Source: Sulfurimonas aquatica
Lineage (GTDB): Bacteria > Campylobacterota > Campylobacteria > Campylobacterales > Sulfurimonadaceae
Length of the DNA stretch: 64,000 nucleotides
NCBI RefSeq assembly: GCF_017357825.1
Contig: NZ_CP046072.1
Coordinates: 992,001 to 1,056,000, forward strand
Direction: 5' to 3'
In this document: piece by piece, positions 1-64,000 of the stretch
Numbering within the stretch: the stretch's first letter is position 1
Layout of the letters: each line of letters opens with the position of its first letter
The notes under the pieces: model-generated
Told to the model about the DNA's origin: nothing
The model's input: the letters and a program-made list of their open reading frames with translations, nothing else
Databases searched by the model: none
Program-made: the position numbers and the translations under genes

Positions 1-1069
1 AAAGATATCGAGTGGTTATGGAGACTACGGTGCTCAAATAAACGATGTCTCAGTAGAAGACCTCCTTGCTAGAAATCCAAAGGATTTAGATAAAGAAAAA
101 ATATCTTCTTTTATTCAAGGTAAAATTATTTTAGTGACTGGTGCTGGTGGAAGTATTGGTAGTGAGATATGTAGACAGTGTGAACTTTATGGTGCAAAAA
201 AATTAATATTGCTTGATAATAGTGAATATAATTTGTACTCAATTGAAGATGAGATAAACAATATTGAGACAGTAGCAATAATGCAGAGTGTGGTAGATAA
301 GGACTCTCTAGAGCAGAGCTTTAATCTTCATAAACCAGAGTTAGTAATTCATGCAGCAGCGTATAAACATGTTCCACTTGTAGAAGCAAATGCAAATGCC
401 GCTATAGTGAATAATATCATAGGTAGTAAAAATATCATCGATACAGCAATAAAGTATGGTGTAAAAAAACTTGTTATGATATCTACTGACAAAGCAGTGC
501 GACCAACAAATATTATGGGTACCACTAAACGTATTTGTGAACTTTATGCTCAAAACTCTAATGGTAATGGTACAGATATCGTAGCTGTGCGTTTTGGTAA
601 TGTACTAGGTTCTAGTGGAAGTGTGATACCTAAGTTTAGAGCACAAATAAAAAGTGGAAAAAATATCACAGTAACACATCCAGATATTACTCGCTACTTT
701 ATGCTTATCCCCGAGGCTTGCGAGTTAGTGCTTCAAGCGGGAGCAATTGGCACGGGTGGTGAGATATTTATCTTAGATATGGGTGAGCCTATTAAGATAG
801 TTGATTTAGCAAAAAAGATGATAGAACTAAGTGGTAAACCAAATATAAACATAGAGTTTACAGGTTTACGTCCTGGAGAAAAACTTTATGAAGAGTTACT
901 AATAGATGATAGCGACGCTAAAACTGAATATGAGTCTATTACCGTAGCAAAACCAACCCTTTATGACATAGATACATTAAACAGAGACATTGATGAGTTG
1001 ATACACTCACCAAATCAATTGGAAAAATTAAAAGAGATAGTTCCAGAGTTTAATCATCAAACTAATTAA
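1..1069 (+). CDS. NDP-sugar 4,6-dehydratase, CapD/PglF/WbpM type (5'-partial)
   Basis: The frame is open from base 2, so the true start lies outside the window; the GTG near 134 is the Val of the nucleotide-binding strand and not a start. The visible part is the cytosolic short-chain dehydrogenase domain of the membrane-bound CapD/PglF family, which makes UDP-4-keto-6-deoxy sugars for glycans or protein glycosylation. VTGAGGSIGSE is the NAD-binding loop, and HAAAYKHVPLVE and STDKAVRPTN are family signatures. In STDKAVRPTNIMGTTKR a Met stands where classical SDRs have the catalytic Tyr, as is normal for this family. The end of the protein is complete and convergent with the next gene. The exact sugar product is not visible from sequence. 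Confidence 0.9.
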   Translation, partial: KISSGYGDYGAQINDVSVEDLLARNPKDLDKEKISSFIQGKIILVTGAGGSIGSEICRQCELYGAKKLILLDNSEYNLYSIEDEINNIETVAIMQSVVDKDSLEQSFNLHKPELVIHAAAYKHVPLVEANANAAIVNNIIGSKNIIDTAIKYGVKKLVMISTDKAVRPTNIMGTTKRICELYAQNSNGNGTDIVAVRFGNVLGSSGSVIPKFRAQIKSGKNITVTHPDITRYFMLIPEACELVLQAGAIGTGGEIFILDMGEPIKIVDLAKKMIELSGKPNINIEFTGLRPGEKLYEELLIDDSDAKTEYESITVAKPTLYDIDTLNRDIDELIHSPNQLEKLKEIVPEFNHQTN

Positions 1070-1072
1070 CGA

Positions 1073-1966
1073 CTAAACTAAAGTGTGACCTATAAATTCA
1101 TTTGATTCATTAATAAAACCCATTCCACATGCTTCATAAGCAAAAAAGACGTTTGCCTGAAACTCTGTTGGCTCGACGTCATCTTTAAGGTATTCTGAGT
1201 CTGGATAGAGTTTTTTGAGTACTTTGAGTATTCCTTTGGCTTCAAATACGGCAGTATATGCAGGATTGAGAATGATTGCTTTTTGATTATTCATTATATC
1301 CGTTAAAGTTGTTAAGAGCTCTGGTTCATTATAGGACATCTCTTCCCATCTATAGTGTTTATACCAGTACTCATACTCATTATCTTTACTATCACTGATG
1401 CCATTTTCACCAAACTGAGTATTTTCAAGGTACTCAAAACCTGTATTAAATCCAGCTTCTTGCGCCATCTGTTGTAAAAACTGTACGGCTTTTTCATCAT
1501 CCTCATTATCACTGAGGGAGGAGAAGAGAATACTCCAACCATCATAAAGAGACTCAAATTTATCTGTATCGTCAAAAAGAGTGATAAGTCTTTTAAAGTT
1601 TTCACTTATTTTTTTGTAAACCTCGTTAAACTGTTTTTTTTCATCGATGCCATTTACTTTTAGCGTTTCATACTGCTCTAGAGCTATTTCATAAAGGTAA
1701 GACGGGGAATCAGCATTAAAGCCAAGAAGTTCTATATTTTCATTAAAACTAAACGAGCCATAGATATGCCAATGAACATCACTCTCCCAGCTTTTTTTTA
1801 TAACTTCGACAAGGTTAAAAGGGATGCCTACATCAAAAAAAAGGTCATTTTCTATGATGTGCTCAACTGCTTCTACGTACATGTCATAGAGCTCATTGGC
1901 TGCTTCGTAGTATTCTTCAGCTTTGTTTACTTCTAGTTGATAAAGATTGTTAACTATTTTAGCCAC
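1073..1966 (-). CDS. Degenerate glutathionylspermidine-synthase-family protein
   Basis: The protein is homologous to the GSP-synthase/YgiC family (about 390 residues, ATP-grasp ligases). Matching parts include YYEAANELYDMYVEA, GIPFNLVEVIKKSW, FNADSP and the C-terminal FFAYEACGMGF. It looks decayed. The usual N-terminal 30-40 residues are missing. The RFD and E-N Mg-ATP residues have become GSFSF and GFNAD (Ser71, Ser73 and Gly82 from the chosen start). The usual K-P-x-FGREG segment before the C-terminus is absent. A GTG at 1966 with an upstream GGTGGA is the most plausible start, since the frame further upstream overlaps the tail of the preceding lipoprotein gene. That lipoprotein/ligase-like pairing is known in Campylobacter. 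It is probably a pseudoenzyme or a pseudogene in progress. Confidence 0.6.
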   Translation of the reverse strand: MAKIVNNLYQLEVNKAEEYYEAANELYDMYVEAVEHIIENDLFFDVGIPFNLVEVIKKSWESDVHWHIYGSFSFNENIELLGFNADSPSYLYEIALEQYETLKVNGIDEKKQFNEVYKKISENFKRLITLFDDTDKFESLYDGWSILFSSLSDNEDDEKAVQFLQQMAQEAGFNTGFEYLENTQFGENGISDSKDNEYEYWYKHYRWEEMSYNEPELLTTLTDIMNNQKAIILNPAYTAVFEAKGILKVLKKLYPDSEYLKDDVEPTEFQANVFFAYEACGMGFINESNEFIGHTLV

Positions 1967-2537
1967 CGAAAAATCCACCACTTCTTGAGCTTGAACTACT
2001 TTTTGAGCTACTACCAAAAAAGCTTTTTTTACCTGAACTTTTTGAAGCTGCCGCCTTTCCTGCTGCTGAGCGACTATAGGCACTTCTATTTGTAGAGGCT
2101 GAGTTTCTAGAAAAACTTTTGTTGTTCATAAGAGCATTACCAATCATGTTACCCATTAGTGAACCAGCTGCTACTGCAAGTATAGTTCCGGCGAGCCCCA
2201 TTCCTGCACTTCCAGCTCCATCTCTTAGTGTTTCAGACGTTCCGCTCTGAACTTTTTGATACTCTTGTTCAGCAAGTGCTTTCATCTCTGCTTCGTTCAT
2301 AAAACGCTCAACTATATGCCCATTTTCATCTTTTTCACGGATGATAGCACGAGATGGACCATCTGTTGGCATCTCTTCAACAACGACATACTTACCATTT
2401 GTCTGTTGTTCTATCACTAAAAACTTGTTTTGTGCTTGTTGTTCTTGTGGCGCTTCACAGCCTGTTAACGCACTCATCATTAAGACACTACTACTTCCTA
2501 AAACAATTCTGCTTGCAGTTTTAAATATGTCACTCAT
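1959..2537 (-). CDS. UPF0323 family lipoprotein
   Basis: This is a 192-residue lipoprotein with a signal peptide ending in the lipobox LTGC (Cys27). It then has a short beta-rich region (FLVIEQQTNGKYVVVEE), a glycine-rich hydrophobic stretch at about 105-135, and a Ser/Gly/Lys-rich tail ending in GGFFGG. This layout matches the UPF0323 lipoproteins of Campylobacter and Helicobacter; no molecular function is known. It is followed by a glutathionylspermidine-synthase-like gene, the same neighbour as in Campylobacter, and its end overlaps that gene slightly. It starts 1 bp after the stop of the upstream membrane-protein gene, so the genes are probably co-transcribed. Confidence 0.85.
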   Translation of the reverse strand: MSDIFKTASRIVLGSSSVLMMSALTGCEAPQEQQAQNKFLVIEQQTNGKYVVVEEMPTDGPSRAIIREKDENGHIVERFMNEAEMKALAEQEYQKVQSGTSETLRDGAGSAGMGLAGTILAVAAGSLMGNMIGNALMNNKSFSRNSASTNRSAYSRSAAGKAAASKSSGKKSFFGSSSKSSSSSRSGGFFGG

Positions 2538-2984
2538 TTAATAATCACCTTTTAAATTTTTTTTATCAAAAGTCAGTACTTTTTTTAATTTATAGTCGTA
2601 AAACGTAACTTCTTTTCTACCATTGTAAATAATATCACCAGTATAGGTATATTTCTTTGTTTGTAGCAAAACATTATTTTTCATTAACATAATCTTCCCT
2701 ACTTGATTTCCTATTGAAAAAATAAGAGTTGAGAGAGACAGTGCAAATAAAGTTCCTAAAATAGCGAGAGCTATTTTATTGCTAAGATAAATAGTTATAT
2801 ATCCAAGTAGGATTGAAAATGTAATAAAAACAAAGATATTTTGATGATCGGCAAATAAAATATTATAATAAACTCCTACACTATTTTCATCTGTATAGTG
2901 TAGTTTTATACCTAAAAAAAGAAAAAAATCAAGAATAAACGTAAAAAAAATACCACTTAGTAGTGCTTGTACTGCTTTACTCAT
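2538..2984 (-). CDS. Small integral membrane protein, unknown function
   Basis: I do not recognise a named family. The 148-residue protein has about three to four hydrophobic segments: 5-25, 48-64, 70-90 and possibly an overlapping one near 80-95. A hydrophilic C-terminal part of about 50 residues (TYTGDIIYNGRKEVTFYDYK) looks like a small beta-rich domain. Its start overlaps the stop of the Sua5-like gene by 4 bp and its stop abuts the UPF0323 gene, so it belongs to the carB-downstream operon. Tight packing supports a real gene. Confidence 0.6.
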   Translation of the reverse strand: MSKAVQALLSGIFFTFILDFFLFLGIKLHYTDENSVGVYYNILFADHQNIFVFITFSILLGYITIYLSNKIALAILGTLFALSLSTLIFSIGNQVGKIMLMKNNVLLQTKKYTYTGDIIYNGRKEVTFYDYKLKKVLTFDKKNLKGDY

Positions 2985-3412
2985 CGCAACCTCTTTATCT
3001 TTTTTAAATTTATTTTATACAAGTTTGATGGCTTACCTTCATATAAACCTTTTTTGTCTTCTATTATTATATCAGCTTTTTCTTCACAAAAATTTCTCTC
3101 ATAAGCTTTACCACTCTCATTTGCGGAGCTTGAGTTATTCCATGCTATTTTTCTAAGAACAGATGAGTTTAGAGTATCTTGTGCCACTCTAAATGCTCTG
3201 TTTTTAACGATAAAGGTAGTTTTCTTGGAGCGACGTACTTTTGATTTAAGTGGGGAGGGAACGCGTATGCTATTTTGTTTCAATGCAGAAAAACTTTTAT
3301 AGACTTTTATGAAAGGTTTTGTAGTCTCACGTGACTTTATCTCGTATAGTTTTTTCTCATCTTCTGACAAGAAACCGACAGTTGTGTCGGTCTGAATTAA
3401 TATGACATTCAC
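2981..3412 (-). CDS. Short Sua5/YciO/YrdC-like protein
   Basis: The N-terminal [16 protein letters not shown] and the following EIKSRETTKPFIKV match the start of the Sua5/YciO/YrdC fold (consensus PTDTVYGL then K-R-P-x-KP). That family binds nucleotides and RNA and includes the threonylcarbamoyl-adenylate synthase of t6A tRNA modification. At 143 residues it is shorter than TsaC/YrdC, and the conserved C-terminal half is not obvious, so the enzymatic role is uncertain. A gene of this kind follows carB in Campylobacter. The start is taken as the GTG at 3412, which shares one base with the carB stop (TAGTG). An in-frame ATG at 3454 would place 14 extra residues inside carB. Confidence 0.65.
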   Translation of the reverse strand: MNVILIQTDTTVGFLSEDEKKLYEIKSRETTKPFIKVYKSFSALKQNSIRVPSPLKSKVRRSKKTTFIVKNRAFRVAQDTLNSSVLRKIAWNNSSSANESGKAYERNFCEEKADIIIEDKKGLYEGKPSNLYKINLKKIKRLR

Positions 3413-6400
3413 TATTTTAGTAGAAAGTCTTGGAGTGCCGTTGAAGATGACCATGAATCATCACCCATCTCATCAAGAGCTAAAATAGTTGCTCGAGCAG
3501 CGCTAAGCGTTGTGAAGTATGGAATATTACGTCTTAGAACTTCTTGGCGGATAACTACAGCGTCTTTTTTAGACGTATTATTATCTGATGTATTGATGGC
3601 CATTGCTATCTCATCATTTTTCATACTATCTTCAATATTTGGACGGCCCTCAGAGATTTTGAGAACTCTCTCACAAGCTATACCAGCTGCTTCAAGAATC
3701 TCTTGAGTTCCTTTTGTGGCAACTATTTTAAAGCCATGTTTTACTAAACCTCTTCCTATCTCTGCGGCATGCTGCTTATCTGTATCTACAAATGATAGAA
3801 AACAAGTTCCCTCTGTTGGAATTTTATTTCCAGCAGAGAGTTGCGCTTTGGCAAAACTGATGCCAAAGTTTGAACTTATACCCATAACTTCACCTGTTGA
3901 TTTCATCTCAGGGGAGAGTACTAAATCAGCACCGTAAAGTTTATGGAAAGGAAATACAGCCTCTTTTACTGATACATGACCTTTTAGGTGGGGACGTCTG
4001 AGACCATTAGCCTCTTCAACGATATTGTATTTATCATAATATTTCAGCGCATCAACAAGTGCTTCACCCATCATAACGCGAGTAGCAACTTTGGCAAGTG
4101 GCATACCAGTAGCCTTAGATACAAAAGGAACGGTACGTGATGCGCGTGGATTTACCTCTATAAGGTAGATTTCATCTTGGTAGATTGCATACTGAACGTT
4201 CATAAGCCCTACAACGCCAAGACCAAGCGCGATAGTCTTTGTCTGTTGCTCAACCTTTTCTATCATCTCAGTACTTAAGTTTACAGGAGGAAGTGAACAC
4301 GCACTATCTCCAGAGTGGATACCAGCTTCTTCGATATGCTGCATAACTGAACCTATATAAACTTCTTTACCATCGGATATACAATCAACATCTAGCTCTA
4401 TAGCTTGGTCAAGAAATTTATCTATTAAAACAGGGGCTTCATGAGATACAGAAATTGCAAGTGTCATATACTCGGCAAGCTCTTCTTGTGAGTAAACTAT
4501 TTTCATTCCACGGCCACCAAGAACAAATGATGGACGAACGAGTACTGGAAAACCTAATCTCTCAGCTATTTCAGGAGCTTCTTCTTTTTTACGAGCAAGT
4601 CCATTCTCTGGTTGTTTAAGATTATGTCTATTTACAAAGTCGCTAAACTGCTCTCTATCTTCAGCAAGGTCAATAACTGCTGATGTAGTTCCTACTATGT
4701 TAGCGCCGATTTTAGTAAGGCTGTCTGCTAGTTTAAGTGGCGTTTGTCCACCAAAGTGAACTATGATACCATCTGGTTGCTCGTTTTCTATAACTTCCCG
4801 AACGTGCTCAAAGTCAATAGGCTCAAAATAAAGCACGTCAGAAGTATCATAATCAGTAGAGACTGTTTCAGGATTACAGTTGTACATGATAGACTCTATA
4901 CCCATCTCTTTAAGTGCAAATGAAGCATGTACACAACAATAATCAAACTCAATACCTTGACCGATTCTATTTGGTCCGCCACCAAGGATAAGAACTTTTT
5001 TCTTATCACTTATACGATTTGTTACATTTGGCAGTTTCGTGATGTTGGTAGTTGAGTAAAGGTATGGAGTAAGTGCTTCAAATTCAGCAGAACATGTGTC
5101 AACTTCATTAAATTCCACTTGTACTCCAAGTTCTTTTCTTTTTGCATAAACTTCATTTTCACTCACATCTTGATTTGAGTTCTTCTTGATTAACTGAGAT
5201 ATACGCTTATCTGAAAATCCATCTACCTTAAGCGTTCTCATAAAGTCAGAATCTAAAAGAATCTTATCAGTTACTTTTGTTTCCGCTTCAATTAATTCCT
5301 GCAACTGATATAAGAACCAATGGTCAATCGCACATGTTTCGTACATCTCTTCAATGCTCATTCCACGGCGAAAGCCTTCTGCTACATAAAGCATTCTATC
5401 TGCGTTTGGACGACGGATCTCATGTTTTACTTCTTCTATATCAGCGTCAATCTCATCGAAACCACAGAGTCCAGTCTCAAGTGAACAAAGAGCCTTTTGC
5501 ATAGACTCCTTAAACGTACGGCCAATCGCCATTACTTCACCAACCGATTTCATGCTTGTACTTAAAGTACTAACAGCCTCAGGGAATTTTTCAAATGTAA
5601 AACGTGGAATCTTTGTAACGATATAATCTATAACTGGCTCAAATGACGCAGGAGTTCCTGTGATGTCATTGGTAATCTCATCTAGAGTAAATCCAACGGC
5701 AAGAAGCGTTGCAACTTTTGCTATAGGATAACCAGTAGCCTTAGACGCAAGCGCGGAAGAGCGCGAAACTCTTGGATTCATCTCAATTACTATCATGCGG
5801 CCAGTTGTAGGACAGATCGAGAATTGAACGTTAGATCCACCAGTATCAACGCCGATTTCTCGTAAAATGTCAAAAGACGCGTTACGCATTCTTTGGTACT
5901 CTTTATCCGTAAGAGTAAGTGCAGGAGCAACGGTAATACTATCGCCAGTATGCACGCCCATTGGGTCGAAGTTTTCTATAGTACAAACGATGATACAGTT
6001 GTCCGCTTTATCACGGATAACTTCCATCTCATACTCTTTCCATCCAAGCATAGACTCCATAATTTCGATTTCGCCTACTGGAGAAGCGGATAAACCCTCT
6101 TGCGCTAGTTTTTTAAACTCTTCCATATTGTAAGCAACGCCAGAACCCCCACCAGCTAGTGTGAAAGAAGCTCTAGAAATTACAGGAAAACCAATCTCTT
6201 TAACTACTGAAATTGCTTCATCAACGCTGTATGCGTTAGCACTTTTTGGTAAGTCCATACCAATTTTTATCATAGCTTCATTAAACGCCGAACGGTCTTC
6301 ACCTTTGTGTATAGCTTCTGGAGTTGCACCTAAAAACTCCACACCCTCGAGCATCCCTTTTTCATACATAGATGTTGCAACGTTTAAAGCTGTTTGTCCA

Positions 6401-6672
6401 CCCATAGTTGGTAGAACTGCATCAACTTTTTCATCTTTGATGATTTTAGCGATAATTTCTTCTTTGATTGGTTCAATATAAGTTCTATCTGCAAACTCAG
6501 GGTCAGTCATAATAGTTGCAGGGTTTGAATTGATAAGAACTACACGGTAGCCTAACTCTTTTAATGTTTTAACAGCTTGAGTGCCTGAGTAGTCAAATTC
6601 ACAAGCTTGACCGATGATAATCGGACCAGAACCTATAAGTAAAATAGTATTTATGTCGGTGCGTTTTGGCAT
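3412..6672 (-). CDS. carB: Carbamoyl-phosphate synthase large subunit
   Basis: This 1086-residue, full-length CarB makes carbamoyl phosphate from bicarbonate, ATP and glutamine-derived ammonia for pyrimidine and arginine synthesis. The order is the first carbamate-forming ATP-grasp half ([17 protein letters not shown], later [24 protein letters not shown]), an oligomerisation region, the second ATP-grasp half ([30 protein letters not shown]) and a C-terminal MGS-like regulatory domain from about residue 935. It starts at ATG 6672 with AAAAGG upstream and has its own -10 box at 6710-6715. The partner carA and pyrF are not adjacent, although pyrF lies at 37387. Confidence 0.98.
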
Positions 6673-6709
6673 TTTATACCTTTTGAAATAATGTCTTTAA
6701 AATTTAGAG

Positions 6710-6715
6710 ATTATA
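6710..6715 (-). promoter_or_regulatory. Putative -10 box for carB
   Basis: On the minus strand the sequence reads TTGGCTATAAT and the TATAAT ends about 37 bases before the carB ATG. There is no clear -35, which is common in Campylobacterota, whose sigma-70 promoters rely on the -10. The identical TTGGCTATAAT string precedes acs at 31644-31654. Confidence 0.5.
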
Positions 6716-6747
6716 GCCAAAAGGCACTTAATATTTGATGAGAAACT

Positions 6748-7497
6748 TTAGTACTCAAAGGTATATATTAGAGAAAGTAATCCTGAGTAGATAGTGCTTT
6801 CATCTATTAGTGGAGAGTTTTTTGCACTTTGTGGAATTTGGTCTGCTCTTAGGTTTGCTAAAACTGAGAATTTATCATTTATATCATAGTTTATAAATGT
6901 TTGAACTCCAATTTGTAATCCACCCTTTGGAGTATAAACGCCATAGGATGTTCTTGCAGCTTCCTCCGCTTTTACACCATAGTAATAGTTTACAAACTCA
7001 TCAGATTGGTAGGTAAGTATGGCGCTTGGATAAAATGTAAAATCCCCTAAGTTATACTCATCGCCGAGTTCAGCCTTAAGTAGCCAAGTATCATGTCTAC
7101 TTAGTACATCGCTAAGGGCCATAATCTCTAAATAAGCATCATTATATGAAGCACTAAACGCCACTCCACCCTCAAAAGAATTCTCTCTCTCATCCATACC
7201 TATAACGGTAGAAGAGTCACTACTTTCATAACCGAAGGTTCTTGGTTGTGCAGTGAGGGAGAGTCCCCATGAAAACTCCTTACCTTTTGAACCAAGAAAG
7301 TACATCCCAAAGCGACTCCATCTTATATAAAAAAGTGAATTATCAAAGAAAATTACAGGGGAGAGTACAAAGATAGCCGCAACATCTTTATATGGTTGCG
7401 TTTGAATATATGGACCAAGACCAATAGTGATTTTCTGTTTTGTATCATCCGCATATATATTGAGAACAAATAGTAATAAAATTAGAAGATATTTCAT
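6748..7497 (-). CDS. MipA/OmpV-like outer-membrane protein
   Basis: The protein has 249 residues with a short signal peptide ending near NIYA (about residue 16). An amphipathic beta-strand pattern runs throughout, and it ends in an aromatic C-terminus (SLIYTFEY), the usual signal for outer-membrane barrel insertion. The start GLGPYIQTQPYKDV and the later YTPKGGLQIGVQTFINYDI resemble the MipA/OmpV scaffold and barrel family. Its start overlaps the mreC stop by 4 bp, so it is translated with the mre genes. In the related Campylobacter gene order a small unrelated gene occupies this place. A link to peptidoglycan enzymes would fit MipA but is not shown. Confidence 0.75.
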   Translation of the reverse strand: MKYLLILLLFVLNIYADDTKQKITIGLGPYIQTQPYKDVAAIFVLSPVIFFDNSLFYIRWSRFGMYFLGSKGKEFSWGLSLTAQPRTFGYESSDSSTVIGMDERENSFEGGVAFSASYNDAYLEIMALSDVLSRHDTWLLKAELGDEYNLGDFTFYPSAILTYQSDEFVNYYYGVKAEEAARTSYGVYTPKGGLQIGVQTFINYDINDKFSVLANLRADQIPQSAKNSPLIDESTIYSGLLSLIYTFEY

Positions 7498-8255
7498 TTT
7501 ATTTTCCTTATAAGGTGAAAGTAGTTTGGTTTTTGGTCTTGATAGTACTGCTCAATTATGGCGTTTTGATACCCTTGAGAAGACGTAACAGAGAGTACTC
7601 TACCAACCTTGAGACCTGCGAAAAATATATTATCAAGTCCAGAGGTAGTCACTTCATCTCCGGTTTTTATTTTAAACCATGTTGGAATAAATTTTACCAT
7701 TATATTTTTTTCGTTATTTCCGTGCGCTATTCCTGGTGCGTTTTGTTCTCCTACATAAACGGCGTAGGTACTTTTAATGTCACGGTTTAAAACTCCAAGA
7801 GCTCTTTCATTCTTTGGTATGACTATACCTGCAACTAGTCCTTGATAGACAAGGCCATATATTTTTGAAGCATTGTAGTCAGGCATATCTATCCATACCC
7901 TGTTGAAGTCTCCAAACTTTTGATAAGAGATGCTGCGAACGAGTTCAACATTTGGATTTTGCGATAATGTAGAGTTGTTAATTTTATATATGTCACTTAT
8001 CTCATTGGTTAACTCTTGAATAATAAGCTTGTTTTTTTCATAATCTTTAAGCTGTTCTTTTTGTGTTTGTATAAGTGAAGCTTGAAAGGTATGTCTATCT
8101 ATGGCGTCTTGAAAAAATTGAGTTGTGTTATGATAACTTGTTTTTATGTAGTTTAGAGATGAAATAATAGGGGATTGAATAGTTGTATTATAGTAAACTG
8201 CACCTATAACAAGGGCAGCTATTACTAAAAAGTAAGAAAATAACTCTTTATTCAT
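7494..8255 (-). CDS. mreC: Rod shape-determining protein MreC
   Basis: MreC is the periplasmic scaffold that links MreB filaments to the elongation peptidoglycan synthases. The protein has one N-terminal membrane segment (about 6-24), a coiled-coil region (about 40-85) and a beta-rich MreC domain with GLVAGIVIP and GDEVTTSGLDNIFFAGLKVGRV. The ATG at 8255 is preferred; it overlaps the mreB stop as ATGAATAA. A TTG two codons upstream (8261) is an alternative. At 253 residues it is typical of epsilonproteobacterial MreC. The neighbours clpX, mreB and mipA-like form one operon. Confidence 0.93.
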   Translation of the reverse strand: MNKELFSYFLVIAALVIGAVYYNTTIQSPIISSLNYIKTSYHNTTQFFQDAIDRHTFQASLIQTQKEQLKDYEKNKLIIQELTNEISDIYKINNSTLSQNPNVELVRSISYQKFGDFNRVWIDMPDYNASKIYGLVYQGLVAGIVIPKNERALGVLNRDIKSTYAVYVGEQNAPGIAHGNNEKNIMVKFIPTWFKIKTGDEVTTSGLDNIFFAGLKVGRVLSVTSSQGYQNAIIEQYYQDQKPNYFHLIRKIK

Positions 8256-9285
8256 TCTCAAAAAGTTCTTGTAGAAGATCTATCTCTTCAAGTGCTCTAC
8301 CAGTTCCACGCGCAACTGCAAGGAGAGGCTCATCAGCAACAAAAACGGGAATTCTAACTAGGTCAGAAAGGTACTTGTCTAACTGACGGATTAGCGCTCC
8401 ACCACCCGTTAAAATGATACCATGGTTTACGATATCTCCAGCTAGGTCAGGCGGCATTCTCTCTAAAACGTCACGAAGCGCTTCAGCTATCTCTTTTAGA
8501 GGCTCTTTCATAGCGTCTCTTGCATCTTCACTTGTAAGCTCAACTGAACTTAGAAGTCCTTCAACTTGATCTCTACCATTTACTATCATTGAGAGTTCTT
8601 CATCTAGAGATACCGCTGTACCGATATTTATTTTGATATCTTCAGCAACGCGCTCACCTATAAGAAGATTATATTTTTTTCTTACAAAGTTGATGATTCC
8701 CTGGTCTATTTTATCTCCCGCAGTACGGATTGACTTTGAAAGTACAAGTCCACCAAGAGATACAACACCAATCTCAGTAGTACCGCCACCAATGTCAACA
8801 ACTAAGTGACCTTGAGGCTCACGAATGTCTACTCCAGCGCCAATTGCAGCGGCCATAGGCTCTTCAATAAGAAAAACTTCACGAGCTCCAGCGCTTAAAG
8901 CAGATTCGCGAACAGCTTTTCGCTCAACCTGCGTTAGACCGTAAGGCACGCAGATGATAATACGTGGAGAGATTAAAGAACTTCTTCCATGAGCTTTTTC
9001 GATGAACTTACGAATCATCTTCTCTGTCATATCAAAGTCAGCTATAACGCCATCTCTCATAGGACGGATAGCGCGAATGTTACCAGGAGTTTTTCCAACC
9101 ATCTCTTTAGCTTCATGTCCAACAGCTAAAACGCGCTGTTGCCCATACTTCTCAGTCTTTACGGCAACAACTGATGGTTCATTAATAATAATTCCACGGC
9201 CCTTTGCAATTACAATCGTATTTGCCGTTCCTAAGTCAATAGATAAGTCGTTTGAGAAGAGTCCTACTAGTTTATTAAATATCAT
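8248..9285 (-). CDS. mreB: Rod shape-determining actin homologue MreB
   Basis: MreB is a bacterial actin that polymerises under the membrane and positions cell-wall synthesis. At 345 residues it is full length. The ATP-binding motifs are visible: phosphate-1 loop DLGTANT (Asp17), DIGGGTTEIGV for phosphate-2, and an adenosine motif around GIILTGGGALI. The hydrophobic N-terminus MIFNKLVGLF could act as a membrane anchor. It starts 9 bp downstream of the clpX stop and its own stop overlaps mreC. The clpX-mreB-mreC order is conserved in Campylobacter and Helicobacter. Confidence 0.98.
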   Translation of the reverse strand: MIFNKLVGLFSNDLSIDLGTANTIVIAKGRGIIINEPSVVAVKTEKYGQQRVLAVGHEAKEMVGKTPGNIRAIRPMRDGVIADFDMTEKMIRKFIEKAHGRSSLISPRIIICVPYGLTQVERKAVRESALSAGAREVFLIEEPMAAAIGAGVDIREPQGHLVVDIGGGTTEIGVVSLGGLVLSKSIRTAGDKIDQGIINFVRKKYNLLIGERVAEDIKINIGTAVSLDEELSMIVNGRDQVEGLLSSVELTSEDARDAMKEPLKEIAEALRDVLERMPPDLAGDIVNHGIILTGGGALIRQLDKYLSDLVRIPVFVADEPLLAVARGTGRALEEIDLLQELFENE

Positions 9286-9294
9286 ACTATCGCC

Positions 9295-10539
9295 TTATGC
9301 TGTTTTTTTTGTTGTTTGTTTGATGTAAACAGGCTCTTGCGTCCCTTCTATTACTTCTTTAGTGATAAGCACTTCATATCCAGCATACTCTGGAAGTTCG
9401 TACATAATGTCTATCATATTCTCTTCTAGGATAGCGCGAAGACCACGAGCACCAGTTTTGCGTTTAATAGATTTCTTAGCAATTGCAAGAAGAGCGCCTT
9501 CTTCAAAGTTTAACTCTACATCATCAATGGAAAAAAGTTTCTTATACTGTTTGATAAGAGAATTTTTAGGCTCTGTTAATATACGAACCATATCATTTTC
9601 ACTGATCTCGCTAAGTGAAGCGATAATAGGAAGACGCCCAACAAGCTCAGGAATAAGACCATAATGAACTAAGTCATCGGGCTCAACCATGTCGTAAGTT
9701 GGTTTTTTCTCATCCTTGCTTTTTTTATCATGTCCAAAGCCTAGTACGTTATCACCTTGTTTGCGTTTGAGTAACTCTTCAAGACCATCAAACGCACCGC
9801 CACAAATAAATAAAATATTTGTAGTGTCTATAGCCGTAAACTCTTGATTAGGGTGTTTACGTCCACCTTTTGGTGGAATGTTCACTGAAGAGCCTTCTAT
9901 TATTTTTAGTAAAGCTTGTTGTACGCCTTCACCTGAAACATCACGTGTAATAGAACGGTTTTCACTCATACGAGAAACCTTATCTACTTCATCTAAAAAG
10001 ATGATTCCCTTTTGAGCACGATCAACGTCTCCATCAGCTGCTTGAATGAGTTTTGTTAAAATATTTTCAACGTCTTCTCCTACGTATCCAGCCTCAGTCA
10101 AACTTGTAGCGTCGGCTATGGCAATAGGAACGTTTAAAACTCTAGCAATCGTTTGCGCCATAAGTGTTTTACCACTCCCCGTTGGACCTATTAGAAGTAC
10201 GTTTGATTTAGCAATTTCAGTATCGTCATTTTCAATTTTTACATTTTTAAAGATTCTTTTATAGTGGTTATAAACAGCGACGCTTACAAGTTTTCTTGCT
10301 CTTTCTTGTCCTATGATATAGTCACCTAAAAAGTTATATAACTCTTTTGGCGTCATAAGTTCACCTACTGTTTCTAGTAGCTCTTCATTATCTTCATCAT
10401 GCATAGCTTTTTCATCGCCAAACATAATCTTATATGCAGAAACTACACAGTTTTTACATATGTAAACGCCATTTCCAGCGATAAGCGGATTTTTTTCGCT
10501 TTCACTTGCATCACAAAAACTACAGTGTCTGTTTATCAT
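9295..10539 (-). CDS. clpX: ATP-dependent Clp protease ATP-binding subunit ClpX
   Basis: ClpX is an AAA+ unfoldase that feeds substrates to ClpP. The N-terminal zinc-binding domain has Cys6, Cys9, Cys28 and Cys31. The AAA+ domain shows Walker A GPTGSGKT and Walker [10 protein letters not shown]. The ClpP-docking IGF-type loop probably corresponds to LGFGH in a slightly longer insert (about residues 265-275), which also carries a charged stretch KKSKDEKK. At 414 residues it is of normal length. It lies in the lpxA-clpX-mreB operon and clpP is not in the window. Confidence 0.98.
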
Positions 10540-10580
10540 GTATCTATTTCCTTAATATTGCTATTTTATATTAAACGCGA

Positions 10581-11366
10581 CTAAACGTTTTTTCTCTCAA
10601 ATGGAATTCCGCGTTTTGTTTTAAGAACAAAATCACATAACTCTTTTACATAATGACTCTTAGTTGTCTCTAAAATAGTTGTTGCACTATCTTTTAGCGG
10701 CTGTCCTGATTCAAAGAGATCTCTATATGCGGATTTTAAATCATTTATATCGTCTCTCTCAATATGTCGTCTAAGCCCGGTAAGATTTAAACCTCTTAGA
10801 GATGCACGATTGCCCTCTGCCATACAAAATGGTGGAACGTCCTGAGCTAAAGCACTCGCTCCTCCAACCATAGCGTAATCGCCTATATGAACAAACTGAT
10901 GGATAGGAGTCATTCCACCTACTACAACGTAATCACCAAGCTCAACGTGACCTGCTAATGTCGCAGCGTTTGCTAAAATGCAGTGATTGCCAATGATAAC
11001 GTCATGGCCTAAGTGAACATAACCCATAAAAAGGTTGTGGTTACCGATGATAGTTTTACCACCGCCACCTTTTGTACCAGGATTAAAAAGGGTAAACTCT
11101 CTAATCGTGTTGTCATCGCCGATGATTAGTTCAACGTCTTCACCATTAAATTTTAAATCTTGTGGAATGGAACCAATAACGGCATGTGAAAATATTCTAT
11201 TATTTTTACCTATAGTTGTTTTTCCGTAGATACAAGCGTTTTGAGCGATAGTCGTTCCATCGCCAATCGTTGTTTGCGCTGAAATAAAACAAAAAGCTCC
11301 TATTTCAACGTTTTCACCAATAATTGCGCCATCTTCAATAACGGCCAGTTGGGATATTTTAGACAT
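10581..11366 (-). CDS. lpxA: UDP-N-acetylglucosamine acyltransferase LpxA
   Basis: LpxA catalyses the first step of lipid A synthesis, moving 3-hydroxyacyl from ACP to UDP-GlcNAc in the cytosol. The 261-residue protein starts with SKISQLAVIEDGAIIGENVEIG and consists of left-handed beta-helix hexapeptide repeats for about 190 residues, followed by a helical C-terminus. The catalytic His lies in GYVHLGHDVIIGNH. It starts 10 bp after the fabZ stop, and fabZ-lpxA adjacency is common because both act on hydroxyacyl-ACP. Confidence 0.97.
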   Translation of the reverse strand: MSKISQLAVIEDGAIIGENVEIGAFCFISAQTTIGDGTTIAQNACIYGKTTIGKNNRIFSHAVIGSIPQDLKFNGEDVELIIGDDNTIREFTLFNPGTKGGGGKTIIGNHNLFMGYVHLGHDVIIGNHCILANAATLAGHVELGDYVVVGGMTPIHQFVHIGDYAMVGGASALAQDVPPFCMAEGNRASLRGLNLTGLRRHIERDDINDLKSAYRDLFESGQPLKDSATTILETTKSHYVKELCDFVLKTKRGIPFERKNV

Positions 11367-11376
11367 CTAATATCTT

Positions 11377-11823
11377 TTACTTGTCAACTATCATAGCTTT
11401 GAGCTCAGCTTCAGAGACGATTTTGTCATCTACGTAAGCTTCACCTTTAAGTACCCAGATAGGTCCCTTGTTCTTGATAACGCTGATTCTATACTCTAGT
11501 TTGTCACCAGGTTTTACTGGAGATCTAAATTTTGCTTTATCAATGCTCATGAAGTAAACTACTTTTTTAGCAGCGTCTTCTGGAGACATGTCCATACTTT
11601 TAAATGCGAGTAGTCCACCGGCCTGGGCCATTCCTTCAAGTATCATAACACCTGGATATATTGGATGACCTGGAAAGTGGCCTTGAAATATATTTTCACT
11701 AATAGATACATTTTTATATGCGATGAGCATTTCATCGTTTACAATATCCGTAACACGGTCGACGAGTAAAAAAGGGTATCTATGAGGTAGTATCTGCTGA
11801 ATTTCAATAACATCCATAATCAT
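11377..11823 (-). CDS. fabZ: 3-hydroxyacyl-ACP dehydratase FabZ
   Basis: FabZ dehydrates 3-hydroxyacyl-ACP in fatty-acid elongation. The 148-residue hot-dog-fold protein carries the signature [11 protein letters not shown], the active-site His in [11 protein letters not shown] and the active-site Glu in [11 protein letters not shown]. The ATG at 11823 has an AGGA ten bases upstream; the second ATG two codons on is a less likely start. It heads the fabZ-lpxA-clpX-mreBC run, with a likely -10 box at 11872-11877. Confidence 0.97.
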
Positions 11824-11871
11824 AATAGTATAGTCCTTGATAATAATTTTGTTTATTTTATCTAAAAAAAG

Positions 11872-11877
11872 ATTATA
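11872..11877 (-). promoter_or_regulatory. Putative -10 box for the fabZ operon
   Basis: TATAAT on the minus strand overlaps the end of queH and lies about 48 bases before the fabZ ATG. It suggests the lipid A/shape operon can be transcribed independently of queH. There is no clear -35. Confidence 0.4.
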
Positions 11878-12955
11878 TTATGATTAGTTTTTCTTTGACG
11901 TCTTCATATGTTTTTGAATCAAGGTTAATCGTGAGTTTCCCATCAGGTATATTCTCAAGCACTATTATGGGACTCAAGTCATAACTTGTGGAGTTTATTT
12001 TAGCTCTAAACTCTAGTTCTTTTTCCATCTCTAAAGGTTTGTAAATCATCTCTTTTACGCTTTTGTACTGTGTAGAGTTTTCACGGTTAAAGTAATCAAG
12101 CGTAATAAATTTTATCTCATCTCTATTAAAGTAGTGAATGTTTTGAGAGTCAAATTCTATGCGTCCTTGAGCCCTTTTTTTTGGAAGAGTAGAGTAACTA
12201 AGGGCATAAGCATCTAAAACATCTTTTTTGCCAAGCGTTACTTTAAAATTAAACTCTCTATAGTTCAAAAATTTTTGTTTAACGATTCTGTAGTTTACAT
12301 TTTCATCTTCGAGTCTATTTCTGTGAGTATACATTGCTATTCGCTCTTCAATGGAAGCGGGAAGTATGGCATTTGATATTGGGGAGAACATCTCATCCAT
12401 GAGTCTATCTTGTTGCTCTCTTTGCATAGTTAAACCAAAGATGCAACCACAGTAGTCTTGGCGGTATAACTGCTCCTCTTTTGTAACGCGACTTTGATCT
12501 TGTGTTCCTCCACCGGAGCGATAATCAACGGCTATAAACTCAACGCCGTTTTTCTCATAAAATTCATCACCCACGCGTTTGAGTTGCTCTTGTGACTTTA
12601 GGGGACTTACAAGCAAGGTCGTAGTGATTTTTTTCTCTCCTAAAGTGAGAGCTTTCTCTGCACTTACACTGAAGCGTTTATCAAAACAGACCTCACAACG
12701 TGCTCCTTTTTCAGGCTCTTTTTCAAGTCCACGAACAGCTTGAAGCCAGTTCTCATAATCATATTCACCCTCTAGAAGTTCAATGCCCAACTTATTACAA
12801 CTTCGTTGTACATCGAGTAAACGCAGTTGGTACTCTGAGTAAGGGTGAATGTTTGGATCATAAAAAAAACCGGTGAGTTTTTCATCTGGATAGTCGTGTT
12901 GGAGTTTTTGTAAAAAAAAGTGTGAATCAACACTACAGCAGATATGAACTAACAT
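11873..12955 (-). CDS. queH: Epoxyqueuosine reductase QueH (DUF208 family) with C-terminal extension
   Basis: QueH reduces epoxyqueuosine to queuosine in tRNA and is the non-homologous alternative to QueG. The family hallmarks are visible: HICCSVDS (CC pair near the N-terminus), [27 protein letters not shown] (CxxC) and DYCGCIFGL (CxC). These cysteines hold the Fe-S cluster and redox pair. Typical QueH ends near residue 190; here a further 170 residues follow with no family I recognise. A start at ATG 12955 fits the conserved N-terminus. It is the first gene of the minus-strand run. Confidence 0.88.
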
Positions 12956-12983
12956 GAAAAATCCTTGGCATTATATAGACGTA

Positions 12984-12989
12984 ATTATA
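12984..12989 (-). promoter_or_regulatory. Putative -10 box for queH
   Basis: TATAAT on the minus strand lies about 28 bases before the queH ATG. A second TATAAT at 12970-12975 would leave an extremely short leader, so this one is preferred. The 150-base gap between queH and the divergent lipoprotein gene holds nothing else obvious. Confidence 0.35.
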
Positions 12990-13105
12990 GGTTAAATATC
13001 TTTATATTACTCAATAAATGATATTAAAATACGCCTTTTATTATAAATTAATCTACAAATGAATATGATACTTCTATTAGTAAAATTTATAAACTTGGAA
13101 TTTTC

Positions 13106-13987
13106 ATGAGATATCGAGTACTTTTATCATTATTTATGTCTGCATTTCTACTAATGTCATGTTCATCAAATGATTATGAAAAACTCGAAATTTCTACAAC
13201 CACATGGATAGGTTATACACCACTTTTTTATGCTAAAGAGAAGGGTTGGCTGAAGCCATTAAAGATAAAACTACAACATGTAAGCTCACTAAGTGAAAAT
13301 TTATATCTTTATGATGCTGGTAATTCAGATGCTTATGCTGGAACTCAGTATGAGTATAAACTTCTTGTTAATAAAAAACCGACACTAATGCCAATCATAC
13401 TTTTTGATCGCTCTAATGGTGGGGATGTTGTTATGAGTAATCTTACTATTTCACAACTAGAAAAAAAAGATGAAATAGATGTATATCTTGAGATGGACTC
13501 TATAAATAAGACAATCTTTGAAGATTTTGTTAAGGCATATAACTTACAAAATAAAAAAATTAACTATATTAATAATGATCAAGCTGCTATAGCTGAACTA
13601 GATGTGACAAATCTAACAAAACCTACTATAATTGTAACCTACACCCCGTATAATATAAAGCTAAAAAAGCATGGTTTTAAAAGTATCGCCTCGACGAAAG
13701 ACTCCTTGAAACTTTTAGTTTTAGATGCTTTATATACAACACAAGAGACATACTTTAAGCATGAAGAACAGTTTAAAGAGTTGAAAAAACTCATTGACAC
13801 TTCTATAGAAGTGTTAGAGAAAAATCCAAAAGAGTACTATAAGGGCATTAAGCCTTATATACTTGATTTAACATATGATGAGTTTACAAAAACAGTAAGT
13901 GATATAGTTTGGATAAATAAAGATATATCAAAAACACTAAAAGCAAGAATGAAAGCAGCACACTTTCCAAGTAGTGGACTGCTGTAG
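13106..13987 (+). CDS. ABC-type substrate-binding lipoprotein (NitT/TauT-like)
   Basis: The signal peptide ends in the lipobox LLMSC (Cys19). The mature start LEISTTTWIGYTPLFYAKEKGWL matches the first strand and ligand loop of NMT1/THI5/SsuA-type binding proteins. At 293 residues it is a complete two-lobe fold. No permease or ATPase gene is nearby; instead the next gene, 6 bp downstream, is a membrane GGDEF-EAL enzyme. The protein may therefore present a ligand to that sensor instead of a transporter. The ligand is unknown. Confidence 0.75.
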   Translation: MRYRVLLSLFMSAFLLMSCSSNDYEKLEISTTTWIGYTPLFYAKEKGWLKPLKIKLQHVSSLSENLYLYDAGNSDAYAGTQYEYKLLVNKKPTLMPIILFDRSNGGDVVMSNLTISQLEKKDEIDVYLEMDSINKTIFEDFVKAYNLQNKKINYINNDQAAIAELDVTNLTKPTIIVTYTPYNIKLKKHGFKSIASTKDSLKLLVLDALYTTQETYFKHEEQFKELKKLIDTSIEVLEKNPKEYYKGIKPYILDLTYDEFTKTVSDIVWINKDISKTLKARMKAAHFPSSGLL

Positions 13988-13993
13988 TAAATT

Positions 13994-15985
13994 ATGATTA
14001 CAATTAAAAAGTTTACCCTCATAATGTTAAGTATTATACTTGTTAGTGTATATGCTATTTTTATAAAAAACTATGAAGAGCAAAGAGAAAAAACTGCTAA
14101 TTTAATTTTAAATACTATCAAAGATGATGTTTCAGAAGTAAGTTATTTACTTTCAAAAAGCATTAAAAATAATGAAAAAATCAATAAGTATAGAGCAATA
14201 CTTGATAGGACGACCTCTAATAATAGTTTTGTTTCGACAATTATGGTGATAGATGGTAGTGAAGTTTTAATTACAACTAACCCACATAACAATACTGCTC
14301 CGAGAAAAGCAGATCTATATTATGATAAATCTCTTACAGATTTTGAATATTTATCGACTCAAAAAGGTCTAGAAGGCAGAATACGTTACTATCAAGGTTC
14401 TACTCTTCATGAACTTGAAATAGTATTTTTATTTGATAGTGATGAAATTAAAGAGCTATTTAATGAGACAAAGTTAAGTTTCTTTTTTTATTTTGGACTT
14501 TTTCCTATAGTTTTACTTTATCTGTCATGGACAATAATTAAATACTCAATTGTAAAACCTTTAGAAAAACTAAGAGCATATGCATACCATCAAAGTGATA
14601 TACCAAAAAAATTATATATACATGAGATGGAAGCTATACGTTCATCTATGGTGCAAACATTCTCTAGACTTGATAGGGAACAAAAAGAGTTATATAAAAT
14701 GGCAAGGACTGATATTTTAAGTGGATTAGCTAATAGGGTATCACTTAAAGAGTATCTTGAGAGGTTAATATTAGATAGTGATTATGATAAAAAAGAGTTT
14801 GCTTTTTTGTTTTTAGATTTAGACCATTTCAAAAGTGTAAATGATGAACTTGGTCACTTAGTTGGAGATGAACTACTAACAGTTGTCTCTTCTCGTGTTC
14901 AGGAGTTATTACCTGAAAATAGTTTTATTGCACGTGTTGGTGGGGATGAGTTTGTGATAATCTTGCACAATTATGCTTCACTTACTAGTTTAACTTCACT
15001 GATGGACCAACTGCAAGGTTGTATAGCTAATCAGTGGATCATTCAATCACACCCTATTCATATAACAAGTAGCATTGGTATCGCTTTTTATCCAAAAGAT
15101 GCAAGGGATTTGACTACACTGATGCAACACTCAAATGTAGCTATGTATGAGGCAAAGAAAAAAGGGCGTGCACAGTATCATTTTTATACAGAAGTCTTAA
15201 ATAAAAAGGTTCAAAACACAATTGCTCTTGATAAAGATATGCGTAAAGCACTTGAAAATAAAGAGTATGAACTTTACTATCAACCTAAAACAGATGTAGA
15301 GAGTGGACGAATTATTGGTGCTGAAGCACTTATTAGATGGAACTCACCTGATAGAGGTTTTGTTGGACCAAATGTATTTATTCCCTTGGCTGAAGAGAAT
15401 GGATTTATCATAGAACTTGGAAACTGGGTTTTACAAGAGGCTGTAAATCAGCAGTTAGAGTGGAAGCAAAAGGGCATGGACATTACTATTTCAGTGAATG
15501 TTGCAACAAAGCAACTTTTAGATAATGCTTTTGAGTATGTATTTACATCTATAATGGATATGAGTGGCGTTGATCCTAGTAAAATTGATATAGAAATTAC
15601 TGAGTATCTATTTTTAAAAGAGACACAAAAGAGTTTAAGAGTTTTAAATATGATACATGACTATGGCTCTACAATCTCTTTGGATGATTTTGGTACAGGC
15701 TACTCATCACTCTCTTATCTTAAAAGATTTCCTATTGATAACCTAAAAATCGATAAGGTTTTTATGGATGATTATGCAACTGAAGATGGTGCTGTGTTTG
15801 TTGAGACAATAGTAAAAATGGGCCAAACATTAAAGCTACATGTAATCGCTGAGGGAATTGAAGAAAAAGAACAGGTCGAATATCTTTCAAGTATTGGGTG
15901 TGTAGCTTATCAAGGATATTATTGCTCTAAACCTCTTAATGTAAATGAGTTTGAAAAGTTTTATAAGGCATACCTGACACTCTAA
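13994..15985 (+). CDS. Membrane-bound GGDEF-EAL protein (c-di-GMP cyclase/phosphodiesterase)
   Basis: The protein has 663 residues: a membrane segment at about 7-24, a periplasmic domain of about 130 residues, a second membrane segment at about 155-180, a HAMP-like linker (IVKPLEKLRAY), a GGDEF domain and an EAL domain. The cyclase motif is intact (RVGGDEFVII, about residue 315). The EAL catalytic signatures are also present: GAEALIRW (about 443), NVATKQL, EITEYLF, DDFGTGYSSLSYL, KIDKVFM and EGIEE. Both activities are therefore possible. It is co-transcribed with the upstream binding lipoprotein, which suggests ligand-controlled c-di-GMP turnover. Confidence 0.92.
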   Translation: MITIKKFTLIMLSIILVSVYAIFIKNYEEQREKTANLILNTIKDDVSEVSYLLSKSIKNNEKINKYRAILDRTTSNNSFVSTIMVIDGSEVLITTNPHNNTAPRKADLYYDKSLTDFEYLSTQKGLEGRIRYYQGSTLHELEIVFLFDSDEIKELFNETKLSFFFYFGLFPIVLLYLSWTIIKYSIVKPLEKLRAYAYHQSDIPKKLYIHEMEAIRSSMVQTFSRLDREQKELYKMARTDILSGLANRVSLKEYLERLILDSDYDKKEFAFLFLDLDHFKSVNDELGHLVGDELLTVVSSRVQELLPENSFIARVGGDEFVIILHNYASLTSLTSLMDQLQGCIANQWIIQSHPIHITSSIGIAFYPKDARDLTTLMQHSNVAMYEAKKKGRAQYHFYTEVLNKKVQNTIALDKDMRKALENKEYELYYQPKTDVESGRIIGAEALIRWNSPDRGFVGPNVFIPLAEENGFIIELGNWVLQEAVNQQLEWKQKGMDITISVNVATKQLLDNAFEYVFTSIMDMSGVDPSKIDIEITEYLFLKETQKSLRVLNMIHDYGSTISLDDFGTGYSSLSYLKRFPIDNLKIDKVFMDDYATEDGAVFVETIVKMGQTLKLHVIAEGIEEKEQVEYLSSIGCVAYQGYYCSKPLNVNEFEKFYKAYLTL

Positions 15986-16054
15986 TATTTGATGTATGTT
16001 AGATTAAGATTTTTTAATATAGAATAGGTGTAAAGATACTTTAGTGGGGCTAAT

Positions 16055-17785
16055 ATGAAATTTGATAAAAACTTAGATGATTTACTCTTTGATTTAGCTC
16101 CTAGCGCACTTATATTGCAATCTCTTGATGGTTCATTATTAAAAGTAAATGAAGAGTTTTTAAATATTATTGGACACACGAAAGAAGAACTTAATAACCT
16201 TTCTTACTGGGACTTAATACCTTTAGATGGGCACGAAGAAGAACAGGCACAACTTAAATATCTACAAAACGAGAGAGGAAATATTTCTCATAAAAAAGAG
16301 TATATTCATAGAGGTGGACACCATATTAATGTCTTGCTAAATAGAACACTGTTAGTGCACGAGAAAAAAGCATATATTTATACAAATATTATAGATATTA
16401 CACACTCTGCAAAAAAAGAAGAAGTCTTAAATAGTGCACAAGAACTTGCACATATTGGCCACTGGTATTTAGATCTAATTACGGGTGAACTCTCATGGTC
16501 CGATGAAACATATCGTATCTTTGGGCTTCAACCACAAGAGTTTACTGCAACTTATGATTCATTTGTACAGAGGATATATGAAGATGATAGAGAGGCTGTA
16601 AATAGTGCATATACAAACTCTATAGAGTTAGATGAGGCTTATGAGATAGAACATAGAGTTATTCGTCCAGATGGCGAGATACGTTTTGTTATTGAAAAAT
16701 GTAAACATTATCATGATAAAGGTGGAAAAATAATTGGCTCGATTGGTACTATAATAGATATTACAGAGAGAAAAGTGAATGAAGAGTTATTAATAGAAGC
16801 TAAAAACAGAGCTGAAGAGGCAAATTCAACTAAGAGTTCATTTGTTGCAAATATGTCTCATGAACTGCGAACACCCTTAAATGCTATTTTAGGTTTTTCG
16901 AATAAAATGTTTAAAGACCCAAATATGGGTAGTGAGCAAAAGTTACACTTACAAACTATAAGCTCTTCTGGAGAACACCTTCTTAATATGATTAATGATC
17001 TTTTAGATATGTCAAAAATTGAAGCTGGAGAGATGAAGGTCTATGATGAAGAGTTTGATTTACGTAAAACCATAAGAAGTATTTCTGAGCTGATGTCACA
17101 CCAAGTCAATGCAGATTTAGTTACTTGTCAATTAAGTATAGATGAAAAATTACCAAAATTTATCATGTCTGATGAGAGTAAAATAAAGCAGATTTTATTT
17201 AATATAATAGGAAATGCTATTAAATTTACTAAAGAGGGACATATAAAATTTACAGTATTATTTTCTCAAGCCCATAGAAAGGATTCTTTAGAGATAGTTG
17301 TTGAGGATACTGGCTGTGGCATTGAAGAGAAGATGATTGAAAATATATTTAAACCCTTTGTTCAAAATGATGGCATTAAAAAGATAGAGGGGGGAACAGG
17401 ACTAGGGCTGTCTATATCTAGAAATCTTGTTAATTTAATGGATGGTTCCCTTAGAGTTGAGAGTGAAGTTCAAAAAGGGACTAAGTTTTACATTATACTA
17501 CCTATAAAGGTACTAGAAGGTTCTCCTGAGATAAACGCGAAACCTGTTCAGACTCATAAAACTAAAAAAGAAAAGACAAAAGCAGTTAGAGTAGATTTAG
17601 ATCCTAGAACAATTGATCTCTCAAGTAGGAAGTTGATAATAGAAGCTGCACTTATAGGTAGCGGCATGAAAATAAAAAAAGAGTTAGATAAGATAAAAGA
17701 TTTAGATAAAGATATATATGAATTTATTCAACAAAAAATGAAGGTATATGATTTCGATTCTATAGTTTCACTATTAAAGGTATAA
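16055..17785 (+). CDS. Soluble PAS-PAS histidine kinase
   Basis: The 576-residue protein has no membrane segment. PAS domain 1 (about 5-120, LILQSLDGSLLKVNEEFLNI) and PAS domain 2 (about 125-240) are followed by a HisKA domain with phospho-acceptor His in NMSHELRTPLNAIL (about 270). The HATPase domain has NIIGNAIKFTKEG, EDTGCGIEE and GGTGLGLSIS. About 75 C-terminal residues beyond the ATPase domain are helical and charged and match no family I recognise. The next gene, 1 bp on, encodes a receiver-PAS-GGDEF protein, so the pair is a likely phosphorelay to c-di-GMP synthesis. Confidence 0.9.
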   Translation: MKFDKNLDDLLFDLAPSALILQSLDGSLLKVNEEFLNIIGHTKEELNNLSYWDLIPLDGHEEEQAQLKYLQNERGNISHKKEYIHRGGHHINVLLNRTLLVHEKKAYIYTNIIDITHSAKKEEVLNSAQELAHIGHWYLDLITGELSWSDETYRIFGLQPQEFTATYDSFVQRIYEDDREAVNSAYTNSIELDEAYEIEHRVIRPDGEIRFVIEKCKHYHDKGGKIIGSIGTIIDITERKVNEELLIEAKNRAEEANSTKSSFVANMSHELRTPLNAILGFSNKMFKDPNMGSEQKLHLQTISSSGEHLLNMINDLLDMSKIEAGEMKVYDEEFDLRKTIRSISELMSHQVNADLVTCQLSIDEKLPKFIMSDESKIKQILFNIIGNAIKFTKEGHIKFTVLFSQAHRKDSLEIVVEDTGCGIEEKMIENIFKPFVQNDGIKKIEGGTGLGLSISRNLVNLMDGSLRVESEVQKGTKFYIILPIKVLEGSPEINAKPVQTHKTKKEKTKAVRVDLDPRTIDLSSRKLIIEAALIGSGMKIKKELDKIKDLDKDIYEFIQQKMKVYDFDSIVSLLKV

Positions 17786-17786
17786 A

Positions 17787-19061
17787 ATGGCTCAGAATAC
17801 AAATATATTGGTTGTCGATGATACAGTAGTAAATCTGGAACTTTTAGAGATAATTCTCTCTGAAGAGGGTTATGATGTGCGTACTGCAACTAGTGGAGAG
17901 ATGGCTTTAAAGTCCATACAGAGACAAAAACCAGATCTTATTTTACTTGATGTCATGATGCCTGGAATAGATGGTTATGAAACATGTGAAATGATAAAAG
18001 AGGACCCTGAACTCAAACAAATTCCAATCATTTTTTTAAGTGCAAAATCTCAAGCAGAAGATAAAGTAAAAGCATTTACACTTGGTGCAGTTGATTATCT
18101 TGTAAAACCTTTTGAGACAATAGAAGTTATAGCTAGGATTAAAACACATCTTTCAATTCATTTTTTAGAAAAAGAGTTAAAACAAAATCTCGAAATAGTG
18201 GATAAGTATGTAATTATGTCATCTACTGATATAGAAGGAAAAATCATAAAAGTAAGTAGTGCATTTTGTGAAATGTCCGGATACTCTTTGGAAGATCTCT
18301 TAGGAAGTAATCATGCGATTCTAAGAAGTGGAAGTAGTACAGATAAACTCTATAAGGAGTTATGGGAGAGTATAAAATCAGGACAAACATGGAAAGGTGA
18401 GATAGAAAATATCAAAAAAAATGGGGATACATATTGGGTTGATTCTATAATTTCTCCAAATATTGATGATAATGGAATCATAACTGGATATACATCTCTT
18501 AATAGTGACATTACAGATAAAAAAAGAATTGAACTCTTATCTATTACTGATCAGCTAACGGGACTTTATAACAGAAGACACTTTAATGATGTGCTCAGTG
18601 ATGAAATAAATCGGGCAATGAGACATGGATCAAAGTTATCTTTAATGATGCTAGATGTAGACTTTTTTAAACAGTATAATGATACATATGGGCATCAAGA
18701 TGGTGACGATGTTCTTGCAACTATCGGCCATACTCTTAACTATAAATCATTTCACCGAACTAGTGATACTAGGTTTAGACTAGGTGGTGAAGAGTTTGGT
18801 GCAGTATATGTTACAAGTACAAAAGAGGATTCACTTTCAATTGCCAATGAAGTTTGTAGAAGTATTCAAAATCTTCAGATTGAGCATAAATCAAGTAGTG
18901 TAGATAAGGTTATAACAGTTTCTATCGGTTTAGTATCTATAGATTTTGCAGATAAGAAAAATTATAAATATGATAGTGATAGTTTATATAAAATAGCAGA
19001 TGATGAACTTTATAAAGCTAAAAGTGGAGGACGAAATAGGGTGAGTTTTATATCATTTTAA
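17787..19061 (+). CDS. Response regulator with PAS and GGDEF domains
   Basis: The 424-residue protein starts with a receiver domain (ILVVDDTVVNLELLE, phospho-acceptor Asp in LILLDVMMPGIDGYE, Lys in YLVKPFE). A PAS domain follows (about 145-245; SSAFCEMSGYSLEDLLG) and then a GGDEF domain. The cyclase motif is the active GGEEF form (RLGGEEFGAVY, about residue 332). The gene begins 1 bp after the histidine kinase stop and is almost certainly its partner. Phosphorylation would be expected to control diguanylate cyclase activity. Confidence 0.93.
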   Translation: MAQNTNILVVDDTVVNLELLEIILSEEGYDVRTATSGEMALKSIQRQKPDLILLDVMMPGIDGYETCEMIKEDPELKQIPIIFLSAKSQAEDKVKAFTLGAVDYLVKPFETIEVIARIKTHLSIHFLEKELKQNLEIVDKYVIMSSTDIEGKIIKVSSAFCEMSGYSLEDLLGSNHAILRSGSSTDKLYKELWESIKSGQTWKGEIENIKKNGDTYWVDSIISPNIDDNGIITGYTSLNSDITDKKRIELLSITDQLTGLYNRRHFNDVLSDEINRAMRHGSKLSLMMLDVDFFKQYNDTYGHQDGDDVLATIGHTLNYKSFHRTSDTRFRLGGEEFGAVYVTSTKEDSLSIANEVCRSIQNLQIEHKSSSVDKVITVSIGLVSIDFADKKNYKYDSDSLYKIADDELYKAKSGGRNRVSFISF

Positions 19062-19084
19062 CTCCTAAGATTAAATCCTAGGAG
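19062..19084. terminator. Hairpin between convergent genes
   Basis: CTCCTAaGAT, loop TAA, then ATCcTAGGAG forms a nine-pair stem with one mismatch. It lies between the convergent stops of the GGDEF gene (19061) and the cyclophilin gene (19094). There is no U-tract on either strand, so it is a candidate bidirectional terminator or 3'-end stabiliser only. Confidence 0.45.
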
Positions 19085-19093
19085 GCATTAAAA

Positions 19094-19597
19094 CTATGAG
19101 CGAGACTCTACAACTTCGATAGAGTTAATGTCATCTTGACCTTGAATAGTGCTTAGAACTTTAAAGCTCTCTTCATCATCTTCTTCAATCGCACCAAAAA
19201 CAGTATGTACACCATCTAAGTGTGGAGTATCAACAAAAGTGATGAAAAACTGGCTTCCACCTGTATTTGGTCCAGCATGCGCCATAGAAAGAGTTCCCGG
19301 CTTATGTACAGACGTGTTTGATGCCGTTTCACACTTTATAGCCCAACCAGGTCCACCAGTTCCAGTTCCAGTAGGACAACCACCTTGCGCCATAAACCCG
19401 GGGATAACGCGGTGAAAATTAAGGCCATTGTAGTAACCAGTGTTTGCTAAGTGTGCAAAGTTTGCGACTGTATTTGGAGCTTCTTCTGGCAATAGTTTTA
19501 ACCAGATATCACCTTTACTTGTAGCTACTTTTGCATACTGCTGTTTTAGTGACTCTTCTGCACTAATTTTATAATCTTTTAGTTCTTTTCCAAACAT
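19094..19597 (-). CDS. Cyclophilin-type peptidyl-prolyl cis-trans isomerase
   Basis: This is a small cytosolic cyclophilin of 167 residues. Visible signatures are [35 protein letters not shown] and LDGVHTVFG, including the catalytic Arg in FHRV. The start is ATG 19597, preceded by AAAAGGAATGTT; an upstream in-frame ATG at 19693 would add residues with no homology and lies beyond the promoter. There is no signal peptide. It is transcribed alone, convergent with the GGDEF gene. Confidence 0.95.
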
Positions 19598-19624
19598 AAC
19601 ATTCCTTTTATATATAATTTCGAC

Positions 19625-19630
19625 ATTATA
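19625..19630 (-). promoter_or_regulatory. Putative -10 box for the cyclophilin gene
   Basis: CTATAAT on the minus strand lies 28 bases before ATG 19597. It supports the shorter start, because the longer reading would begin upstream of the promoter. Confidence 0.45.
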
Positions 19631-19743
19631 GTTAAATATTCTAAATAGTAGAGTTATAGTATGGTATGAATCATTTTTTATAAATAAATACATGATTATA
19701 AGAATAACTTTGCTAATATTAAAGCATTTATATAAGGATATTT

Positions 19744-21771
19744 ATGAGATACATATTATTAATATTTGCTCTTTTTATTTTATCCTACTCAAATGATACT
19801 GCTTTATCTTATGCGCATTTGAGTGATGAAGAGAAATCCTATCTATTAAAAAAATCAGAGATAAAAATGTGTATAGACCCTGATTGGATGCCATTTGAGA
19901 AAATAGAAGAGGGCATGCATATTGGAATGACTGCTGATTATTTTAAAATTTTCTCTAAGAAAATTAGTATACCAATTGTTTTAGTACCTACTAAAACATG
20001 GACTGAGTCATTGGAATTTGCTAAAGATAGAAAATGCGATATCCTTTCCTTGGCAATGAGTACGGCCGATAGAACTAAATATATGAATTTTACTCAAGCC
20101 TATTTAAAAGCACCTCTTGTCATCATTACTCAAATTACAAAACCTTTTATTGATGATCCAGTAAGTGTTATATCAAAACCGTTGGGTATCACTAAGGGAT
20201 ATGCATTTATTGAAATTTTAAAGAAAAAGTATCCAAATATTAACTTAGTAGAATTTGAAACACTGCAAGATGGTTTAAACGCAGTGCGAAGGGGAAAAAT
20301 ATTTGCTTACATAGATAACCTAATAAGCTCTGGTTACTCTATACAAAAAGAGTATATTGGTGAGCTTAAAGTTGCTGGTAAATTTGAAACTACTTGGCAG
20401 TGGAGTGTTGGGGTTAGAAATGACGACTCTGTTTTATTGTCTATTTTTGAGAAGATTATATCATCTGTTAAAAGTGAAGAGTATAGAGATGTAATGAATA
20501 AATGGATAAGTGTTCAATATGAATCAAAGTATGATTATGAGCTATTTTTAAAAGTGGCTGCCGGTATGTTACTCTTGATAGTAATGTTGGCATTGAGGCA
20601 TAATACTTTAAAAAAATATACAATTAAATTAGAAGAGAAAGAGAAAGAGTTAGAACAGTTGTCCGCAGCAAAGTCACTCTTCTTAGCAAATATGAGTCAT
20701 GAGATTAGAACACCTTTAAACGCGATACTTGGCTTTATAAATCTCTTAAAAAAAGAGAGCCAAGGAAGAAGTACATCTTTAGAATATATAGATATAGTGG
20801 AAAATTCAAGTAAAACTTTACTTAATATAATTGAAGATATTTTAGATTTTTCAAAAATAGAGAGTGGAAAAATTTCTATTAACCTAGTTGATTTTAACCT
20901 AAAGGATGAACTAGGCTCAATTACACATCTTTTTGATGCAAAATGTTCAGAAAAAAACATTACATTATCACTTATATTTGAAGATAATTTGCCAGAAGCT
21001 ATAAATAGTGATGCCTATCGAATTAAACAAGTGATATCAAATCTTTTAAGCAATGCTATAAAGTTTACACAATCTGATAAAAATATATATGTAAGAGTAG
21101 GCTTTAAAGATAACTATTTGAGAGTGAGTGTAGTGGACGAAGGCAAAGGTATATCTAGTGATAAACTGACGCATATTTTTCTTGCGTTTAATCAAGAAGA
21201 TAATTCAACAACGAGAGAGTTTGGCGGAACTGGCCTTGGGTTAAGTATTAGTAGTGAGCTTGTAAAACTTCTAGGTGGAGAGCTCAAGGTTAAAAGTAGT
21301 ATCGGTGTAGGGAGTGAGTTTTACTTTAGTATTCCTGCAAAAATAGTTAAAGATGTAGTGCATTTAAATAAGGGAGTTGAAGAGCTAAGCTTTAGTAATG
21401 AGAAGATTTTGGTGGTTGAAGATAACAGAGCTAATCAGTTGTTTATGAAAATTTTACTCCAAGAGATGAACCTGACCTTTGATATAGCAAATGATGGAGT
21501 AGAAGCTGTTGAAATGTTCAAGACCAATAAGTATGAAGTGATATTGATGGATGAGAATATGCCCAACCTAAATGGTATAGGTGCTACAAAAAAGATTATA
21601 AAGTATGAAAAAGAGAATGAGCTAATGCATACTCCAATTATCGCGTTAACTGCGAATGCGCTTAAAGGGGATAAAGAAAAATTTCTAAATGCGGGAATGG
21701 ATGAATATATGACTAAGCCCCTAGAGAGAAAAGTGCTTACAACTAAACTACTACTGTTTTTAAAACACTAA
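19744..21771 (+). CDS. Hybrid sensor kinase with periplasmic amino-acid-type binding domain
   Basis: The 675-residue BvgS-like protein has a signal peptide or first membrane segment (1-15). A solute-binding family 3 domain follows (about 35-255; KSEIKMCIDPDWMPFEKIEE) with an unusually clean binding-protein start. Then come a membrane segment at about 275-290, a HisKA domain with His in NMSHEIRTPLNAIL (about 318), a HATPase domain (NLLSNAIKFTQ, GGTGLGLSIS) and a C-terminal receiver (ILVVEDNRANQLFM, Asp in VILMDENMPNLNG). No HPt domain is in the protein. No partner gene is adjacent, since the next DNA is a pseudogene on the other strand. Confidence 0.92.
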   Translation: MRYILLIFALFILSYSNDTALSYAHLSDEEKSYLLKKSEIKMCIDPDWMPFEKIEEGMHIGMTADYFKIFSKKISIPIVLVPTKTWTESLEFAKDRKCDILSLAMSTADRTKYMNFTQAYLKAPLVIITQITKPFIDDPVSVISKPLGITKGYAFIEILKKKYPNINLVEFETLQDGLNAVRRGKIFAYIDNLISSGYSIQKEYIGELKVAGKFETTWQWSVGVRNDDSVLLSIFEKIISSVKSEEYRDVMNKWISVQYESKYDYELFLKVAAGMLLLIVMLALRHNTLKKYTIKLEEKEKELEQLSAAKSLFLANMSHEIRTPLNAILGFINLLKKESQGRSTSLEYIDIVENSSKTLLNIIEDILDFSKIESGKISINLVDFNLKDELGSITHLFDAKCSEKNITLSLIFEDNLPEAINSDAYRIKQVISNLLSNAIKFTQSDKNIYVRVGFKDNYLRVSVVDEGKGISSDKLTHIFLAFNQEDNSTTREFGGTGLGLSISSELVKLLGGELKVKSSIGVGSEFYFSIPAKIVKDVVHLNKGVEELSFSNEKILVVEDNRANQLFMKILLQEMNLTFDIANDGVEAVEMFKTNKYEVILMDENMPNLNGIGATKKIIKYEKENELMHTPIIALTANALKGDKEKFLNAGMDEYMTKPLERKVLTTKLLLFLKH

Positions 21772-21791
21772 AAGCTGTTTTGTACTCTATC

Positions 21792-22390
21792 TTATGGAGT
21801 GTAAAATTGAAAGTTACTCTTCTTATCGCTCTTGGCACCATACATAGCGATATCTGCATACTTTAATAGTTCGTTTGCTTCTGTGGCATGAGTAGGATAG
21901 ATGCTTATTCCTATGCTCGCAGATATTTCAAGTTCATGCTCGTCTATGTGTAGCAGTTCCATCAACCTTAGTTAGTTTACAGTCAAAACTATTTATGTCT
22001 TCAGTTTTGTCAGACTCAAGAAAGAGTTCAACTTCATGAGTGGAAGAGAACCCCTCAATGAGAAAGTTAGATGAAATCTTAGATGTTGATAGCCCAATTA
22101 GCTCATCTCATTACATTGCGTTATCTTCTTGTCCTCTATAATGACAATGCCATCAGACGCTTTTTCAAATATAATTTCAAAAGCTTTATTTTGGTCCATG
22201 TGTTTTTTTAAAACACTAGATGAAAAGGCTATGTCTACGCTTCCTAAATACTCGTCTTTATAAAAGATGAGGTAAATATTACGAAACGAATGCATTATTT
22301 CCCCTCTTCTAGTCCTCTGACAATCTTTTTATTTGCTTTATACAGTATTTCTAAGACCTCGCTAAATAGTACATGAAAGAATATAACATA
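21792..22390 (-). pseudogene. Decayed Cache-PAS-GGDEF diguanylate cyclase
   Basis: Most of the 750-base gap between two kinase genes is a wreck of one gene read on the minus strand. Pieces in different frames are, in order: about 22390-22298 (FHVLFSEVLEILYKANKK), 22295-22098 (FRNIYLIFYKDEYLGS, then the PAS start KASDGIVIIEDKKI), about 22090-21965 (the rest of a PAS start, LIGLSTSKISSNFL) and about 21955-21792 (the end of a GGDEF domain, ISASIGISIYP, LLKYADIAMYGAKS, then a stop). The GGDEF active site and much of the PAS domain are deleted, and at least three frame changes separate the pieces. From 22391 to 22512 I see nothing. Confidence 0.85.
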
Positions 22391-22512
22391 TTACTTAATG
22401 GTTTAATTATGTTTATATAGTGCTAACTTGGTTTCTTTCACTGTATGAATTTTATATTTATTTATTTTCTAGCTAATTTACAAAGATGATGTTTTTTTGT
22501 AAATAATAAGGC

Positions 22513-22518
22513 TATAAT
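22513..22518 (+). promoter_or_regulatory. Putative -10 box immediately before the histidine kinase ATG
   Basis: GGCTATAATTTTTTTATG: the TATAAT ends six bases before the ATG at 22525, so transcription would start at or next to the start codon. No Shine-Dalgarno sequence is present, which suggests leaderless translation. Confidence 0.45.
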
Positions 22519-22524
22519 TTTTTT

Positions 22525-23769
22525 ATGAATAATTTTTTTAATAGTATATATACCTACATACTACATAAATCAAACACCATAACAATACAGCAGGCAAATA
22601 TTTTTACAACTCTGTTTATTTTTATATTTACAATACTATTTGCATACCTTTTGATAACAGAGAACTATCATGATTACGAGAGAGCTTTGTATAGTAATGA
22701 AAAGAGTTTAGATACAAATATATCCCAAACTATATATCATGCAGATAGAGAAAAGAAGCTCAAAACTTTACTGATAAAAAATACCATAGCTATAGTGACA
22801 CTGGCATTTATACTCTTTGGGATAATGCTTGGCTTTTATAAAATATTTAATACACTGTTACAACGTGATATGCAGGCATTTTTAGACTTCTTTAAAGAAA
22901 CTGCACACAGTGAACAGGTACTTAATCCAAATGTTATTTTTTTTAAAGAGTTTAAAACTATGGTCAGTTATGCAAACAGTATGGTTGATACCATTAGTGA
23001 AAAGAAACGCGACCTTGAAGAGTTAAACTTAAAACTAGAAGATAAGGTCAAAGAAAAAACCGCAAACCTACAAGAAACAAATGCTAACCTAGTTAAAGAA
23101 AAAGAGTTAAGAGACAACATACTTCAAGCTCAAAAAGAGTTTTTAAGACATACCATTCATGAGACAAATACTCCACTAAGTGTTATATTGACAAGTATAG
23201 ACCTTCTAAGTATGAACAATAAAAAAGATAGACACCTCTCAAAAATAGAGGCTGCAACAAAAAATATATTTAATATCTATGACGATTTAAGCTACTTAGT
23301 TAAAAAAGATCAAGTGGAGTATCCTCGTATAACAGTAGATTTAGACCTTTTTCTTAAAAGTAGAATAGACTTTTTTAGTGAAGTAGCACAACTCTCGAAG
23401 CTTGAATTTGTTTATACCTCAAGTCAGAGTCAAACATTTATATATTTTAACGAGACAAAACTACAAAGAGTTATAGATAACACTCTAACAAACGCCATAA
23501 AATATACCTTAGCAAATGAAAAAATATATATAGGGATTAGCGTTATGGGCAGTTTTGTAGAACTATCGGCCGGAAGTAAATCAAAAGAGATAAAAGACAC
23601 TGATAAAATATTTGATGCATATTATAGAGAAGAAGAACATATAGAGGGTTTTGGTATAGGGCTAAGACTTGTTAAGAGTATTTGTGAAGAAGAAAATGTT
23701 AAGATATATGTAGATTCTAGCGATGAGAAAACTACTTTTAGATATAGATTTAAGATGATGGGTGAATAA
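22525..23769 (+). CDS. Two-transmembrane sensor histidine kinase
   Basis: The 414-residue kinase has membrane segments at about 28-48 and 90-112, a short periplasmic loop of about 40 residues, a coiled-coil linker (about 160-200), a HisKA-like H-box HTIHETNTPLSVIL (about 211) and a divergent HATPase domain (NTLTNAIKYTLANE, GFGIGLRLVKSI). The second G-box is weak. The sensing domain is small, so it may sense within the membrane or through partner proteins. Its stop overlaps the response regulator start (TAATGA). It is next to the acetate block and may regulate it. Confidence 0.88.
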   Translation: MNNFFNSIYTYILHKSNTITIQQANIFTTLFIFIFTILFAYLLITENYHDYERALYSNEKSLDTNISQTIYHADREKKLKTLLIKNTIAIVTLAFILFGIMLGFYKIFNTLLQRDMQAFLDFFKETAHSEQVLNPNVIFFKEFKTMVSYANSMVDTISEKKRDLEELNLKLEDKVKEKTANLQETNANLVKEKELRDNILQAQKEFLRHTIHETNTPLSVILTSIDLLSMNNKKDRHLSKIEAATKNIFNIYDDLSYLVKKDQVEYPRITVDLDLFLKSRIDFFSEVAQLSKLEFVYTSSQSQTFIYFNETKLQRVIDNTLTNAIKYTLANEKIYIGISVMGSFVELSAGSKSKEIKDTDKIFDAYYREEEHIEGFGIGLRLVKSICEEENVKIYVDSSDEKTTFRYRFKMMGE

Positions 23770-24425
23770 TGAAGATACTATTACTAGAAGATGAAGTGAT
23801 GTTAAATGAGTCTATTGAGGAGTATTTAGAGTCTCAAGGACATGCCCTAGAGAGCTTTTTTGATGGACTTGAAGCATATGAGTCTATAAAGAAAAATGAG
23901 TACGACTTACTTATACTAGACATTAATGTCCCTGGTATGGATGGCCTTACATTTTTAGAAAAAATACATGAGTTAAAGATTCATGTACCAACAATATATA
24001 TTAGTGCATTAGTAGATATAGAAGATATTTCACGTGCATATAAACTTGGTTGTGTAGATTATCTAAAAAAGCCGTTTCATTTAAAAGAGCTTATACTTAG
24101 ACTCGATAGGATTGTCCTCTCTAACGATGTGCCTAGAGTACATCTAAGACTCTCAAAAAATTACAGTTATGATCAAGAACACTCAACGCTTCTTTTTAAT
24201 GGACTAGCCCAAACACTTACTAAACGCCAATCTCAGATAATAGACCTCTTATCTAGAAACAGAGGTAGAGTGGTAGACTTTGAGCAGTTTAGTATCTATA
24301 TATGGGATGATCAAGTAGTGGATAACGCCACCATTAGGGCTGAGGTAAACAGACTTAAAAAGTTCCTCCAAGAAGATATTATTAGTAATGTTCGAGGAAT
24401 GGGTTATATGATAGAGAAGCCATAA
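23769..24425 (+). CDS. OmpR/PhoB-type response regulator
   Basis: The 218-residue protein has an N-terminal receiver (LLLEDEVMLNESIEEYL; phospho-acceptor Asp in LLILDINVPGMDG, about 52; Lys in YLKKPF) and a C-terminal winged-helix DNA-binding domain (LTKRQSQIIDLLSRNRGRVVD, then NVRGMGYMIE). It is translationally coupled to the kinase upstream. The porin/actP/acs genes begin 134 bp downstream, so these are natural candidate targets, as in other bacteria where a two-component system controls acetate uptake. That link is inferred from position only. Confidence 0.93.
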   Translation: MKILLLEDEVMLNESIEEYLESQGHALESFFDGLEAYESIKKNEYDLLILDINVPGMDGLTFLEKIHELKIHVPTIYISALVDIEDISRAYKLGCVDYLKKPFHLKELILRLDRIVLSNDVPRVHLRLSKNYSYDQEHSTLLFNGLAQTLTKRQSQIIDLLSRNRGRVVDFEQFSIYIWDDQVVDNATIRAEVNRLKKFLQEDIISNVRGMGYMIEKP

Positions 24426-24558
24426 ATATAAAACTACTGTTACAAATTTTCACAAGTAGAATATTTTTAACAATAAGTTTTTAAAATATATCCTTTGCTA
24501 TGTTCGTGCTATTTTCATGCTTTACTATTAAAGTGTAAAAATAGATAGGGGAGTTAAT

Positions 24559-25923
24559 ATGAAGAAAAAGATTGTACAAAGTCTACTGGTTTGTGGACTT
24601 TTAAGTTCTGTAAATGCAGTTGCGGCTGAAGACTTAAGCAGTATGTTCTCGCAAGGTAAAACAAGTGGACAGATTAGAGAGTTTTCTGTTGATCGCGAGT
24701 ATCAAGGGAGCGCAGGAAACACTACGCATAGAAGAGCAAACGCAGTTGGTGGTCATTTAAAGTTTGAGACTGCAGACTTTAAAGGTTTCACTTTTGGTAC
24801 AGCGCTTTACACAACAAACGGTTTTTTAAATGATACAGACTATACGAATGAATCTAAAGTTGACGCAACGCTTTTTGGTCCTGGAAATGGAAACCTTAGT
24901 TTTGTAGGTGAAGCTTATTTGAACTATAAGCATGAAAATACTAACTTCAAAGCGGGTCGCCAAACATTAGAAACTCCTATGGCTGGAGGTGATGACGCTC
25001 GTATGATTCGTAATCTATTTGAAGCGTATATGCTTACAAATACGGACATAAAGGGTGTTACTCTTACAGCTGGACACATCGCTGGTTTTTCACAAGGAAC
25101 GTTTGGTCGCGTTTATAATGCTGGAGCAGATAGTGCAAATGCACTTTTAGCAGTAACTGGCGGTTATTCATATGTAGATACAAAAAACAATGTTGGCCAA
25201 TTTGTAAACATGGGAACATATGCCGTTGGCAAAAAAACAGATGGCGTTTCAGTTGCTTCTGTTGTATATACAGATATAAAAAATCTTAAACTCCAACTTT
25301 GGGATTACTATGCGCATGACTTAATGAATGTTGTCTATGGGCAGGCTGATTACTCTTGGACATGTCTTTTAAATAAAGACGTAAAACCATATGTAGCGGG
25401 ACAGTTTATAAAAGAAGATAACGTTGGAGATGATTTAGCTGGTGATGTAAATGGTTTTTACTGGGCTGCAAAGTTGGGTGCAAAAGTTGAAAATTTTAAT
25501 GCTTATATAGCATACTCACAAACAACTGAAAATACAGCCGCTGAGGCTGCTGCTGGTGGAACTGCAAACGCCATTTTAACTCCATGGGGTGGTATGTCGG
25601 CGTTTACGCAAGGAATGGTGACTCGTCACATGTATCTAGCGGGTACTAAGGCTTCAAAAATTGCAGCAAGCTACAACTGGAAAGGCTTCGGTCCAAACCT
25701 CTCTACTCTTGCATACTATACATCATTTGATATGCATGAAAATAGTGGATATGGAATTGAGAGAACAGCAACTGAAGCTGGTTATGATATCATTTACTAC
25801 CCAGAAGCTGTAAAAAATCTACAGCTAAGAACACGTGCTAACTTTCCAAGAACATTTGCTGAGGGCACATCGGGAACAACTGGCTGGAGCGAGTACAGAC
25901 TTATCGTTAACTATAATTTTTAG
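24559..25923 (+). CDS. OprD-family outer-membrane porin
   Basis: The 454-residue protein has a signal peptide ending at VNAVAA (about residue 23). The mature start AEDLSSMFSQGKTSGQIREF and the following GGHLKFETADFKGFTFGTALY are typical of the OprD/OprB-like porins of Campylobacterota. Alternating amphipathic strands run to a C-terminal ...YRLIVNYNF with a terminal Phe, the outer-membrane assembly signal. A strong GGGGAG ribosome-binding site precedes it. Its place upstream of DUF485-actP suggests it admits acetate or other small carboxylates, but substrate is not visible in the sequence. Confidence 0.85.
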   Translation: MKKKIVQSLLVCGLLSSVNAVAAEDLSSMFSQGKTSGQIREFSVDREYQGSAGNTTHRRANAVGGHLKFETADFKGFTFGTALYTTNGFLNDTDYTNESKVDATLFGPGNGNLSFVGEAYLNYKHENTNFKAGRQTLETPMAGGDDARMIRNLFEAYMLTNTDIKGVTLTAGHIAGFSQGTFGRVYNAGADSANALLAVTGGYSYVDTKNNVGQFVNMGTYAVGKKTDGVSVASVVYTDIKNLKLQLWDYYAHDLMNVVYGQADYSWTCLLNKDVKPYVAGQFIKEDNVGDDLAGDVNGFYWAAKLGAKVENFNAYIAYSQTTENTAAEAAAGGTANAILTPWGGMSAFTQGMVTRHMYLAGTKASKIAASYNWKGFGPNLSTLAYYTSFDMHENSGYGIERTATEAGYDIIYYPEAVKNLQLRTRANFPRTFAEGTSGTTGWSEYRLIVNYNF

Positions 25924-25925
25924 TA

Positions 25926-25951
25926 CCCCACTTAGGCTTTAGCCACAGGGG
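25926..25951 (+). promoter_or_regulatory. Hairpin in the porin-DUF485 spacer
   Basis: CCCC then an inner GGCT/AGCC stem then GGGG forms an interrupted hairpin 3 bp after the porin stop, followed by a second possible small stem (GGCA...TGCC, 25950-25967). There is no U-tract. It could be an RNA-stability or processing element that lets the abundant porin be expressed more than the downstream transporter. Confidence 0.35.
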
Positions 25952-25984
25952 CATCGGCATTTAGTGCCAGAAAAGGAAAATAAG

Positions 25985-26299
25985 ATGAATAAAGAACTTG
26001 TAGAAAAAATTAAGAACAATCCTGATTATCAGGAGTTGGTCGCTAAGAGAAGTAGCTTTGCACTAAAGCTTACTGTAGCTATGTTAGTAGTATATTTTAC
26101 TTTTATATTAACAATCGCGTTTAATCCTGCAGCACTTGGCTCTCAAATGTCTGCAGACTCTGTAACAACTATTGGCATTCCCATCGGAATGGCAATTATC
26201 ATTTTCGCGTTTATATTAACGGGAATATATACTAAAAGAGCGAATTCTGAGTTTGATGATTTATCAAACAAAATTAAAGCATCGATAAAGGATAACTAA
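25985..26299 (+). CDS. DUF485 membrane protein, partner of ActP
   Basis: The 104-residue inner-membrane protein has two membrane helices at about 25-47 and 60-82. The start [20 protein letters not shown] matches the DUF485 signature, and the family (E. coli YjcH) is nearly always encoded directly before ActP. The ATG at 25985 with AGGAAAATAAG upstream is preferred over an in-frame ATG 7 codons earlier that lies inside the spacer hairpin region. It ends 1 bp before actP. The exact role is unknown. Confidence 0.9.
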
Positions 26300-26300
26300 G

Positions 26301-27971
26301 ATGAATGTGAATAGAATATTTTTATTTTTAATTCTCGGCTCAATTGCAGTATTTGCTTCTGGAACTATAGAAGGTGCTATTGAAAAACAGCCCTTAAATA
26401 TGTCGGCAATTGTAATGTTTGTTATATTTGTAGGAGCAACTCTCGGTATCACTTACTGGGCTGCTAAACGTACAAAATCTGCAAAAGATTTTTATACTGC
26501 CGGTGGTGGTATAACTGGTTTTCAAAATGGTATGGCAATCGCTGGTGATTATATGTCAGCTGCATCTTTTTTAGGAATATCTGGTCTTGTATACTTGAAA
26601 GGTTACGATGGTCTTATCTACTCAATAGGTTTTCTTGTTGGTTGGCCAATCATTCTTTTTATGATAGCTGAACCTTTAAGAAACTTAGGAAAGTACACAT
26701 TTGCTGACGTTGCGTCATACAGACTTCGTCAAACGCCAATCCGCTCACTTGCAGCATCAGGTTCTATCGCAACGGTTATTCTTTACCTAATCGCTCAAAT
26801 GGTTGGTTCAGGAAAACTTATCCAACTTCTTTTTGGTCTTCAGTATGAAGTAGCAGTTATCCTTGTTGGTGTACTTATGATTCTTTATGTAACGTTTGGT
26901 GGTATGCTTGCTACTACATGGGTACAGATTATTAAGGCATTTTTACTTCTCTCAGGTGCGACATTTATGGCTATCGCTGTTATGGCTCACTATGACTTTA
27001 GTTTTGGAGCACTTTTTGCACATGCAACGGAACTTAAAGGTGTTGAAATTATGAGTCCGGGTGGTCTTGTATCTGACCCTGTTTCAGCTATCTCGCTTGC
27101 AGTAGCACTTATGTTTGGTACGGCTGGTCTGCCACACATTCTTATGAGATTTTTTACCGTTGCTGATGCAAAAGAAGCACGTAAATCTGTTTTCTTTGCA
27201 ACTGGATTTATCGGTTACTTTTATATCTTAACTTTCATCATCGGTTTTGGTGCGATTGTTATGGTATTTCAAAATCCTGCATATTTAGATATGGCAAAAC
27301 AGGCTATTAGTGGTGGTTCTCCAATTCTTGGTGGAAACAACATGGCAGCTATTCACTTATCACACGCTGTTGGTGGTGACTTCTTTTTAGGATTTATCTC
27401 GGCTGTTGCGTTTGCTACTATTTTAGCGGTTGTTTCAGGTCTTACTCTTGCGGGTGCTTCGGCAATCTCTCATGACTTGTATGCTTCTGTTATAAAAAAA
27501 GGTCAAGTTGATTCTGTAAAAGAGATGAAAGTCTCTAAAATTGCTACAGTTGTTTTAGGAATCGTTGCTATTATCATGGGTATTATGTTTGAAAAACAAA
27601 ACATCGCGTTTGTTGTTGGTCTTGCGTTTGCAATCGCAGCTTCAGCTAACTTCCCTATTTTATTCCTTTCAATGTACTGGAAAAAATTAACAACTCGTGG
27701 TGCCGTTATTGGTGGTTCGTTAGGTCTTGCAACAGCAGTTTTACTAGTAATTCTTGGTCCGATTGTATGGGTACAGATTTTAGGAAATGCAGAAGCTATT
27801 TTTCCTTATAAATACCCAGCACTTTTCTCCGTTAGTGTATCATTTATAGGTATCTGGTTCTTCTCTATAACTGACAACTCTCATGATGCTCAAGCTGAGA
27901 GAGAAGCCTTTGAAGCTCAATATATCAGAAGTCAAACAGGAATAGGTGCTGAAGGCGCAAGTGAGCACTAG
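26301..27971 (+). CDS. actP: Cation/acetate symporter ActP
   Basis: The 556-residue sodium:solute symporter family (SSS) protein has about 13 membrane helices. It follows E. coli ActP closely along its length, for example [72 protein letters not shown] and the tail [10 protein letters not shown]. The N-terminus is a short hydrophobic leader ([14 protein letters not shown]). It imports acetate and other short carboxylates with Na+ or H+. It sits between its DUF485 partner and a cNMP/CBS protein, with acs four genes downstream. Confidence 0.97.
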
Positions 27972-27973
27972 CA

Positions 27974-29788
27974 ATGAGTCTTTTAGATCAGAGAAAATTA
28001 GTCGAGTCTATTCACCCTTTTGAGTCATTAAGTTCAAGTGAGCTTGATGACTTGATGGGTAAAATTGATATAGCTTACTATACTAAAGAGACACTTCTCA
28101 TATCTAAAGATTTAGAATCTATCGTTTTTTATATCATCATCAAAGGCTCAGTTAATGAGTATGTTGATGATGAACTTCATAATGTCTACTCAGAGGGCGA
28201 TAGCTTTGATGCAGATGCTCTCATATACTCAAAAACAGAATCAAAGTTTGTCGTAGAAGAGGATTTAATCTGCTATGAAATAAAAAAAGATGATTTTCTT
28301 GAGCTTATGCAGAACAAAAAAATACAATCCTACTTTCTTGAAGACTTTATCTCAAGACATCAACAGCTTAAAGAACATGAAATATCAAATGACTTATCAC
28401 CGTTTTTGATGTCAAAAGTCTCTGAGATATTTCTACATAATGTCTGTATAGTAGATGCGGATGAGAGTGTTTACAACTCTTTAAAAAAACAACGCGACTC
28501 CCAAGCTAATGCGATTATAGTTAAAAACGCAGATGAATACTCTATAGTTACAGACAGTGACTTAAGAGAAAAAGTTCTCTTAGGAGATATATCTGTCCAT
28601 GACAGTGTTTCTAAAATTGCCACAAAGGGCATTATATACATAGATAAAAATGATTTTTTATTTAATGCACTTTTAATTATGACTCAGAGTAATGTTAAAC
28701 GCATAGTAGTAAAAGATGCAGAGGTTATAGTAGGAATCCTAGAGCAGATAGACCTGTTGAGTTTTTTTGCAAATCATTCGCATTTAGTTTCTGTTAGAAT
28801 TGACAAAGCAAAGAGCGTTGAGGATTTAAAAGAGTTACAAGTTGACATCAAAAATATTATAGTGACCCTTCGCGCTAAAGGTGTAAAGGTTAGGTATATA
28901 ACGAAGCTAGTCTCAACTCTTAACATTAAGATATATAAAAAACTTTTTAATATGTGTGTCGATCAGTCTCTCAGAGAAAAGTGTACCTTGATAGTTATGG
29001 GAAGTGAAGGAAGAGAAGAACAAACCATCAAAACTGACCAGGACAATGCTCTGATAGTTCAAAATGGCGAAAATATAGAACTCTTTGAAGAACCTATGAA
29101 AAGATTAAACAGTTATCTTTTAGAGCTTGGTTTTCCAAAATGTAAGGGTGAGATTATGGTCAGTAACTCTTTTTGGAGAAGAGATCTTAGTTCTTATAAA
29201 AAGCTTATAGATGATTGGGTATGGAGCATGAACGAAGATAGTATCCAAAACATAAGTATTGTCATGGATGCTAAAGTTGTAGCTGGTAATGCTTCGCTAT
29301 TAGAAGAGTTAAAAGCCTATCTTCATAATAGTTTGATGGCACGTGCTGATATCTTAGCCCATGTCGCCAAAGCTATCTTGAATTTTGAAACACCACTATC
29401 TCTTTTTTCTGGTTTTGTTACAGACAAGAAAGATGAGAATAGATTAGACTTAAAAAAAGGTGGAATCTTTGCAATAGTTCACGGTGTAAGAACGCTCTCT
29501 TTAGAGTTTGCCATCAAAGAGACTAACACTGTAGAGAGAATTAAAAAGCTTAATGATAGAGGCATTATTGATAAAACTTTTGCGATGGAACTGATAGAGA
29601 GTTTTGACACTTTGAGTTCTGTACGTTTACATGCAATGCTAGAAGCGGGAAGTGAAGAGTCGTATAATCAAATCAATCCACATAAGCTCTCCAAGGTTCA
29701 ACGCGATCTTTTAAAAGATAGTTTTAAAGTGGTAAATAGATTTAAAAAGTTTATCAGCTTTCATTTTCATTTGGAAATGGTGAGCTAA
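27974..29788 (+). CDS. cNMP-binding/CBS/DUF294 nucleotidyltransferase-like signalling protein
   Basis: This is a 604-residue cytosolic protein. An N-terminal cyclic-nucleotide-binding fold (about 12-120) is followed by two CBS domains (about 145-270). A DUF294 nucleotidyltransferase core has GSEGREEQTIKTDQDNALI (about 340-360, the GS...D-x-D motif, with the metal-binding Asp pair), and a DUF294 C-terminal helical domain lies at about 465-600. It resembles proteins encoded with actP in many proteobacteria, where a GlnD-like regulatory role is suspected. Its stop overlaps the exonuclease start (TAATG). Ligands are unknown. Confidence 0.88.
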   Translation: MSLLDQRKLVESIHPFESLSSSELDDLMGKIDIAYYTKETLLISKDLESIVFYIIIKGSVNEYVDDELHNVYSEGDSFDADALIYSKTESKFVVEEDLICYEIKKDDFLELMQNKKIQSYFLEDFISRHQQLKEHEISNDLSPFLMSKVSEIFLHNVCIVDADESVYNSLKKQRDSQANAIIVKNADEYSIVTDSDLREKVLLGDISVHDSVSKIATKGIIYIDKNDFLFNALLIMTQSNVKRIVVKDAEVIVGILEQIDLLSFFANHSHLVSVRIDKAKSVEDLKELQVDIKNIIVTLRAKGVKVRYITKLVSTLNIKIYKKLFNMCVDQSLREKCTLIVMGSEGREEQTIKTDQDNALIVQNGENIELFEEPMKRLNSYLLELGFPKCKGEIMVSNSFWRRDLSSYKKLIDDWVWSMNEDSIQNISIVMDAKVVAGNASLLEELKAYLHNSLMARADILAHVAKAILNFETPLSLFSGFVTDKKDENRLDLKKGGIFAIVHGVRTLSLEFAIKETNTVERIKKLNDRGIIDKTFAMELIESFDTLSSVRLHAMLEAGSEESYNQINPHKLSKVQRDLLKDSFKVVNRFKKFISFHFHLEMVS

Positions 29789-30402
29789 TGTTCTCTTTTT
29801 ACTCTCACTTCAAACGCAAGAGAAACTTTGCAGGTTTAAAAGATGAAACGTATAAGTTTTTGTTTGAAGAAGATAAAAGTGATGAATTTGTAGTTTTTGA
29901 TACAGAGACAACAGGATTAAATCCAAAAGTAGATGACATCCTTTCTATTGGAGCTGTGAAGATAAAAGATAACAAGATTTTAACTTCACAAACTTTTGAG
30001 GTTTATGTGAAAAATACAAAAGAGATAAGTTCTAAAAGTATTGAAATACATGGTATTAGAACATGTGATTTGAAAAATGCAAAAAAATCTGATGAAGCTA
30101 TAAAAGAGTTTTTACACTTTATCGGTTCAAGGAGGTTAGTTGGTTATTATCTAGAGTTTGATGTGAGTATGATAAACAAATATACTTTACCAATGCTTGG
30201 CATAAAATTGCCAAATAAAATGATAGAGGTCTCAGAGTTGTATTACGATGCACAAATAACAACCATACCTCAGGGAAATATAGATTTGCGTTTTGATACC
30301 ATGTTAAAGAAATACAACATACCAAACATGGGTATTCATAATGCGGTAAATGATGCCGTTATGACAGGTATGATTTTTTTAAAACTTCAAAATGCAAGGT
30401 AG
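29788..30402 (+). CDS. DnaQ-like 3'-5' exonuclease (DEDDh)
   Basis: The 204-residue protein has all DEDDh residues visible: VVFDTETTGLNP (Asp, Glu), YYLEFDVSMIN (Asp) and GIHNAVNDAVMT (His, Asp). It is the same fold as the epsilon subunit of DNA polymerase III but is a small stand-alone form. It is translationally coupled to the DUF294 protein, an association often seen with acetate-uptake genes in proteobacteria. A role in nucleotide or RNA turnover linked to the DUF294 protein is possible. The replicative epsilon subunit is probably elsewhere. Confidence 0.88.
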   Translation: MFSFYSHFKRKRNFAGLKDETYKFLFEEDKSDEFVVFDTETTGLNPKVDDILSIGAVKIKDNKILTSQTFEVYVKNTKEISSKSIEIHGIRTCDLKNAKKSDEAIKEFLHFIGSRRLVGYYLEFDVSMINKYTLPMLGIKLPNKMIEVSELYYDAQITTIPQGNIDLRFDTMLKKYNIPNMGIHNAVNDAVMTGMIFLKLQNAR

Positions 30403-30408
30403 AATCAA

Positions 30409-31602
30409 ATGATGAATAGAGTTGTAGTTATCGGTGGTGGATATGGTGGACTTAGAGCAGTTGAAGGTTTATCTACTTATGAAGATATTGAGATTACACT
30501 GATTGATCAAAATCCATATCATTATCTACAAACACAGGCCTATGGATACATAGCAGGGGAGTTTGATGTAAATGAAGTAGCTGTTGATTTATACAACTGG
30601 TCTCTTGGTTTTAAAAGAGTGAAGTTTATTCAAGCAACTGTGAGTAGTGTAGATTTTGTAAAACAAGAAGTATTTATGGGAGAGGAGCAACTCTCTTATG
30701 ATTATGTAATCTTGGCATATGGAGCTAAGACAAACTTTTTCTCCTTTATAGAAGGACTTCGTGAAAATAGCTATGGTGTAAAAAGCCTATACCGTGCTTT
30801 TAACTTTAGAAAAGAGTTTGAAAATGTCATCTACAAAAAACTTCAAAACACAGACGACTCAAGTTCACAAGAGTTAAATATTGTCATAGGTGGAGCTGGG
30901 TTGAGTGGTGTTGAGGTAGCTGCTGAGATGGCACATGTTATTAAAAACTATAGCAAAACCATAGGCAGCAGAGCAAAAGAGATAAAAATATATCTCGTAG
31001 ATGCAAGTGAGACTATTTTGCCAGGAACAAGTGATTATATTATAAAAAATACATTTAAAAGACTTGAGAGTTTAGGTGTAAATATTTTAACAAATGCTTT
31101 TATATCAAAGGTAGATAAATCATTTGTCTACTTTAAAGATGCAGAGCCATTAGAGTATAGTTTTATGATATTTACAGGAGGCATTAAAGCTTCGCCATTA
31201 AATGAAGTGATTGAGTCAGAAAAAAATAAAATGGATCAACTTTTAGTTGATAAAAATCTGAATATTTCTGGATTTGATAATGCTTTTGCAATAGGTGATT
31301 GCATAGAAATGAAGGGAGCTGATGGAAACATTTTAGCACCTACGGCACAAAGTGCAGAACGAAGTGCTGAGTATGCTGCTAAGGCTATAAAGAATCGTAT
31401 AGATGGAACACAGTATAAAGGTTTTAATTCGAGCACGATGGGAATTTTCGTTGCACTTGGTGGTAAGTATGCCGTCGGAGAAGTATTTAAGTATATAAAG
31501 GTTCGAGGTTATATTGCATATACACTAAAGACAGCCATCACTTATGGATATTATATTGGGCTAAGGCTGCGTATTAATACGGGATTTAAAAATAGAATTT
31601 AA
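30409..31602 (+). CDS. NADH dehydrogenase type II-like FAD oxidoreductase
   Basis: The 397-residue flavoprotein has an N-terminal FAD-binding VVVIGGGYGGLRAVEGL, a second dinucleotide fold IVIGGAGLSGVEVAAEMA for NAD(P)H, and the FAD-closing motif AFAIGDCIEM. It resembles NDH-2 and related membrane-associated oxidoreductases that pass electrons to quinones. The C-terminus (YIAYTLKTAITYGYYIGLRLRI) has the amphipathic/hydrophobic character of membrane attachment. Sulfide:quinone reductases share this fold but need specific Cys residues that are not seen here. It starts 6 bp after the exonuclease gene. Confidence 0.85.
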   Translation: MMNRVVVIGGGYGGLRAVEGLSTYEDIEITLIDQNPYHYLQTQAYGYIAGEFDVNEVAVDLYNWSLGFKRVKFIQATVSSVDFVKQEVFMGEEQLSYDYVILAYGAKTNFFSFIEGLRENSYGVKSLYRAFNFRKEFENVIYKKLQNTDDSSSQELNIVIGGAGLSGVEVAAEMAHVIKNYSKTIGSRAKEIKIYLVDASETILPGTSDYIIKNTFKRLESLGVNILTNAFISKVDKSFVYFKDAEPLEYSFMIFTGGIKASPLNEVIESEKNKMDQLLVDKNLNISGFDNAFAIGDCIEMKGADGNILAPTAQSAERSAEYAAKAIKNRIDGTQYKGFNSSTMGIFVALGGKYAVGEVFKYIKVRGYIAYTLKTAITYGYYIGLRLRINTGFKNRI

Positions 31603-31648
31603 ATGGAGATTGAATTATTATTCAAGCTAAGATTGATTCTTGCTTGGC

Positions 31649-31654
31649 TATAAT
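31649..31654 (+). promoter_or_regulatory. Putative -10 box for acs
   Basis: CTTGGCTATAAT ends 46 bases before the acs ATG and gives acs its own promoter within the acetate block. The TTGGCTATAAT string is identical to the one before carB. Confidence 0.5.
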
Positions 31655-31700
31655 TTTTCAAATTACTATAGATAAAACTTAACAACAAAAGGAAAGAAGA

Positions 31701-33662
31701 ATGTCACAAATAGAAGCTAAACCAGTTTTTCAACCAAACAAAGAATTTGCTAAAAATGCAAGAATTAAAAATATGGATGAGTATAATGCACTGCAAAACA
31801 GAGCTATTAATGATTATGAAGGTTTCTGGGGTGATGCGGCTAAAGAGAAGCTAGACTGGATTGAACCATTTACAAATGTTTTAGATGAGAGTAAAGCTCC
31901 ATTTGTAAAGTGGTTTGATGGTGGTAAGCTTAATGTTGCTGTACAATGTATTGATCGTCACTTAGATACTCGTAAAAATAAAGCGGCTATCATTTTTGAA
32001 GGTGATCGTGGTGATGTGCAGACTATCACTTACCTTGATCTTTATAAGAATGTAAATAGATTTGCAAACCTTCTTAAAGAGGACTTTGGCGTTAAAAAAG
32101 GCGATAGAGTTGTTATCTATATGCCTATGATTCCTGAGGCTGCTTATGCGATGCTTGCCTGTGCTAGAATCGGTGCTATCCATTCTATTGTATTTGGAGG
32201 TTTTTCTAGTGAAGCACTTAAAGATAGAATCGAAGATGCTGAAGCAAAAGTAGTAATTACAGCTGATGGAGCTTATAGAAAAACAAAACCTTATATGCTT
32301 AAACCAGTAGTTGATGCAGCACTTGAAGGTAAAACACCAGTTAAAAAAGTTCTTGTTGTTGAGAGAAATAATGAAGAGGTAACTTGGAAAGCTGGTCGTG
32401 ACTACTCTTATAATGAACTAATAAAAGGTAAATCAGCGGTATGTGAAGCTGAAGTAATGGACTCAGAAGACCCACTGTTTTTACTTTACACATCAGGTTC
32501 TACTGGTAAACCTAAGGGTGTTCAACATAACTCAGCAGGATATATCCTTTGGGCTCAGATGACTATGGAGTGGGTTTTTGATGTTAAAGAGAACGACACT
32601 TTTTGGTGTACTGCTGATGTTGGTTGGATAACAGGGCATACTTACATAGTATATGGTCCACTTGCAATGGGTGCGACAACAGTTATGTTTGAAGGCGTTA
32701 TCACTTACCCTGATGCTGGTCGTCCTTGGGCGATGGTTGAAAACCATAGAATTAACCAGTTCTATACAGCTCCTACAGCTATACGTGTTTTACATAAAAT
32801 GGGTGAAGATGAACCGGCTAAATACGACATATCTTCACTAAAAGTTTTAGGAACAGTAGGCGAGCCAATAGATCCTCCAGCATGGAAATGGTACTACGAG
32901 GAAGTTGGGCAAAGTAAATGTGCTATCGTAGATACTTACTGGCAGACTGAGACGGGTGGTCATATAGTTTCTCCACTTCCAGGTGCAACGCCGATTAAGC
33001 CAGCTTGTGCAACACTTCCACTTCCTGGAATAATGGCGGAGATTTTAGATCCTGCTACTGGTGATAAAGCAGAAGTAGGGGAGACTGGCTATATGTGTAT
33101 TACAAAGCCTTGGCCTTCACAAATTCGTGGTGTTTGGGGTGATGAAGAGCGTTATGTTAAATCTTACTATGGTGATGTGGTTAAAGATGGCAAGGCTGTA
33201 TACTTTACTGGTGATGGTGCACGTTATGATGAAGATGGCTACATAACTATTACTGGTCGTACTGATGATGTTATTAATGTCTCGGGTCATAGAATGGGAA
33301 CCGCTGAAGTCGAAGCAGCTATTAAAAAGCACTCAAATGTAGCAGAAGTTGCAGTTGTAGGTAAGCCACACGAACTAAAGGGTGAGGGTATATTTGCATA
33401 TATCGTACTTAAGTCTGATGATGGCGTTGCAGATGAAGTTGAAGAAGTTAAGACAATAAACAATATAATTAAAAAAGAGATTGGTAATATAGCTATTTGT
33501 GATGATATGGTTTTTGCTCCAGGACTTCCAAAGACACGTTCAGGAAAGATTATGCGCCGTATTTTACGTTCAATTGCAAAAGGCGAAGAGATAACGCAAG
33601 ATATTTCAACTTTAGAAGACCCATCTGTTGTAGCTAAAATAGAGGCGATGGTTAAAGGCTAA
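31701..33662 (+). CDS. acs: Acetyl-CoA synthetase
   Basis: The 653-residue AMP-forming acetate-CoA ligase converts acetate, ATP and CoA to acetyl-CoA. The adenylation signature [16 protein letters not shown] is present, as are [23 protein letters not shown] and [13 protein letters not shown]. The conserved [14 protein letters not shown] at about 610 carries the catalytic Lys that acetylation normally silences. It has a good AAAGGAAAGAAG ribosome-binding site. It lies downstream of actP, completing an acetate uptake-activation route. Confidence 0.98.
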
Positions 33663-33700
33663 GTTACTTTCTCTTTAAACTAACATTTAAGGTTGAACAG

Positions 33701-34222
33701 ATGAATGAAGTACCATTTGAAGCAGAGATTCCACAAGGAAAGTTGATTCTTTCTCGTACTGATTTAAAAGGGATAATAACCTATGCAAATGAGACTTTTG
33801 CACATGTCTCTGGCTACCAAGTAGCCGAGCTCATTGGAAAGCCACATAAAATAGTACGTCATCCAGATATGCCTCGTTCAATATTTCATCAAATGTGGGA
33901 TACACTAAAAAGTGGACAGAAATGGAAAGGTTATGTTAAAAACCTTCGGAAAGATGGTGGATACTATTGGGTACACGCTAGTATCGTTCCACTTTCAGAA
34001 GGTGGCAAAATTGTAGGCTATAAGTCATCAAGAGCTTATGTAGAGCCACATAAACGCCAAGAGATTGATAAAAAATATGCTTTAATCCGCGCTGCTGAAG
34101 AGGGACAAATTTCATTTACAATGAGTTTGTCTTCATCACAGTGGAATAAAATAAAAGATAAAGCAGAAACACAAGGCGTAACTTATCAAGAAGTAGTCAA
34201 AAAATTGATTGATAAAATGTAA
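33701..34222 (+). CDS. PAS-domain protein, CetB/Aer-like
   Basis: The 173-residue protein is mostly one PAS domain (about 10-125). ILSRTDLKGIITYANETFAHVSGY, RHPDMPRSIFHQMWDTLKSGQKW and YYWVHASIVPL are the pattern of FAD-binding redox/energy-taxis sensors such as Aer, BdlA and Campylobacter CetB. There is no methyl-accepting or kinase domain, so it would need a partner, as CetB does. A helical tail follows. It lies 38 bp after acs and may report the respiratory state during acetate use. It is convergent with the next gene. Confidence 0.82.
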   Translation: MNEVPFEAEIPQGKLILSRTDLKGIITYANETFAHVSGYQVAELIGKPHKIVRHPDMPRSIFHQMWDTLKSGQKWKGYVKNLRKDGGYYWVHASIVPLSEGGKIVGYKSSRAYVEPHKRQEIDKKYALIRAAEEGQISFTMSLSSSQWNKIKDKAETQGVTYQEVVKKLIDKM

Positions 34223-34247
34223 TTCTAGACATACTCTAATATACTTT

Positions 34248-34898
34248 TTAGATATGTATCTTCTCATTTAACAAACTTCTTTGTCTCTGGATTATCGTAT
34301 CGTCACTCTGCACGATTCTCTTAAATTTTGAGTAAAGCTTGTACTCTAAAAATATAGAGAACAGTCCAAAAATAGCTAAAAGTATCAATATACTTGTTAG
34401 TTTGATTTCAAAATAATCAAATATCATTGCAGAGACCGCCCCACCAATAATCGCAGTTGAGAGGACAAAAGATCTCAACATTAAGTAATCTTTGAGCTCT
34501 ATCTCATCCTTCATAAAGTCAATGGTGTGAATCCTAGAAATTTCAAACGTTATGGCTTGAAATGTAAATATAGTTAAAATCGTATATGTAAATAGAGGCA
34601 TGTTAATATTGCTTAAATAGTAGCTGCTAATTTGTATAACGTCTAGTAGTATGACAAAAAGGTATATCATATATATTTTTACTTTTTTAAAGAGTGGTTG
34701 TACTAAACCATCTATAGCTCCTACAAGCATATAAAAACTAATCATATATACTGGAAGGTATGTCCCTTCAAGTTTAGTGATATAAGGCATTAAAACCCAG
34801 TCTATATACGTACTTAAAAATAAAACTATGATTTGTAGTTTTAATAACTTACTGTTTTTTAGCTCTTTAAAGAGTTTTGTATAATTTTTATATGCCAT
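34248..34898 (-). CDS. Six-helix membrane protein, unknown function
   Basis: The 216-residue protein has about six membrane helices (roughly 20-37, 48-64, 75-95, 100-118, 145-163 and 168-186). Its size and spacing look like half of a major-facilitator transporter, but no family signature is visible. Its start overlaps the GNAT gene by 11 bp and it is the last gene of the DUF2156-GNAT-membrane operon. It might export or flip the product of its partners, but that is guesswork. Confidence 0.5.
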   Translation of the reverse strand: MAYKNYTKLFKELKNSKLLKLQIIVLFLSTYIDWVLMPYITKLEGTYLPVYMISFYMLVGAIDGLVQPLFKKVKIYMIYLFVILLDVIQISSYYLSNINMPLFTYTILTIFTFQAITFEISRIHTIDFMKDEIELKDYLMLRSFVLSTAIIGGAVSAMIFDYFEIKLTSILILLAIFGLFSIFLEYKLYSKFKRIVQSDDTIIQRQRSLLNEKIHI

Positions 34899-35328
34899 TG
34901 TCTTTTTTCATTATGAACGCGTCACATCCATCAAGATAAAACCTATGCTCTATTTTAGTTGTTTCAAATTGAAAGCTCTTATACAAAGAGATAGCACTTT
35001 GGTTATCACATCTGACTTCTAAGAGTATACTTTTAAAACTAGACATCTCTAACTCTTCTAAAGCTTTTTTGAGCAGTAGTTTCGCTATGTTTTTTCCTCT
35101 ATGCTCTTTTTGTACGCCTAGTGAATGTATCTTCGCGTTTTTTCGTTTTATGAGTACTAAAATATAAGCTACTACAACATCCTCTATTTTTGCAAGATAA
35201 ATGAGGTTGTTGTTTATGTGATATCTTAGAGAAGCTTTAGAGAGTGGAAAGTTCTCTTTTTGAAACAAGCTATTCTCTAATAAATAGAGCTGGCTCAACT
35301 CTTTTATAGTTGCTTTGCTAATTGTCAT
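34888..35328 (-). CDS. GNAT-family acetyltransferase (RimI-like)
   Basis: This is a 146-residue GNAT fold. The acetyl-CoA-binding motif A is seen in IHSLGVQKEHRGKNIAKLLLKKAL, followed by LLEVRCDNQSAISLYKSFQFE, which is typical of RimI-type N-terminal or peptide acetyltransferases. The substrate is unknown. The start overlaps the DUF2156 gene stop by 4 bp (ATGA), so translation is coupled. Confidence 0.85.
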   Translation of the reverse strand: MTISKATIKELSQLYLLENSLFQKENFPLSKASLRYHINNNLIYLAKIEDVVVAYILVLIKRKNAKIHSLGVQKEHRGKNIAKLLLKKALEELEMSSFKSILLEVRCDNQSAISLYKSFQFETTKIEHRFYLDGCDAFIMKKDNGI

Positions 35329-36305
35329 TTTTGGTAAATAGTATACTTTGGTATTAATCTAAAAGGTCTATAGGACATTTTGACCTTTTTTAGATTTTCA
35401 AATCCCATGTCGTCGCCAACATTAATAAGCATTACACCATAGTGCTCTTTTAACACTTTAGAAAATTCACGGAATATAAACTGAGCGCATCCGAGAACTT
35501 CAAAGTCGGTTTTTTCAATAATAACGCTTGCCGTGTCGCCATTTATTTTCTCTCCAACAGTGAAGCCTTTTAACTCGTCATTTATATAGATGACTATGCC
35601 AATGAGGTTAAGTAGTTCATAATGTTTTAACATCTGCTTGATTGCATGCCTCTCCTGATGGATGCCTTCTAAAAAGACCTCCGCTTCTTCTTTAGGCATG
35701 TACTTGACTCTATCAGATACCCATTTGTTAAATAGACCTATTATTTCATCAGCATGTTTAGTAGAGTCAAGAGTTTCGATGGCATAGTCTGAATATGACT
35801 TAATAAACTTGTTTATCTCTGTTCTTTTTGTATGGTAGCTATTTCCACGTAGGTTGATAAGTGCGTCAACTTGGTAAATATAGTCTACTAGTTTTTTTTC
35901 TACCAAGTAATTTTCAAGCATTTCAAACATGCTTCCAACTTCGTCGGTAGACTGAACAAACTCTTCAATCATTGACTCTTGGACATAGTCTATGCGGGCA
36001 TAGTATGGAGAACTGTTATTTTCATTCATAATAGCAAAACATTCAACGATGCTATCTGTAATATATTTTTTCTTTCCTAATGGAGGAAGAAGCATAGTTA
36101 ACTCACCTCCCGTCATAACAAATAGACAAAAACATTTATTGATGATAGCGTAGAAGCCACTGCTGTTCGCTAGCCAGATATAGTTTGCTGCAAACGTATA
36201 GTCGCTAATATCTACGCTTAGTTTTAAAAGATACTTTTCAATTACTGATTTTGAGTCTATTGTAAATGGTTTGAGTTGTTGTTTACCTACTGACAAATTT
36301 GCCAT
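35325..36305 (-). CDS. DUF2156 (MprF C-terminal-like) protein
   Basis: The 326-residue soluble protein is related to the C-terminal aminoacyltransferase domain of phosphatidylglycerol lysyltransferase. It is a tandem GNAT-like fold with YLVEKKLVDYIYQVDALINL, then GNSYHTKRTEINKF and GIVIYINDELKGFTVGEKI. No membrane segments are present, unlike MprF. The ATG at 36305 has AAGGAATAC upstream. It heads an operon with a GNAT protein and a six-helix membrane protein. Transfer of an amino acid or acyl group to lipid or peptide is plausible but unproven. Confidence 0.75.
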   Translation of the reverse strand: MANLSVGKQQLKPFTIDSKSVIEKYLLKLSVDISDYTFAANYIWLANSSGFYAIINKCFCLFVMTGGELTMLLPPLGKKKYITDSIVECFAIMNENNSSPYYARIDYVQESMIEEFVQSTDEVGSMFEMLENYLVEKKLVDYIYQVDALINLRGNSYHTKRTEINKFIKSYSDYAIETLDSTKHADEIIGLFNKWVSDRVKYMPKEEAEVFLEGIHQERHAIKQMLKHYELLNLIGIVIYINDELKGFTVGEKINGDTASVIIEKTDFEVLGCAQFIFREFSKVLKEHYGVMLINVGDDMGFENLKKVKMSYRPFRLIPKYTIYQK

Positions 36306-36324
36306 TGTATTCCTTAAGAATTTA

Positions 36325-36330
36325 ATTATA
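36325..36330 (-). promoter_or_regulatory. Putative -10 box for the DUF2156 operon
   Basis: ATATAAT on the minus strand lies 20 bases before ATG 36305. The 211-base divergent gap to ppk2 also holds a small AGGCCT hairpin and AT-rich DNA and nothing else clear. Confidence 0.4.
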
Positions 36331-36516
36331 TTTCGGAATAATACACAATATTTTTCTTTTTGCGACTATATTTTTTATACCCTTTTAATAGGCCTGTTTT
36401 TAGGCCTTTTTACTGCCTGCTTTTGTTTGATTATTTAGAGAAACTTTAAATTTTTTATAGAATTTTTAAAAAAATAGATATAGTTTCATTTTAATTACAA
36501 AAATGGACAAAAAATT

Positions 36517-37335
36517 ATGGATTCATATAACTTAGATGAGCTACAAAAAGAAGAAGCGATAGTAACTTATGCTGAAAATTTAGCATTAGAGCCATATCAG
36601 GCTGAACTAGTAAAACTACAACAACATTTAGAAAAATATAAAGAAAAACTGGTAATACTATTTGAAGGGCGTGATGCCGCAGGAAAGGGGAGTGTAATAG
36701 GAAGTGTTAGTAGATATATGAATCCAAAACATTATCGCATTGTCGCTTTGGGCAAGCCTACAGAGAAAGAGCGAACACAGTGGTATTTTCAAAGATATAT
36801 AAAGAATTTTCCATCTGGTGGTGAAATTATTTTATTTGACAGAAGCTGGTATAACCGAGCAATGGTAGAGCATGTATTTGGTTTTTGTAGTGAAGAGGAG
36901 CATGAGTTGTTTATGAAGCATGTGGTTCCTTTTGAAGAGTCTGTCGTAGAACATGGCACCACACTAGTTAAACTCTACTTTAGCGTTAGTAAAGAGAAAC
37001 AGTCTCAAAGATTTGAGCAAAGAAGAACGGATCCCCTTCGTCAATGGAAACTCAGTGAGATTGACCTTCAAGCACAGAGTATGTGGCATAATTTTACTGA
37101 TACTAAGTACAGAATGCTAAAGTATACTAGCCATGAAAAGGCACCCTGGTATGTGATTCGTTCAACTAATAAACATAAGGCTAGGTTAGAGACAATGAAA
37201 TTAATTCTTAGTAAAATGCAGTATGAAGGCAAAAGTGAAACTCTTAATTTTGAAGCTGATGAGAAGATACTCTTTAGTGCTAAAAAAGAGTTGGAGATTA
37301 TGGATAAAGCACAATTAAAAGAGAACTCTAAGTAA
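36517..37335 (+). CDS. ppk2: Polyphosphate kinase 2
   Basis: The 272-residue PPK2 family enzyme moves phosphate between polyphosphate and nucleoside diphosphates. Walker A is in LFEGRDAAGKGSVIGSVSRY, the lid and Walker B region in FDRSWYNRAMVEHVFGFC, and conserved WKLSEIDLQAQ and PWYVIRSTNKHKAR follow. A single PPK2 domain of this size belongs to the class I type, usually ADP or GDP phosphorylating. The ribosome-binding site is weak. It is a single gene, 51 bp before pyrF. Confidence 0.96.
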   Translation: MDSYNLDELQKEEAIVTYAENLALEPYQAELVKLQQHLEKYKEKLVILFEGRDAAGKGSVIGSVSRYMNPKHYRIVALGKPTEKERTQWYFQRYIKNFPSGGEIILFDRSWYNRAMVEHVFGFCSEEEHELFMKHVVPFEESVVEHGTTLVKLYFSVSKEKQSQRFEQRRTDPLRQWKLSEIDLQAQSMWHNFTDTKYRMLKYTSHEKAPWYVIRSTNKHKARLETMKLILSKMQYEGKSETLNFEADEKILFSAKKELEIMDKAQLKENSK

Positions 37336-37353
37336 TCACACCCATCAAAATGT

Positions 37354-37359
37354 TATAAT
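37354..37359 (+). promoter_or_regulatory. Putative -10 box for pyrF
   Basis: GTTATAATCTC lies 27 bases before the pyrF ATG, making pyrF separately transcribed from ppk2. Confidence 0.5.
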
Positions 37360-37386
37360 CTCATTATTAAATTATAAAGAGATAAT

Positions 37387-38070
37387 ATGGAACTATGTGT
37401 AGCCTTAGATTTACCCACAAAAGAAGAAAACTTAGCGTTAATTGAAAAAATTAAAGATTACGATGTTTGGCTCAAAGTCGGACTTCGTACCTACATCCGT
37501 GATGGTGAAGATTTCCTAAAAGCCATTAAGCAAATAAATCCAGATTTTAAAATATTTTTAGACTTAAAACTTTATGACATACCAAACACTATGGCTGACG
37601 CTGCTGAGTCTATCATGGGTTTAGGTGTAGATATGTTCAATGTCCATGCAAGTGCTGGTAAACGCGCTATGCATACTGTAATGGAGCGTTTAAGTAGATA
37701 TGATAGTCGTCCTATTGTTTTAGCCGTTACAGCTCTTACATCTTTTAGTGAAGAAGAGTTTCAAGACGTTTATGAAAATAAGATAGCATCTAAGGCAGAT
37801 CAGTTTGCAAAAGACGCAATGGATAGTGGACTTGATGGCGTTGTATGTTCAGCTTATGAGTCTAATTCTATTAAAAATATAACTTCAAAAGAATTTATGA
37901 CTTTAACTCCAGGCATAAGACCGTTTGGTGAAGACTCAGGTGATCAAAAACGCGTGGCGGACGTTGCCTTTGCTAAAGAAGCTTTGGTTGACTTTATAGT
38001 AGTTGGTCGTCCCATATATAACGCAGAGAATCCTTCTGAAGTGGTAGAAAAAATTTTAAAACAGCTTTAA
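37387..38070 (+). CDS. pyrF: Orotidine-5'-phosphate decarboxylase
   Basis: The 227-residue TIM-barrel enzyme makes UMP from OMP in the last step of pyrimidine synthesis. The catalytic Asp-Lys-Asp array is visible in FLDLKLYDIPNTMADAA, and the phosphate-binding loop in TPGIRPFGEDSGDQKR and VVGRPIY. The start at ATG 37387 places MELCVALDLP at the N-terminus, which matches the family. Its stop overlaps the stop of the convergent LapG-like gene by 4 bp. Confidence 0.97.
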   Translation: MELCVALDLPTKEENLALIEKIKDYDVWLKVGLRTYIRDGEDFLKAIKQINPDFKIFLDLKLYDIPNTMADAAESIMGLGVDMFNVHASAGKRAMHTVMERLSRYDSRPIVLAVTALTSFSEEEFQDVYENKIASKADQFAKDAMDSGLDGVVCSAYESNSIKNITSKEFMTLTPGIRPFGEDSGDQKRVADVAFAKEALVDFIVVGRPIYNAENPSEVVEKILKQL

Positions 38071-38720
38071 AGGTTGTTTTTCACTTTTTCTTCTAGTTCT
38101 TCAAACTCTTTAGCCCTGTCTGCCACCTTAAGAAGATTCAAGTTCTTGGATAGCTTGAAGACTCCGGTAGAGTTTATGAAGTACTCTGCTTGTAAATCAT
38201 GGCGTTTATCTAAAGGAAGTATCTTAAAACTCAAATTATCTAAAATTAATGGAGAACTGCACTGTGTTTTAAAATAACTCAAAACCATATGGCTCCCACC
38301 TTTAAACTTCTCTTTTACAACAGTGATAAATAGCTTTTTGTCATCAAATCCAAGTTTTATAAGCGTGTAGTATTTAATAATCACATAATCTTCGCAATCC
38401 CCATAACCTACAGTTAAAAACTCTTTTGGAGTAGCCCAATTATTCTCTTTATTTGTAATGATATCATCGTATTGCGGGAGTAGTCTATTGAGATAGACAT
38501 TTACGGCTCTTAGTTGCTTCTCTTTAGAATAACTTGTAAAGAGTTTGATTTTTTTTGAGTAGTCGATTACTCTATTTTTAGCTATTTTACTCTTTTTTTG
38601 AATATGTGATATTTCTATATTAGTAAATGATGGGTATTCACTTGAGAATAAAATAGTACTAATTAGAAGTATAAATAAATTTTTAATAACTTTGCCTTTT
38701 ACTCTTTTGAGTATTGTCAC
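38067..38720 (-). CDS. LapG-like transglutaminase-fold cysteine protease (BTLCP)
   Basis: The 217-residue protein has an N-terminal hydrophobic signal sequence (about 12-26, ending SS) and a bacterial transglutaminase-like cysteine protease domain. The catalytic triad is visible: Cys in VGYGDCEDYVIIKYYTL, His in GGSHMVLSY and Asp in LILDNLSF. LapG-type periplasmic proteases cut surface adhesins under control of the c-di-GMP receptor LapD. No LapD-like or RTX adhesin gene is adjacent. The gene diverges from tRNA-Ser. Confidence 0.85.
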   Translation of the reverse strand: MTILKRVKGKVIKNLFILLISTILFSSEYPSFTNIEISHIQKKSKIAKNRVIDYSKKIKLFTSYSKEKQLRAVNVYLNRLLPQYDDIITNKENNWATPKEFLTVGYGDCEDYVIIKYYTLIKLGFDDKKLFITVVKEKFKGGSHMVLSYFKTQCSSPLILDNLSFKILPLDKRHDLQAEYFINSTGVFKLSKNLNLLKVADRAKEFEELEEKVKNNL

Positions 38721-38760
38721 ATTTCTTTTCTTGTTTTAAGCTAAGTATTATTAAATTACT

Positions 38761-38768
38761 ATTATAAT
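38761..38768. promoter_or_regulatory. Palindromic -10 element between LapG-like gene and tRNA-Ser
   Basis: ATTATAAT contains TATAAT on both strands: 38763-38768 on the plus strand, 15 bases before tRNA-Ser, and 38761-38766 on the minus strand, 41 bases before the LapG-like ATG. One AT-rich site could serve both directions. Confidence 0.45.
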
Positions 38769-38782
38769 CTCGTTCTTCAAAA

Positions 38783-38872
38783 GGACAAGTGGGTGAGCGG
38801 CTGAAACCACATCCCTGCTAAGGATGCGTATGGGTAACTGTACCGAGAGTTCGAATCTCTCCTTGTCCACCA
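38783..38872 (+). tRNA. tRNA-Ser (anticodon GCU)
   Basis: The acceptor arms GGACAAG (38783-38789) and CTTGTCC (38862-38868) pair fully and are followed by ACCA, so CCA is encoded. The anticodon loop CTGCTAA gives anticodon GCT at 38817-38819. A long variable arm (GCGTATGGGTAACTGTACC region) and TTCGAATC in the T-arm confirm a class II serine tRNA reading AGC/AGU. A -10 box lies 15 bases upstream. Confidence 0.97.
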
Positions 38873-38921
38873 CTTGAAGAAACTAACATAATCCATATAA
38901 ATTTAAATCATAACTAAATCA

Positions 38922-40490
38922 CTATTTTTCCAAGAGCAACTCTTTGATAAGTTTTATGCTTTTTTCACTATTTTGTTTTTGAAGCTGTTCAGTTAATATT
39001 TCCTCTCTCAAACTTTTATTATCTATAGTGGCAATTGTTTTTAATGCAAGATTTTTGACTTTGATACTGTTTGAATTTAATGAAGCTTGTATTTCATCTA
39101 AAAAATTTTTAGCTCCTGCATTTTGCATAGAGAGTAGTATGTTTTTTTCTTTTGACAGTGACGTTGCGCTGGCATACTCTGAACGTATGTAACTTACTAT
39201 AGCCTCTTTATTTTGTTCATCTTTTGCATACCTTGAAAGCGCTAACAACGAAGTGTCAGACTTGTCGTCATTTAATTCATCTCCTCTGGTGTCACTTATG
39301 CCAATAAGTGTCTCTATAGTTTGCACCGACGGTTTAGAAATGTCTCCTAAGGCTATAATAGAGCGGATTTTATTTATGTGTCTAGTTTTATCATCTACTG
39401 CAAGTTCATTTAGAAGATCTTCTGCTTCATCTGTATTTACTATAGGTAAAATTGCAATCATTCGCATGCTTGTTACGTCATCAGATTCTAAAATTATTTT
39501 TTTCAACTTGTGCGTTTCATTTGGAAAAGCTTTTATATACTGTTTGATATTTGTTAGAGTTGATTTTTCATCAATTTTTGTACTTAACTTTTCTAATGTT
39601 GTATGTGTCTGTATAAATTTTTTTTTAATATTATCATTTGATATTTTTTCAAATATATTAATGTCTTTTTGTTCTAGTAAAGTAAATTCGGCAAGAAGTG
39701 TTTTAATGTCTTTTTTTTCTTTATAGATTTTTAATGATTGGTCTATGCTTTGAGGAATCTTCTTAAGAAAGATAATATTTTTATTTTTTGCAAACCGATT
39801 TCCTTCTTCATCCAATAAAGTGATACTCTCAGATAGCTCTAAGCGTTTAAGCCAACTACCTTTAGCATCCACAGTAGCTTTTGTTATTGAATTAGTTACG
39901 TTAGCGCCATACTCTTTGCTAGGGTTTATAACTTGGGTATATCTACTTTTTTGTTTTTCTATGGAGTTAGAAATTTTTTTATAAAAAACGTCATAAACAC
40001 CTATTGAGTCTTTTTGCTCTATTTTATAACTTTGTTTATCCAAGTTAATTATTTCAAGAGAGTATATTAGTTGAAGTAATCCAGCAAAATTTTCAATTTT
40101 TCCTGGAAACTTAAAATCTAACACTTTACCATCTAAGCTATATTTTACTAAAAACATCGATTGGTAATAGGGCCTTAATAGATCTAATACATTTTTGTCG
40201 ACACCCACTCCCTCTAAATTAAATGAGGATAACTCAAATAGACTCCATATATAGTTTTCGCTTTTTTTCAAAATTCTCATATTTAAAAGTGCGTCAACTT
40301 TATACTTATATGAAATATCTGTTGGTATTAAATCACTCTTTAGTAGGATAGAATCCTGTGAAAAATTGAGCTCATATACAGAATCATTATCATATGTATA
40401 AGCATACAAATTACTTTTTGAGTTTGTAAAAAATAAATATAAGATAAGTATAGATATGAGACTTATGGCAAGTAAAAATATTTTTTTCAT
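38922..40490 (-). CDS. Vitellogenin-N-like plus helical-repeat secreted or anchored protein
   Basis: The roughly 522-residue protein has an N-terminal signal or anchor (MKKIFLLAISLISILILYLFF). A beta-rich region (about 30-250) includes YAYTYDNDSVYELNF, a segment LLRPYYQSMFLVKYSLDGKV and FPGKIENFAGLLQLIYSLEI, then a D-x-x-GVYDVFYKK. This pattern resembles the N-terminal domain of vitellogenin-type lipid-transfer proteins. The rest (about 280-520) is alpha-helical with HEAT-like repeats (e.g. IRSIIALGDISKPSVQTIETL). I chose the ATG at 40490, 4 bp after the upstream stop; an ATG at 40514 overlaps that gene. Function is unknown and the family link is by pattern only. Confidence 0.5.
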   Translation of the reverse strand: MKKIFLLAISLISILILYLFFTNSKSNLYAYTYDNDSVYELNFSQDSILLKSDLIPTDISYKYKVDALLNMRILKKSENYIWSLFELSSFNLEGVGVDKNVLDLLRPYYQSMFLVKYSLDGKVLDFKFPGKIENFAGLLQLIYSLEIINLDKQSYKIEQKDSIGVYDVFYKKISNSIEKQKSRYTQVINPSKEYGANVTNSITKATVDAKGSWLKRLELSESITLLDEEGNRFAKNKNIIFLKKIPQSIDQSLKIYKEKKDIKTLLAEFTLLEQKDINIFEKISNDNIKKKFIQTHTTLEKLSTKIDEKSTLTNIKQYIKAFPNETHKLKKIILESDDVTSMRMIAILPIVNTDEAEDLLNELAVDDKTRHINKIRSIIALGDISKPSVQTIETLIGISDTRGDELNDDKSDTSLLALSRYAKDEQNKEAIVSYIRSEYASATSLSKEKNILLSMQNAGAKNFLDEIQASLNSNSIKVKNLALKTIATIDNKSLREEILTEQLQKQNSEKSIKLIKELLLEK

Positions 40491-40494
40491 TAGC

Positions 40495-42726
40495 TTACTC
40501 ACAATTATCAGCAATTGGAATAGAGAAAAGCGTTTGAGATTTATCTAATATTTTTGACGTATATTTTCCTCCACTCCAGTTAGCAAAATCTTTTCTTCTT
40601 GTTCTATTTTTCCAATTTGTCTCTGTTGGTTCTGAAAATTTATATGGACCATAGTAGTTTGCATATGCGTATATTTTGCCATTTAACGTATTGATATAGT
40701 TGGTTATATTCTCATGCAATCTACCATCTATACCAACTATATAGTCCCCTTCATCAACCAATACAAGTGAGCCGGTTATAGTGTTTGTAAATCTTTCAGA
40801 TAGAAGCCATAACTCTCCTCCAATGCCTGCGCTATAGTCCACATCTACAGTACAACAGCTAATAGCGGCACCGACTCCAGCCTCTAAATAAGCACCTATA
40901 TAAGCATTTGGCTCAATCATTGCAGTAATAGAAGTCATCCCGTCAAGCCCAATTGAAGCATCAAATCCTATTCGTGCTTCTGCGCCAGCTCTAACGACTA
41001 CAGGAATTATGGAAAACATGATAGTCTGTTCCCTTTCTATGTTTTTTCCAACTCTCATACTCTGATCTAAACTTACTAAAGAAATATTTGTTGTAGATGA
41101 AGTTTGATACGTTTTTAGTTTCTCTTTCGTTGCCTTGTAAGCTTTTTGTTTTAAAAGAGTTGCTCTTGAAGTGACAGTGGAAGTCGTTGTATTACTATCT
41201 GTGCTTGTGTTTGTATCTGTTGTATTTACGTCACGAATTGAAGTCTTAGGTAATAATTTTTCTTCTTCAACGCTTAGTGTGACAATAGGGGTAGTCAATC
41301 CGCTCACTTGCGCTAATGAGTTACTTTTTGAGTAAAAATTATTTCCTAATGATGAAAGCTCGATGTCGTAGCCTGTATCTTCAAAGGAGCCTGGCTCTAA
41401 ATCGGCTGTAGCTTTAACTCTTAAAATTCTAAATTTTGTATCAGAGAATCTCCTGACTCTGATTGAAGCGTAAGTTTTTGCATGTAAACCACTCACGTCT
41501 AAATATGCTCGTCCTAGAAGGTAGGCACCTGCTCCAAATCTTCTTCCGTATTTATATTTTTCATAAGTTTTTTCATAATTTAATTTTTTTAATCCACATT
41601 CTGAGTCTGCTGATGACGCAAGTCTCGCTGCAGATGGTTGATAACTTGGAGATAGATTCTGTGACTGGTATATACTTGCTATTGAGTTAACCAACTCTTG
41701 AGATAAAGTTATATTAAAAGGGCTAGAAGTTTTATTGTTTTGGGTGTTTAAAACTCCCTCATCATCAGATGATATTTCAATATTTATTTTTCCCTCTATT
41801 GTGTTTCCAACAAAGATGTTTACATTTTTAATTATATCATCTACTAATTTTTTTAAGTCTTGACTGCTTAGAGCTAATTGCAGATCTATATCTTTTTCTT
41901 CATTAGCTTCTATATCACCTATATTCACTTCTTCTAAAAACGTATAGTTGATGTCTAGCGACTTTGTATCGTTATCTTCCGAGTCAAATGTTAGTGAGCT
42001 ATTATTTTCATTTATGGTTAATATAGGAACATCAATACATTTTCCATAAAGTTCAACACATGCTTTTATTTTAACATTTGAAGCACTCTTTATATTTGAC
42101 CTCACTTTTATTGTCGCACTGGCATATAGTGGTTCATCAAGAGCATAGAGTGTAAGACCAGCGTCAATAAGGGCATTTAGATTATCGGTAGAATTGATTT
42201 CACTTGAGAGTATAGTATCATTTTCTCCATCAGTTCCACCATGTTCTAAATCTAATGTAAAAGAGACTAACTCAAGCTCAGGCTTATTGTCATCCTCAAC
42301 AATCTCAAAACTATTTGTTGAGTATGTGCCTATCACTTTTTGGCTATTACAAACTTCTATGTTTAACTTATAGGTGCTTAAGTTTATGTCTTCTGGAACT
42401 GTAAAGTCATATAAATACTTGTTTGTTCCTTCTTTAATTTCAGCTAAAGATTCAGAATGAAACCATACAGTTGAATTGTTTTTATTTAAATCCTCTAAAG
42501 CAAAAAATAAAAAGATAGCTGAATCATTGTTATCTAAAGAGTAATTAGATGATGAATACAAATCTAACTCTACGCTTTGAATAGTACTTTTATACATTAA
42601 ACTAGAAGATAATTTAGAACCCAATATGTCAAAATCATCATGAGAAGTTTGATTTGTACCTCCATCTGTAGTACAACCTGTAATTATTAAAATTACAAAA
42701 AAATATAAGAATAATTTTATTAACAT
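40495..42726 (-). CDS. Large lipoprotein, unknown function
   Basis: The 743-residue lipoprotein has the signal peptide MLIKLFLYFFVILIITGC with Cys18 as the lipid site. The ATG at 42726 has a strong AAAGGAG 7-8 bases upstream and is preferred to one 9 codons earlier. The N-terminal half is beta-rich and Ser/Asn/Asp-rich with Ig-like spacing (about 50-400). A short Thr/Ser/Asn-rich linker follows (about 515-530, NTTDTNTSTDSNTTTS). The C-terminal part is Gly/Ala-rich and beta-strand-like (EAGVGAAISCC, with a Cys-Cys pair). It forms a two-gene operon with the vitellogenin-like gene. No family is recognised. Confidence 0.6.
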   Translation of the reverse strand: MLIKLFLYFFVILIITGCTTDGGTNQTSHDDFDILGSKLSSSLMYKSTIQSVELDLYSSSNYSLDNNDSAIFLFFALEDLNKNNSTVWFHSESLAEIKEGTNKYLYDFTVPEDINLSTYKLNIEVCNSQKVIGTYSTNSFEIVEDDNKPELELVSFTLDLEHGGTDGENDTILSSEINSTDNLNALIDAGLTLYALDEPLYASATIKVRSNIKSASNVKIKACVELYGKCIDVPILTINENNSSLTFDSEDNDTKSLDINYTFLEEVNIGDIEANEEKDIDLQLALSSQDLKKLVDDIIKNVNIFVGNTIEGKINIEISSDDEGVLNTQNNKTSSPFNITLSQELVNSIASIYQSQNLSPSYQPSAARLASSADSECGLKKLNYEKTYEKYKYGRRFGAGAYLLGRAYLDVSGLHAKTYASIRVRRFSDTKFRILRVKATADLEPGSFEDTGYDIELSSLGNNFYSKSNSLAQVSGLTTPIVTLSVEEEKLLPKTSIRDVNTTDTNTSTDSNTTTSTVTSRATLLKQKAYKATKEKLKTYQTSSTTNISLVSLDQSMRVGKNIEREQTIMFSIIPVVVRAGAEARIGFDASIGLDGMTSITAMIEPNAYIGAYLEAGVGAAISCCTVDVDYSAGIGGELWLLSERFTNTITGSLVLVDEGDYIVGIDGRLHENITNYINTLNGKIYAYANYYGPYKFSEPTETNWKNRTRRKDFANWSGGKYTSKILDKSQTLFSIPIADNCE

Positions 42727-42887
42727 CTGAAACTCCTTTACCCTATATACCAATATTATAAAAATAATTAGGTTATATAATTATTAATCAGTAACTATTT
42801 TTGTAAGATTTTTTCAATTTAGAAGTCTACAAAATAAATTCATTTGTTCGATATATCAGTATAACTCTATAGATAAAAGGATTTATC

Positions 42888-43037
42888 ATGTTAATATACA
42901 TCGACGACAGGGAAGACGAAGAGTTTGACGATTATGATTATGAAAATGGGCAGCCAGGTGGTACTTATGGGTATGATTATGGTGAGGAAGAGGTATTAGA
43001 AGATTATTCAAATGAAACTGAGAACTGTTTCGATTAG
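42888..43037 (+). CDS. Very acidic 49-residue protein
   Basis: A short open frame has a good AAAGGA 7 bases before the ATG. It encodes a highly acidic protein (about 20 Asp/Glu in 49 residues) with Asp-Tyr and Gly-Tyr spacing (DDYDYENGQPGGTYGYDYGE) and one Cys near the end. No hydrophobic segment is present. It is flanked by 161 bp upstream and 60 bp downstream, in a region that otherwise has no gene. Codon use is like the neighbours. Function is unknown. Confidence 0.55.
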   Translation: MLIYIDDREDEEFDDYDYENGQPGGTYGYDYGEEEVLEDYSNETENCFD

Positions 43038-43066
43038 GATTATACACTTCTTTAGTATTATATAGA

Positions 43067-43072
43067 TATAAT
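43067..43072 (+). promoter_or_regulatory. Putative -10 box for the Sel1-repeat gene
   Basis: GATATAAT lies 25 bases before the TTG start of the Sel1-repeat gene. Confidence 0.45.
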
Positions 43073-43097
43073 TCTCACAAAAAAATGAGGATCAAAA

Positions 43098-43622
43098 TTG
43101 AAAAAAACGTTAATGATAGTAGCTCTTTTAGTAGGTCTAAATCTAGAAGCAAATATGGTAGAAGATGGAATAACGGCGTCTAAAAGTGGAAATCATAAAA
43201 AAGCGCTAGAGCTTTTTGAAAAAGCTTGTGAAAATGATAACGCTATGGGATGTAACTACGCAGCGCAGGCTTACAACGTAGGTAGAGTGGTACAAAGAGA
43301 TTTGGATAAGGCTGTAGTCCTCTTTACTAAGAGTTGTGACAAAGGTCTTATGGACGCTTGTATGGTACTTGGTAGAAACTACTACATCGGCCAAGGCGTA
43401 AAAAAAGATATCGTAAAGGCGAGAGAGTTACTTGTTCATGCATGTGATGGCGGCATCTCTGACGCATGTTTTAAATCTGGCCTTATTTATGAACTAGGAC
43501 AAGGCGTAGCACAAGATTTAACTAAGGCAAAAAGCTTTTATAAAAAATCTTGTGAACTTGGTGAGAGTGATAATGACGCTTGTAAGTTTCATAAGCAACT
43601 TACTCATGCTGGCGTAAAGTAG
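43098..43622 (+). CDS. Cysteine-paired Sel1-like repeat protein (HcpA type)
   Basis: The 174-residue protein starts at TTG 43098 with GAGGATC upstream and has a signal peptide ending near NLEA (about 18). It then carries about four Sel1-like/TPR-type repeats (about 25-165). Most repeats hold a Cys pair spaced about 8-10 residues, for example ACENDNAMGC, SCDKGLMDAC and ACDGGISDAC, as in the disulphide-bridged Helicobacter cysteine-rich proteins. It is expected in the periplasm or outside the cell. It precedes a DUF481 gene by 16 bp, probably as an operon. Confidence 0.88.
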   Translation: MKKTLMIVALLVGLNLEANMVEDGITASKSGNHKKALELFEKACENDNAMGCNYAAQAYNVGRVVQRDLDKAVVLFTKSCDKGLMDACMVLGRNYYIGQGVKKDIVKARELLVHACDGGISDACFKSGLIYELGQGVAQDLTKAKSFYKKSCELGESDNDACKFHKQLTHAGVK

Positions 43623-43638
43623 TTTTTAGAGTTTAACA

Positions 43639-44397
43639 ATGATAAAATTTTTTATATTTTTAGTATTAATTACAACACACACTTTATATGCGCTAGTAGC
43701 AATTGCTCCCGTTGATATTGGAGCTAAAGAAGGTTTAAGTGGTAAGGTCGAAGCTGGATTTGAGACTAAACGCGGAAACACAGATAAAGATAATTATCAA
43801 GCCTCTTTAAGACTCCTATATGATGAAGGTCAAGAGTATGTAGCTTGGGGAGAGATCTCTTTAGAATATGGTCAGTCTAATGCACGTAAAGATACAAATA
43901 AGGCCTTCTCTCACGCTCGATACATACATGCATTATTAGATAGAAAAGATTTAGTATATGAGCTATTTACACAGCTGGAATCTGATGAGTTTAGGAAGAT
44001 ACATAGTAGACTTCTACTCGGTGCTGGTATTAGATATAGGTTCTTCAACAATACCACGAAAGGAAAAGGCTACTTTGGACTTTCAGCTTTTCACGAGTAT
44101 ATTGACTATACAAATAGTAACCTAAACCCTTTAGAAAATAATCAGCGTTTAAATAGTTATATAGCCTATAGTGTTAATTTCTCACAAAGTTCTAAATTTT
44201 CAGCATCGATATATTATCAACCAAAAGTGCATGATTTTAAAGACTATATACAAACAAATAGCATTGAGTTAAACTTTAAAATCTATAAACAACTACTATT
44301 AAAGTTAAGCACTATTTATAATATTGATACAAAACCGCCAAGTGGCGTTAAAGAGGTTGATTTTACGCAAAGAGTTACTTTTATATATGACTTTTAA
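43639..44397 (+). CDS. DUF481 outer-membrane protein
   Basis: The 252-residue protein has a signal peptide ending near LYALVA (about 19). LSGKVEAGFETKRGNTDKDNYQASLRL is the start typical of the DUF481/YdiY salt-induced barrel family. Alternating strands run to a terminal ...RVTFIYDF with a final Phe, the usual outer-membrane assembly signal. It follows the Sel1-like protein by 16 bp. The function of the family is unknown. Confidence 0.8.
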   Translation: MIKFFIFLVLITTHTLYALVAIAPVDIGAKEGLSGKVEAGFETKRGNTDKDNYQASLRLLYDEGQEYVAWGEISLEYGQSNARKDTNKAFSHARYIHALLDRKDLVYELFTQLESDEFRKIHSRLLLGAGIRYRFFNNTTKGKGYFGLSAFHEYIDYTNSNLNPLENNQRLNSYIAYSVNFSQSSKFSASIYYQPKVHDFKDYIQTNSIELNFKIYKQLLLKLSTIYNIDTKPPSGVKEVDFTQRVTFIYDF

Positions 44398-44448
44398 TGT
44401 TTTTGGCATAAGCGCTTAACATAGTCTTTTATTTACAAGGAGTTTTAA

Positions 44449-45252
44449 ATGAGAAATATTTATCTAATAATTGCAAAACAGATTGTAGATGAAGCTGGAA
44501 GAATTATAAGAGAAGCTAGAGAGACAAATACTTTTAGTTTTAAATTTAAACAAGATGATACCCCTATAACTAATATTGACCAGCAAGTACAAGATTATAT
44601 GACTAAACGCTTAAAAGATAATTTTGACATTCAAGTTATGGGTGAAGAAAATTGTGAAGAGATTGATGAGTCAAAACCTTACTGGGCGATAGACCCAATA
44701 GATGGAACTTGGGCTTTTATAACCCATGAAAACACATCTGCCATCAATCTCTCTTTAATCGAAAATAACGAAGTTGTCATTGGGATAGTTTATAATCCTT
44801 TTACAAATGAGTTTTTTCAAACAGAAAAAGGTGAAAAGTCTTACATAAGAATGCTAATGCTTCCTTTAAGAGAAAATAAAACTGTAGCGGTAGTTAATTT
44901 TAAGCCAGAACGTTCTCACCCAATAGTTAAGAGTCTTAATCAACTTTTTAAAGAGAATAAGATTAAAAAATTAACTTCAATTGGTGGATCGATTACTTAT
45001 TCAATGTGTATGGTGGCTAAGGGCGCGTTTAGTAATTATATAGCTTATTTTAACTCAAACGCAAGCCCATGGGACCTCTCAGCCGCATATCTAATTATCA
45101 AAAATAGTGGAGGGTACGTAACTGATTTAGATGGAGTGGAAATAGACCCAATCCACCATAAAGGTTATATCATAGCAAGCGCAAACGCAGACGCTAGGAA
45201 TGACTTTTTAGCGATGATTAATCCGCTTTTGGCAAACCAAACTTCTGAGTAA
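44449..45252 (+). CDS. cysQ: Inositol-monophosphatase-family phosphatase, CysQ-like
   Basis: The 267-residue Mg-dependent phosphatase shows the metal-binding GEENCEE, DPIDGTWAF (D-x-I-DGT) and SPWDLSAAYLI motifs. The sequence fits CysQ, the 3'(2'),5'-bisphosphate nucleotidase that removes pAp made in sulfate assimilation, but inositol or fructose bisphosphate activity cannot be excluded. AAGGAG precedes the ATG. It ends with a 35-bp overlap of the convergent ThiF-like gene. Confidence 0.85.
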   Translation: MRNIYLIIAKQIVDEAGRIIREARETNTFSFKFKQDDTPITNIDQQVQDYMTKRLKDNFDIQVMGEENCEEIDESKPYWAIDPIDGTWAFITHENTSAINLSLIENNEVVIGIVYNPFTNEFFQTEKGEKSYIRMLMLPLRENKTVAVVNFKPERSHPIVKSLNQLFKENKIKKLTSIGGSITYSMCMVAKGAFSNYIAYFNSNASPWDLSAAYLIIKNSGGYVTDLDGVEIDPIHHKGYIIASANADARNDFLAMINPLLANQTSE

Positions 45253-45892
45253 TAAGTTCACCGTCTTCATTAAAAAATAGATAGTAAAGAGTGTCTTTTT
45301 TTACGCTAAGACCCGCTAAATAACGCAGAGCTAAATTTGCTTGTAGTGATGCTATGTGCATAACAATTGGAGCGGCAATTCCTGCTGGAGTTTTTTTGAT
45401 GATTTTAAAAGCGTCATTAAATGATGAGTTTTCTATAAACGCCACTTGACCATGCCAAGCTTCAACGCTTCCATATAGCCATGGCATATTGATACTTTTT
45501 GCATAAGCGTTAATATCTCCACGAGTTGGCAGATTATCCGTTGCATCTATAATAAGGTCTACTTCTATCCCTTTTTTAGTCCACTCAATAAAATTACAAT
45601 TATGCGCAATTGCTTTTGCATATGGGCATCTTTGCTCGATGAGCTGAGAATTAATTAAAGCTTTATTTTCCCCTTCATCACCAACTTTAAAAGCTATCTG
45701 TCTATGAATATTATGTAGACTGACTTCATCAAAGTCAATCATATGAATCTCACCTATTCCAGTTGACCCAAGAGCAAACGCCAGAGATGAACCTAAACCA
45801 CCCGAACCTACAATGGCGATTTTTTTATCTTGAAGAAGTAGTTGTGTTTCTTCTCCCCATAGTTGTACTTGACGGTGAAAATATTGCATCAT
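45218..45892 (-). CDS. ThiF/MoeB/HesA-family adenylyltransferase
   Basis: The 224-residue E1-like protein carries the nucleotide-binding GSGGLGSSLAFALGSTG and the catalytic ring around DFDEVSLHNIHRQIAF and DATDNLPTR. It would adenylate the C-terminus of a small sulfur-carrier protein such as ThiS or MoaD. Compared with typical MoeB/ThiF it lacks the two zinc CxxC pairs and the usual active Cys, so it is the short form. It follows a C-N-hydrolase homologue and xseB in an operon. Which carrier it uses is not visible. Confidence 0.85.
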   Translation of the reverse strand: MMQYFHRQVQLWGEETQLLLQDKKIAIVGSGGLGSSLAFALGSTGIGEIHMIDFDEVSLHNIHRQIAFKVGDEGENKALINSQLIEQRCPYAKAIAHNCNFIEWTKKGIEVDLIIDATDNLPTRGDINAYAKSINMPWLYGSVEAWHGQVAFIENSSFNDAFKIIKKTPAGIAAPIVMHIASLQANLALRYLAGLSVKKDTLYYLFFNEDGELITQKFGLPKAD

Positions 45893-45906
45893 GATTTATT
45901 CCTTAT

Positions 45907-46704
45907 TTAAGATTTAATTCTTTTTTTTATAGCTTCTTTAAAACCCCATGAACGACGCGCTTGTATAACTTCTGAGTGGTGTATGTCAACAAGCATCAAC
46001 TCCTCTTTATTTCCTAGGTGCTCTTCTACATACCCATTTGGAGAGGCTAAAAAAGAGTCACCGTAAAATTTCCAAGTAAACTCTTTATCATGATACTCTC
46101 CTATGCGATTTGCTCTTAAAATATAAAAGTTATGAGTAAACGCACGTGCCACTACTAATGCTTTCCACCTTTCATAGGAGTCAAACGTAGATACGCTTGG
46201 TACTATAAGACAATCTATATTTTTAGATTCCAGTTTTCTAAACAGATCATCAAAGTGTAGCTCAAAACCACTAATAATGGCAAATTTTACTCCATCTACT
46301 TTAAATATCATAGGTGAAAGCGTAGAGGAGATGGTATTTGAGAAAAACTTTTCTTCATTCCAATGCGAGTAGTTGATAAGATACTGTTGGTAATAATAGG
46401 ATGTGGAAGATGGAGAAAATTTTACTATGGTTTTGTAGAGTTCCTTCTTTTTAACAATTATTAGTGGAGCTATAATAGTTATAGAATAAGTGCTTGAGAG
46501 CTCTTTTAGTATTTTTGTCTGTTGTTCTGCTTGCTCCTTGATCATACTAAGAGACATGTTCTGTAACTCTTTAAAAAATGGGTTAAGTACATACTCTCCT
46601 AGAACAAGAACTTTAACGCCTTTTGTACTAGCAACCCGAATATGGTTATAAAGTTTTGTAGAACTTAAACCTTGGGAGTTTAACTGTAAAACGGCAGTTT
46701 TCAT
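45907..46704 (-). CDS. Carbon-nitrogen hydrolase homologue lacking catalytic Cys
   Basis: The 265-residue protein follows the nitrilase fold from MKTAVLQLNS onwards. The active Glu is present in VLVLGEYVLNP (Glu37). The catalytic Cys, normally in an I-C-Y/W-E-x-x-F-P motif, is replaced by Gly in IISGFELHFDD (Gly146). The usual Lys near residue 110 is also absent (QQYLINYSHW). It is therefore probably not a hydrolase. It begins right after the xseB stop and belongs to the metX-xseB-nitrilase-thiF operon. Confidence 0.75.
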   Translation of the reverse strand: MKTAVLQLNSQGLSSTKLYNHIRVASTKGVKVLVLGEYVLNPFFKELQNMSLSMIKEQAEQQTKILKELSSTYSITIIAPLIIVKKKELYKTIVKFSPSSTSYYYQQYLINYSHWNEEKFFSNTISSTLSPMIFKVDGVKFAIISGFELHFDDLFRKLESKNIDCLIVPSVSTFDSYERWKALVVARAFTHNFYILRANRIGEYHDKEFTWKFYGDSFLASPNGYVEEHLGNKEELMLVDIHHSEVIQARRSWGFKEAIKKRIKS

Positions 46705-46896
46705 TTATGAAGCTTTTATCTCTGCTATTTTGATCTGAGCGTCTTCTAACATTTTTGTAGCTTGGGTAAGCTCTTTCATTCCATCTTCATAAGCTTTTAC
46801 ACTATTTTGCAAGGTGATTTCCGGATTCATTAACGTCTCTAGTATTTTTTTTGCATTTTCAAGTTTTTCTTCAAAACCTACTGTTTTTTTATCCAT
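46705..46896 (-). CDS. xseB: Exodeoxyribonuclease VII small subunit
   Basis: The 63-residue XseB (VGFEEKLENAKKILETLMNPE, then LEDAQIKIAEI) forms a helical hairpin with the large subunit XseA. Its start overlaps the metX stop by 8 bp (ATGGATAA), so translation is coupled. xseA is not in this window. Confidence 0.93.
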   Translation of the reverse strand: MDKKTVGFEEKLENAKKILETLMNPEITLQNSVKAYEDGMKELTQATKMLEDAQIKIAEIKAS

Positions 46897-47995
46897 TTAG
46901 CATATCCTTTATATTATTTTCAAACTTAGGCAACTCTACAAGAAACGCGTCGTGACCATAGTCGCTATCAACGTCTAAATAGGTATAGTTTATATTTCCA
47001 ATGGCGTCTAATTCATCTGCAATCTCTTTCATCTCAAAGTTTTTAAATAAAACGTCATTTTTAAAACTGATGAGATGTAGTTCTGCGGTTACGCGTTTGA
47101 GCGCTTCGCTTAGAGAGTCAAACCCACGACTTAAGTCGTAAATATTTATCGCTTTTGTAATGTATAAGTATGCTAAAGGGTCAAACCATTTAGTAAAATT
47201 ATAGCCATTATACTCTAAGTAAGTCTCAATTTGAAATTTTCCAAAAAGCTCATAAAGCCCATCTGTGCGTTTATAATCACGACCAAATTTTTCTCGCATT
47301 GATTCAGGAGATAAAAAACTAATATGCCCAGCCATACGACCAACAGCCATACCTGAAAGACCGTCTTCTTGTATAAGTAATGGGTCGTAATACCCTTGTC
47401 TAAAATCAGGGTCCTTTAGAATCGACTCCTGTGCTACTTTGTTAAACGCGATGGCCCATGGCTGCGTTGCATGGGTCGCTGCCAAAGAGATGATTTTGTT
47501 AGAAAAATTTGGATAGTGTACCGCAAATTGGAGAGCTTGCATTCCACCCATGGAACCACCAATAATTGCATGAACTCTATGAATATCAAGTCTATCAAAT
47601 AGTATGCGTTGCGCCTTTACCATATCTTTTATGCTTACAACGGGAAACTTATAACGGTATGGTTCATGATGTGGATGCTGTGGACTCATAGGACCGGTTG
47701 AGCCAAAACAGCTTCCTATGACATTGGAACATATTACGAAATATTTATCGGTGTCTATAGCTTTATTTGGACCTATTAGACCATCCCACCAGCCAGCTTT
47801 TACTTCACCTTCGTAAATTCCAGCGGCATGGTGCGAGCCTGTAAGAGCATGACAAACAACAACTACATTACTCTTATCATCGTTGAAAGTTCCATATGTT
47901 TCATAAGTAATATCATAAGGCTCTAGTATACGTCCACTCTCCAGATAAAGAGGGTTTGTAAAATGCTCAGTATGTGTTTGTAGGTTTAAAGACAA
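46889..47995 (-). CDS. metX: Homoserine O-acetyltransferase MetX
   Basis: The 368-residue alpha/beta hydrolase transfers an acetyl group from acetyl-CoA to homoserine, the first committed step of methionine synthesis. The nucleophile elbow GGSMGGMQAL and VVCHALTGSHHAAG are seen, with the catalytic Asp/His expected in the C-terminal part (YGHDAFLVE). It could also be the succinyl form, which sequence alone separates poorly. It lies 118 bp downstream of metY, with a hairpin between them. Confidence 0.93.
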   Translation of the reverse strand: MSLNLQTHTEHFTNPLYLESGRILEPYDITYETYGTFNDDKSNVVVVCHALTGSHHAAGIYEGEVKAGWWDGLIGPNKAIDTDKYFVICSNVIGSCFGSTGPMSPQHPHHEPYRYKFPVVSIKDMVKAQRILFDRLDIHRVHAIIGGSMGGMQALQFAVHYPNFSNKIISLAATHATQPWAIAFNKVAQESILKDPDFRQGYYDPLLIQEDGLSGMAVGRMAGHISFLSPESMREKFGRDYKRTDGLYELFGKFQIETYLEYNGYNFTKWFDPLAYLYITKAINIYDLSRGFDSLSEALKRVTAELHLISFKNDVLFKNFEMKEIADELDAIGNINYTYLDVDSDYGHDAFLVELPKFENNIKDMLNG

Positions 47996-48061
47996 TTGCT
48001 GCTCTTATTGTGGATTAATAGTGCTATTTTATCGAAAGTGACTTAAAAAACTATTTTTAAA

Positions 48062-48086
48062 GTGTAGAGATTTCTATCTCTTACAC
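48062..48086 (-). terminator. Hairpin downstream of metY
   Basis: Between metY and metX, on the minus strand, a stem GTGT(A)AGAGAT, loop AGAA, ATCTCTACAC forms ten pairs with one bulge. It is followed by an A/T-rich tract with TTTTTT. It is a candidate metY terminator or attenuator. A second, weaker stem (ACAC..TCC / GGA..GTGT) lies just upstream. No known methionine riboswitch consensus is apparent. Confidence 0.5.
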
Positions 48087-48113
48087 ACTCCAAGAGGGAA
48101 GTGTATAATTTAA

Positions 48114-49379
48114 TTAGGCTTCGAGTGCCTGTTTAATATCGGCTATGAGGTCTTTAATACTCTCTAATCCACATGAGATACGAATAAGTCCAGCAGGAAC
48201 ACCACAAGCATTTAACTCTTCTTGCGTTAATTGTTGGTGAGTCGTTGAAGCTGGGTGAGTGATAATTGATTTTGAATCACCGATATTTACCACTAAAGAG
48301 TAAAGTTCAGTCGCGTTTACTATTTTTGTAGCTTCTTCTAGGGATGAAACTTCAAAACTAAGTAGACCACTTGACGCGCCATTGTCGAAATATTTTTGTG
48401 CGTTTGCATAGTTTGAATTACTCTTCAATCCTGGATAGTTTACTTTTAACACCTTTGGGTGTGACTCTAAGTACTCTGCTAATTGTAAAGCATTTGAGGA
48501 GTGTTCTCTCATACGAAGAGCAAAAGTTTCAATACCTTGGATAAACAGCCATGAGTTAAATGGAGAAGAAACTGCGCCAATATCACGCAGTAGTGATAAA
48601 CGAGCTCTGAGCGTATATGGTGGAAGCGGCACGTCAACATAGACTAGGCCATGATAAGAAGCATCAGGCTCATTAAAATGAGCATAACGAGGATTTCCCT
48701 TTAGTTTTTCTAGTAAACCCTTTCTCTCTACCATAATGCCACCAATAGCTAGACCTTGACCAGTAGTGTATTTTGAAGCGCTATGAACGGAAATATCCGC
48801 ACCAAATTCAAATGGACGACAAAGAACGGGTGTAGCTACCGTGTTGTCAACAACTGTTAAAATACCATGTTTATTAGCAATCGCAGTAATCGCTTCAATA
48901 TCAGCTACGTCAATACTTGGGTTTGTTAATGATTCAAAAAAGATAACTTTTGTTTTATCATCTACAAGTGCTTCTATCTCCTCTGGCTTATGTACGTCAA
49001 AGAAACGCGACTCAATTCCAAAGCGTTTAAGTGTATGTGCTGTTTGTGTTAGACTTCCACCATAGAGTTGTTTTGCACATACGATATTGTCACCAGCCTC
49101 TGCCGCATTAGCTATAGCAAAAAATATAGCACTCATTCCACTTGAAGTAGCAATAGCAGCTTCTCCACCTTCTAATTCTGCAAAACGTTTTTCAAAGACA
49201 TCTGTTGTAGGATTATTTAGGCGAGTATATATATAACCTAGCTCTTTGAGTGCAAAAAGATTTGCTGCATGCTCAACATCGCGAAATTCATATGCAGTTG
49301 ATTGGTAGATAGGAACGGCCATAGTTCTTGCCCCATCTTTTTGGTATCCTGAGTGTAGTGCTTTTGTTTGTAAATCCAT
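48114..49379 (-). CDS. metY: O-acetylhomoserine sulfhydrylase/aminocarboxypropyltransferase
   Basis: The 421-residue PLP enzyme makes homocysteine or methionine directly from O-acetylhomoserine and sulfide or methanethiol. The PLP Lys is in SVHSASKYTTGQG, with the Cys/Met-metabolism signature at YIYTRLNNPTTDVFE and the cofactor-binding SSGMSAIFFAIANAAEAGD. With metX adjacent this is the direct sulfhydrylation route, sensible for an organism with sulfide. It begins 20 bp after the stop of the unknown gene upstream. Confidence 0.95.
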   Translation of the reverse strand: MDLQTKALHSGYQKDGARTMAVPIYQSTAYEFRDVEHAANLFALKELGYIYTRLNNPTTDVFEKRFAELEGGEAAIATSSGMSAIFFAIANAAEAGDNIVCAKQLYGGSLTQTAHTLKRFGIESRFFDVHKPEEIEALVDDKTKVIFFESLTNPSIDVADIEAITAIANKHGILTVVDNTVATPVLCRPFEFGADISVHSASKYTTGQGLAIGGIMVERKGLLEKLKGNPRYAHFNEPDASYHGLVYVDVPLPPYTLRARLSLLRDIGAVSSPFNSWLFIQGIETFALRMREHSSNALQLAEYLESHPKVLKVNYPGLKSNSNYANAQKYFDNGASSGLLSFEVSSLEEATKIVNATELYSLVVNIGDSKSIITHPASTTHQQLTQEELNACGVPAGLIRISCGLESIKDLIADIKQALEA

Positions 49380-49399
49380 ATTTTTTCCTTTTTAATAAT

Positions 49400-49852
49400 T
49401 TAGAGTTTAGTCACTGCTAAGATATCATCTTTAGTCTTTTGAAGAAATTCAAGAATATTTTTTTGATAAGCAAGTGTATCTGGATCACGTGTTAGATTCA
49501 CTAGAGGCGTTAACGCTTTGATATCTATTTTCTTTGCATATCTTGGTACTATTTTCAACTCTTTTTGTATACTGATTATAAGAGAGTCAACATCAAGTCC
49601 ATTGTCATCCGTTACTTTTTGTACCAACTCTTTAGTAGACATCATAAGTAAGTTTGCACGGTCATCATTTCCATCATAAATATTAAGAGAGATGTCTTTA
49701 ACTATTGTAAAAATATCTTCATTAATATGCTCATTGACAGATATAATTAAAGCAAAAATTTTAGCACGAAACTCTAAAGATCCATGATGATGGACAAATA
49801 GTTCTCTAAATGCATTGAAAAAATGGTGTTTTATCTTAAATCCAAGCTGCAT
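49400..49852 (-). CDS. Conserved hypothetical helical protein
   Basis: I do not recognise a named family. The 150-residue protein is mostly alpha-helical without membrane segments. Its start MQLGFKIKHHFFNAFREL and the HHHGSLEFRAKIFALII run are notable for adjacent His residues. It ends in charged helices. It is transcribed towards metY with 20 bp between them, from a promoter opposed to yebC. Operon context is the only functional hint. Confidence 0.55.
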   Translation of the reverse strand: MQLGFKIKHHFFNAFRELFVHHHGSLEFRAKIFALIISVNEHINEDIFTIVKDISLNIYDGNDDRANLLMMSTKELVQKVTDDNGLDVDSLIISIQKELKIVPRYAKKIDIKALTPLVNLTRDPDTLAYQKNILEFLQKTKDDILAVTKL

Positions 49853-49870
49853 TTGTAATCCTTATGCGTT

Positions 49871-49893
49871 ATTATACATCTAAATGATATAAT
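49871..49893. promoter_or_regulatory. Divergent -10 boxes for the hypothetical gene and yebC
   Basis: TATAAT on the minus strand at 49871-49876 lies 18 bases before ATG 49852, and TATAAT on the plus strand at 49888-49893 lies 35 bases before ATG 49929. The two boxes are about 12 bases apart, so the promoters overlap and transcription may be mutually exclusive. Confidence 0.45.
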
Positions 49894-49928
49894 TTCATTT
49901 ATAAATAAAAGAATTAAGGAATATTTTT

Positions 49929-50639
49929 ATGGGTAGAGCGTTTGAGTATAGAAAAGCATCAAAATTAAAGAGATGGGGAGCAATGTCTAAGCTTTTCCCA
50001 AAACTTGGTAAGATTATTACTATGGCTGCAAAAGAGGGTGGAATTGATCCAGATAGTAACTCTAAACTTCGAACAGCTATACTCAATGCCAAAGCTGAAA
50101 ATATGCCAAAAGATAATATTGAAGCAGCGATTAAGCGTGCAAGTGCAAAAGACACAGCGAGTATGTTAGAAGTTAACTTTGAAGGTAAAGCCCCTCATGG
50201 TGTTTTACTATTCATAGAGTGTATGACAGATAACAATACTAGAACAGTGGCAAATGTGAAAAATATTTTAACTAAGCAAGGTGGAGAGATGCTTACAAAT
50301 GGCTCTCTAGAATTTATGTTTGATAGAAAAGCTCTCATAGAGTTTAACCTTAAAGAAGGAATGGATCTAGAAGAGCTAGAATTAGAACTTATTGATGCTG
50401 GCCTTGAAGAGATTGAAGCTGAAGATGGTGTTTGTATGGTAACGGCAGATTATACAAGTTTTGGAACATTGACTACAGCACTCGAAGAGATGGGTGTTGA
50501 GATAACAAAAGCGAACTTAGAAAGAATGGCAAATACTCCAATAGAGATATCCGAAGAAGCTCAGGCTGACATTGATAAAATTTTAGAAAGATTAGAAGAT
50601 GATGAGGATGTACAAAATATTTTTACTAATTTAGTATAA
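49929..50639 (+). CDS. yebC: YebC/PmpR-family protein
   Basis: The 236-residue full-length YebC/PmpR/TACO1 family protein starts with [21 protein letters not shown] and carries [12 protein letters not shown] and [17 protein letters not shown]. Members act as transcription regulators or as translation factors that relieve ribosome stalling at proline stretches. AAGGAA precedes the ATG. It lies 7 bp before the yigZ fragment. Confidence 0.96.
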
Positions 50640-50646
50640 ATAACTT

Positions 50647-50737
50647 ATGAAATATGTAAATACTATTTCTAACTACACACATGAAGTGAAGCAATCAAAA
50701 TTTATTGCCTCACTTATTCCCTTTGAAGAGTATTATA
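50647..50737 (+). pseudogene. yigZ: YigZ/IMPACT-family gene fragment cut by the insertion sequence
   Basis: An ATG 7 bp after yebC opens a frame MKYVNTISNYTHEVKQSKFI that matches the start of YigZ/IMPACT proteins (consensus E-x-x-IKKSRFIA), normally about 190-200 residues. After about 30 residues the frame crosses into the insertion sequence at 50738 and stops at 50754. The rest of the gene is not on the other side of the element. It is therefore a 5' remnant. Confidence 0.7.
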
Positions 50738-50738
50738 A

Positions 50739-50766
50739 TGCCCCTAAAATCTAAGACAGTAATTCA
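50739..50766 (+). repeat. Left inverted repeat of the insertion sequence
   Basis: The 28-base left end starts TGCCCCTAAAA and is inverted at 52036-52062 with a few mismatches after the first eleven bases. The TG...CA ends fit the IS3 family. Confidence 0.85.
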
Positions 50767-50819
50767 GTAAGATTTATTTTCAAAAAAGTTAAAATAATTA
50801 CGAATTATGGAGATAAATT

Positions 50820-52004
50820 ATGAGTAGAAAAAAAGGGCAAACTTACACTGCCGAACAAAAAACTAAAATAGTCTTAGAAATGTTAAGAGAAGAGATGACA
50901 ACAAGTCAGATAGCGACTAAGTATAAAATCACTTCTCAATCATTGGGAAAGTGGAAAACTCAATTTTTAGAAAATGCATCTTTAGCGTTTGATGTTAGTG
51001 GTGCTACTAAAGCTTACCGTGATGAGATAGAAGAGTTAAAAACTGAAAATGATGGACTTGCTAAAGCACTTGGTAAAGCAACTATTAAAGCGGAGTGGGC
51101 AGCGGGAAAGTTAAAGAGCTTGGACTTGATAAATAAAAAGTCTCTGATAGAGTCTAAGCATAATAAAATATCTGTGTCAGAGCAGTGTGAAGTGATAGGT
51201 ATAAGTAGAAGTCATTACTATTACAGACCAGCACCAATGAGCCAAGATGATATAAAACTACTCCACAGAATAGATGAAGTAGCTACTGAAAATTCAGAGT
51301 ATGGTTATAGATTTATCCATGAGCAATTAAAAGAGGATGGCTTCAGTATTGGAAAGCATCGAGTGCTGAAGTATATGGGAATACTTGGCATACAAGCTAT
51401 CTATCCAACTAAAAAGAAACTAACAAGCCTCAAGAATCAAGCACATCCAATTTATGAGTATCTACTCAAACAATATTGGACTAAGATTGGAAGAAAAAAG
51501 AGTGTTTATGTGCCAACTCCAAACGAAGTGTGGAGTGGAGATATTACTTACATCCGTATCAATGGTGGCTTTATGTATTTAGCAGCCGTTATAGACTGGC
51601 ACAGCAAGGCTATTCTCTCATATAAAATATCAAACTCAATGGATGCAACACTAGCTACTGATGTTCTTGAAGATGCACTCAGTAAATATCCTAAGCCTAA
51701 AATATTCAATTCAGACCAGGGCAGCCAATATACAAGTCATGAACATACACGGTTACTTAAAAAACACGATATTCAAATATCAATGAATGGCAAAGGAAGA
51801 AGCATAGATAATATTGTCATTGAGAGATTTTTCAGAACTCTCAAGCATGGAAATATTTATATAAATGATTATGAAACAATTAAAGATTTAAAAGAAGGAG
51901 TTAAAGCATATATTTACAAATACAATTTTAAGAGATTTCATTCAAGTTTAGATTATAGAAAACCCATGAATGTCTATCTTGAATATCTGAAAAATGTAGG
52001 GTAA
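50820..52004 (+). CDS. IS3-family transposase, single-frame fusion
   Basis: The 394-residue transposase combines the usual OrfA and OrfB in one frame. An N-terminal helix-turn-helix (KKGQTYTAEQKTKIVLEMLR, TSQIATKYKITSQSLGKWK) and a coiled coil are followed by an HTH_21 region (YGYRFIHEQLKEDG) and the rve integrase core. The DDE residues are visible in WSGDITYIR (about 240), FNSDQGSQY (about 300) and NIVIERFFRTLK (about 336). No frameshift signal is needed, unlike many IS3 elements. It appears intact. Confidence 0.95.
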   Translation: MSRKKGQTYTAEQKTKIVLEMLREEMTTSQIATKYKITSQSLGKWKTQFLENASLAFDVSGATKAYRDEIEELKTENDGLAKALGKATIKAEWAAGKLKSLDLINKKSLIESKHNKISVSEQCEVIGISRSHYYYRPAPMSQDDIKLLHRIDEVATENSEYGYRFIHEQLKEDGFSIGKHRVLKYMGILGIQAIYPTKKKLTSLKNQAHPIYEYLLKQYWTKIGRKKSVYVPTPNEVWSGDITYIRINGGFMYLAAVIDWHSKAILSYKISNSMDATLATDVLEDALSKYPKPKIFNSDQGSQYTSHEHTRLLKKHDIQISMNGKGRSIDNIVIERFFRTLKHGNIYINDYETIKDLKEGVKAYIYKYNFKRFHSSLDYRKPMNVYLEYLKNVG

Positions 52005-52035
52005 GGTAACAAGTACTTATGAAATTAAATCTTTA

Positions 52036-52062
52036 GAATAGTTGTCTTGATTTTTAGGGGCA
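52036..52062 (-). repeat. Right inverted repeat of the insertion sequence
   Basis: Read on the minus strand it starts TGCCCCTAAAA, matching the left end (50739-50766). It supplies the last 12 codons and stop that now end the truncated mshG frame. Confidence 0.85.
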
Positions 52063-52063
52063 T

Positions 52064-52810
52064 TATAGAATATTTTAATGTGATAAATGACGCAAAAAGT
52101 ATAGCTCCTAAATATATACCATAATTATTAACAAGGTTCTCCAAGGTTAATAAAATTAAAGTTGGTAGAGGGAGTTCAGCACCTAACTCCTCAAAAATGG
52201 ATTTAAATTGTGGTACAACATATGAGATAAGAACTGTAAAAGCTACAGCCATAGCTATCATTACATTTCTTGGGTATGCCATAGCTTTTTTAAACTTTGT
52301 AATATTTGAGCGAATCTCCTCTAGCATATCAGCTAAAGCATATAATGATTGATCTAGATTACCAGTTTTCTCACCTAATAGAACCATTGCTATTGTTAAG
52401 TTCCCAACTTCAAACCTAAAGTTTTCCATTGATGCTGAGAGAGAATATCCAGAGTTAATATCATCTGCTAGTTTAGAAAATACTGTTGTTAAAGCTTCAT
52501 CATCACTTGCATCAGCGATTTGGTTAAGCGAATCGTGTATAGATATACCTGCATTTGTCATAACTGCAAGTTGTCTCACAGATGCAATTAGAGCATCTGG
52601 TTTAATTTTTTTCTTTCTAATATTTTTAAGTAGATTTTTTTTGAATCTTTCAAATTGCTTATCTAAGGGCTCTTGTCCCTCAGCCACTTTGATAATAATT
52701 CCAGAAAATTTTAACTTAGCATAGCTAGTCGCTTCTTGTTTATTCTCAGCATAGAGACCCTGCTGTTCTTTTTTACCTTTGGTTAAGACTGTGGCAACAA
52801 AATATTTCAT
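52064..52810 (-). pseudogene. mshG: MshG/GspF-type inner-membrane platform protein, 3' end lost
   Basis: The frame runs from ATG 52810 (overlapping mshE by 4 bp) to the insertion-sequence edge at 52064, then 12 foreign codons to a stop at 52025. The retained 249 residues hold an N-terminal region and the first T2SSF domain (about 70-195, LAVMTNAGISIHDSLNQIAD and LGEKTGNLDQSLYALADML). Two membrane helices follow (about 190-210 and 225-248). The family is about 400 residues with a second T2SSF domain and a final helix, which are missing. Pilus assembly should fail unless another copy exists. Confidence 0.88.
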
Positions 52811-54543
52811 CCTTTAGCAACCTTGAGAATTTCTTCAATACTAGTAACACCATCAATAGCTTTTTGAATACCATTTTGAAAGATGTCTATAAAACCATCT
52901 TTTTTAGCCTGTTCAAGCATCATGTCTTTAGAAGCACCTTTTGCTATTAAAGATGAGAGCTCTTCTGTAATATTTAAAACTTCACAAATCATCTCTCTTC
53001 CCATATATCCACTATCACCACACTCTTTACAGCCTGCACCCTTGTAAAATCTAGTGCCTTCAGGAATGATGCCGTCTATCTCTTCAAGAACAGTCGCTGA
53101 GAGTTCCTCTTCCACTTTACAATGCTTACATATTTTTCTTACAAGTCTTTGTGCTTGAATAGCAACGAGTGCCCCACTAATGAGGTAGTGCTCAATTCCC
53201 ATATCAGCCATACGAGGTATAGCACTTATAGAGTCATTTGTATGCAAAGTGGATATAACTAGGTGACCGGTAAGAGCTGCTTTAATGGCAATTTCAAGTG
53301 TTTCTTGGTCGCGAATTTCACCTATCATTATCTTGTCAGGATCCTGTCTTAATATGGAACGCAGTGCATCTGCAAAACTAAGTCCAACTTTAGCATTTAC
53401 TTGTACTTGTTGAATAAGGTTCATTCGATACTCTACAGGATCCTCAACGGTAATGACTTTATCTTCAACATTTCTTAGCTCATTAAGTGCACCGTATAAG
53501 GTTGTAGTTTTACCACTACCAGTAGGTCCAGTTACCAAGATAATACCATAGGGAGCAGCAAGCCCTTTAAGAAGTTTTTGATAACTAACTGAGTCCATTC
53601 CGGCATCTTCAAGTCTCACAAGTGCTTTTTCTTTATCTAAAACACGCATAACAATAGACTCACCATAAAGAATAGGTAGTGTAGAGATACGAAAGTCATA
53701 TTCACGTTTTCCTACAGCTGTAGAAAAACGGCCATCTTGAGGTTTTCTTTTCTCTGCTATATCTAAGTTAGCTAAGAGCTTAAGTCTAGATGCTAAAGGT
53801 GGATAGATGTTTTTTTCAAATATAAATGTTTCTATTAGTTTTCCATCAACTCGTCCACGTACGACACAGTTTTTTTCAGTTGGTTCTATATGTATATCAC
53901 TTGACCTCGCATTAATACATGTTTTTAAAATAACATCAATAAGTAAAAGAATAGAAGATGCCTCTTGCTGCTCTTCTATAGAATTGATAGAATTTAGTTC
54001 ATCTTGTATCTTCTTAACGAGATCCTTGACACTATCCTTAAGTGCAATTTTATATAAGTATGAAGCAATCTGCTTTTTTGTAGAAAGAGCAATTTTTACA
54101 ATTTTTCTTGGAAATAGCCTCTGCATAGCCTCTTGAGCATCTATATTAAGAGGGTCATGAAATGCAATCGTTATGCTCATTTCATCTTGTGAAACAGGAA
54201 TTACATTAAATTTTTGAAGTTGAGCCAAGGGCACTTTACTTGTCAGGTTATAATCCATATCTATTGAATCTAAGTCTACAAACACCTGATCAAGTTCGTG
54301 AGCAAGTTTTTCTAAGACTACTTTTTCATGGATATAATCATAATTGTCAATAATAGAGAGGTCATAAACACCATCTCTTACTTTTTGAACAATGTAACGA
54401 ACAAGCCTATCCATAGTCATAAAACCAGAAAGAGTAATATCACGTAGTATTAAATTTTCGCTGATACCTTTTGCTAAAAGTCTATCAACTTGGCCCTTCA
54501 TAATTGAGCCTTCAGCGAGTAAGTCTGTTGTTATTCTATCCAA
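52807..54543 (-). CDS. mshE: MSHA pilus assembly ATPase MshE (GspE/PilB family)
   Basis: The 578-residue hexameric ATPase drives pilus extension. It has N-terminal MshEN-type domains (about 1-150) and an ATPase core with Walker [16 protein letters not shown], Asp box EDPVEYRMNLIQQVQVN, Walker B RSILRQDPDKIMIGEIRD and a His box in ALTGHLVISTLHTND. The zinc tetracysteine region is CKHC...GCKECGDSGYMGREMICE. The N-terminal part of MshE in other species binds c-di-GMP, which would tie into the signalling genes of this window. It looks intact. Confidence 0.95.
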   Translation of the reverse strand: MDRITTDLLAEGSIMKGQVDRLLAKGISENLILRDITLSGFMTMDRLVRYIVQKVRDGVYDLSIIDNYDYIHEKVVLEKLAHELDQVFVDLDSIDMDYNLTSKVPLAQLQKFNVIPVSQDEMSITIAFHDPLNIDAQEAMQRLFPRKIVKIALSTKKQIASYLYKIALKDSVKDLVKKIQDELNSINSIEEQQEASSILLLIDVILKTCINARSSDIHIEPTEKNCVVRGRVDGKLIETFIFEKNIYPPLASRLKLLANLDIAEKRKPQDGRFSTAVGKREYDFRISTLPILYGESIVMRVLDKEKALVRLEDAGMDSVSYQKLLKGLAAPYGIILVTGPTGSGKTTTLYGALNELRNVEDKVITVEDPVEYRMNLIQQVQVNAKVGLSFADALRSILRQDPDKIMIGEIRDQETLEIAIKAALTGHLVISTLHTNDSISAIPRMADMGIEHYLISGALVAIQAQRLVRKICKHCKVEEELSATVLEEIDGIIPEGTRFYKGAGCKECGDSGYMGREMICEVLNITEELSSLIAKGASKDMMLEQAKKDGFIDIFQNGIQKAIDGVTSIEEILKVAKG

Positions 54544-54552
54544 AAGAAACTC

Positions 54553-55095
54553 CTACCAGTATACATGGCGTTTTATAAGAATTGTATCATAAAATTCTTC
54601 TATAACTATCTTATTTAATTTATAGTCTTTAGTAAGATATAATTTATAACTTAGTTTAGTGTCGTTAGGATCCTCAAAAAGATAAAATTTTCTAGGTAGA
54701 TGCTTACCAATCTTTGAGTACATATCAAAAATTTTAGATAATATATACTCGGTTGTAGGAAGAGAAAAAGTCGATAAATCATAATTATCAATTAATGCAT
54801 GATAAAGTAGTTTTTTCTGCATCAGTATTACTGAGAAATATGCAGAGTTTGCTCGGGACTCTTTTGAATGTTTGAGTACAGCAGCGGGAACAGCTAGTCT
54901 ATCAATGTAGTCTGAGTATAGACAAGAAAATGCATATAAAGAGACGAACTCCTCATCTTTCTTATGTAGTTTAAAATTATCAAAACCTATACTACAAACC
55001 TTTTCATATTTTTCATTCTGATAGAGATCAAACATATCCTGTTTAATATCTGCATAAAGATTTATAGTTAATAAAATAAAAAGTATTATTCTCAT
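54553..55095 (-). CDS. Secreted protein of the MSHA locus, unknown function
   Basis: The 180-residue protein has a short signal peptide (MRIILFILLTINLYA) and a helical mature part (MFDLYQNEKYEKVCSIGFDNF) that resembles a TPR-like start, with Cys35 and Cys58. I do not recognise a family. Its start overlaps the mshN-like stop by 4 bp and it precedes mshE by 9 bp, so it is very likely part of pilus biogenesis. Confidence 0.55.
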   Translation of the reverse strand: MRIILFILLTINLYADIKQDMFDLYQNEKYEKVCSIGFDNFKLHKKDEEFVSLYAFSCLYSDYIDRLAVPAAVLKHSKESRANSAYFSVILMQKKLLYHALIDNYDLSTFSLPTTEYILSKIFDMYSKIGKHLPRKFYLFEDPNDTKLSYKLYLTKDYKLNKIVIEEFYDTILIKRHVYW

Positions 55096-55940
55096 TTAAA
55101 TTTTCCTGAGTGGATATCGTCAAGAAGTATTCTAGCACTACTTGATTGGGATGATTTTATATACTCCTGAAGAGTTTTAGTTGCCATATCTTTTTTACCC
55201 ATTTTAAAGAGTGATTTTGAAAATATAATCCAACTAGCTTCTATATCTTTATTTATTTTGTTAGTAATTAAAGAGTAGTTATATGCTTGGTTATAGTTAC
55301 CTAGTTCGTAGTATTTTTTAGCAACAAAAAGGCTCAAAGCAGGGTTGTTATTTTTTTTAAACCTTCTAATAATATCGTTAATATCATTTTGAGTATTTCT
55401 TTTTTGTATATTAATATGCTTAGGCTCTTCTTCTGTAGGTTTGTCTATCGTGGAAGTTTTAACTTTTGGAGTAATCTTTGTATCTACCTTTTTATCGGGT
55501 ACTATTTCTTTGATAGACTTTTCTTCTTGCTTTGGAGCTACAGTAACTACTTTTCTAGTTTCAGTAGGAGTATCATATGTAGGAGTACTTTTGTTGTAGT
55601 TATTATATGGTTGAATTGAACTTTGCATTTTTTTCATAAAATTTAAGGATGGCTCTAGTTGCACAGTTTTTTTATTTAAGGGTGCATTTACTTGCTCAAT
55701 TACTTCTTCTTTTTTAACCATAGGTGGTAGTTCTTTTTCTATGACAGGAAGCTCTATCTTTGTTATCTCTTCTTTAGTGGATGAAGTGATTTTGGTATCT
55801 ATTTTTTCTTTTGGATCAATAACAAAGATATAGAGTATCGAAGAAATTATGGTTAAACTCACAAAAATAGTTATATGAGGGATGAATGATTTGATCTTAT
55901 AGTGTAACCAACGTTTTTCTAGTTCAATTATATTAAGCAT
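55092..55940 (-). CDS. mshN: MshN-like TPR protein with N-terminal membrane anchor
   Basis: The 282-residue bitopic protein has one membrane segment at about 25-45, a Lys/Glu/Pro-rich periplasmic linker (about 50-190) and C-terminal TPR-like helices (about 195-275; ALSLFVAKKYYELGNYNQAYNYSL). This is the layout of MSHA biogenesis protein MshN. Its start overlaps mshM by 8 bp. The sequence is diverged, so the name rests partly on position between mshM and mshE. Confidence 0.65.
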   Translation of the reverse strand: MLNIIELEKRWLHYKIKSFIPHITIFVSLTIISSILYIFVIDPKEKIDTKITSSTKEEITKIELPVIEKELPPMVKKEEVIEQVNAPLNKKTVQLEPSLNFMKKMQSSIQPYNNYNKSTPTYDTPTETRKVVTVAPKQEEKSIKEIVPDKKVDTKITPKVKTSTIDKPTEEEPKHINIQKRNTQNDINDIIRRFKKNNNPALSLFVAKKYYELGNYNQAYNYSLITNKINKDIEASWIIFSKSLFKMGKKDMATKTLQEYIKSSQSSSARILLDDIHSGKFK

Positions 55941-56742
55941 TAATTAGACCTGTATGTATAGCAGACATTTCAATAATCTTATTTGAGACACTATCAGTTT
56001 TCAAAGAAGAGATTTTTTTTTCACTTTCATATATTGAATAAATGTCAAAAAGTGTATAGAGAAGTTTGTTGGTATCTCGATAATTACCATTTGTAATTTT
56101 ATATATCCTATTTACTGATTTCATTGTAAACATGTTAGCACTATCAAAACAGTTTGCTTTCATAAGTTTTTTTTGGATATATATTTTAAGTTCACTCACA
56201 GAAGCATTCTCTAGCTCAATAGTCTCCCATATTCTTGTTTGAAAATGCTCTTTTGCAATAATATCTTCTTTTTCAGTTTTATGAAGTGTTATAACAAACT
56301 TAATTGTTCTTGTGTCAGAGAGTAATCGTATTTTTTCCATCAAGGCTTCAGAGTATAATTGGGCTTCATCTAATAGAACCACGGGAATAGTTTCAACTTC
56401 TTTGGAATTAACAACTTTCATAAATTGAGTGAAATTAAGTTCACCACTATATTTAATATTAAAAATATCTTGGGCAAGAGTTTTGTAAAATTCACTCTCG
56501 TCTAAAATAGGAGTTTGGTAAAGGTAAACCTCTTGAGATGAAGATAGGTCATTATATAGTTTTGTTAAAAACATACTTTTACCAGTACCTGGCCTACCAT
56601 AAAGAAGTACCATTTTTAACGGTTTCTTTATGGAGTCTTTGAGGGATTGGTAAATTGTTGATACTCTGTCGAGTTGTATGTAGTCTTTAGCATTTACAAT
56701 ATCTAGAAATACATCTTTAGAATTTACAAAGATACTGCTCAT
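55933..56742 (-). CDS. mshM: MshM/ExeA-like AAA+ ATPase
   Basis: The 269-residue cytosolic ATPase has Walker A LYGRPGTGKSMFLTK and Walker B VVLLDEAQLY, followed by a sensor region KFVITLHKTEKED. The family (ExeA/GspA, MshM) assists secretin assembly through cell-wall remodelling, but this copy lacks the peptidoglycan-binding C-terminal part of ExeA. It sits between mshN and mshL, as in other MSHA loci. Confidence 0.85.
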   Translation of the reverse strand: MSSIFVNSKDVFLDIVNAKDYIQLDRVSTIYQSLKDSIKKPLKMVLLYGRPGTGKSMFLTKLYNDLSSSQEVYLYQTPILDESEFYKTLAQDIFNIKYSGELNFTQFMKVVNSKEVETIPVVLLDEAQLYSEALMEKIRLLSDTRTIKFVITLHKTEKEDIIAKEHFQTRIWETIELENASVSELKIYIQKKLMKANCFDSANMFTMKSVNRIYKITNGNYRDTNKLLYTLFDIYSIYESEKKISSLKTDSVSNKIIEMSAIHTGLINA

Positions 56743-56754
56743 ATATATATACCC

Positions 56755-58386
56755 TTACTTTTCTATAGATAATTTGTCTGAAGATTTCTTTGTCTCTTTT
56801 ATTATATTCGTAACAAACATATCCTCATCCAAACCTTCATAACCTAAGTCAGAAAGAGAAACAGAACTTTTTTCTTTCTGAATGATGTGTGGTTCTATTA
56901 TAATAACAAGTTCTTCTACTTGTTTGATTTTTTCTTCATACTTAAATAGATAACTAATAATAGGTATATCACCGAGAATAGGAACCTTATTCCCTTCATA
57001 TATACTTTTAGTATTAATTAAACCACCAAGGATAATTCTATTTCCATCTTTTACGGTTACCACAGAGGAGAGTTGACGACGATTTAAATCTGGTGGCATA
57101 TCTCTCCCTGAATTATTTGTAGTAGATATATCCTGTGTTGTCTCAGAAAGAGATGGATTGATCTTTAATGTTATCGTTTTATCATCAGATATTTCTGGAG
57201 TTATAGTTAATAAGACTCCCGCGAAGACAGATTGAACATTATCATTTTGTGTTGTCGCTGCAACACCTCCACTACTACCTTGTTGATTTGTCGCAGTTTG
57301 TATTTTATAAAAATACTCTGTACCAGCAGTAATAAGTGCTGGTTGATTATTTAAAGTTAAAACTTTTGGATTTGATATAGCACTTACATCACCTTGTGTT
57401 TGTAAAAATTTTATAACTTCATTTAAACTAGCAGTTGCTTTAATATTTACCATTTTAGAAACACCTTTTATTGTGTCTGCGGCAACTGCTAAAGTAGTTA
57501 TATCATTACCTGTAAATTCAGATACATTTTGGTGATCAATTGTATTTATACCAACTTCAAAGTTTTGAAGAGCATAAAGTTGCTTCCAATCAATACCGGT
57601 AGTTTCGCCTTCATTCATAGTAACTGAAAGTAATTGAACATCAATTAAAACTTGTAGTTGTACTTTATCTTGAAGTCTTTTTAGATATCCTTCAAATCTA
57701 TTCATCTGTTTAGATGTTGCAGTCACAGTAATTAAACCAGCATTTTTATTTATTATTGGAGCGCTTGCTTTATATGAGTCATGTGGACGATTTAGGATAC
57801 TTTGAAATTCTAAATCTAGAGCTTCCCAGAATTTTACTTCGTCTGTACTTTCAATCTTTATACCTGTTTGAGAGTTTGATGATGCTCCTGCTTGAGTTCC
57901 CATCATTCCGTTAGCCCCACCACCCATAGCTCCAGCAGTCGATGATCCGCCCATTGATCCATTCATCCCACCTTGTGGAGCAGCCGAAGAGCTTAATGTT
58001 ACATCAGTACTACCTGTACTTTTTCTTTGAGAAAGTATGTAATCAATCTCAAAAACTTTAGTAGTTAAATAGGAAATTTTTAATAAATTATCGACAAGCG
58101 TGTACGATAGGTTATTTTCTAGTAATATAATATTTAGAACTTCATCAATTGTTAGATTTTTTAAATTAGTTTTATTTAAATTAGTATTGAGAAATTTCTC
58201 TGCATTTGGATCAGTTACTATTATGCTAAAACCACACTCATCACTAAGTTGATCAATAAAGTCAATTATTTTTGTGTTTTTTGCAGAACTAATACTAAAC
58301 AGTTCATAAGAACAATCCGCAAAACTTGTAGTGGATAGCAGCAGTGTTAGTAGTGTTGTGTAAAGTTGTTTTTGCATATATTTCAT
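56755..58386 (-). CDS. mshL: MSHA secretin MshL (PilQ/GspD family)
   Basis: The 543-residue outer-membrane secretin has a signal peptide (about 1-23), an N0-type STN domain (about 35-110, IIDFIDQLSDECGFSIIV) and a Gly/Met/Ser-rich linker (about 140-172). A secretin N region follows, with the secretin core from about 240 carrying VLTLNNQPALITAGTEYFY, GVLLTITPEISD and the final VPILGDIPIISYLFKYEEK. It forms the pilus exit channel. The ATG at 58386 with AGGAACCATA upstream is chosen over one three codons later. Confidence 0.93.
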   Translation of the reverse strand: MKYMQKQLYTTLLTLLLSTTSFADCSYELFSISSAKNTKIIDFIDQLSDECGFSIIVTDPNAEKFLNTNLNKTNLKNLTIDEVLNIILLENNLSYTLVDNLLKISYLTTKVFEIDYILSQRKSTGSTDVTLSSSAAPQGGMNGSMGGSSTAGAMGGGANGMMGTQAGASSNSQTGIKIESTDEVKFWEALDLEFQSILNRPHDSYKASAPIINKNAGLITVTATSKQMNRFEGYLKRLQDKVQLQVLIDVQLLSVTMNEGETTGIDWKQLYALQNFEVGINTIDHQNVSEFTGNDITTLAVAADTIKGVSKMVNIKATASLNEVIKFLQTQGDVSAISNPKVLTLNNQPALITAGTEYFYKIQTATNQQGSSGGVAATTQNDNVQSVFAGVLLTITPEISDDKTITLKINPSLSETTQDISTTNNSGRDMPPDLNRRQLSSVVTVKDGNRIILGGLINTKSIYEGNKVPILGDIPIISYLFKYEEKIKQVEELVIIIEPHIIQKEKSSVSLSDLGYEGLDEDMFVTNIIKETKKSSDKLSIEK

Positions 58387-58399
58387 TATGGTTCCTATG

Positions 58400-58846
58400 T
58401 TATCGTCTAAATTTTAGTTTGTTGATATTACTCTTTGTTGAGAGTAATATTTTCTTCTTTTGCTTTGTTAAAAGCACAGAAGTAGAAGTGACTTCATCTA
58501 TAGAATATCCATTGATTTTATCCCCTAGTCTATACCATTTTTCATTAATCATGGCAGAGTTATTTAAAATTAGAGATAAATTGAAAATTTCATTCGCTTT
58601 TGTTGTAACTATCTTAGATGAGCTGAGTGACTGAGTCGAAGAGATATTTTTAACTGATGGCTTAATCTCTTTATCCTTCTCATTTTTTAAAAAAATGAAT
58701 GGATCTTTAATATGCGAAAAATCATTTCTTTTCATTCCGGATCTTTGAGGCTTGATAGCTTGAACCTGTTCATCTACCCATGATAATTCATTGGCAAATG
58801 TTTCAATAGAAAAAAGAAAGAATATTGGGATAAATATTGTTTTCAT
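58400..58846 (-). CDS. MshK-like periplasmic protein
   Basis: The 148-residue protein has a signal peptide (MKTIFIPIFFLFSIETFA) and a small beta domain near the end (KWYRLGDKINGYSIDEVTS, then VLLTKQKKKILL), similar in layout to MshK/PilP proteins that connect the inner-membrane complex to the secretin. It starts at ATG 58846, sharing one base with the mshJ stop (TAATG). Identity as MshK is by position and layout only. Confidence 0.6.
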   Translation of the reverse strand: MKTIFIPIFFLFSIETFANELSWVDEQVQAIKPQRSGMKRNDFSHIKDPFIFLKNEKDKEIKPSVKNISSTQSLSSSKIVTTKANEIFNLSLILNNSAMINEKWYRLGDKINGYSIDEVTSTSVLLTKQKKKILLSTKSNINKLKFRR

Positions 58847-59523
58847 TAGTAAGTTATCCCCCATACTGAAATATTTAAGTCACTATGTAGTGTTTTGTCA
58901 GCACTTAAGTGTAAACTATGAATATCGACAACTAATTCACTCTGTTCAAGGGAATTAATAAAATGTAAGGTATTTTTAAAGCTTCCAGATGATTTTAAAC
59001 TAATATCTAAAACATGTCCAAATGAATTCTCAGTTGAGGCATATTTGTTTTGAAAATTTAGTAATTTTACATTATTTTTCTGTGCATTATCTGATATTGA
59101 ATGAATATATTCCCCCCATGTTCTCTCATCATATATAAGAGAAGAAATAGTCTCTATTTTAGTTTTAATATAAGCATTGTTATCTTTATGTACTATTATC
59201 TCTTTATTAATATTACTGATATCTTTTTTAAGTTCAGTAATTTTAGACTCTGGATTCTTATTTATAAAACTATTGTCTATGTTGATCTTACTTTGTAGAC
59301 TTTGTACACTTTTACGTGTTTTTTCAAATCCTTCTAAAGAACTATCCCAAAACAGCAAATATGAAAATGCGAATATTAATGATACAATCATCATATATGA
59401 CATGTATATATCTTTTTGAGTTTTGTCCTTAAACATCCCGTCGATAGTATGTAGATAGTCTTCTATGTTTAACTTTGGAAGATTGATTTTTGGTAAATTT
59501 ACTTTTGGAAGACTTATATTCAT
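58846..59523 (-). CDS. mshJ: MshJ/PilO-like pilus assembly protein
   Basis: The 225-residue bitopic protein has an N-terminal cytosolic segment with tandem N-L-P-K units, one membrane helix (about 42-60), a coiled coil (about 65-125) and a C-terminal ferredoxin-like domain (ENSFGHVLDISLKSSGSF, HFINSLEQSELVVDIHSLHL). This is the PilO/GspM layout. Its stop and the next start overlap (TAATG), and its start overlaps mshI by 4 bp. Confidence 0.75.
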   Translation of the reverse strand: MNISLPKVNLPKINLPKLNIEDYLHTIDGMFKDKTQKDIYMSYMMIVSLIFAFSYLLFWDSSLEGFEKTRKSVQSLQSKINIDNSFINKNPESKITELKKDISNINKEIIVHKDNNAYIKTKIETISSLIYDERTWGEYIHSISDNAQKNNVKLLNFQNKYASTENSFGHVLDISLKSSGSFKNTLHFINSLEQSELVVDIHSLHLSADKTLHSDLNISVWGITY

Positions 59524-61055
59524 AATATAACCACCTCTAGTGGACTTAGATAAACTTTACTCTCTTCATCATACGATATGTCTTCAAGTTTAAATTTAAA
59601 TTTTCCTTCATACTCTTTCGTCATAAATTCAACAAGTTTTGTTATCTTTTTATCTTTAGAAGCAACTAAACTTAAATTAAATATTTTTTTATTTTTTATC
59701 TCGATATAGTTTAGGGTTTCCATTTTAACACCATATTTATTTAAATCTTTTGTTAGTAGTGCTATTAACTTTGCTTTCATTGGATAGTTGACTTTTACAT
59801 CATGTATCTTAATAAGAGTATTCTTTTTATTAATATACTCATTTTTTGCATCACTTAAGATCTGTGTTGACTTAGTTTTGTCTGCTAATCTATTTTTAAG
59901 AGTGGCTTCTCTTGTGATTTTGACAATATGCAACTTATTATACTCCTGCTTTAAAAAATCTTCTTGTAGGAGTTGTGCATAATTTAGTACCCAGTAGCTT
60001 ACAGGATAAGCAAAAGCAAGAGCAAAAGAGGCAGCAATTAAAAGAATTATTTTTCCACTTTCGCGTTTAATAAATGATGGCGGTCGATTATAGACTGTAA
60101 AGTTACAATCATATCTAGCATCTTCTTCTATTGCCGCATATATATGCATTAATGCATGAATCTGATCTATATAACTCTCTTCACTCTCAAAGCCATAATC
60201 AAAGTTAAATTGACTAGATTTTATGTGTAGTTCAACTTCAAGCATCTCATCAAGTTGTGTCACAGTCTCAACTTGTGAACCTATAAAGATTTGCTCAAAC
60301 TTTTCAATCTCAAAAGCTCTTTTTGTATATGTTAAAATATCATTTACATTTGAAAATAGTTCTTTGTATAGTTTTATAAAGTAAGACTTATAGTCACTGT
60401 CAGTATCTCTTAAACTTTGAGTAGTGAAAAAATTGAAGAAACTACTGTACTCTATTCTCTCGCCATAAAGCTCACAAAATCTTTCATGCATATCAATAAT
60501 GGAAAATTTAATTGATTTGGTATAAACAAACTCTTTATCTGCATATATCGTAACGAATGCATCACTTTCTTGTATATATATAAAACAGTGTACACCTGCA
60601 CTATCTATAATTTCTTTAGAATATAGTGATTTTAATAGTAAAGGAGCAGGAATAATTACATCTAAATATTTTATTTTCTCAATAGCTCTGGAGAAACTAT
60701 GTGTAATTTTAAGAGGATCAACAATAAAAACATGAAAAAATCTATTGTTTTCATCAAGATTATTAAATGTTTCTATATATTGTATCTGATATTCTACTGC
60801 TTGATCTAAGGCTAATTCATCATATGCCTTATTATTGATTGCATCATATAGGTCTTCATCAGGAATATTTTTACTAATTTCTATCTGTGCATTAATAAAA
60901 TCTTTTGTATTTAAGTAGGATATTGCAAATTGATCCTTAGAAAATGAAGGAGCAGAAGCACTATTTATAAAGCTTGATACACTACTTGTATATGTGTCAT
61001 TGTATGGGTTAACTGATATAACACTTGAAAAAGAGTGCTCGTCTGATCTACTCAT
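59520..61055 (-). CDS. mshI: MshI-like PilM/PilN fusion protein
   Basis: The 511-residue protein has a cytosolic N-terminal part (about 1-330) with an actin-like PilM-type pattern (IIPAPLLLKSLYSKEIIDSAG, FIYIQESDAFVTIYADKEFVY). One membrane helix follows (about 334-356), then a coiled coil and a C-terminal periplasmic domain as in PilN (about 430-511, LTKDLNKYGVKMETLNYIEI). It is longer than typical MshI and looks like PilM and PilN joined. It overlaps mshJ by 4 bp and starts 11 bp after the carboxypeptidase gene. Confidence 0.7.
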   Translation of the reverse strand: MSRSDEHSFSSVISVNPYNDTYTSSVSSFINSASAPSFSKDQFAISYLNTKDFINAQIEISKNIPDEDLYDAINNKAYDELALDQAVEYQIQYIETFNNLDENNRFFHVFIVDPLKITHSFSRAIEKIKYLDVIIPAPLLLKSLYSKEIIDSAGVHCFIYIQESDAFVTIYADKEFVYTKSIKFSIIDMHERFCELYGERIEYSSFFNFFTTQSLRDTDSDYKSYFIKLYKELFSNVNDILTYTKRAFEIEKFEQIFIGSQVETVTQLDEMLEVELHIKSSQFNFDYGFESEESYIDQIHALMHIYAAIEEDARYDCNFTVYNRPPSFIKRESGKIILLIAASFALAFAYPVSYWVLNYAQLLQEDFLKQEYNKLHIVKITREATLKNRLADKTKSTQILSDAKNEYINKKNTLIKIHDVKVNYPMKAKLIALLTKDLNKYGVKMETLNYIEIKNKKIFNLSLVASKDKKITKLVEFMTKEYEGKFKFKLEDISYDEESKVYLSPLEVVIL

Positions 61056-61066
61056 TAAACCTATTC

Positions 61067-62353
61067 CTATTTAAATTGAACCATTAGCATGGAACAAAAC
61101 TCATTTTTATTATAAAATTCCACTCTATAGAGACGATTGTCTTTATCAAGTGAAAATCTTTTATTCATATCTTTTAAAGCAATCTTAATGCCACTCTCAT
61201 CTTTATGGCCTTTTTTTTGAAAGCCAATAACATTAACACGGTAGTTTTTACTCTCTAATACCTCAAAATCGGCACTTACTTCAAAAGATGAAGCTTTTTT
61301 TACATTTGTTACTTCATTATCTACAATTACATCGTAACTATCTTGGCAACTTTTCGATAAAGTAAAGTACTGTGGTCTTAAAGTAGTTATTTTTTTATTA
61401 CCTATATATAAAGAATAATTATTATTAATTTTCTTTACATCCCCTAGAGGATGGGTGAAATTAAATACATTACTCTTCGATTTTATCGGAATATAGCTTA
61501 AAGATTTTTTTATATTATCTAAATTAAATGAAATAACCCCATTTATTGTTATATTTCCATAATTATTAATCAGTTTACCTATCTCTTTCTCATTAAACTT
61601 AAAGTCTCTTTTAAACTCAATACCCATAATATTCATATACTCCTCTATCGCTAGAAGTTGATAAAAAACTTTTTCAGTCAGTGAAGAGAGGTCTTTGCTT
61701 GTCTCGATTGCAAATGCAGGTTTACTATTTGTAACAGCGAAGTAAGTAAGAGAGAGTTGCATTGCCTCATCGTCATATTTTGTATTTGTATTTTTTACAT
61801 CAAAGCTATGGTGTTTTTTTAGTAGTTTCTTATTAATATTGTTTTTTACACTCATTGCAATATTATTTAGATTTCCAAATGGCTGATCTTGTTTGAGATT
61901 GCATTGGTCTATTACGCATGTCTGCCCCCATGCATTTGGATTAAATATACTCCCTTTATTCTCTTTTCGATAAAAACCATGACCATCATGAAGGTTTAGA
62001 ACAAGAGAAACTTTTTTAGAGAGTATGATTTTTTTTATTTCATCTATCGTTTTTTTGTCTTTATCACCCTTTTTTATATATGAAAATTTTCTGTTCATAT
62101 CTCCATGTATGCCCCGACTATTATTGATAATACTCTCTTTATTTAAATTTGGTATTATCCATAAGTTTTTAGAGGTGATTTTATAGTGAGTTTCTAAAAT
62201 TGAAGCTGCAAAGTAACCTCCAGGTTCATTTCCATGAATTCCTGCAATAACTAAAAGAGTAGTATTAGAATCAGGATTCTCTTTTTTAATTAACTGTATC
62301 TTTGCATTTAGAGAGCTAAGGAGTAAAAAAGAGATTAATAGTACAAATTTCAT
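61067..62353 (-). CDS. pgp1: Periplasmic M14 D,L-carboxypeptidase, Csd4/Pgp1-like
   Basis: The 428-residue protein has a signal peptide (1-17). The zinc-binding motif is GIHGNEPGG (His40, Glu43) and the third ligand is His122 in NLHDGHGF. The general-base Glu is in AFAIETSKDL. C-terminal beta-rich domains follow, as in Helicobacter Csd4 and Campylobacter Pgp1, which trim peptidoglycan tripeptides to dipeptides and give helical shape. Csd4 is reported to use a Gln at the first ligand; here a canonical His is present. It abuts the csd6-like gene (1 bp). Confidence 0.85.
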   Translation of the reverse strand: MKFVLLISFLLLSSLNAKIQLIKKENPDSNTTLLVIAGIHGNEPGGYFAASILETHYKITSKNLWIIPNLNKESIINNSRGIHGDMNRKFSYIKKGDKDKKTIDEIKKIILSKKVSLVLNLHDGHGFYRKENKGSIFNPNAWGQTCVIDQCNLKQDQPFGNLNNIAMSVKNNINKKLLKKHHSFDVKNTNTKYDDEAMQLSLTYFAVTNSKPAFAIETSKDLSSLTEKVFYQLLAIEEYMNIMGIEFKRDFKFNEKEIGKLINNYGNITINGVISFNLDNIKKSLSYIPIKSKSNVFNFTHPLGDVKKINNNYSLYIGNKKITTLRPQYFTLSKSCQDSYDVIVDNEVTNVKKASSFEVSADFEVLESKNYRVNVIGFQKKGHKDESGIKIALKDMNKRFSLDKDNRLYRVEFYNKNEFCSMLMVQFK

Positions 62354-63337
62354 CTATTTCTCAGTTATAATTTTCATTTTATTGTTCTCTAACTTAACTA
62401 TTAAAACTTTATCTCCAGTAAACTCGAAACTATTAGATTTATAAATTTCATAAAAAGTGATTTTGTACATGTTTTTACTGTTAGGATAAGGTATTACATT
62501 AATATTGTTAAAGATTATGCTCTTGCTCTCTCTCTTTTTAAACACTCTTGTTTTATATGTATTGAATCTTTGAATATCCATGCCATCAAATCTTATAAAT
62601 TCTGGTGCATAAAAATTTAAATAAGATTCTATATCACTGTAGAGCCATGCATATCTCCATTCATATAGTTGGCTAAGTAGATTAGAGAAGATTTCTTTGT
62701 TTTCATTTTCACTGATTTTTTGCTCATCAATTATTAAAATTGTTTTTTCAATATCAATATTTCTATCCAAACACTCTATACTTTGATTATTTATAGCTAT
62801 ACAACCTTTGGTATATTCATCCCTTTCTTGTTCAGTAGGAAGCCCATGTATCCATATTCCTGATCCATTTTTACCCTTATATTTATCATAAATATTAGGA
62901 TAAGATGTAACAAACGCCATAGGCCCATAAAAAGAGTCTACTTTAGATATTTTTTTTATGAGATTATAAATTCCTACGGGAGTTTTCAGGTCACCTTCTT
63001 TGTACTTATCACCTTTAACCTCTCCAGTGAAAGCTCCATACTCTTTTTTTAATATATATCTTTTTTTATGATCTTGCATGTAAAGAGAGAGAGTAGGGCC
63101 TGATTTATCACAAGCTAAAACATTTGTGTAAGATTCTATATAGCCGAATCGTGTATCAATGTTCTTTAATTGACTATCCCAATACTCTTTGTTTGTTAAA
63201 TCTTTATCTAGAGTCTTTTCAATATTTTCTATACCGTGTATTCTGTATTGAGTGAGCGTATCTGAGAAAACTTCCATAGAGAAAATAGTTAATAATAAAA
63301 GAAGTTTGAAAAATTTAAAATTATTTATCTTGAGCAT
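62354..63337 (-). CDS. pgp2: L,D-carboxypeptidase with YkuD and NTF2-like domains, Csd6/Pgp2-like
   Basis: The 327-residue protein has a signal peptide (about 8-25). The L,D-transpeptidase-type YkuD domain (about 70-205) holds the catalytic His164 (WIHGLP) and Cys179 (TKGCIAI). A C-terminal NTF2-like substrate pocket follows (about 215-327; LYEWRYAWLYSDIESYLNFY). This layout is that of Csd6/Pgp2, which cut tetrapeptides to tripeptides, the substrate for Csd4/Pgp1. In H. pylori csd6 also lies next to era. The start overlaps era by 17 bp. Confidence 0.9.
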   Translation of the reverse strand: MLKINNFKFFKLLLLLTIFSMEVFSDTLTQYRIHGIENIEKTLDKDLTNKEYWDSQLKNIDTRFGYIESYTNVLACDKSGPTLSLYMQDHKKRYILKKEYGAFTGEVKGDKYKEGDLKTPVGIYNLIKKISKVDSFYGPMAFVTSYPNIYDKYKGKNGSGIWIHGLPTEQERDEYTKGCIAINNQSIECLDRNIDIEKTILIIDEQKISENENKEIFSNLLSQLYEWRYAWLYSDIESYLNFYAPEFIRFDGMDIQRFNTYKTRVFKKRESKSIIFNNINVIPYPNSKNMYKITFYEIYKSNSFEFTGDKVLIVKLENNKMKIITEK

Positions 63338-64000
63338 TGCTATATCCTATCTCTTTTAAAAAGTTAACGTCCTTTGTCCAGCCTTTTTTGACTGTTACTT
63401 GAAGTTGTAAGTATGCTTTTTGCCCACTAAGTCTTTCAACTTTTTCGCGTGCTGATTTTCCTATTCTTTTTATACAATCACCACCCTTACCAATAATAAT
63501 CCCTTTTTGAGACTCTTTTTCTATGATAATTGTTGCGTATATCCTATCTATTCCATTGTCTTCTTCGATAGAATCTATAATTACATCAGACTCATAAGGA
63601 ACTTCATCACTTACATTCTCAAAAATTCCCTCACGAATAAAGCCCGCATAAATGTCGCGTACTAATTCACTTGTTAAATCTTCGGGGTCAAACAGAAAAG
63701 GTGAGTCTGGCAAGTTTTTAGCGATAGTGTTTAATAAGTCTACATGACCAACTTTTTTAGGAATTGCAACAGGAATAAGCGCTTCAAAGTGTTCAGAAAA
63801 TTGATTGTATGCATTAATGCACTTAAAAAGTTTTTCTTGCTTTACTTGGTCGATTTTACTTATCACAATAATATGCTTGACCTTGCCATTATTGATCTTT
63901 AAAAACTTTTCATAATGTTCAATGCCATCTGTTACAGGCGCTAAGTAAACTATTAAGTCACAATCTCCCATTGCTTTGAGCGCTTCATCAAGCATATATT
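63321..64000 (-). CDS. era: GTPase Era (5'-partial)
   Basis: The C-terminal 225 or so residues of Era run off the window edge; the frame is still open at 64000 and the Met at 63995 is internal. The visible part has the end of the G domain (G4 region VISKIDQVKQ, with Ser in place of the usual Asn of NKxD) and the KH domain (IIGKGGDCIKRIGKSAREKVERL, VTVKKGWTKD) that binds the 3' end of 16S rRNA in 30S maturation. It is upstream of the two peptidoglycan carboxypeptidase genes. Confidence 0.95.
   Translation of the reverse strand, partial: YMLDEALKAMGDCDLIVYLAPVTDGIEHYEKFLKINNGKVKHIIVISKIDQVKQEKLFKCINAYNQFSEHFEALIPVAIPKKVGHVDLLNTIAKNLPDSPFLFDPEDLTSELVRDIYAGFIREGIFENVSDEVPYESDVIIDSIEEDNGIDRIYATIIIEKESQKGIIIGKGGDCIKRIGKSAREKVERLSGQKAYLQLQVTVKKGWTKDVNFLKEIGYSNAQDK

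Follow-up and report, generated by a model that had tools for sequence, protein, structure and literature searches.

A gene pair on the minus strand

The window, which refers to the whole 64,000-nt stretch of Sulfurimonas aquatica DNA that was analysed, contains two neighbouring genes on the minus strand, here called A (upstream) and B (downstream). Both open reading frames are present, with the order and coordinates that the first-pass annotation assigned to them (Table 1), and with the likely ATG starts only 4 bases separate the A stop from the B start. Around the pair, no terminator-like site was found, and promoter-like sites were at chance level. The pair is adjoined by a gene for a LapG-like protease, a match that falls short of NCBI's cut-off. 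Among the window neighbours that were scanned (five proteins including the pair) or read by eye, no obvious lipid-metabolism gene was found.

Table 1 Features of the A-B locus, in window coordinates. LLTP, large lipid-transfer protein.
Feature	Position	Strand	Description	Basis
Gene A	40495..42726	-	743-aa lipoprotein; N-terminal part variable, C-terminal domain conserved	ORF and likely ATG
Gene B	38922..40490	-	522-aa protein resembling the LLT module	ORF and likely ATG
Shine-Dalgarno-like site	42733..42738	-	AAGGAG upstream of the A ATG	Read from sequence
Lipobox Cys codon of A	42673..42675	-	IITG-C (lipobox IITGC)	Sequence and pattern
Conserved C-terminal domain of A	40510..41181	-	Gly/Ala-rich	Leave-one-out hhalign
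N-terminal anchor of B	40431..40481	-	Hydrophobic	Hydropathy peak; no convincing cleavage site by eye
N-terminal beta domain of B	39729..40382	-	Aligned to LLTP N-sheet	hhalign, shuffle controls, weak structural comparison
Helical domain of B	38925..39728	-	HEAT-like; aligned to LLTP helical domain	hhalign (P 1.2e-6), block shuffles, profile A7
Asn465 of B (530-aa numbering)	39120..39122	-	Pairs with conserved LLTP Asn (lipovitellin GNAGQP)	Alignment

With sequence only, the matches of the window A and B did not rise over the noise level in any of Pfam, NCBIfam, PDB, PHROGs, and PADLOC. We also set aside a role in defence or in phages, as the window pair had no PADLOC or PHROGs match. The sole PHROGs match, which was weak (E 0.0067), came from the A protein of Pseudoalteromonas.

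Conservation and distribution of the pair

Ten loci encoding B proteins were compared, nine in genomes of one order and one on a Pseudoalteromonas chromid. In all ten, an A-type gene lies directly upstream on the same strand, with spacing from an overlap of about 25 nt to a gap of 16 nt. The profiles of A and B match the identical 5 of 398 genomes, their own included, so that the conserved pairing, for which a genome survey had been proposed, holds.

Beyond these loci, relatives were found neither in genome contig scans with the window B or the Pseudoalteromonas B, nor in viral contig scans, nor in a phage scan with the Pseudoalteromonas B. In plasmid scans, the window B found only the Pseudoalteromonas chromid, the Pseudoalteromonas pair matched only its own record, and the window A and the B of G106 had no match. 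Two apparent extensions were rejected. The 24 plasmid records matched by the A protein of G141 were hit through its hydrolase part, and a weak match in G065 (E 9e-4, three stops) was discarded as chance because it overlaps another ORF there (L019 8999-9607).

Export signals and the domains of A

Both proteins had been noted to carry export signals. This stands for A as a lipoprotein, whereas the N-terminus of B looks more like an uncleaved anchor than a cleavable signal, as judged from hydropathy and by eye. A lipobox is present in seven of the ten A proteins, and a signal-peptidase-I-like N-terminus in three. By eye, B looks membrane-anchored in eight loci, and cleaved and soluble in two.

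The earlier description of A as a 743-residue lipoprotein with a Gly/Ala-rich C-terminus agrees with its open reading frame, lipobox and composition. No known family was found for the window A either, which has no Pfam or NCBIfam match and only PDB matches at E 0.25 or worse. In leave-one-out hhalign comparisons, its C-terminal domain matches the other nine at P 8e-28, and P is 1e-5 or lower for nine of the ten domains, the weak one (G433) being at 0.005. Because one of ten reversed controls reached P 3.3e-4, the lowest among them, an hhalign P near 1e-4 is not decisive alone. One A protein (G141) is fused to a PGAP1/lipase-like domain, and no hydrolase match was found in the other nine. The Pseudoalteromonas A has a weak CARDB-like part, and the A of another genome has internal repeats.

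The lipoprotein nature of A in most genomes, together with the CARDB-like part and the repeats, would suit a surface or adhesion module, where A would be put on display as an adhesin-like lipoprotein and B would be its structural scaffold or anchor with no chaperone or lipid role. The LapG-like protease gene beside the window pair also favours such a module, as do the next genes in G109, which encode a clostripain-like peptidase and a giant RCC1/LamG protein. However, the neighbours of the pair vary between genomes, B is self-anchored in most of them, and no recognisable display signal was seen in B. We consider this reading unlikely.

Resemblance of B to the lipid-transfer module

Here 'LLT module' refers to the beta N-sheet domain followed by an alpha superhelix, with which animal LLTPs open. 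The first-pass annotation had likened B to this two-domain order, pointing to the spacing of LLRPYYQ, KYSLDGKV, LLQLIYSLEI, and GVYDVFYKK. All four motifs are found in B in the same order. As a single sequence, the window B has no detectable N-sheet likeness against the LLTP N-profile, and sequence searches of Pfam and PDB do not link it to LLTPs. As a family profile, on the other hand, the likeness goes beyond chance.

A profile of ten B sequences aligns with the LLTP N-sheet plus helical profile at hhalign P 3.7e-9 over 442 columns. The alignment is collinear, placing B residues 45-512 on lipovitellin residues 3-520 at ~14% identity. In the matched-column version, the full-length score is 69.5, and none of 150 block shuffles scores higher than 33.5.

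The N-domain taken separately matches the LLTP N-sheet at P 5.8e-5. Its score of 36.6 is reached in none of 600 shuffles (maxima of 19.8 and 25.3 in 300 column and 300 block shuffles), and its reversed control gives P 0.42. The LLTP N-domain profile is thin, with 5 sequences, and P becomes 4.8e-4 when one of them, of less certain accuracy, is dropped. Against MTP alone, P is only 0.014. When 137 open frames were compared singly with the LLTP N-profile, the top two were B proteins.

The helical domain of the B family matches the LLTP helical domain with a score of 48.1, reached in none of 100 block shuffles (maximum 24.9), and profile A7 matches 1lsh_A over this part (E 0.0018). Single B sequences reach P 0.002 to 0.25 (n = 10), and three-member B profiles reach 4e-5, 2.6e-4, and 0.029, so the LLTP match needs the full B family. 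One B (G720) is a weak family member (P 0.031). A search with the vitellogenin N-terminal profile, proposed earlier as a check, succeeded in part: PF01347 passes its curated cut-off in three of seven genomes or records (G106, G141, and G433) over the helical part only, and the window B does not pass.

The helical repeats assigned to the C-terminal part of B are likewise seen in its relatives rather than in the window B itself, which has no Pfam HEAT match. HEAT_2 (PF13646) matches six of seven B family members and is the commonest Pfam match of the family. One alternative is that B is no more than a usual HEAT-repeat protein to which an unrelated beta domain is joined, its LLTP likeness being convergence of two alpha superhelices. 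Consistent with this, PF01347 matches the helical part only and also occurs in 2 of 14 control genomes, and single B sequences hardly do better against the LLTP helical domain than single HEAT proteins and alphaRep (P 0.03-0.72), making the HEAT control suggestive only. In contrast, a small HEAT profile of three mutually close relatives does not align to the LLTP helical domain (P 0.36), whereas the B profiles do, from the three-member ones up to the whole family at 1.2e-6. The N-domain, which is absent from HEAT-repeat proteins and has no HEAT match, also aligns in register with LLTPs. Convergence is unlikely in our judgement.

Structural support is weak. Single-sequence AlphaFold models were poor (mean pLDDT 38.4 for B and 38.5 for its N-domain, the latter modelled with no templates or relatives), so the structural second look is supporting only. 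With the low-confidence N-domain model, Foldseek placed lipovitellin at rank 37 (E 2.0) with no match under 0.001. The second look with the same model placed MTP first (Z 4.5, rmsd 2.8 over 94 residues) and lipovitellin 15th (Z 3.7, rmsd 2.7 over 92 residues). Some two dozen rows, mostly unrelated and including OrfX1 and juvenile-hormone-binding protein, tie with MTP to within 1 Z. With the low-confidence full-length model, the 50 rows listed contain no LLTP and mostly pair the C-terminal helices of B with superhelices of unrelated proteins.

The profile-profile match and its shuffle controls, with weak structural support, uphold the two-domain order claimed for B, and the resemblance of B to the LLT module is well supported and likely to be real. 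With animal LLTPs (PF01347; lipovitellin 1LSH, MTP 6I7S, apoB, and vitellogenin) B shares this order, the collinear alignment, and Tyr, Gly, and Asn positions. It differs from them in its low identity to lipovitellin, in having no VWD match, in being mostly membrane-anchored, in its pairing with an unrelated lipoprotein, and, for the window B, in going unmatched by PF01347. B also lacks the C- and A-sheets of the LLTP lipid cavity, since its sequence finishes with the helical domain.

Conserved residues and a possible lipid role

Among seven conserved B residues compared, five are the same in lipovitellin (Tyr47, Gly129, Gly172, Tyr178, and Asn465), and Trp221 and Leu356 differ. Asn is at position 465 in eight of the ten aligned B proteins, the exceptions being Glu in G624 and a gap near the cut end in G720. 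In the passages of PMC7444587 that describe the MTP domain layout, an Asn bonds to the C-sheet of the lipid site. We take Asn465 of B as its equivalent. As it is kept in a protein without a C-sheet, another sheet may dock there.

These features bear on the suggestion of the first-pass annotation that the pair is an envelope lipid shuttle, with A and B binding or moving lipid between membranes, the LLT module coming from B and the lipid-holding surface from the strand-rich domain of A. The LLT-module resemblance, the retained Asn465, and the lipase-like fusion in G141 speak for it. However, nothing follows the helical domain in B, and the scanned or read window neighbours include no obvious lipid-metabolism gene. 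The C-terminal domain of A, tried as the LLTP lipid sheet and rejected, does not match the lipovitellin sheets (P 0.45-0.66, with only two LLTP sequences in the comparison). We regard the shuttle as rather unlikely. Very unlikely is a further version: B would be a bacterial LLT-module lineage that either predates the animal family or runs parallel to it, and the A domain would be the missing sheet, docking near Asn465 as the C-sheet does in MTP and lipovitellin. The two proteins would then jointly make up a 'split LLTP' that carries lipid in the envelope.

B as a candidate escort of A

We tentatively favour another reading, that the two genes make up an envelope module in which B is a membrane-anchored periplasmic escort of A. 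It starts from the pairing and order of the genes, the export signals predicted by sequence, and the family relations. B would be periplasmic, usually held at the inner membrane by its N-terminus, and would be built as the N-sheet domain followed by a HEAT-like superhelix, the lipid-cavity sheets missing. As a dedicated escort or assembly factor, B would receive the conserved, beta-rich C-terminal domain of A, which may dock on it in the periplasm, and would fold this domain or hold it soluble. A would then become an outer-membrane or surface lipoprotein, and its variable parts, such as the CARDB-like part or the lipase-like domain of one genome, would do the outside work. Physical contact between A and B is probable. 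We infer the role of B as escort, the destination of A, and the involvement of any lipid; B alone could also act on lipid or envelope.

The escort role is drawn by analogy with MTP assisting apoB, or with a membrane-anchored lipase foldase. Lipase foldases (Lif) are membrane-anchored periplasmic proteins. Similarly, B is a predicted membrane-anchored periplasmic protein, and its gene comes right after that of A, the presumed exported client, which in G141 has a lipase-like domain. Unlike Lif, B has no foldase family match in Pfam, where the lipase-chaperone family gave nothing at E<=1 for the window B and nothing for seven B members, and nine of ten A proteins have no hydrolase match. This lack of a known foldase family, and the two B proteins that look cleaved and soluble, run against the escort reading.

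In open-licence PMC full text, no report of a bacterial LLTP was among the best-ranked matches (such as the best 20 of 683, 15 of 1,152, or 10 of 66 papers), which is weak evidence of absence. Kinship of a bacterial protein such as B with the fat-carrier proteins of animal yolk and blood would come as a surprise, and it may offer a clue to the origin of that family. A bacterial two-domain relative without a lipid cavity would serve as an outgroup and would represent the LLT module in minimal form, making it testable whether the escort role or lipid carriage came first. The A-B pair itself would be a newly named conserved pair of bacterial envelope proteins.

A lipoprotein gene and its constant partner

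The first-pass annotation had placed two reading frames here, a lipoprotein gene (A) followed by a vitellogenin-like gene (B), and both are present at that location on the minus strand, B starting 4 bases past the A stop codon. Residue numbers of B follow a 530-aa frame from a TTG start at 40514. As single proteins, A and B of the window gave no meaningful match in Pfam, NCBIfam, PDB sequences, PHROGs or PADLOC. The window's own genome holds one copy of B.

Coordinates of the gene pair, its surroundings and features of related loci
Feature	Locus	Position	Strand	Remarks
A	window	40495-42726	-	743 aa; likely ATG start 42726; SD-like AAGGAG; lipobox IITGC
B	window	38922-40490	-	522 aa; likely ATG start 40490
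LapG-like cysteine protease gene (Peptidase_C93)	window	38067-38720	-	adjoins the pair; score below NCBI LapG cut-off
tRNA-Ser gene	window	38783-38872		between the pair and the LapG-like gene
Tiny, strongly acidic frame	window	42888-about 43030	+	D/E/Y-rich; opposite strand upstream of A (by eye)
Type II/IV-pilus-like or MSHA-like cluster	window	52807-58386	-	GspE/MshE-type ATPase (MshEN domain); secretin with Secretin_N_2
Clostripain-like peptidase (Peptidase_C11) and giant protein following the pair	genome G109, L017	10667-19001		the giant protein has RCC1 repeats, LamG and Lcl_C, plus a weak RTX-like stretch
A with C-terminal extension	genome G141, L018	9385-13197		PGAP1/DUF676-like (lipase-like) alpha/beta-hydrolase, GHSMGG motif
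Two shorter frames upstream of the pair	genome G433, L024	13482-15452		resemble parts of A (by eye); possibly a broken duplicate of A, or due to misassembly
Ten small tandem genes beside the pair	Pseudoalteromonas chromid, L025	10467-12827		eight of 222 bp; outer two annotated EF-hand

Relatives of B were sought in overlapping genome sets. Counting the own genome, matches occurred in 6 of 149 genomes of a relatives set (including one in G065, treated as chance and dropped), 4 of 397 sampled across the phylum and 5 of 398 of the order. Two families gave 1 of 22 and 5 of 175, the sole genome of a third family has a relative, and another lies on the Pseudoalteromonas xiamenensis chromid. Ten distinct B genes resulted, from the window, P. 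xiamenensis and genomes G041, G106, G109, G141, G433, G624, G627 and G720 (the last truncated at a contig end).

An A-type gene lies directly upstream of B on the same strand in all ten, with about 25 nt of overlap to a 16-nt gap, bearing out a conserved pairing with the lipoprotein gene. In leave-one-out comparisons, the A C-domain forms one family (nine proteins at P 1e-5 or better; that of G433 weak, 0.005), as does the B N-domain (nine at 1.3e-6 or better; that of G720 weak, 0.031). Across the order (398 genomes, presumably one set for both searches), the B and A profiles match the same 5. The pair occurs in few, scattered genomes with varying flanking genes and therefore probably moves horizontally.

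Resemblance of B to animal lipid transfer proteins

B was compared with animal large lipid transfer proteins (LLTPs), whose N-sheet beta domain and helical superhelix are here termed the LLT module. The LLTP set contained lipovitellin (1LSH), apoB (9BD1), honeybee vitellogenin (9ENR) and MTP (6I7S) from PDB, and what we take to be the chicken vitellogenin sequence. With hhalign, the B N-domain matched the LLTP N-domain at P 5.8e-5 (local) and 6.3e-7 (global), the alignment staying collinear between the first strand and the Gly-x-Cys/Tyr motif. Without the chicken sequence P was 4.8e-4 (local) and 1.1e-4 (global), and against MTP alone 0.014. The matched columns scored 36.6 versus maxima of 19.8 in 300 column shuffles and 25.3 in 300 block shuffles, and a reversed control gave P 0.42. 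Thinner profiles (B minus three members, LLTPs minus MTP) reached only P 0.063, in the identical place.

Full-length B matched the LLTPs over 442 columns (probability 96.1, P 3.7e-9; score 69.5 versus a maximum of 33.5 in 150 block shuffles), with B 45-512 aligned to lipovitellin 3-520, and the helical part alone matched at P 1.2e-6 (48.1 versus 24.9 in 100 block shuffles). Since MTP, bee vitellogenin and apoB each match the N-domains of the remaining LLTPs at P 2e-7 to 2e-11, B is more distant from LLTPs than these are mutually. Five of seven conserved B residues checked are identical in lipovitellin (Tyr47-Tyr5, Gly129-Gly89, Gly172-Gly135, Tyr178-Tyr141, Asn465-Asn463), and two differ (Trp221-Ile, Leu356-Val).

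When 137 open frames were run singly against the LLTP N-profile, the top two were both B proteins, from P. xiamenensis at P 3.4e-4 and G624 at P 0.015, aligned in one register; the remaining B proteins, the window's included, were unremarkable. The vitellogenin-like two-domain order first proposed is supported by the collinear alignment of family profiles, but not by the window protein taken singly against the N-profile.

The helical domain matches HEAT_2 (PF13646) in six of seven members, and the likeness to LLTPs could be plain HEAT convergence. Three HEAT proteins from related genomes and an alphaRep match the B helices at P 4e-7 to 3e-3, and single B sequences reach only P 0.002 to 0.25 against the LLTP helical domain. 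The same HEAT proteins and alphaRep, however, do not match that domain (P 0.03 to 0.72), and three-member profiles gave 0.36 for HEAT versus 4e-5, 2.6e-4 and 0.029 for B trios, a comparison not fully even as the HEAT trio members are closely related to each other. These values are suggestive of B sequences lying closer to LLTPs than plain HEAT proteins do, and we consider convergence quite unlikely.

Against PDB, a ten-member B profile found lipovitellin at E 0.0018 through its helical part, ranked under twenty alphaRep or HEAT chains, and a seven-member profile did not find it up to E 10. Vitellogenin_N (PF01347) scored above cut-off in B of G106, G141 and G433 but not of the window; these matches alone would not count, because they cover helical positions only and 2 of 14 control genomes also match.

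Structure models were made from the window sequence only, with mean pLDDT 38.4 for full-length B and 38.5 (pTM 0.34) for the N-domain. Foldseek with this low-confidence N-domain model matched nothing at E below 0.001, lipovitellin coming 37th with E 2.0. In a VIA-align comparison with 998 chains, the leading match was MTP (6i7s_G; 94 residues at rmsd 2.8, Z 4.5), with lipovitellin in 15th place (92 residues at rmsd 2.7, Z 3.7). Some two dozen rows, mostly unrelated chains, fell within 1 Z of the top. The aligned end pairs model residue 140 (window residue 173) with MTP residue 169, one residue off the profile-derived Gly172-Gly pairing if 6I7S follows UniProt numbering, as we assume. For the predicted N-domain, the MTP-first result is supporting, not proof.

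Classification and possible role

B runs from a hydrophobic N-terminus through a beta-rich to a helical domain. Of the export signals claimed for both proteins, A has its lipobox, whereas the B N-terminus, judged visually and from hydropathy, rather looks uncleaved in eight of the ten proteins. Seven of the ten A proteins have a lipobox and three a signal-peptidase-I-like start; their N-terminal part is variable, with a weak CARDB-like match just below the Pfam cut-off in the Pseudoalteromonas A, and the common part is the C-terminal Gly/Ala-rich domain. Pfam at E 0.01 gave no family common to two or more A proteins, and the best PDB match of the A profile was no better than E 0.25. We call A a new partner family. 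A surface-scaffold role is unlikely in our estimate.

The Asn at the matching lipovitellin position is kept in 8 of 10 aligned B proteins, and it presumably corresponds to MTP N479. MTP begins with a half-barrel, followed by the helical domain and then a C-terminal domain with the lipid site, to whose C-sheet N479 of the helical domain bonds (PMC7444587). B has counterparts of the first two domains but stops there, without the lipid-site domain. The A C-domain showed no relation to the lipovitellin sheets, judged with two LLTP sequences only. A lipid-shuttling pair, as initially envisaged, is rather unlikely.

B resembles the LLT module, but the window protein is below the PF01347 cut-off and B is without lipid sheets. 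Because both are defining features of an LLTP, we class B not as an LLTP member but as a bacterial LLT-module relative. Among the top-listed matches in open-licence PMC literature (including PMC1783640, PMC3837014, PMC3538542 and PMC7444587), none reported a bacterial LLTP. From the constant A-B pairing, the B anchor, the A lipobox and the changing outer parts of A, we tentatively propose that B may act in the periplasm as an escort or assembly factor of A.
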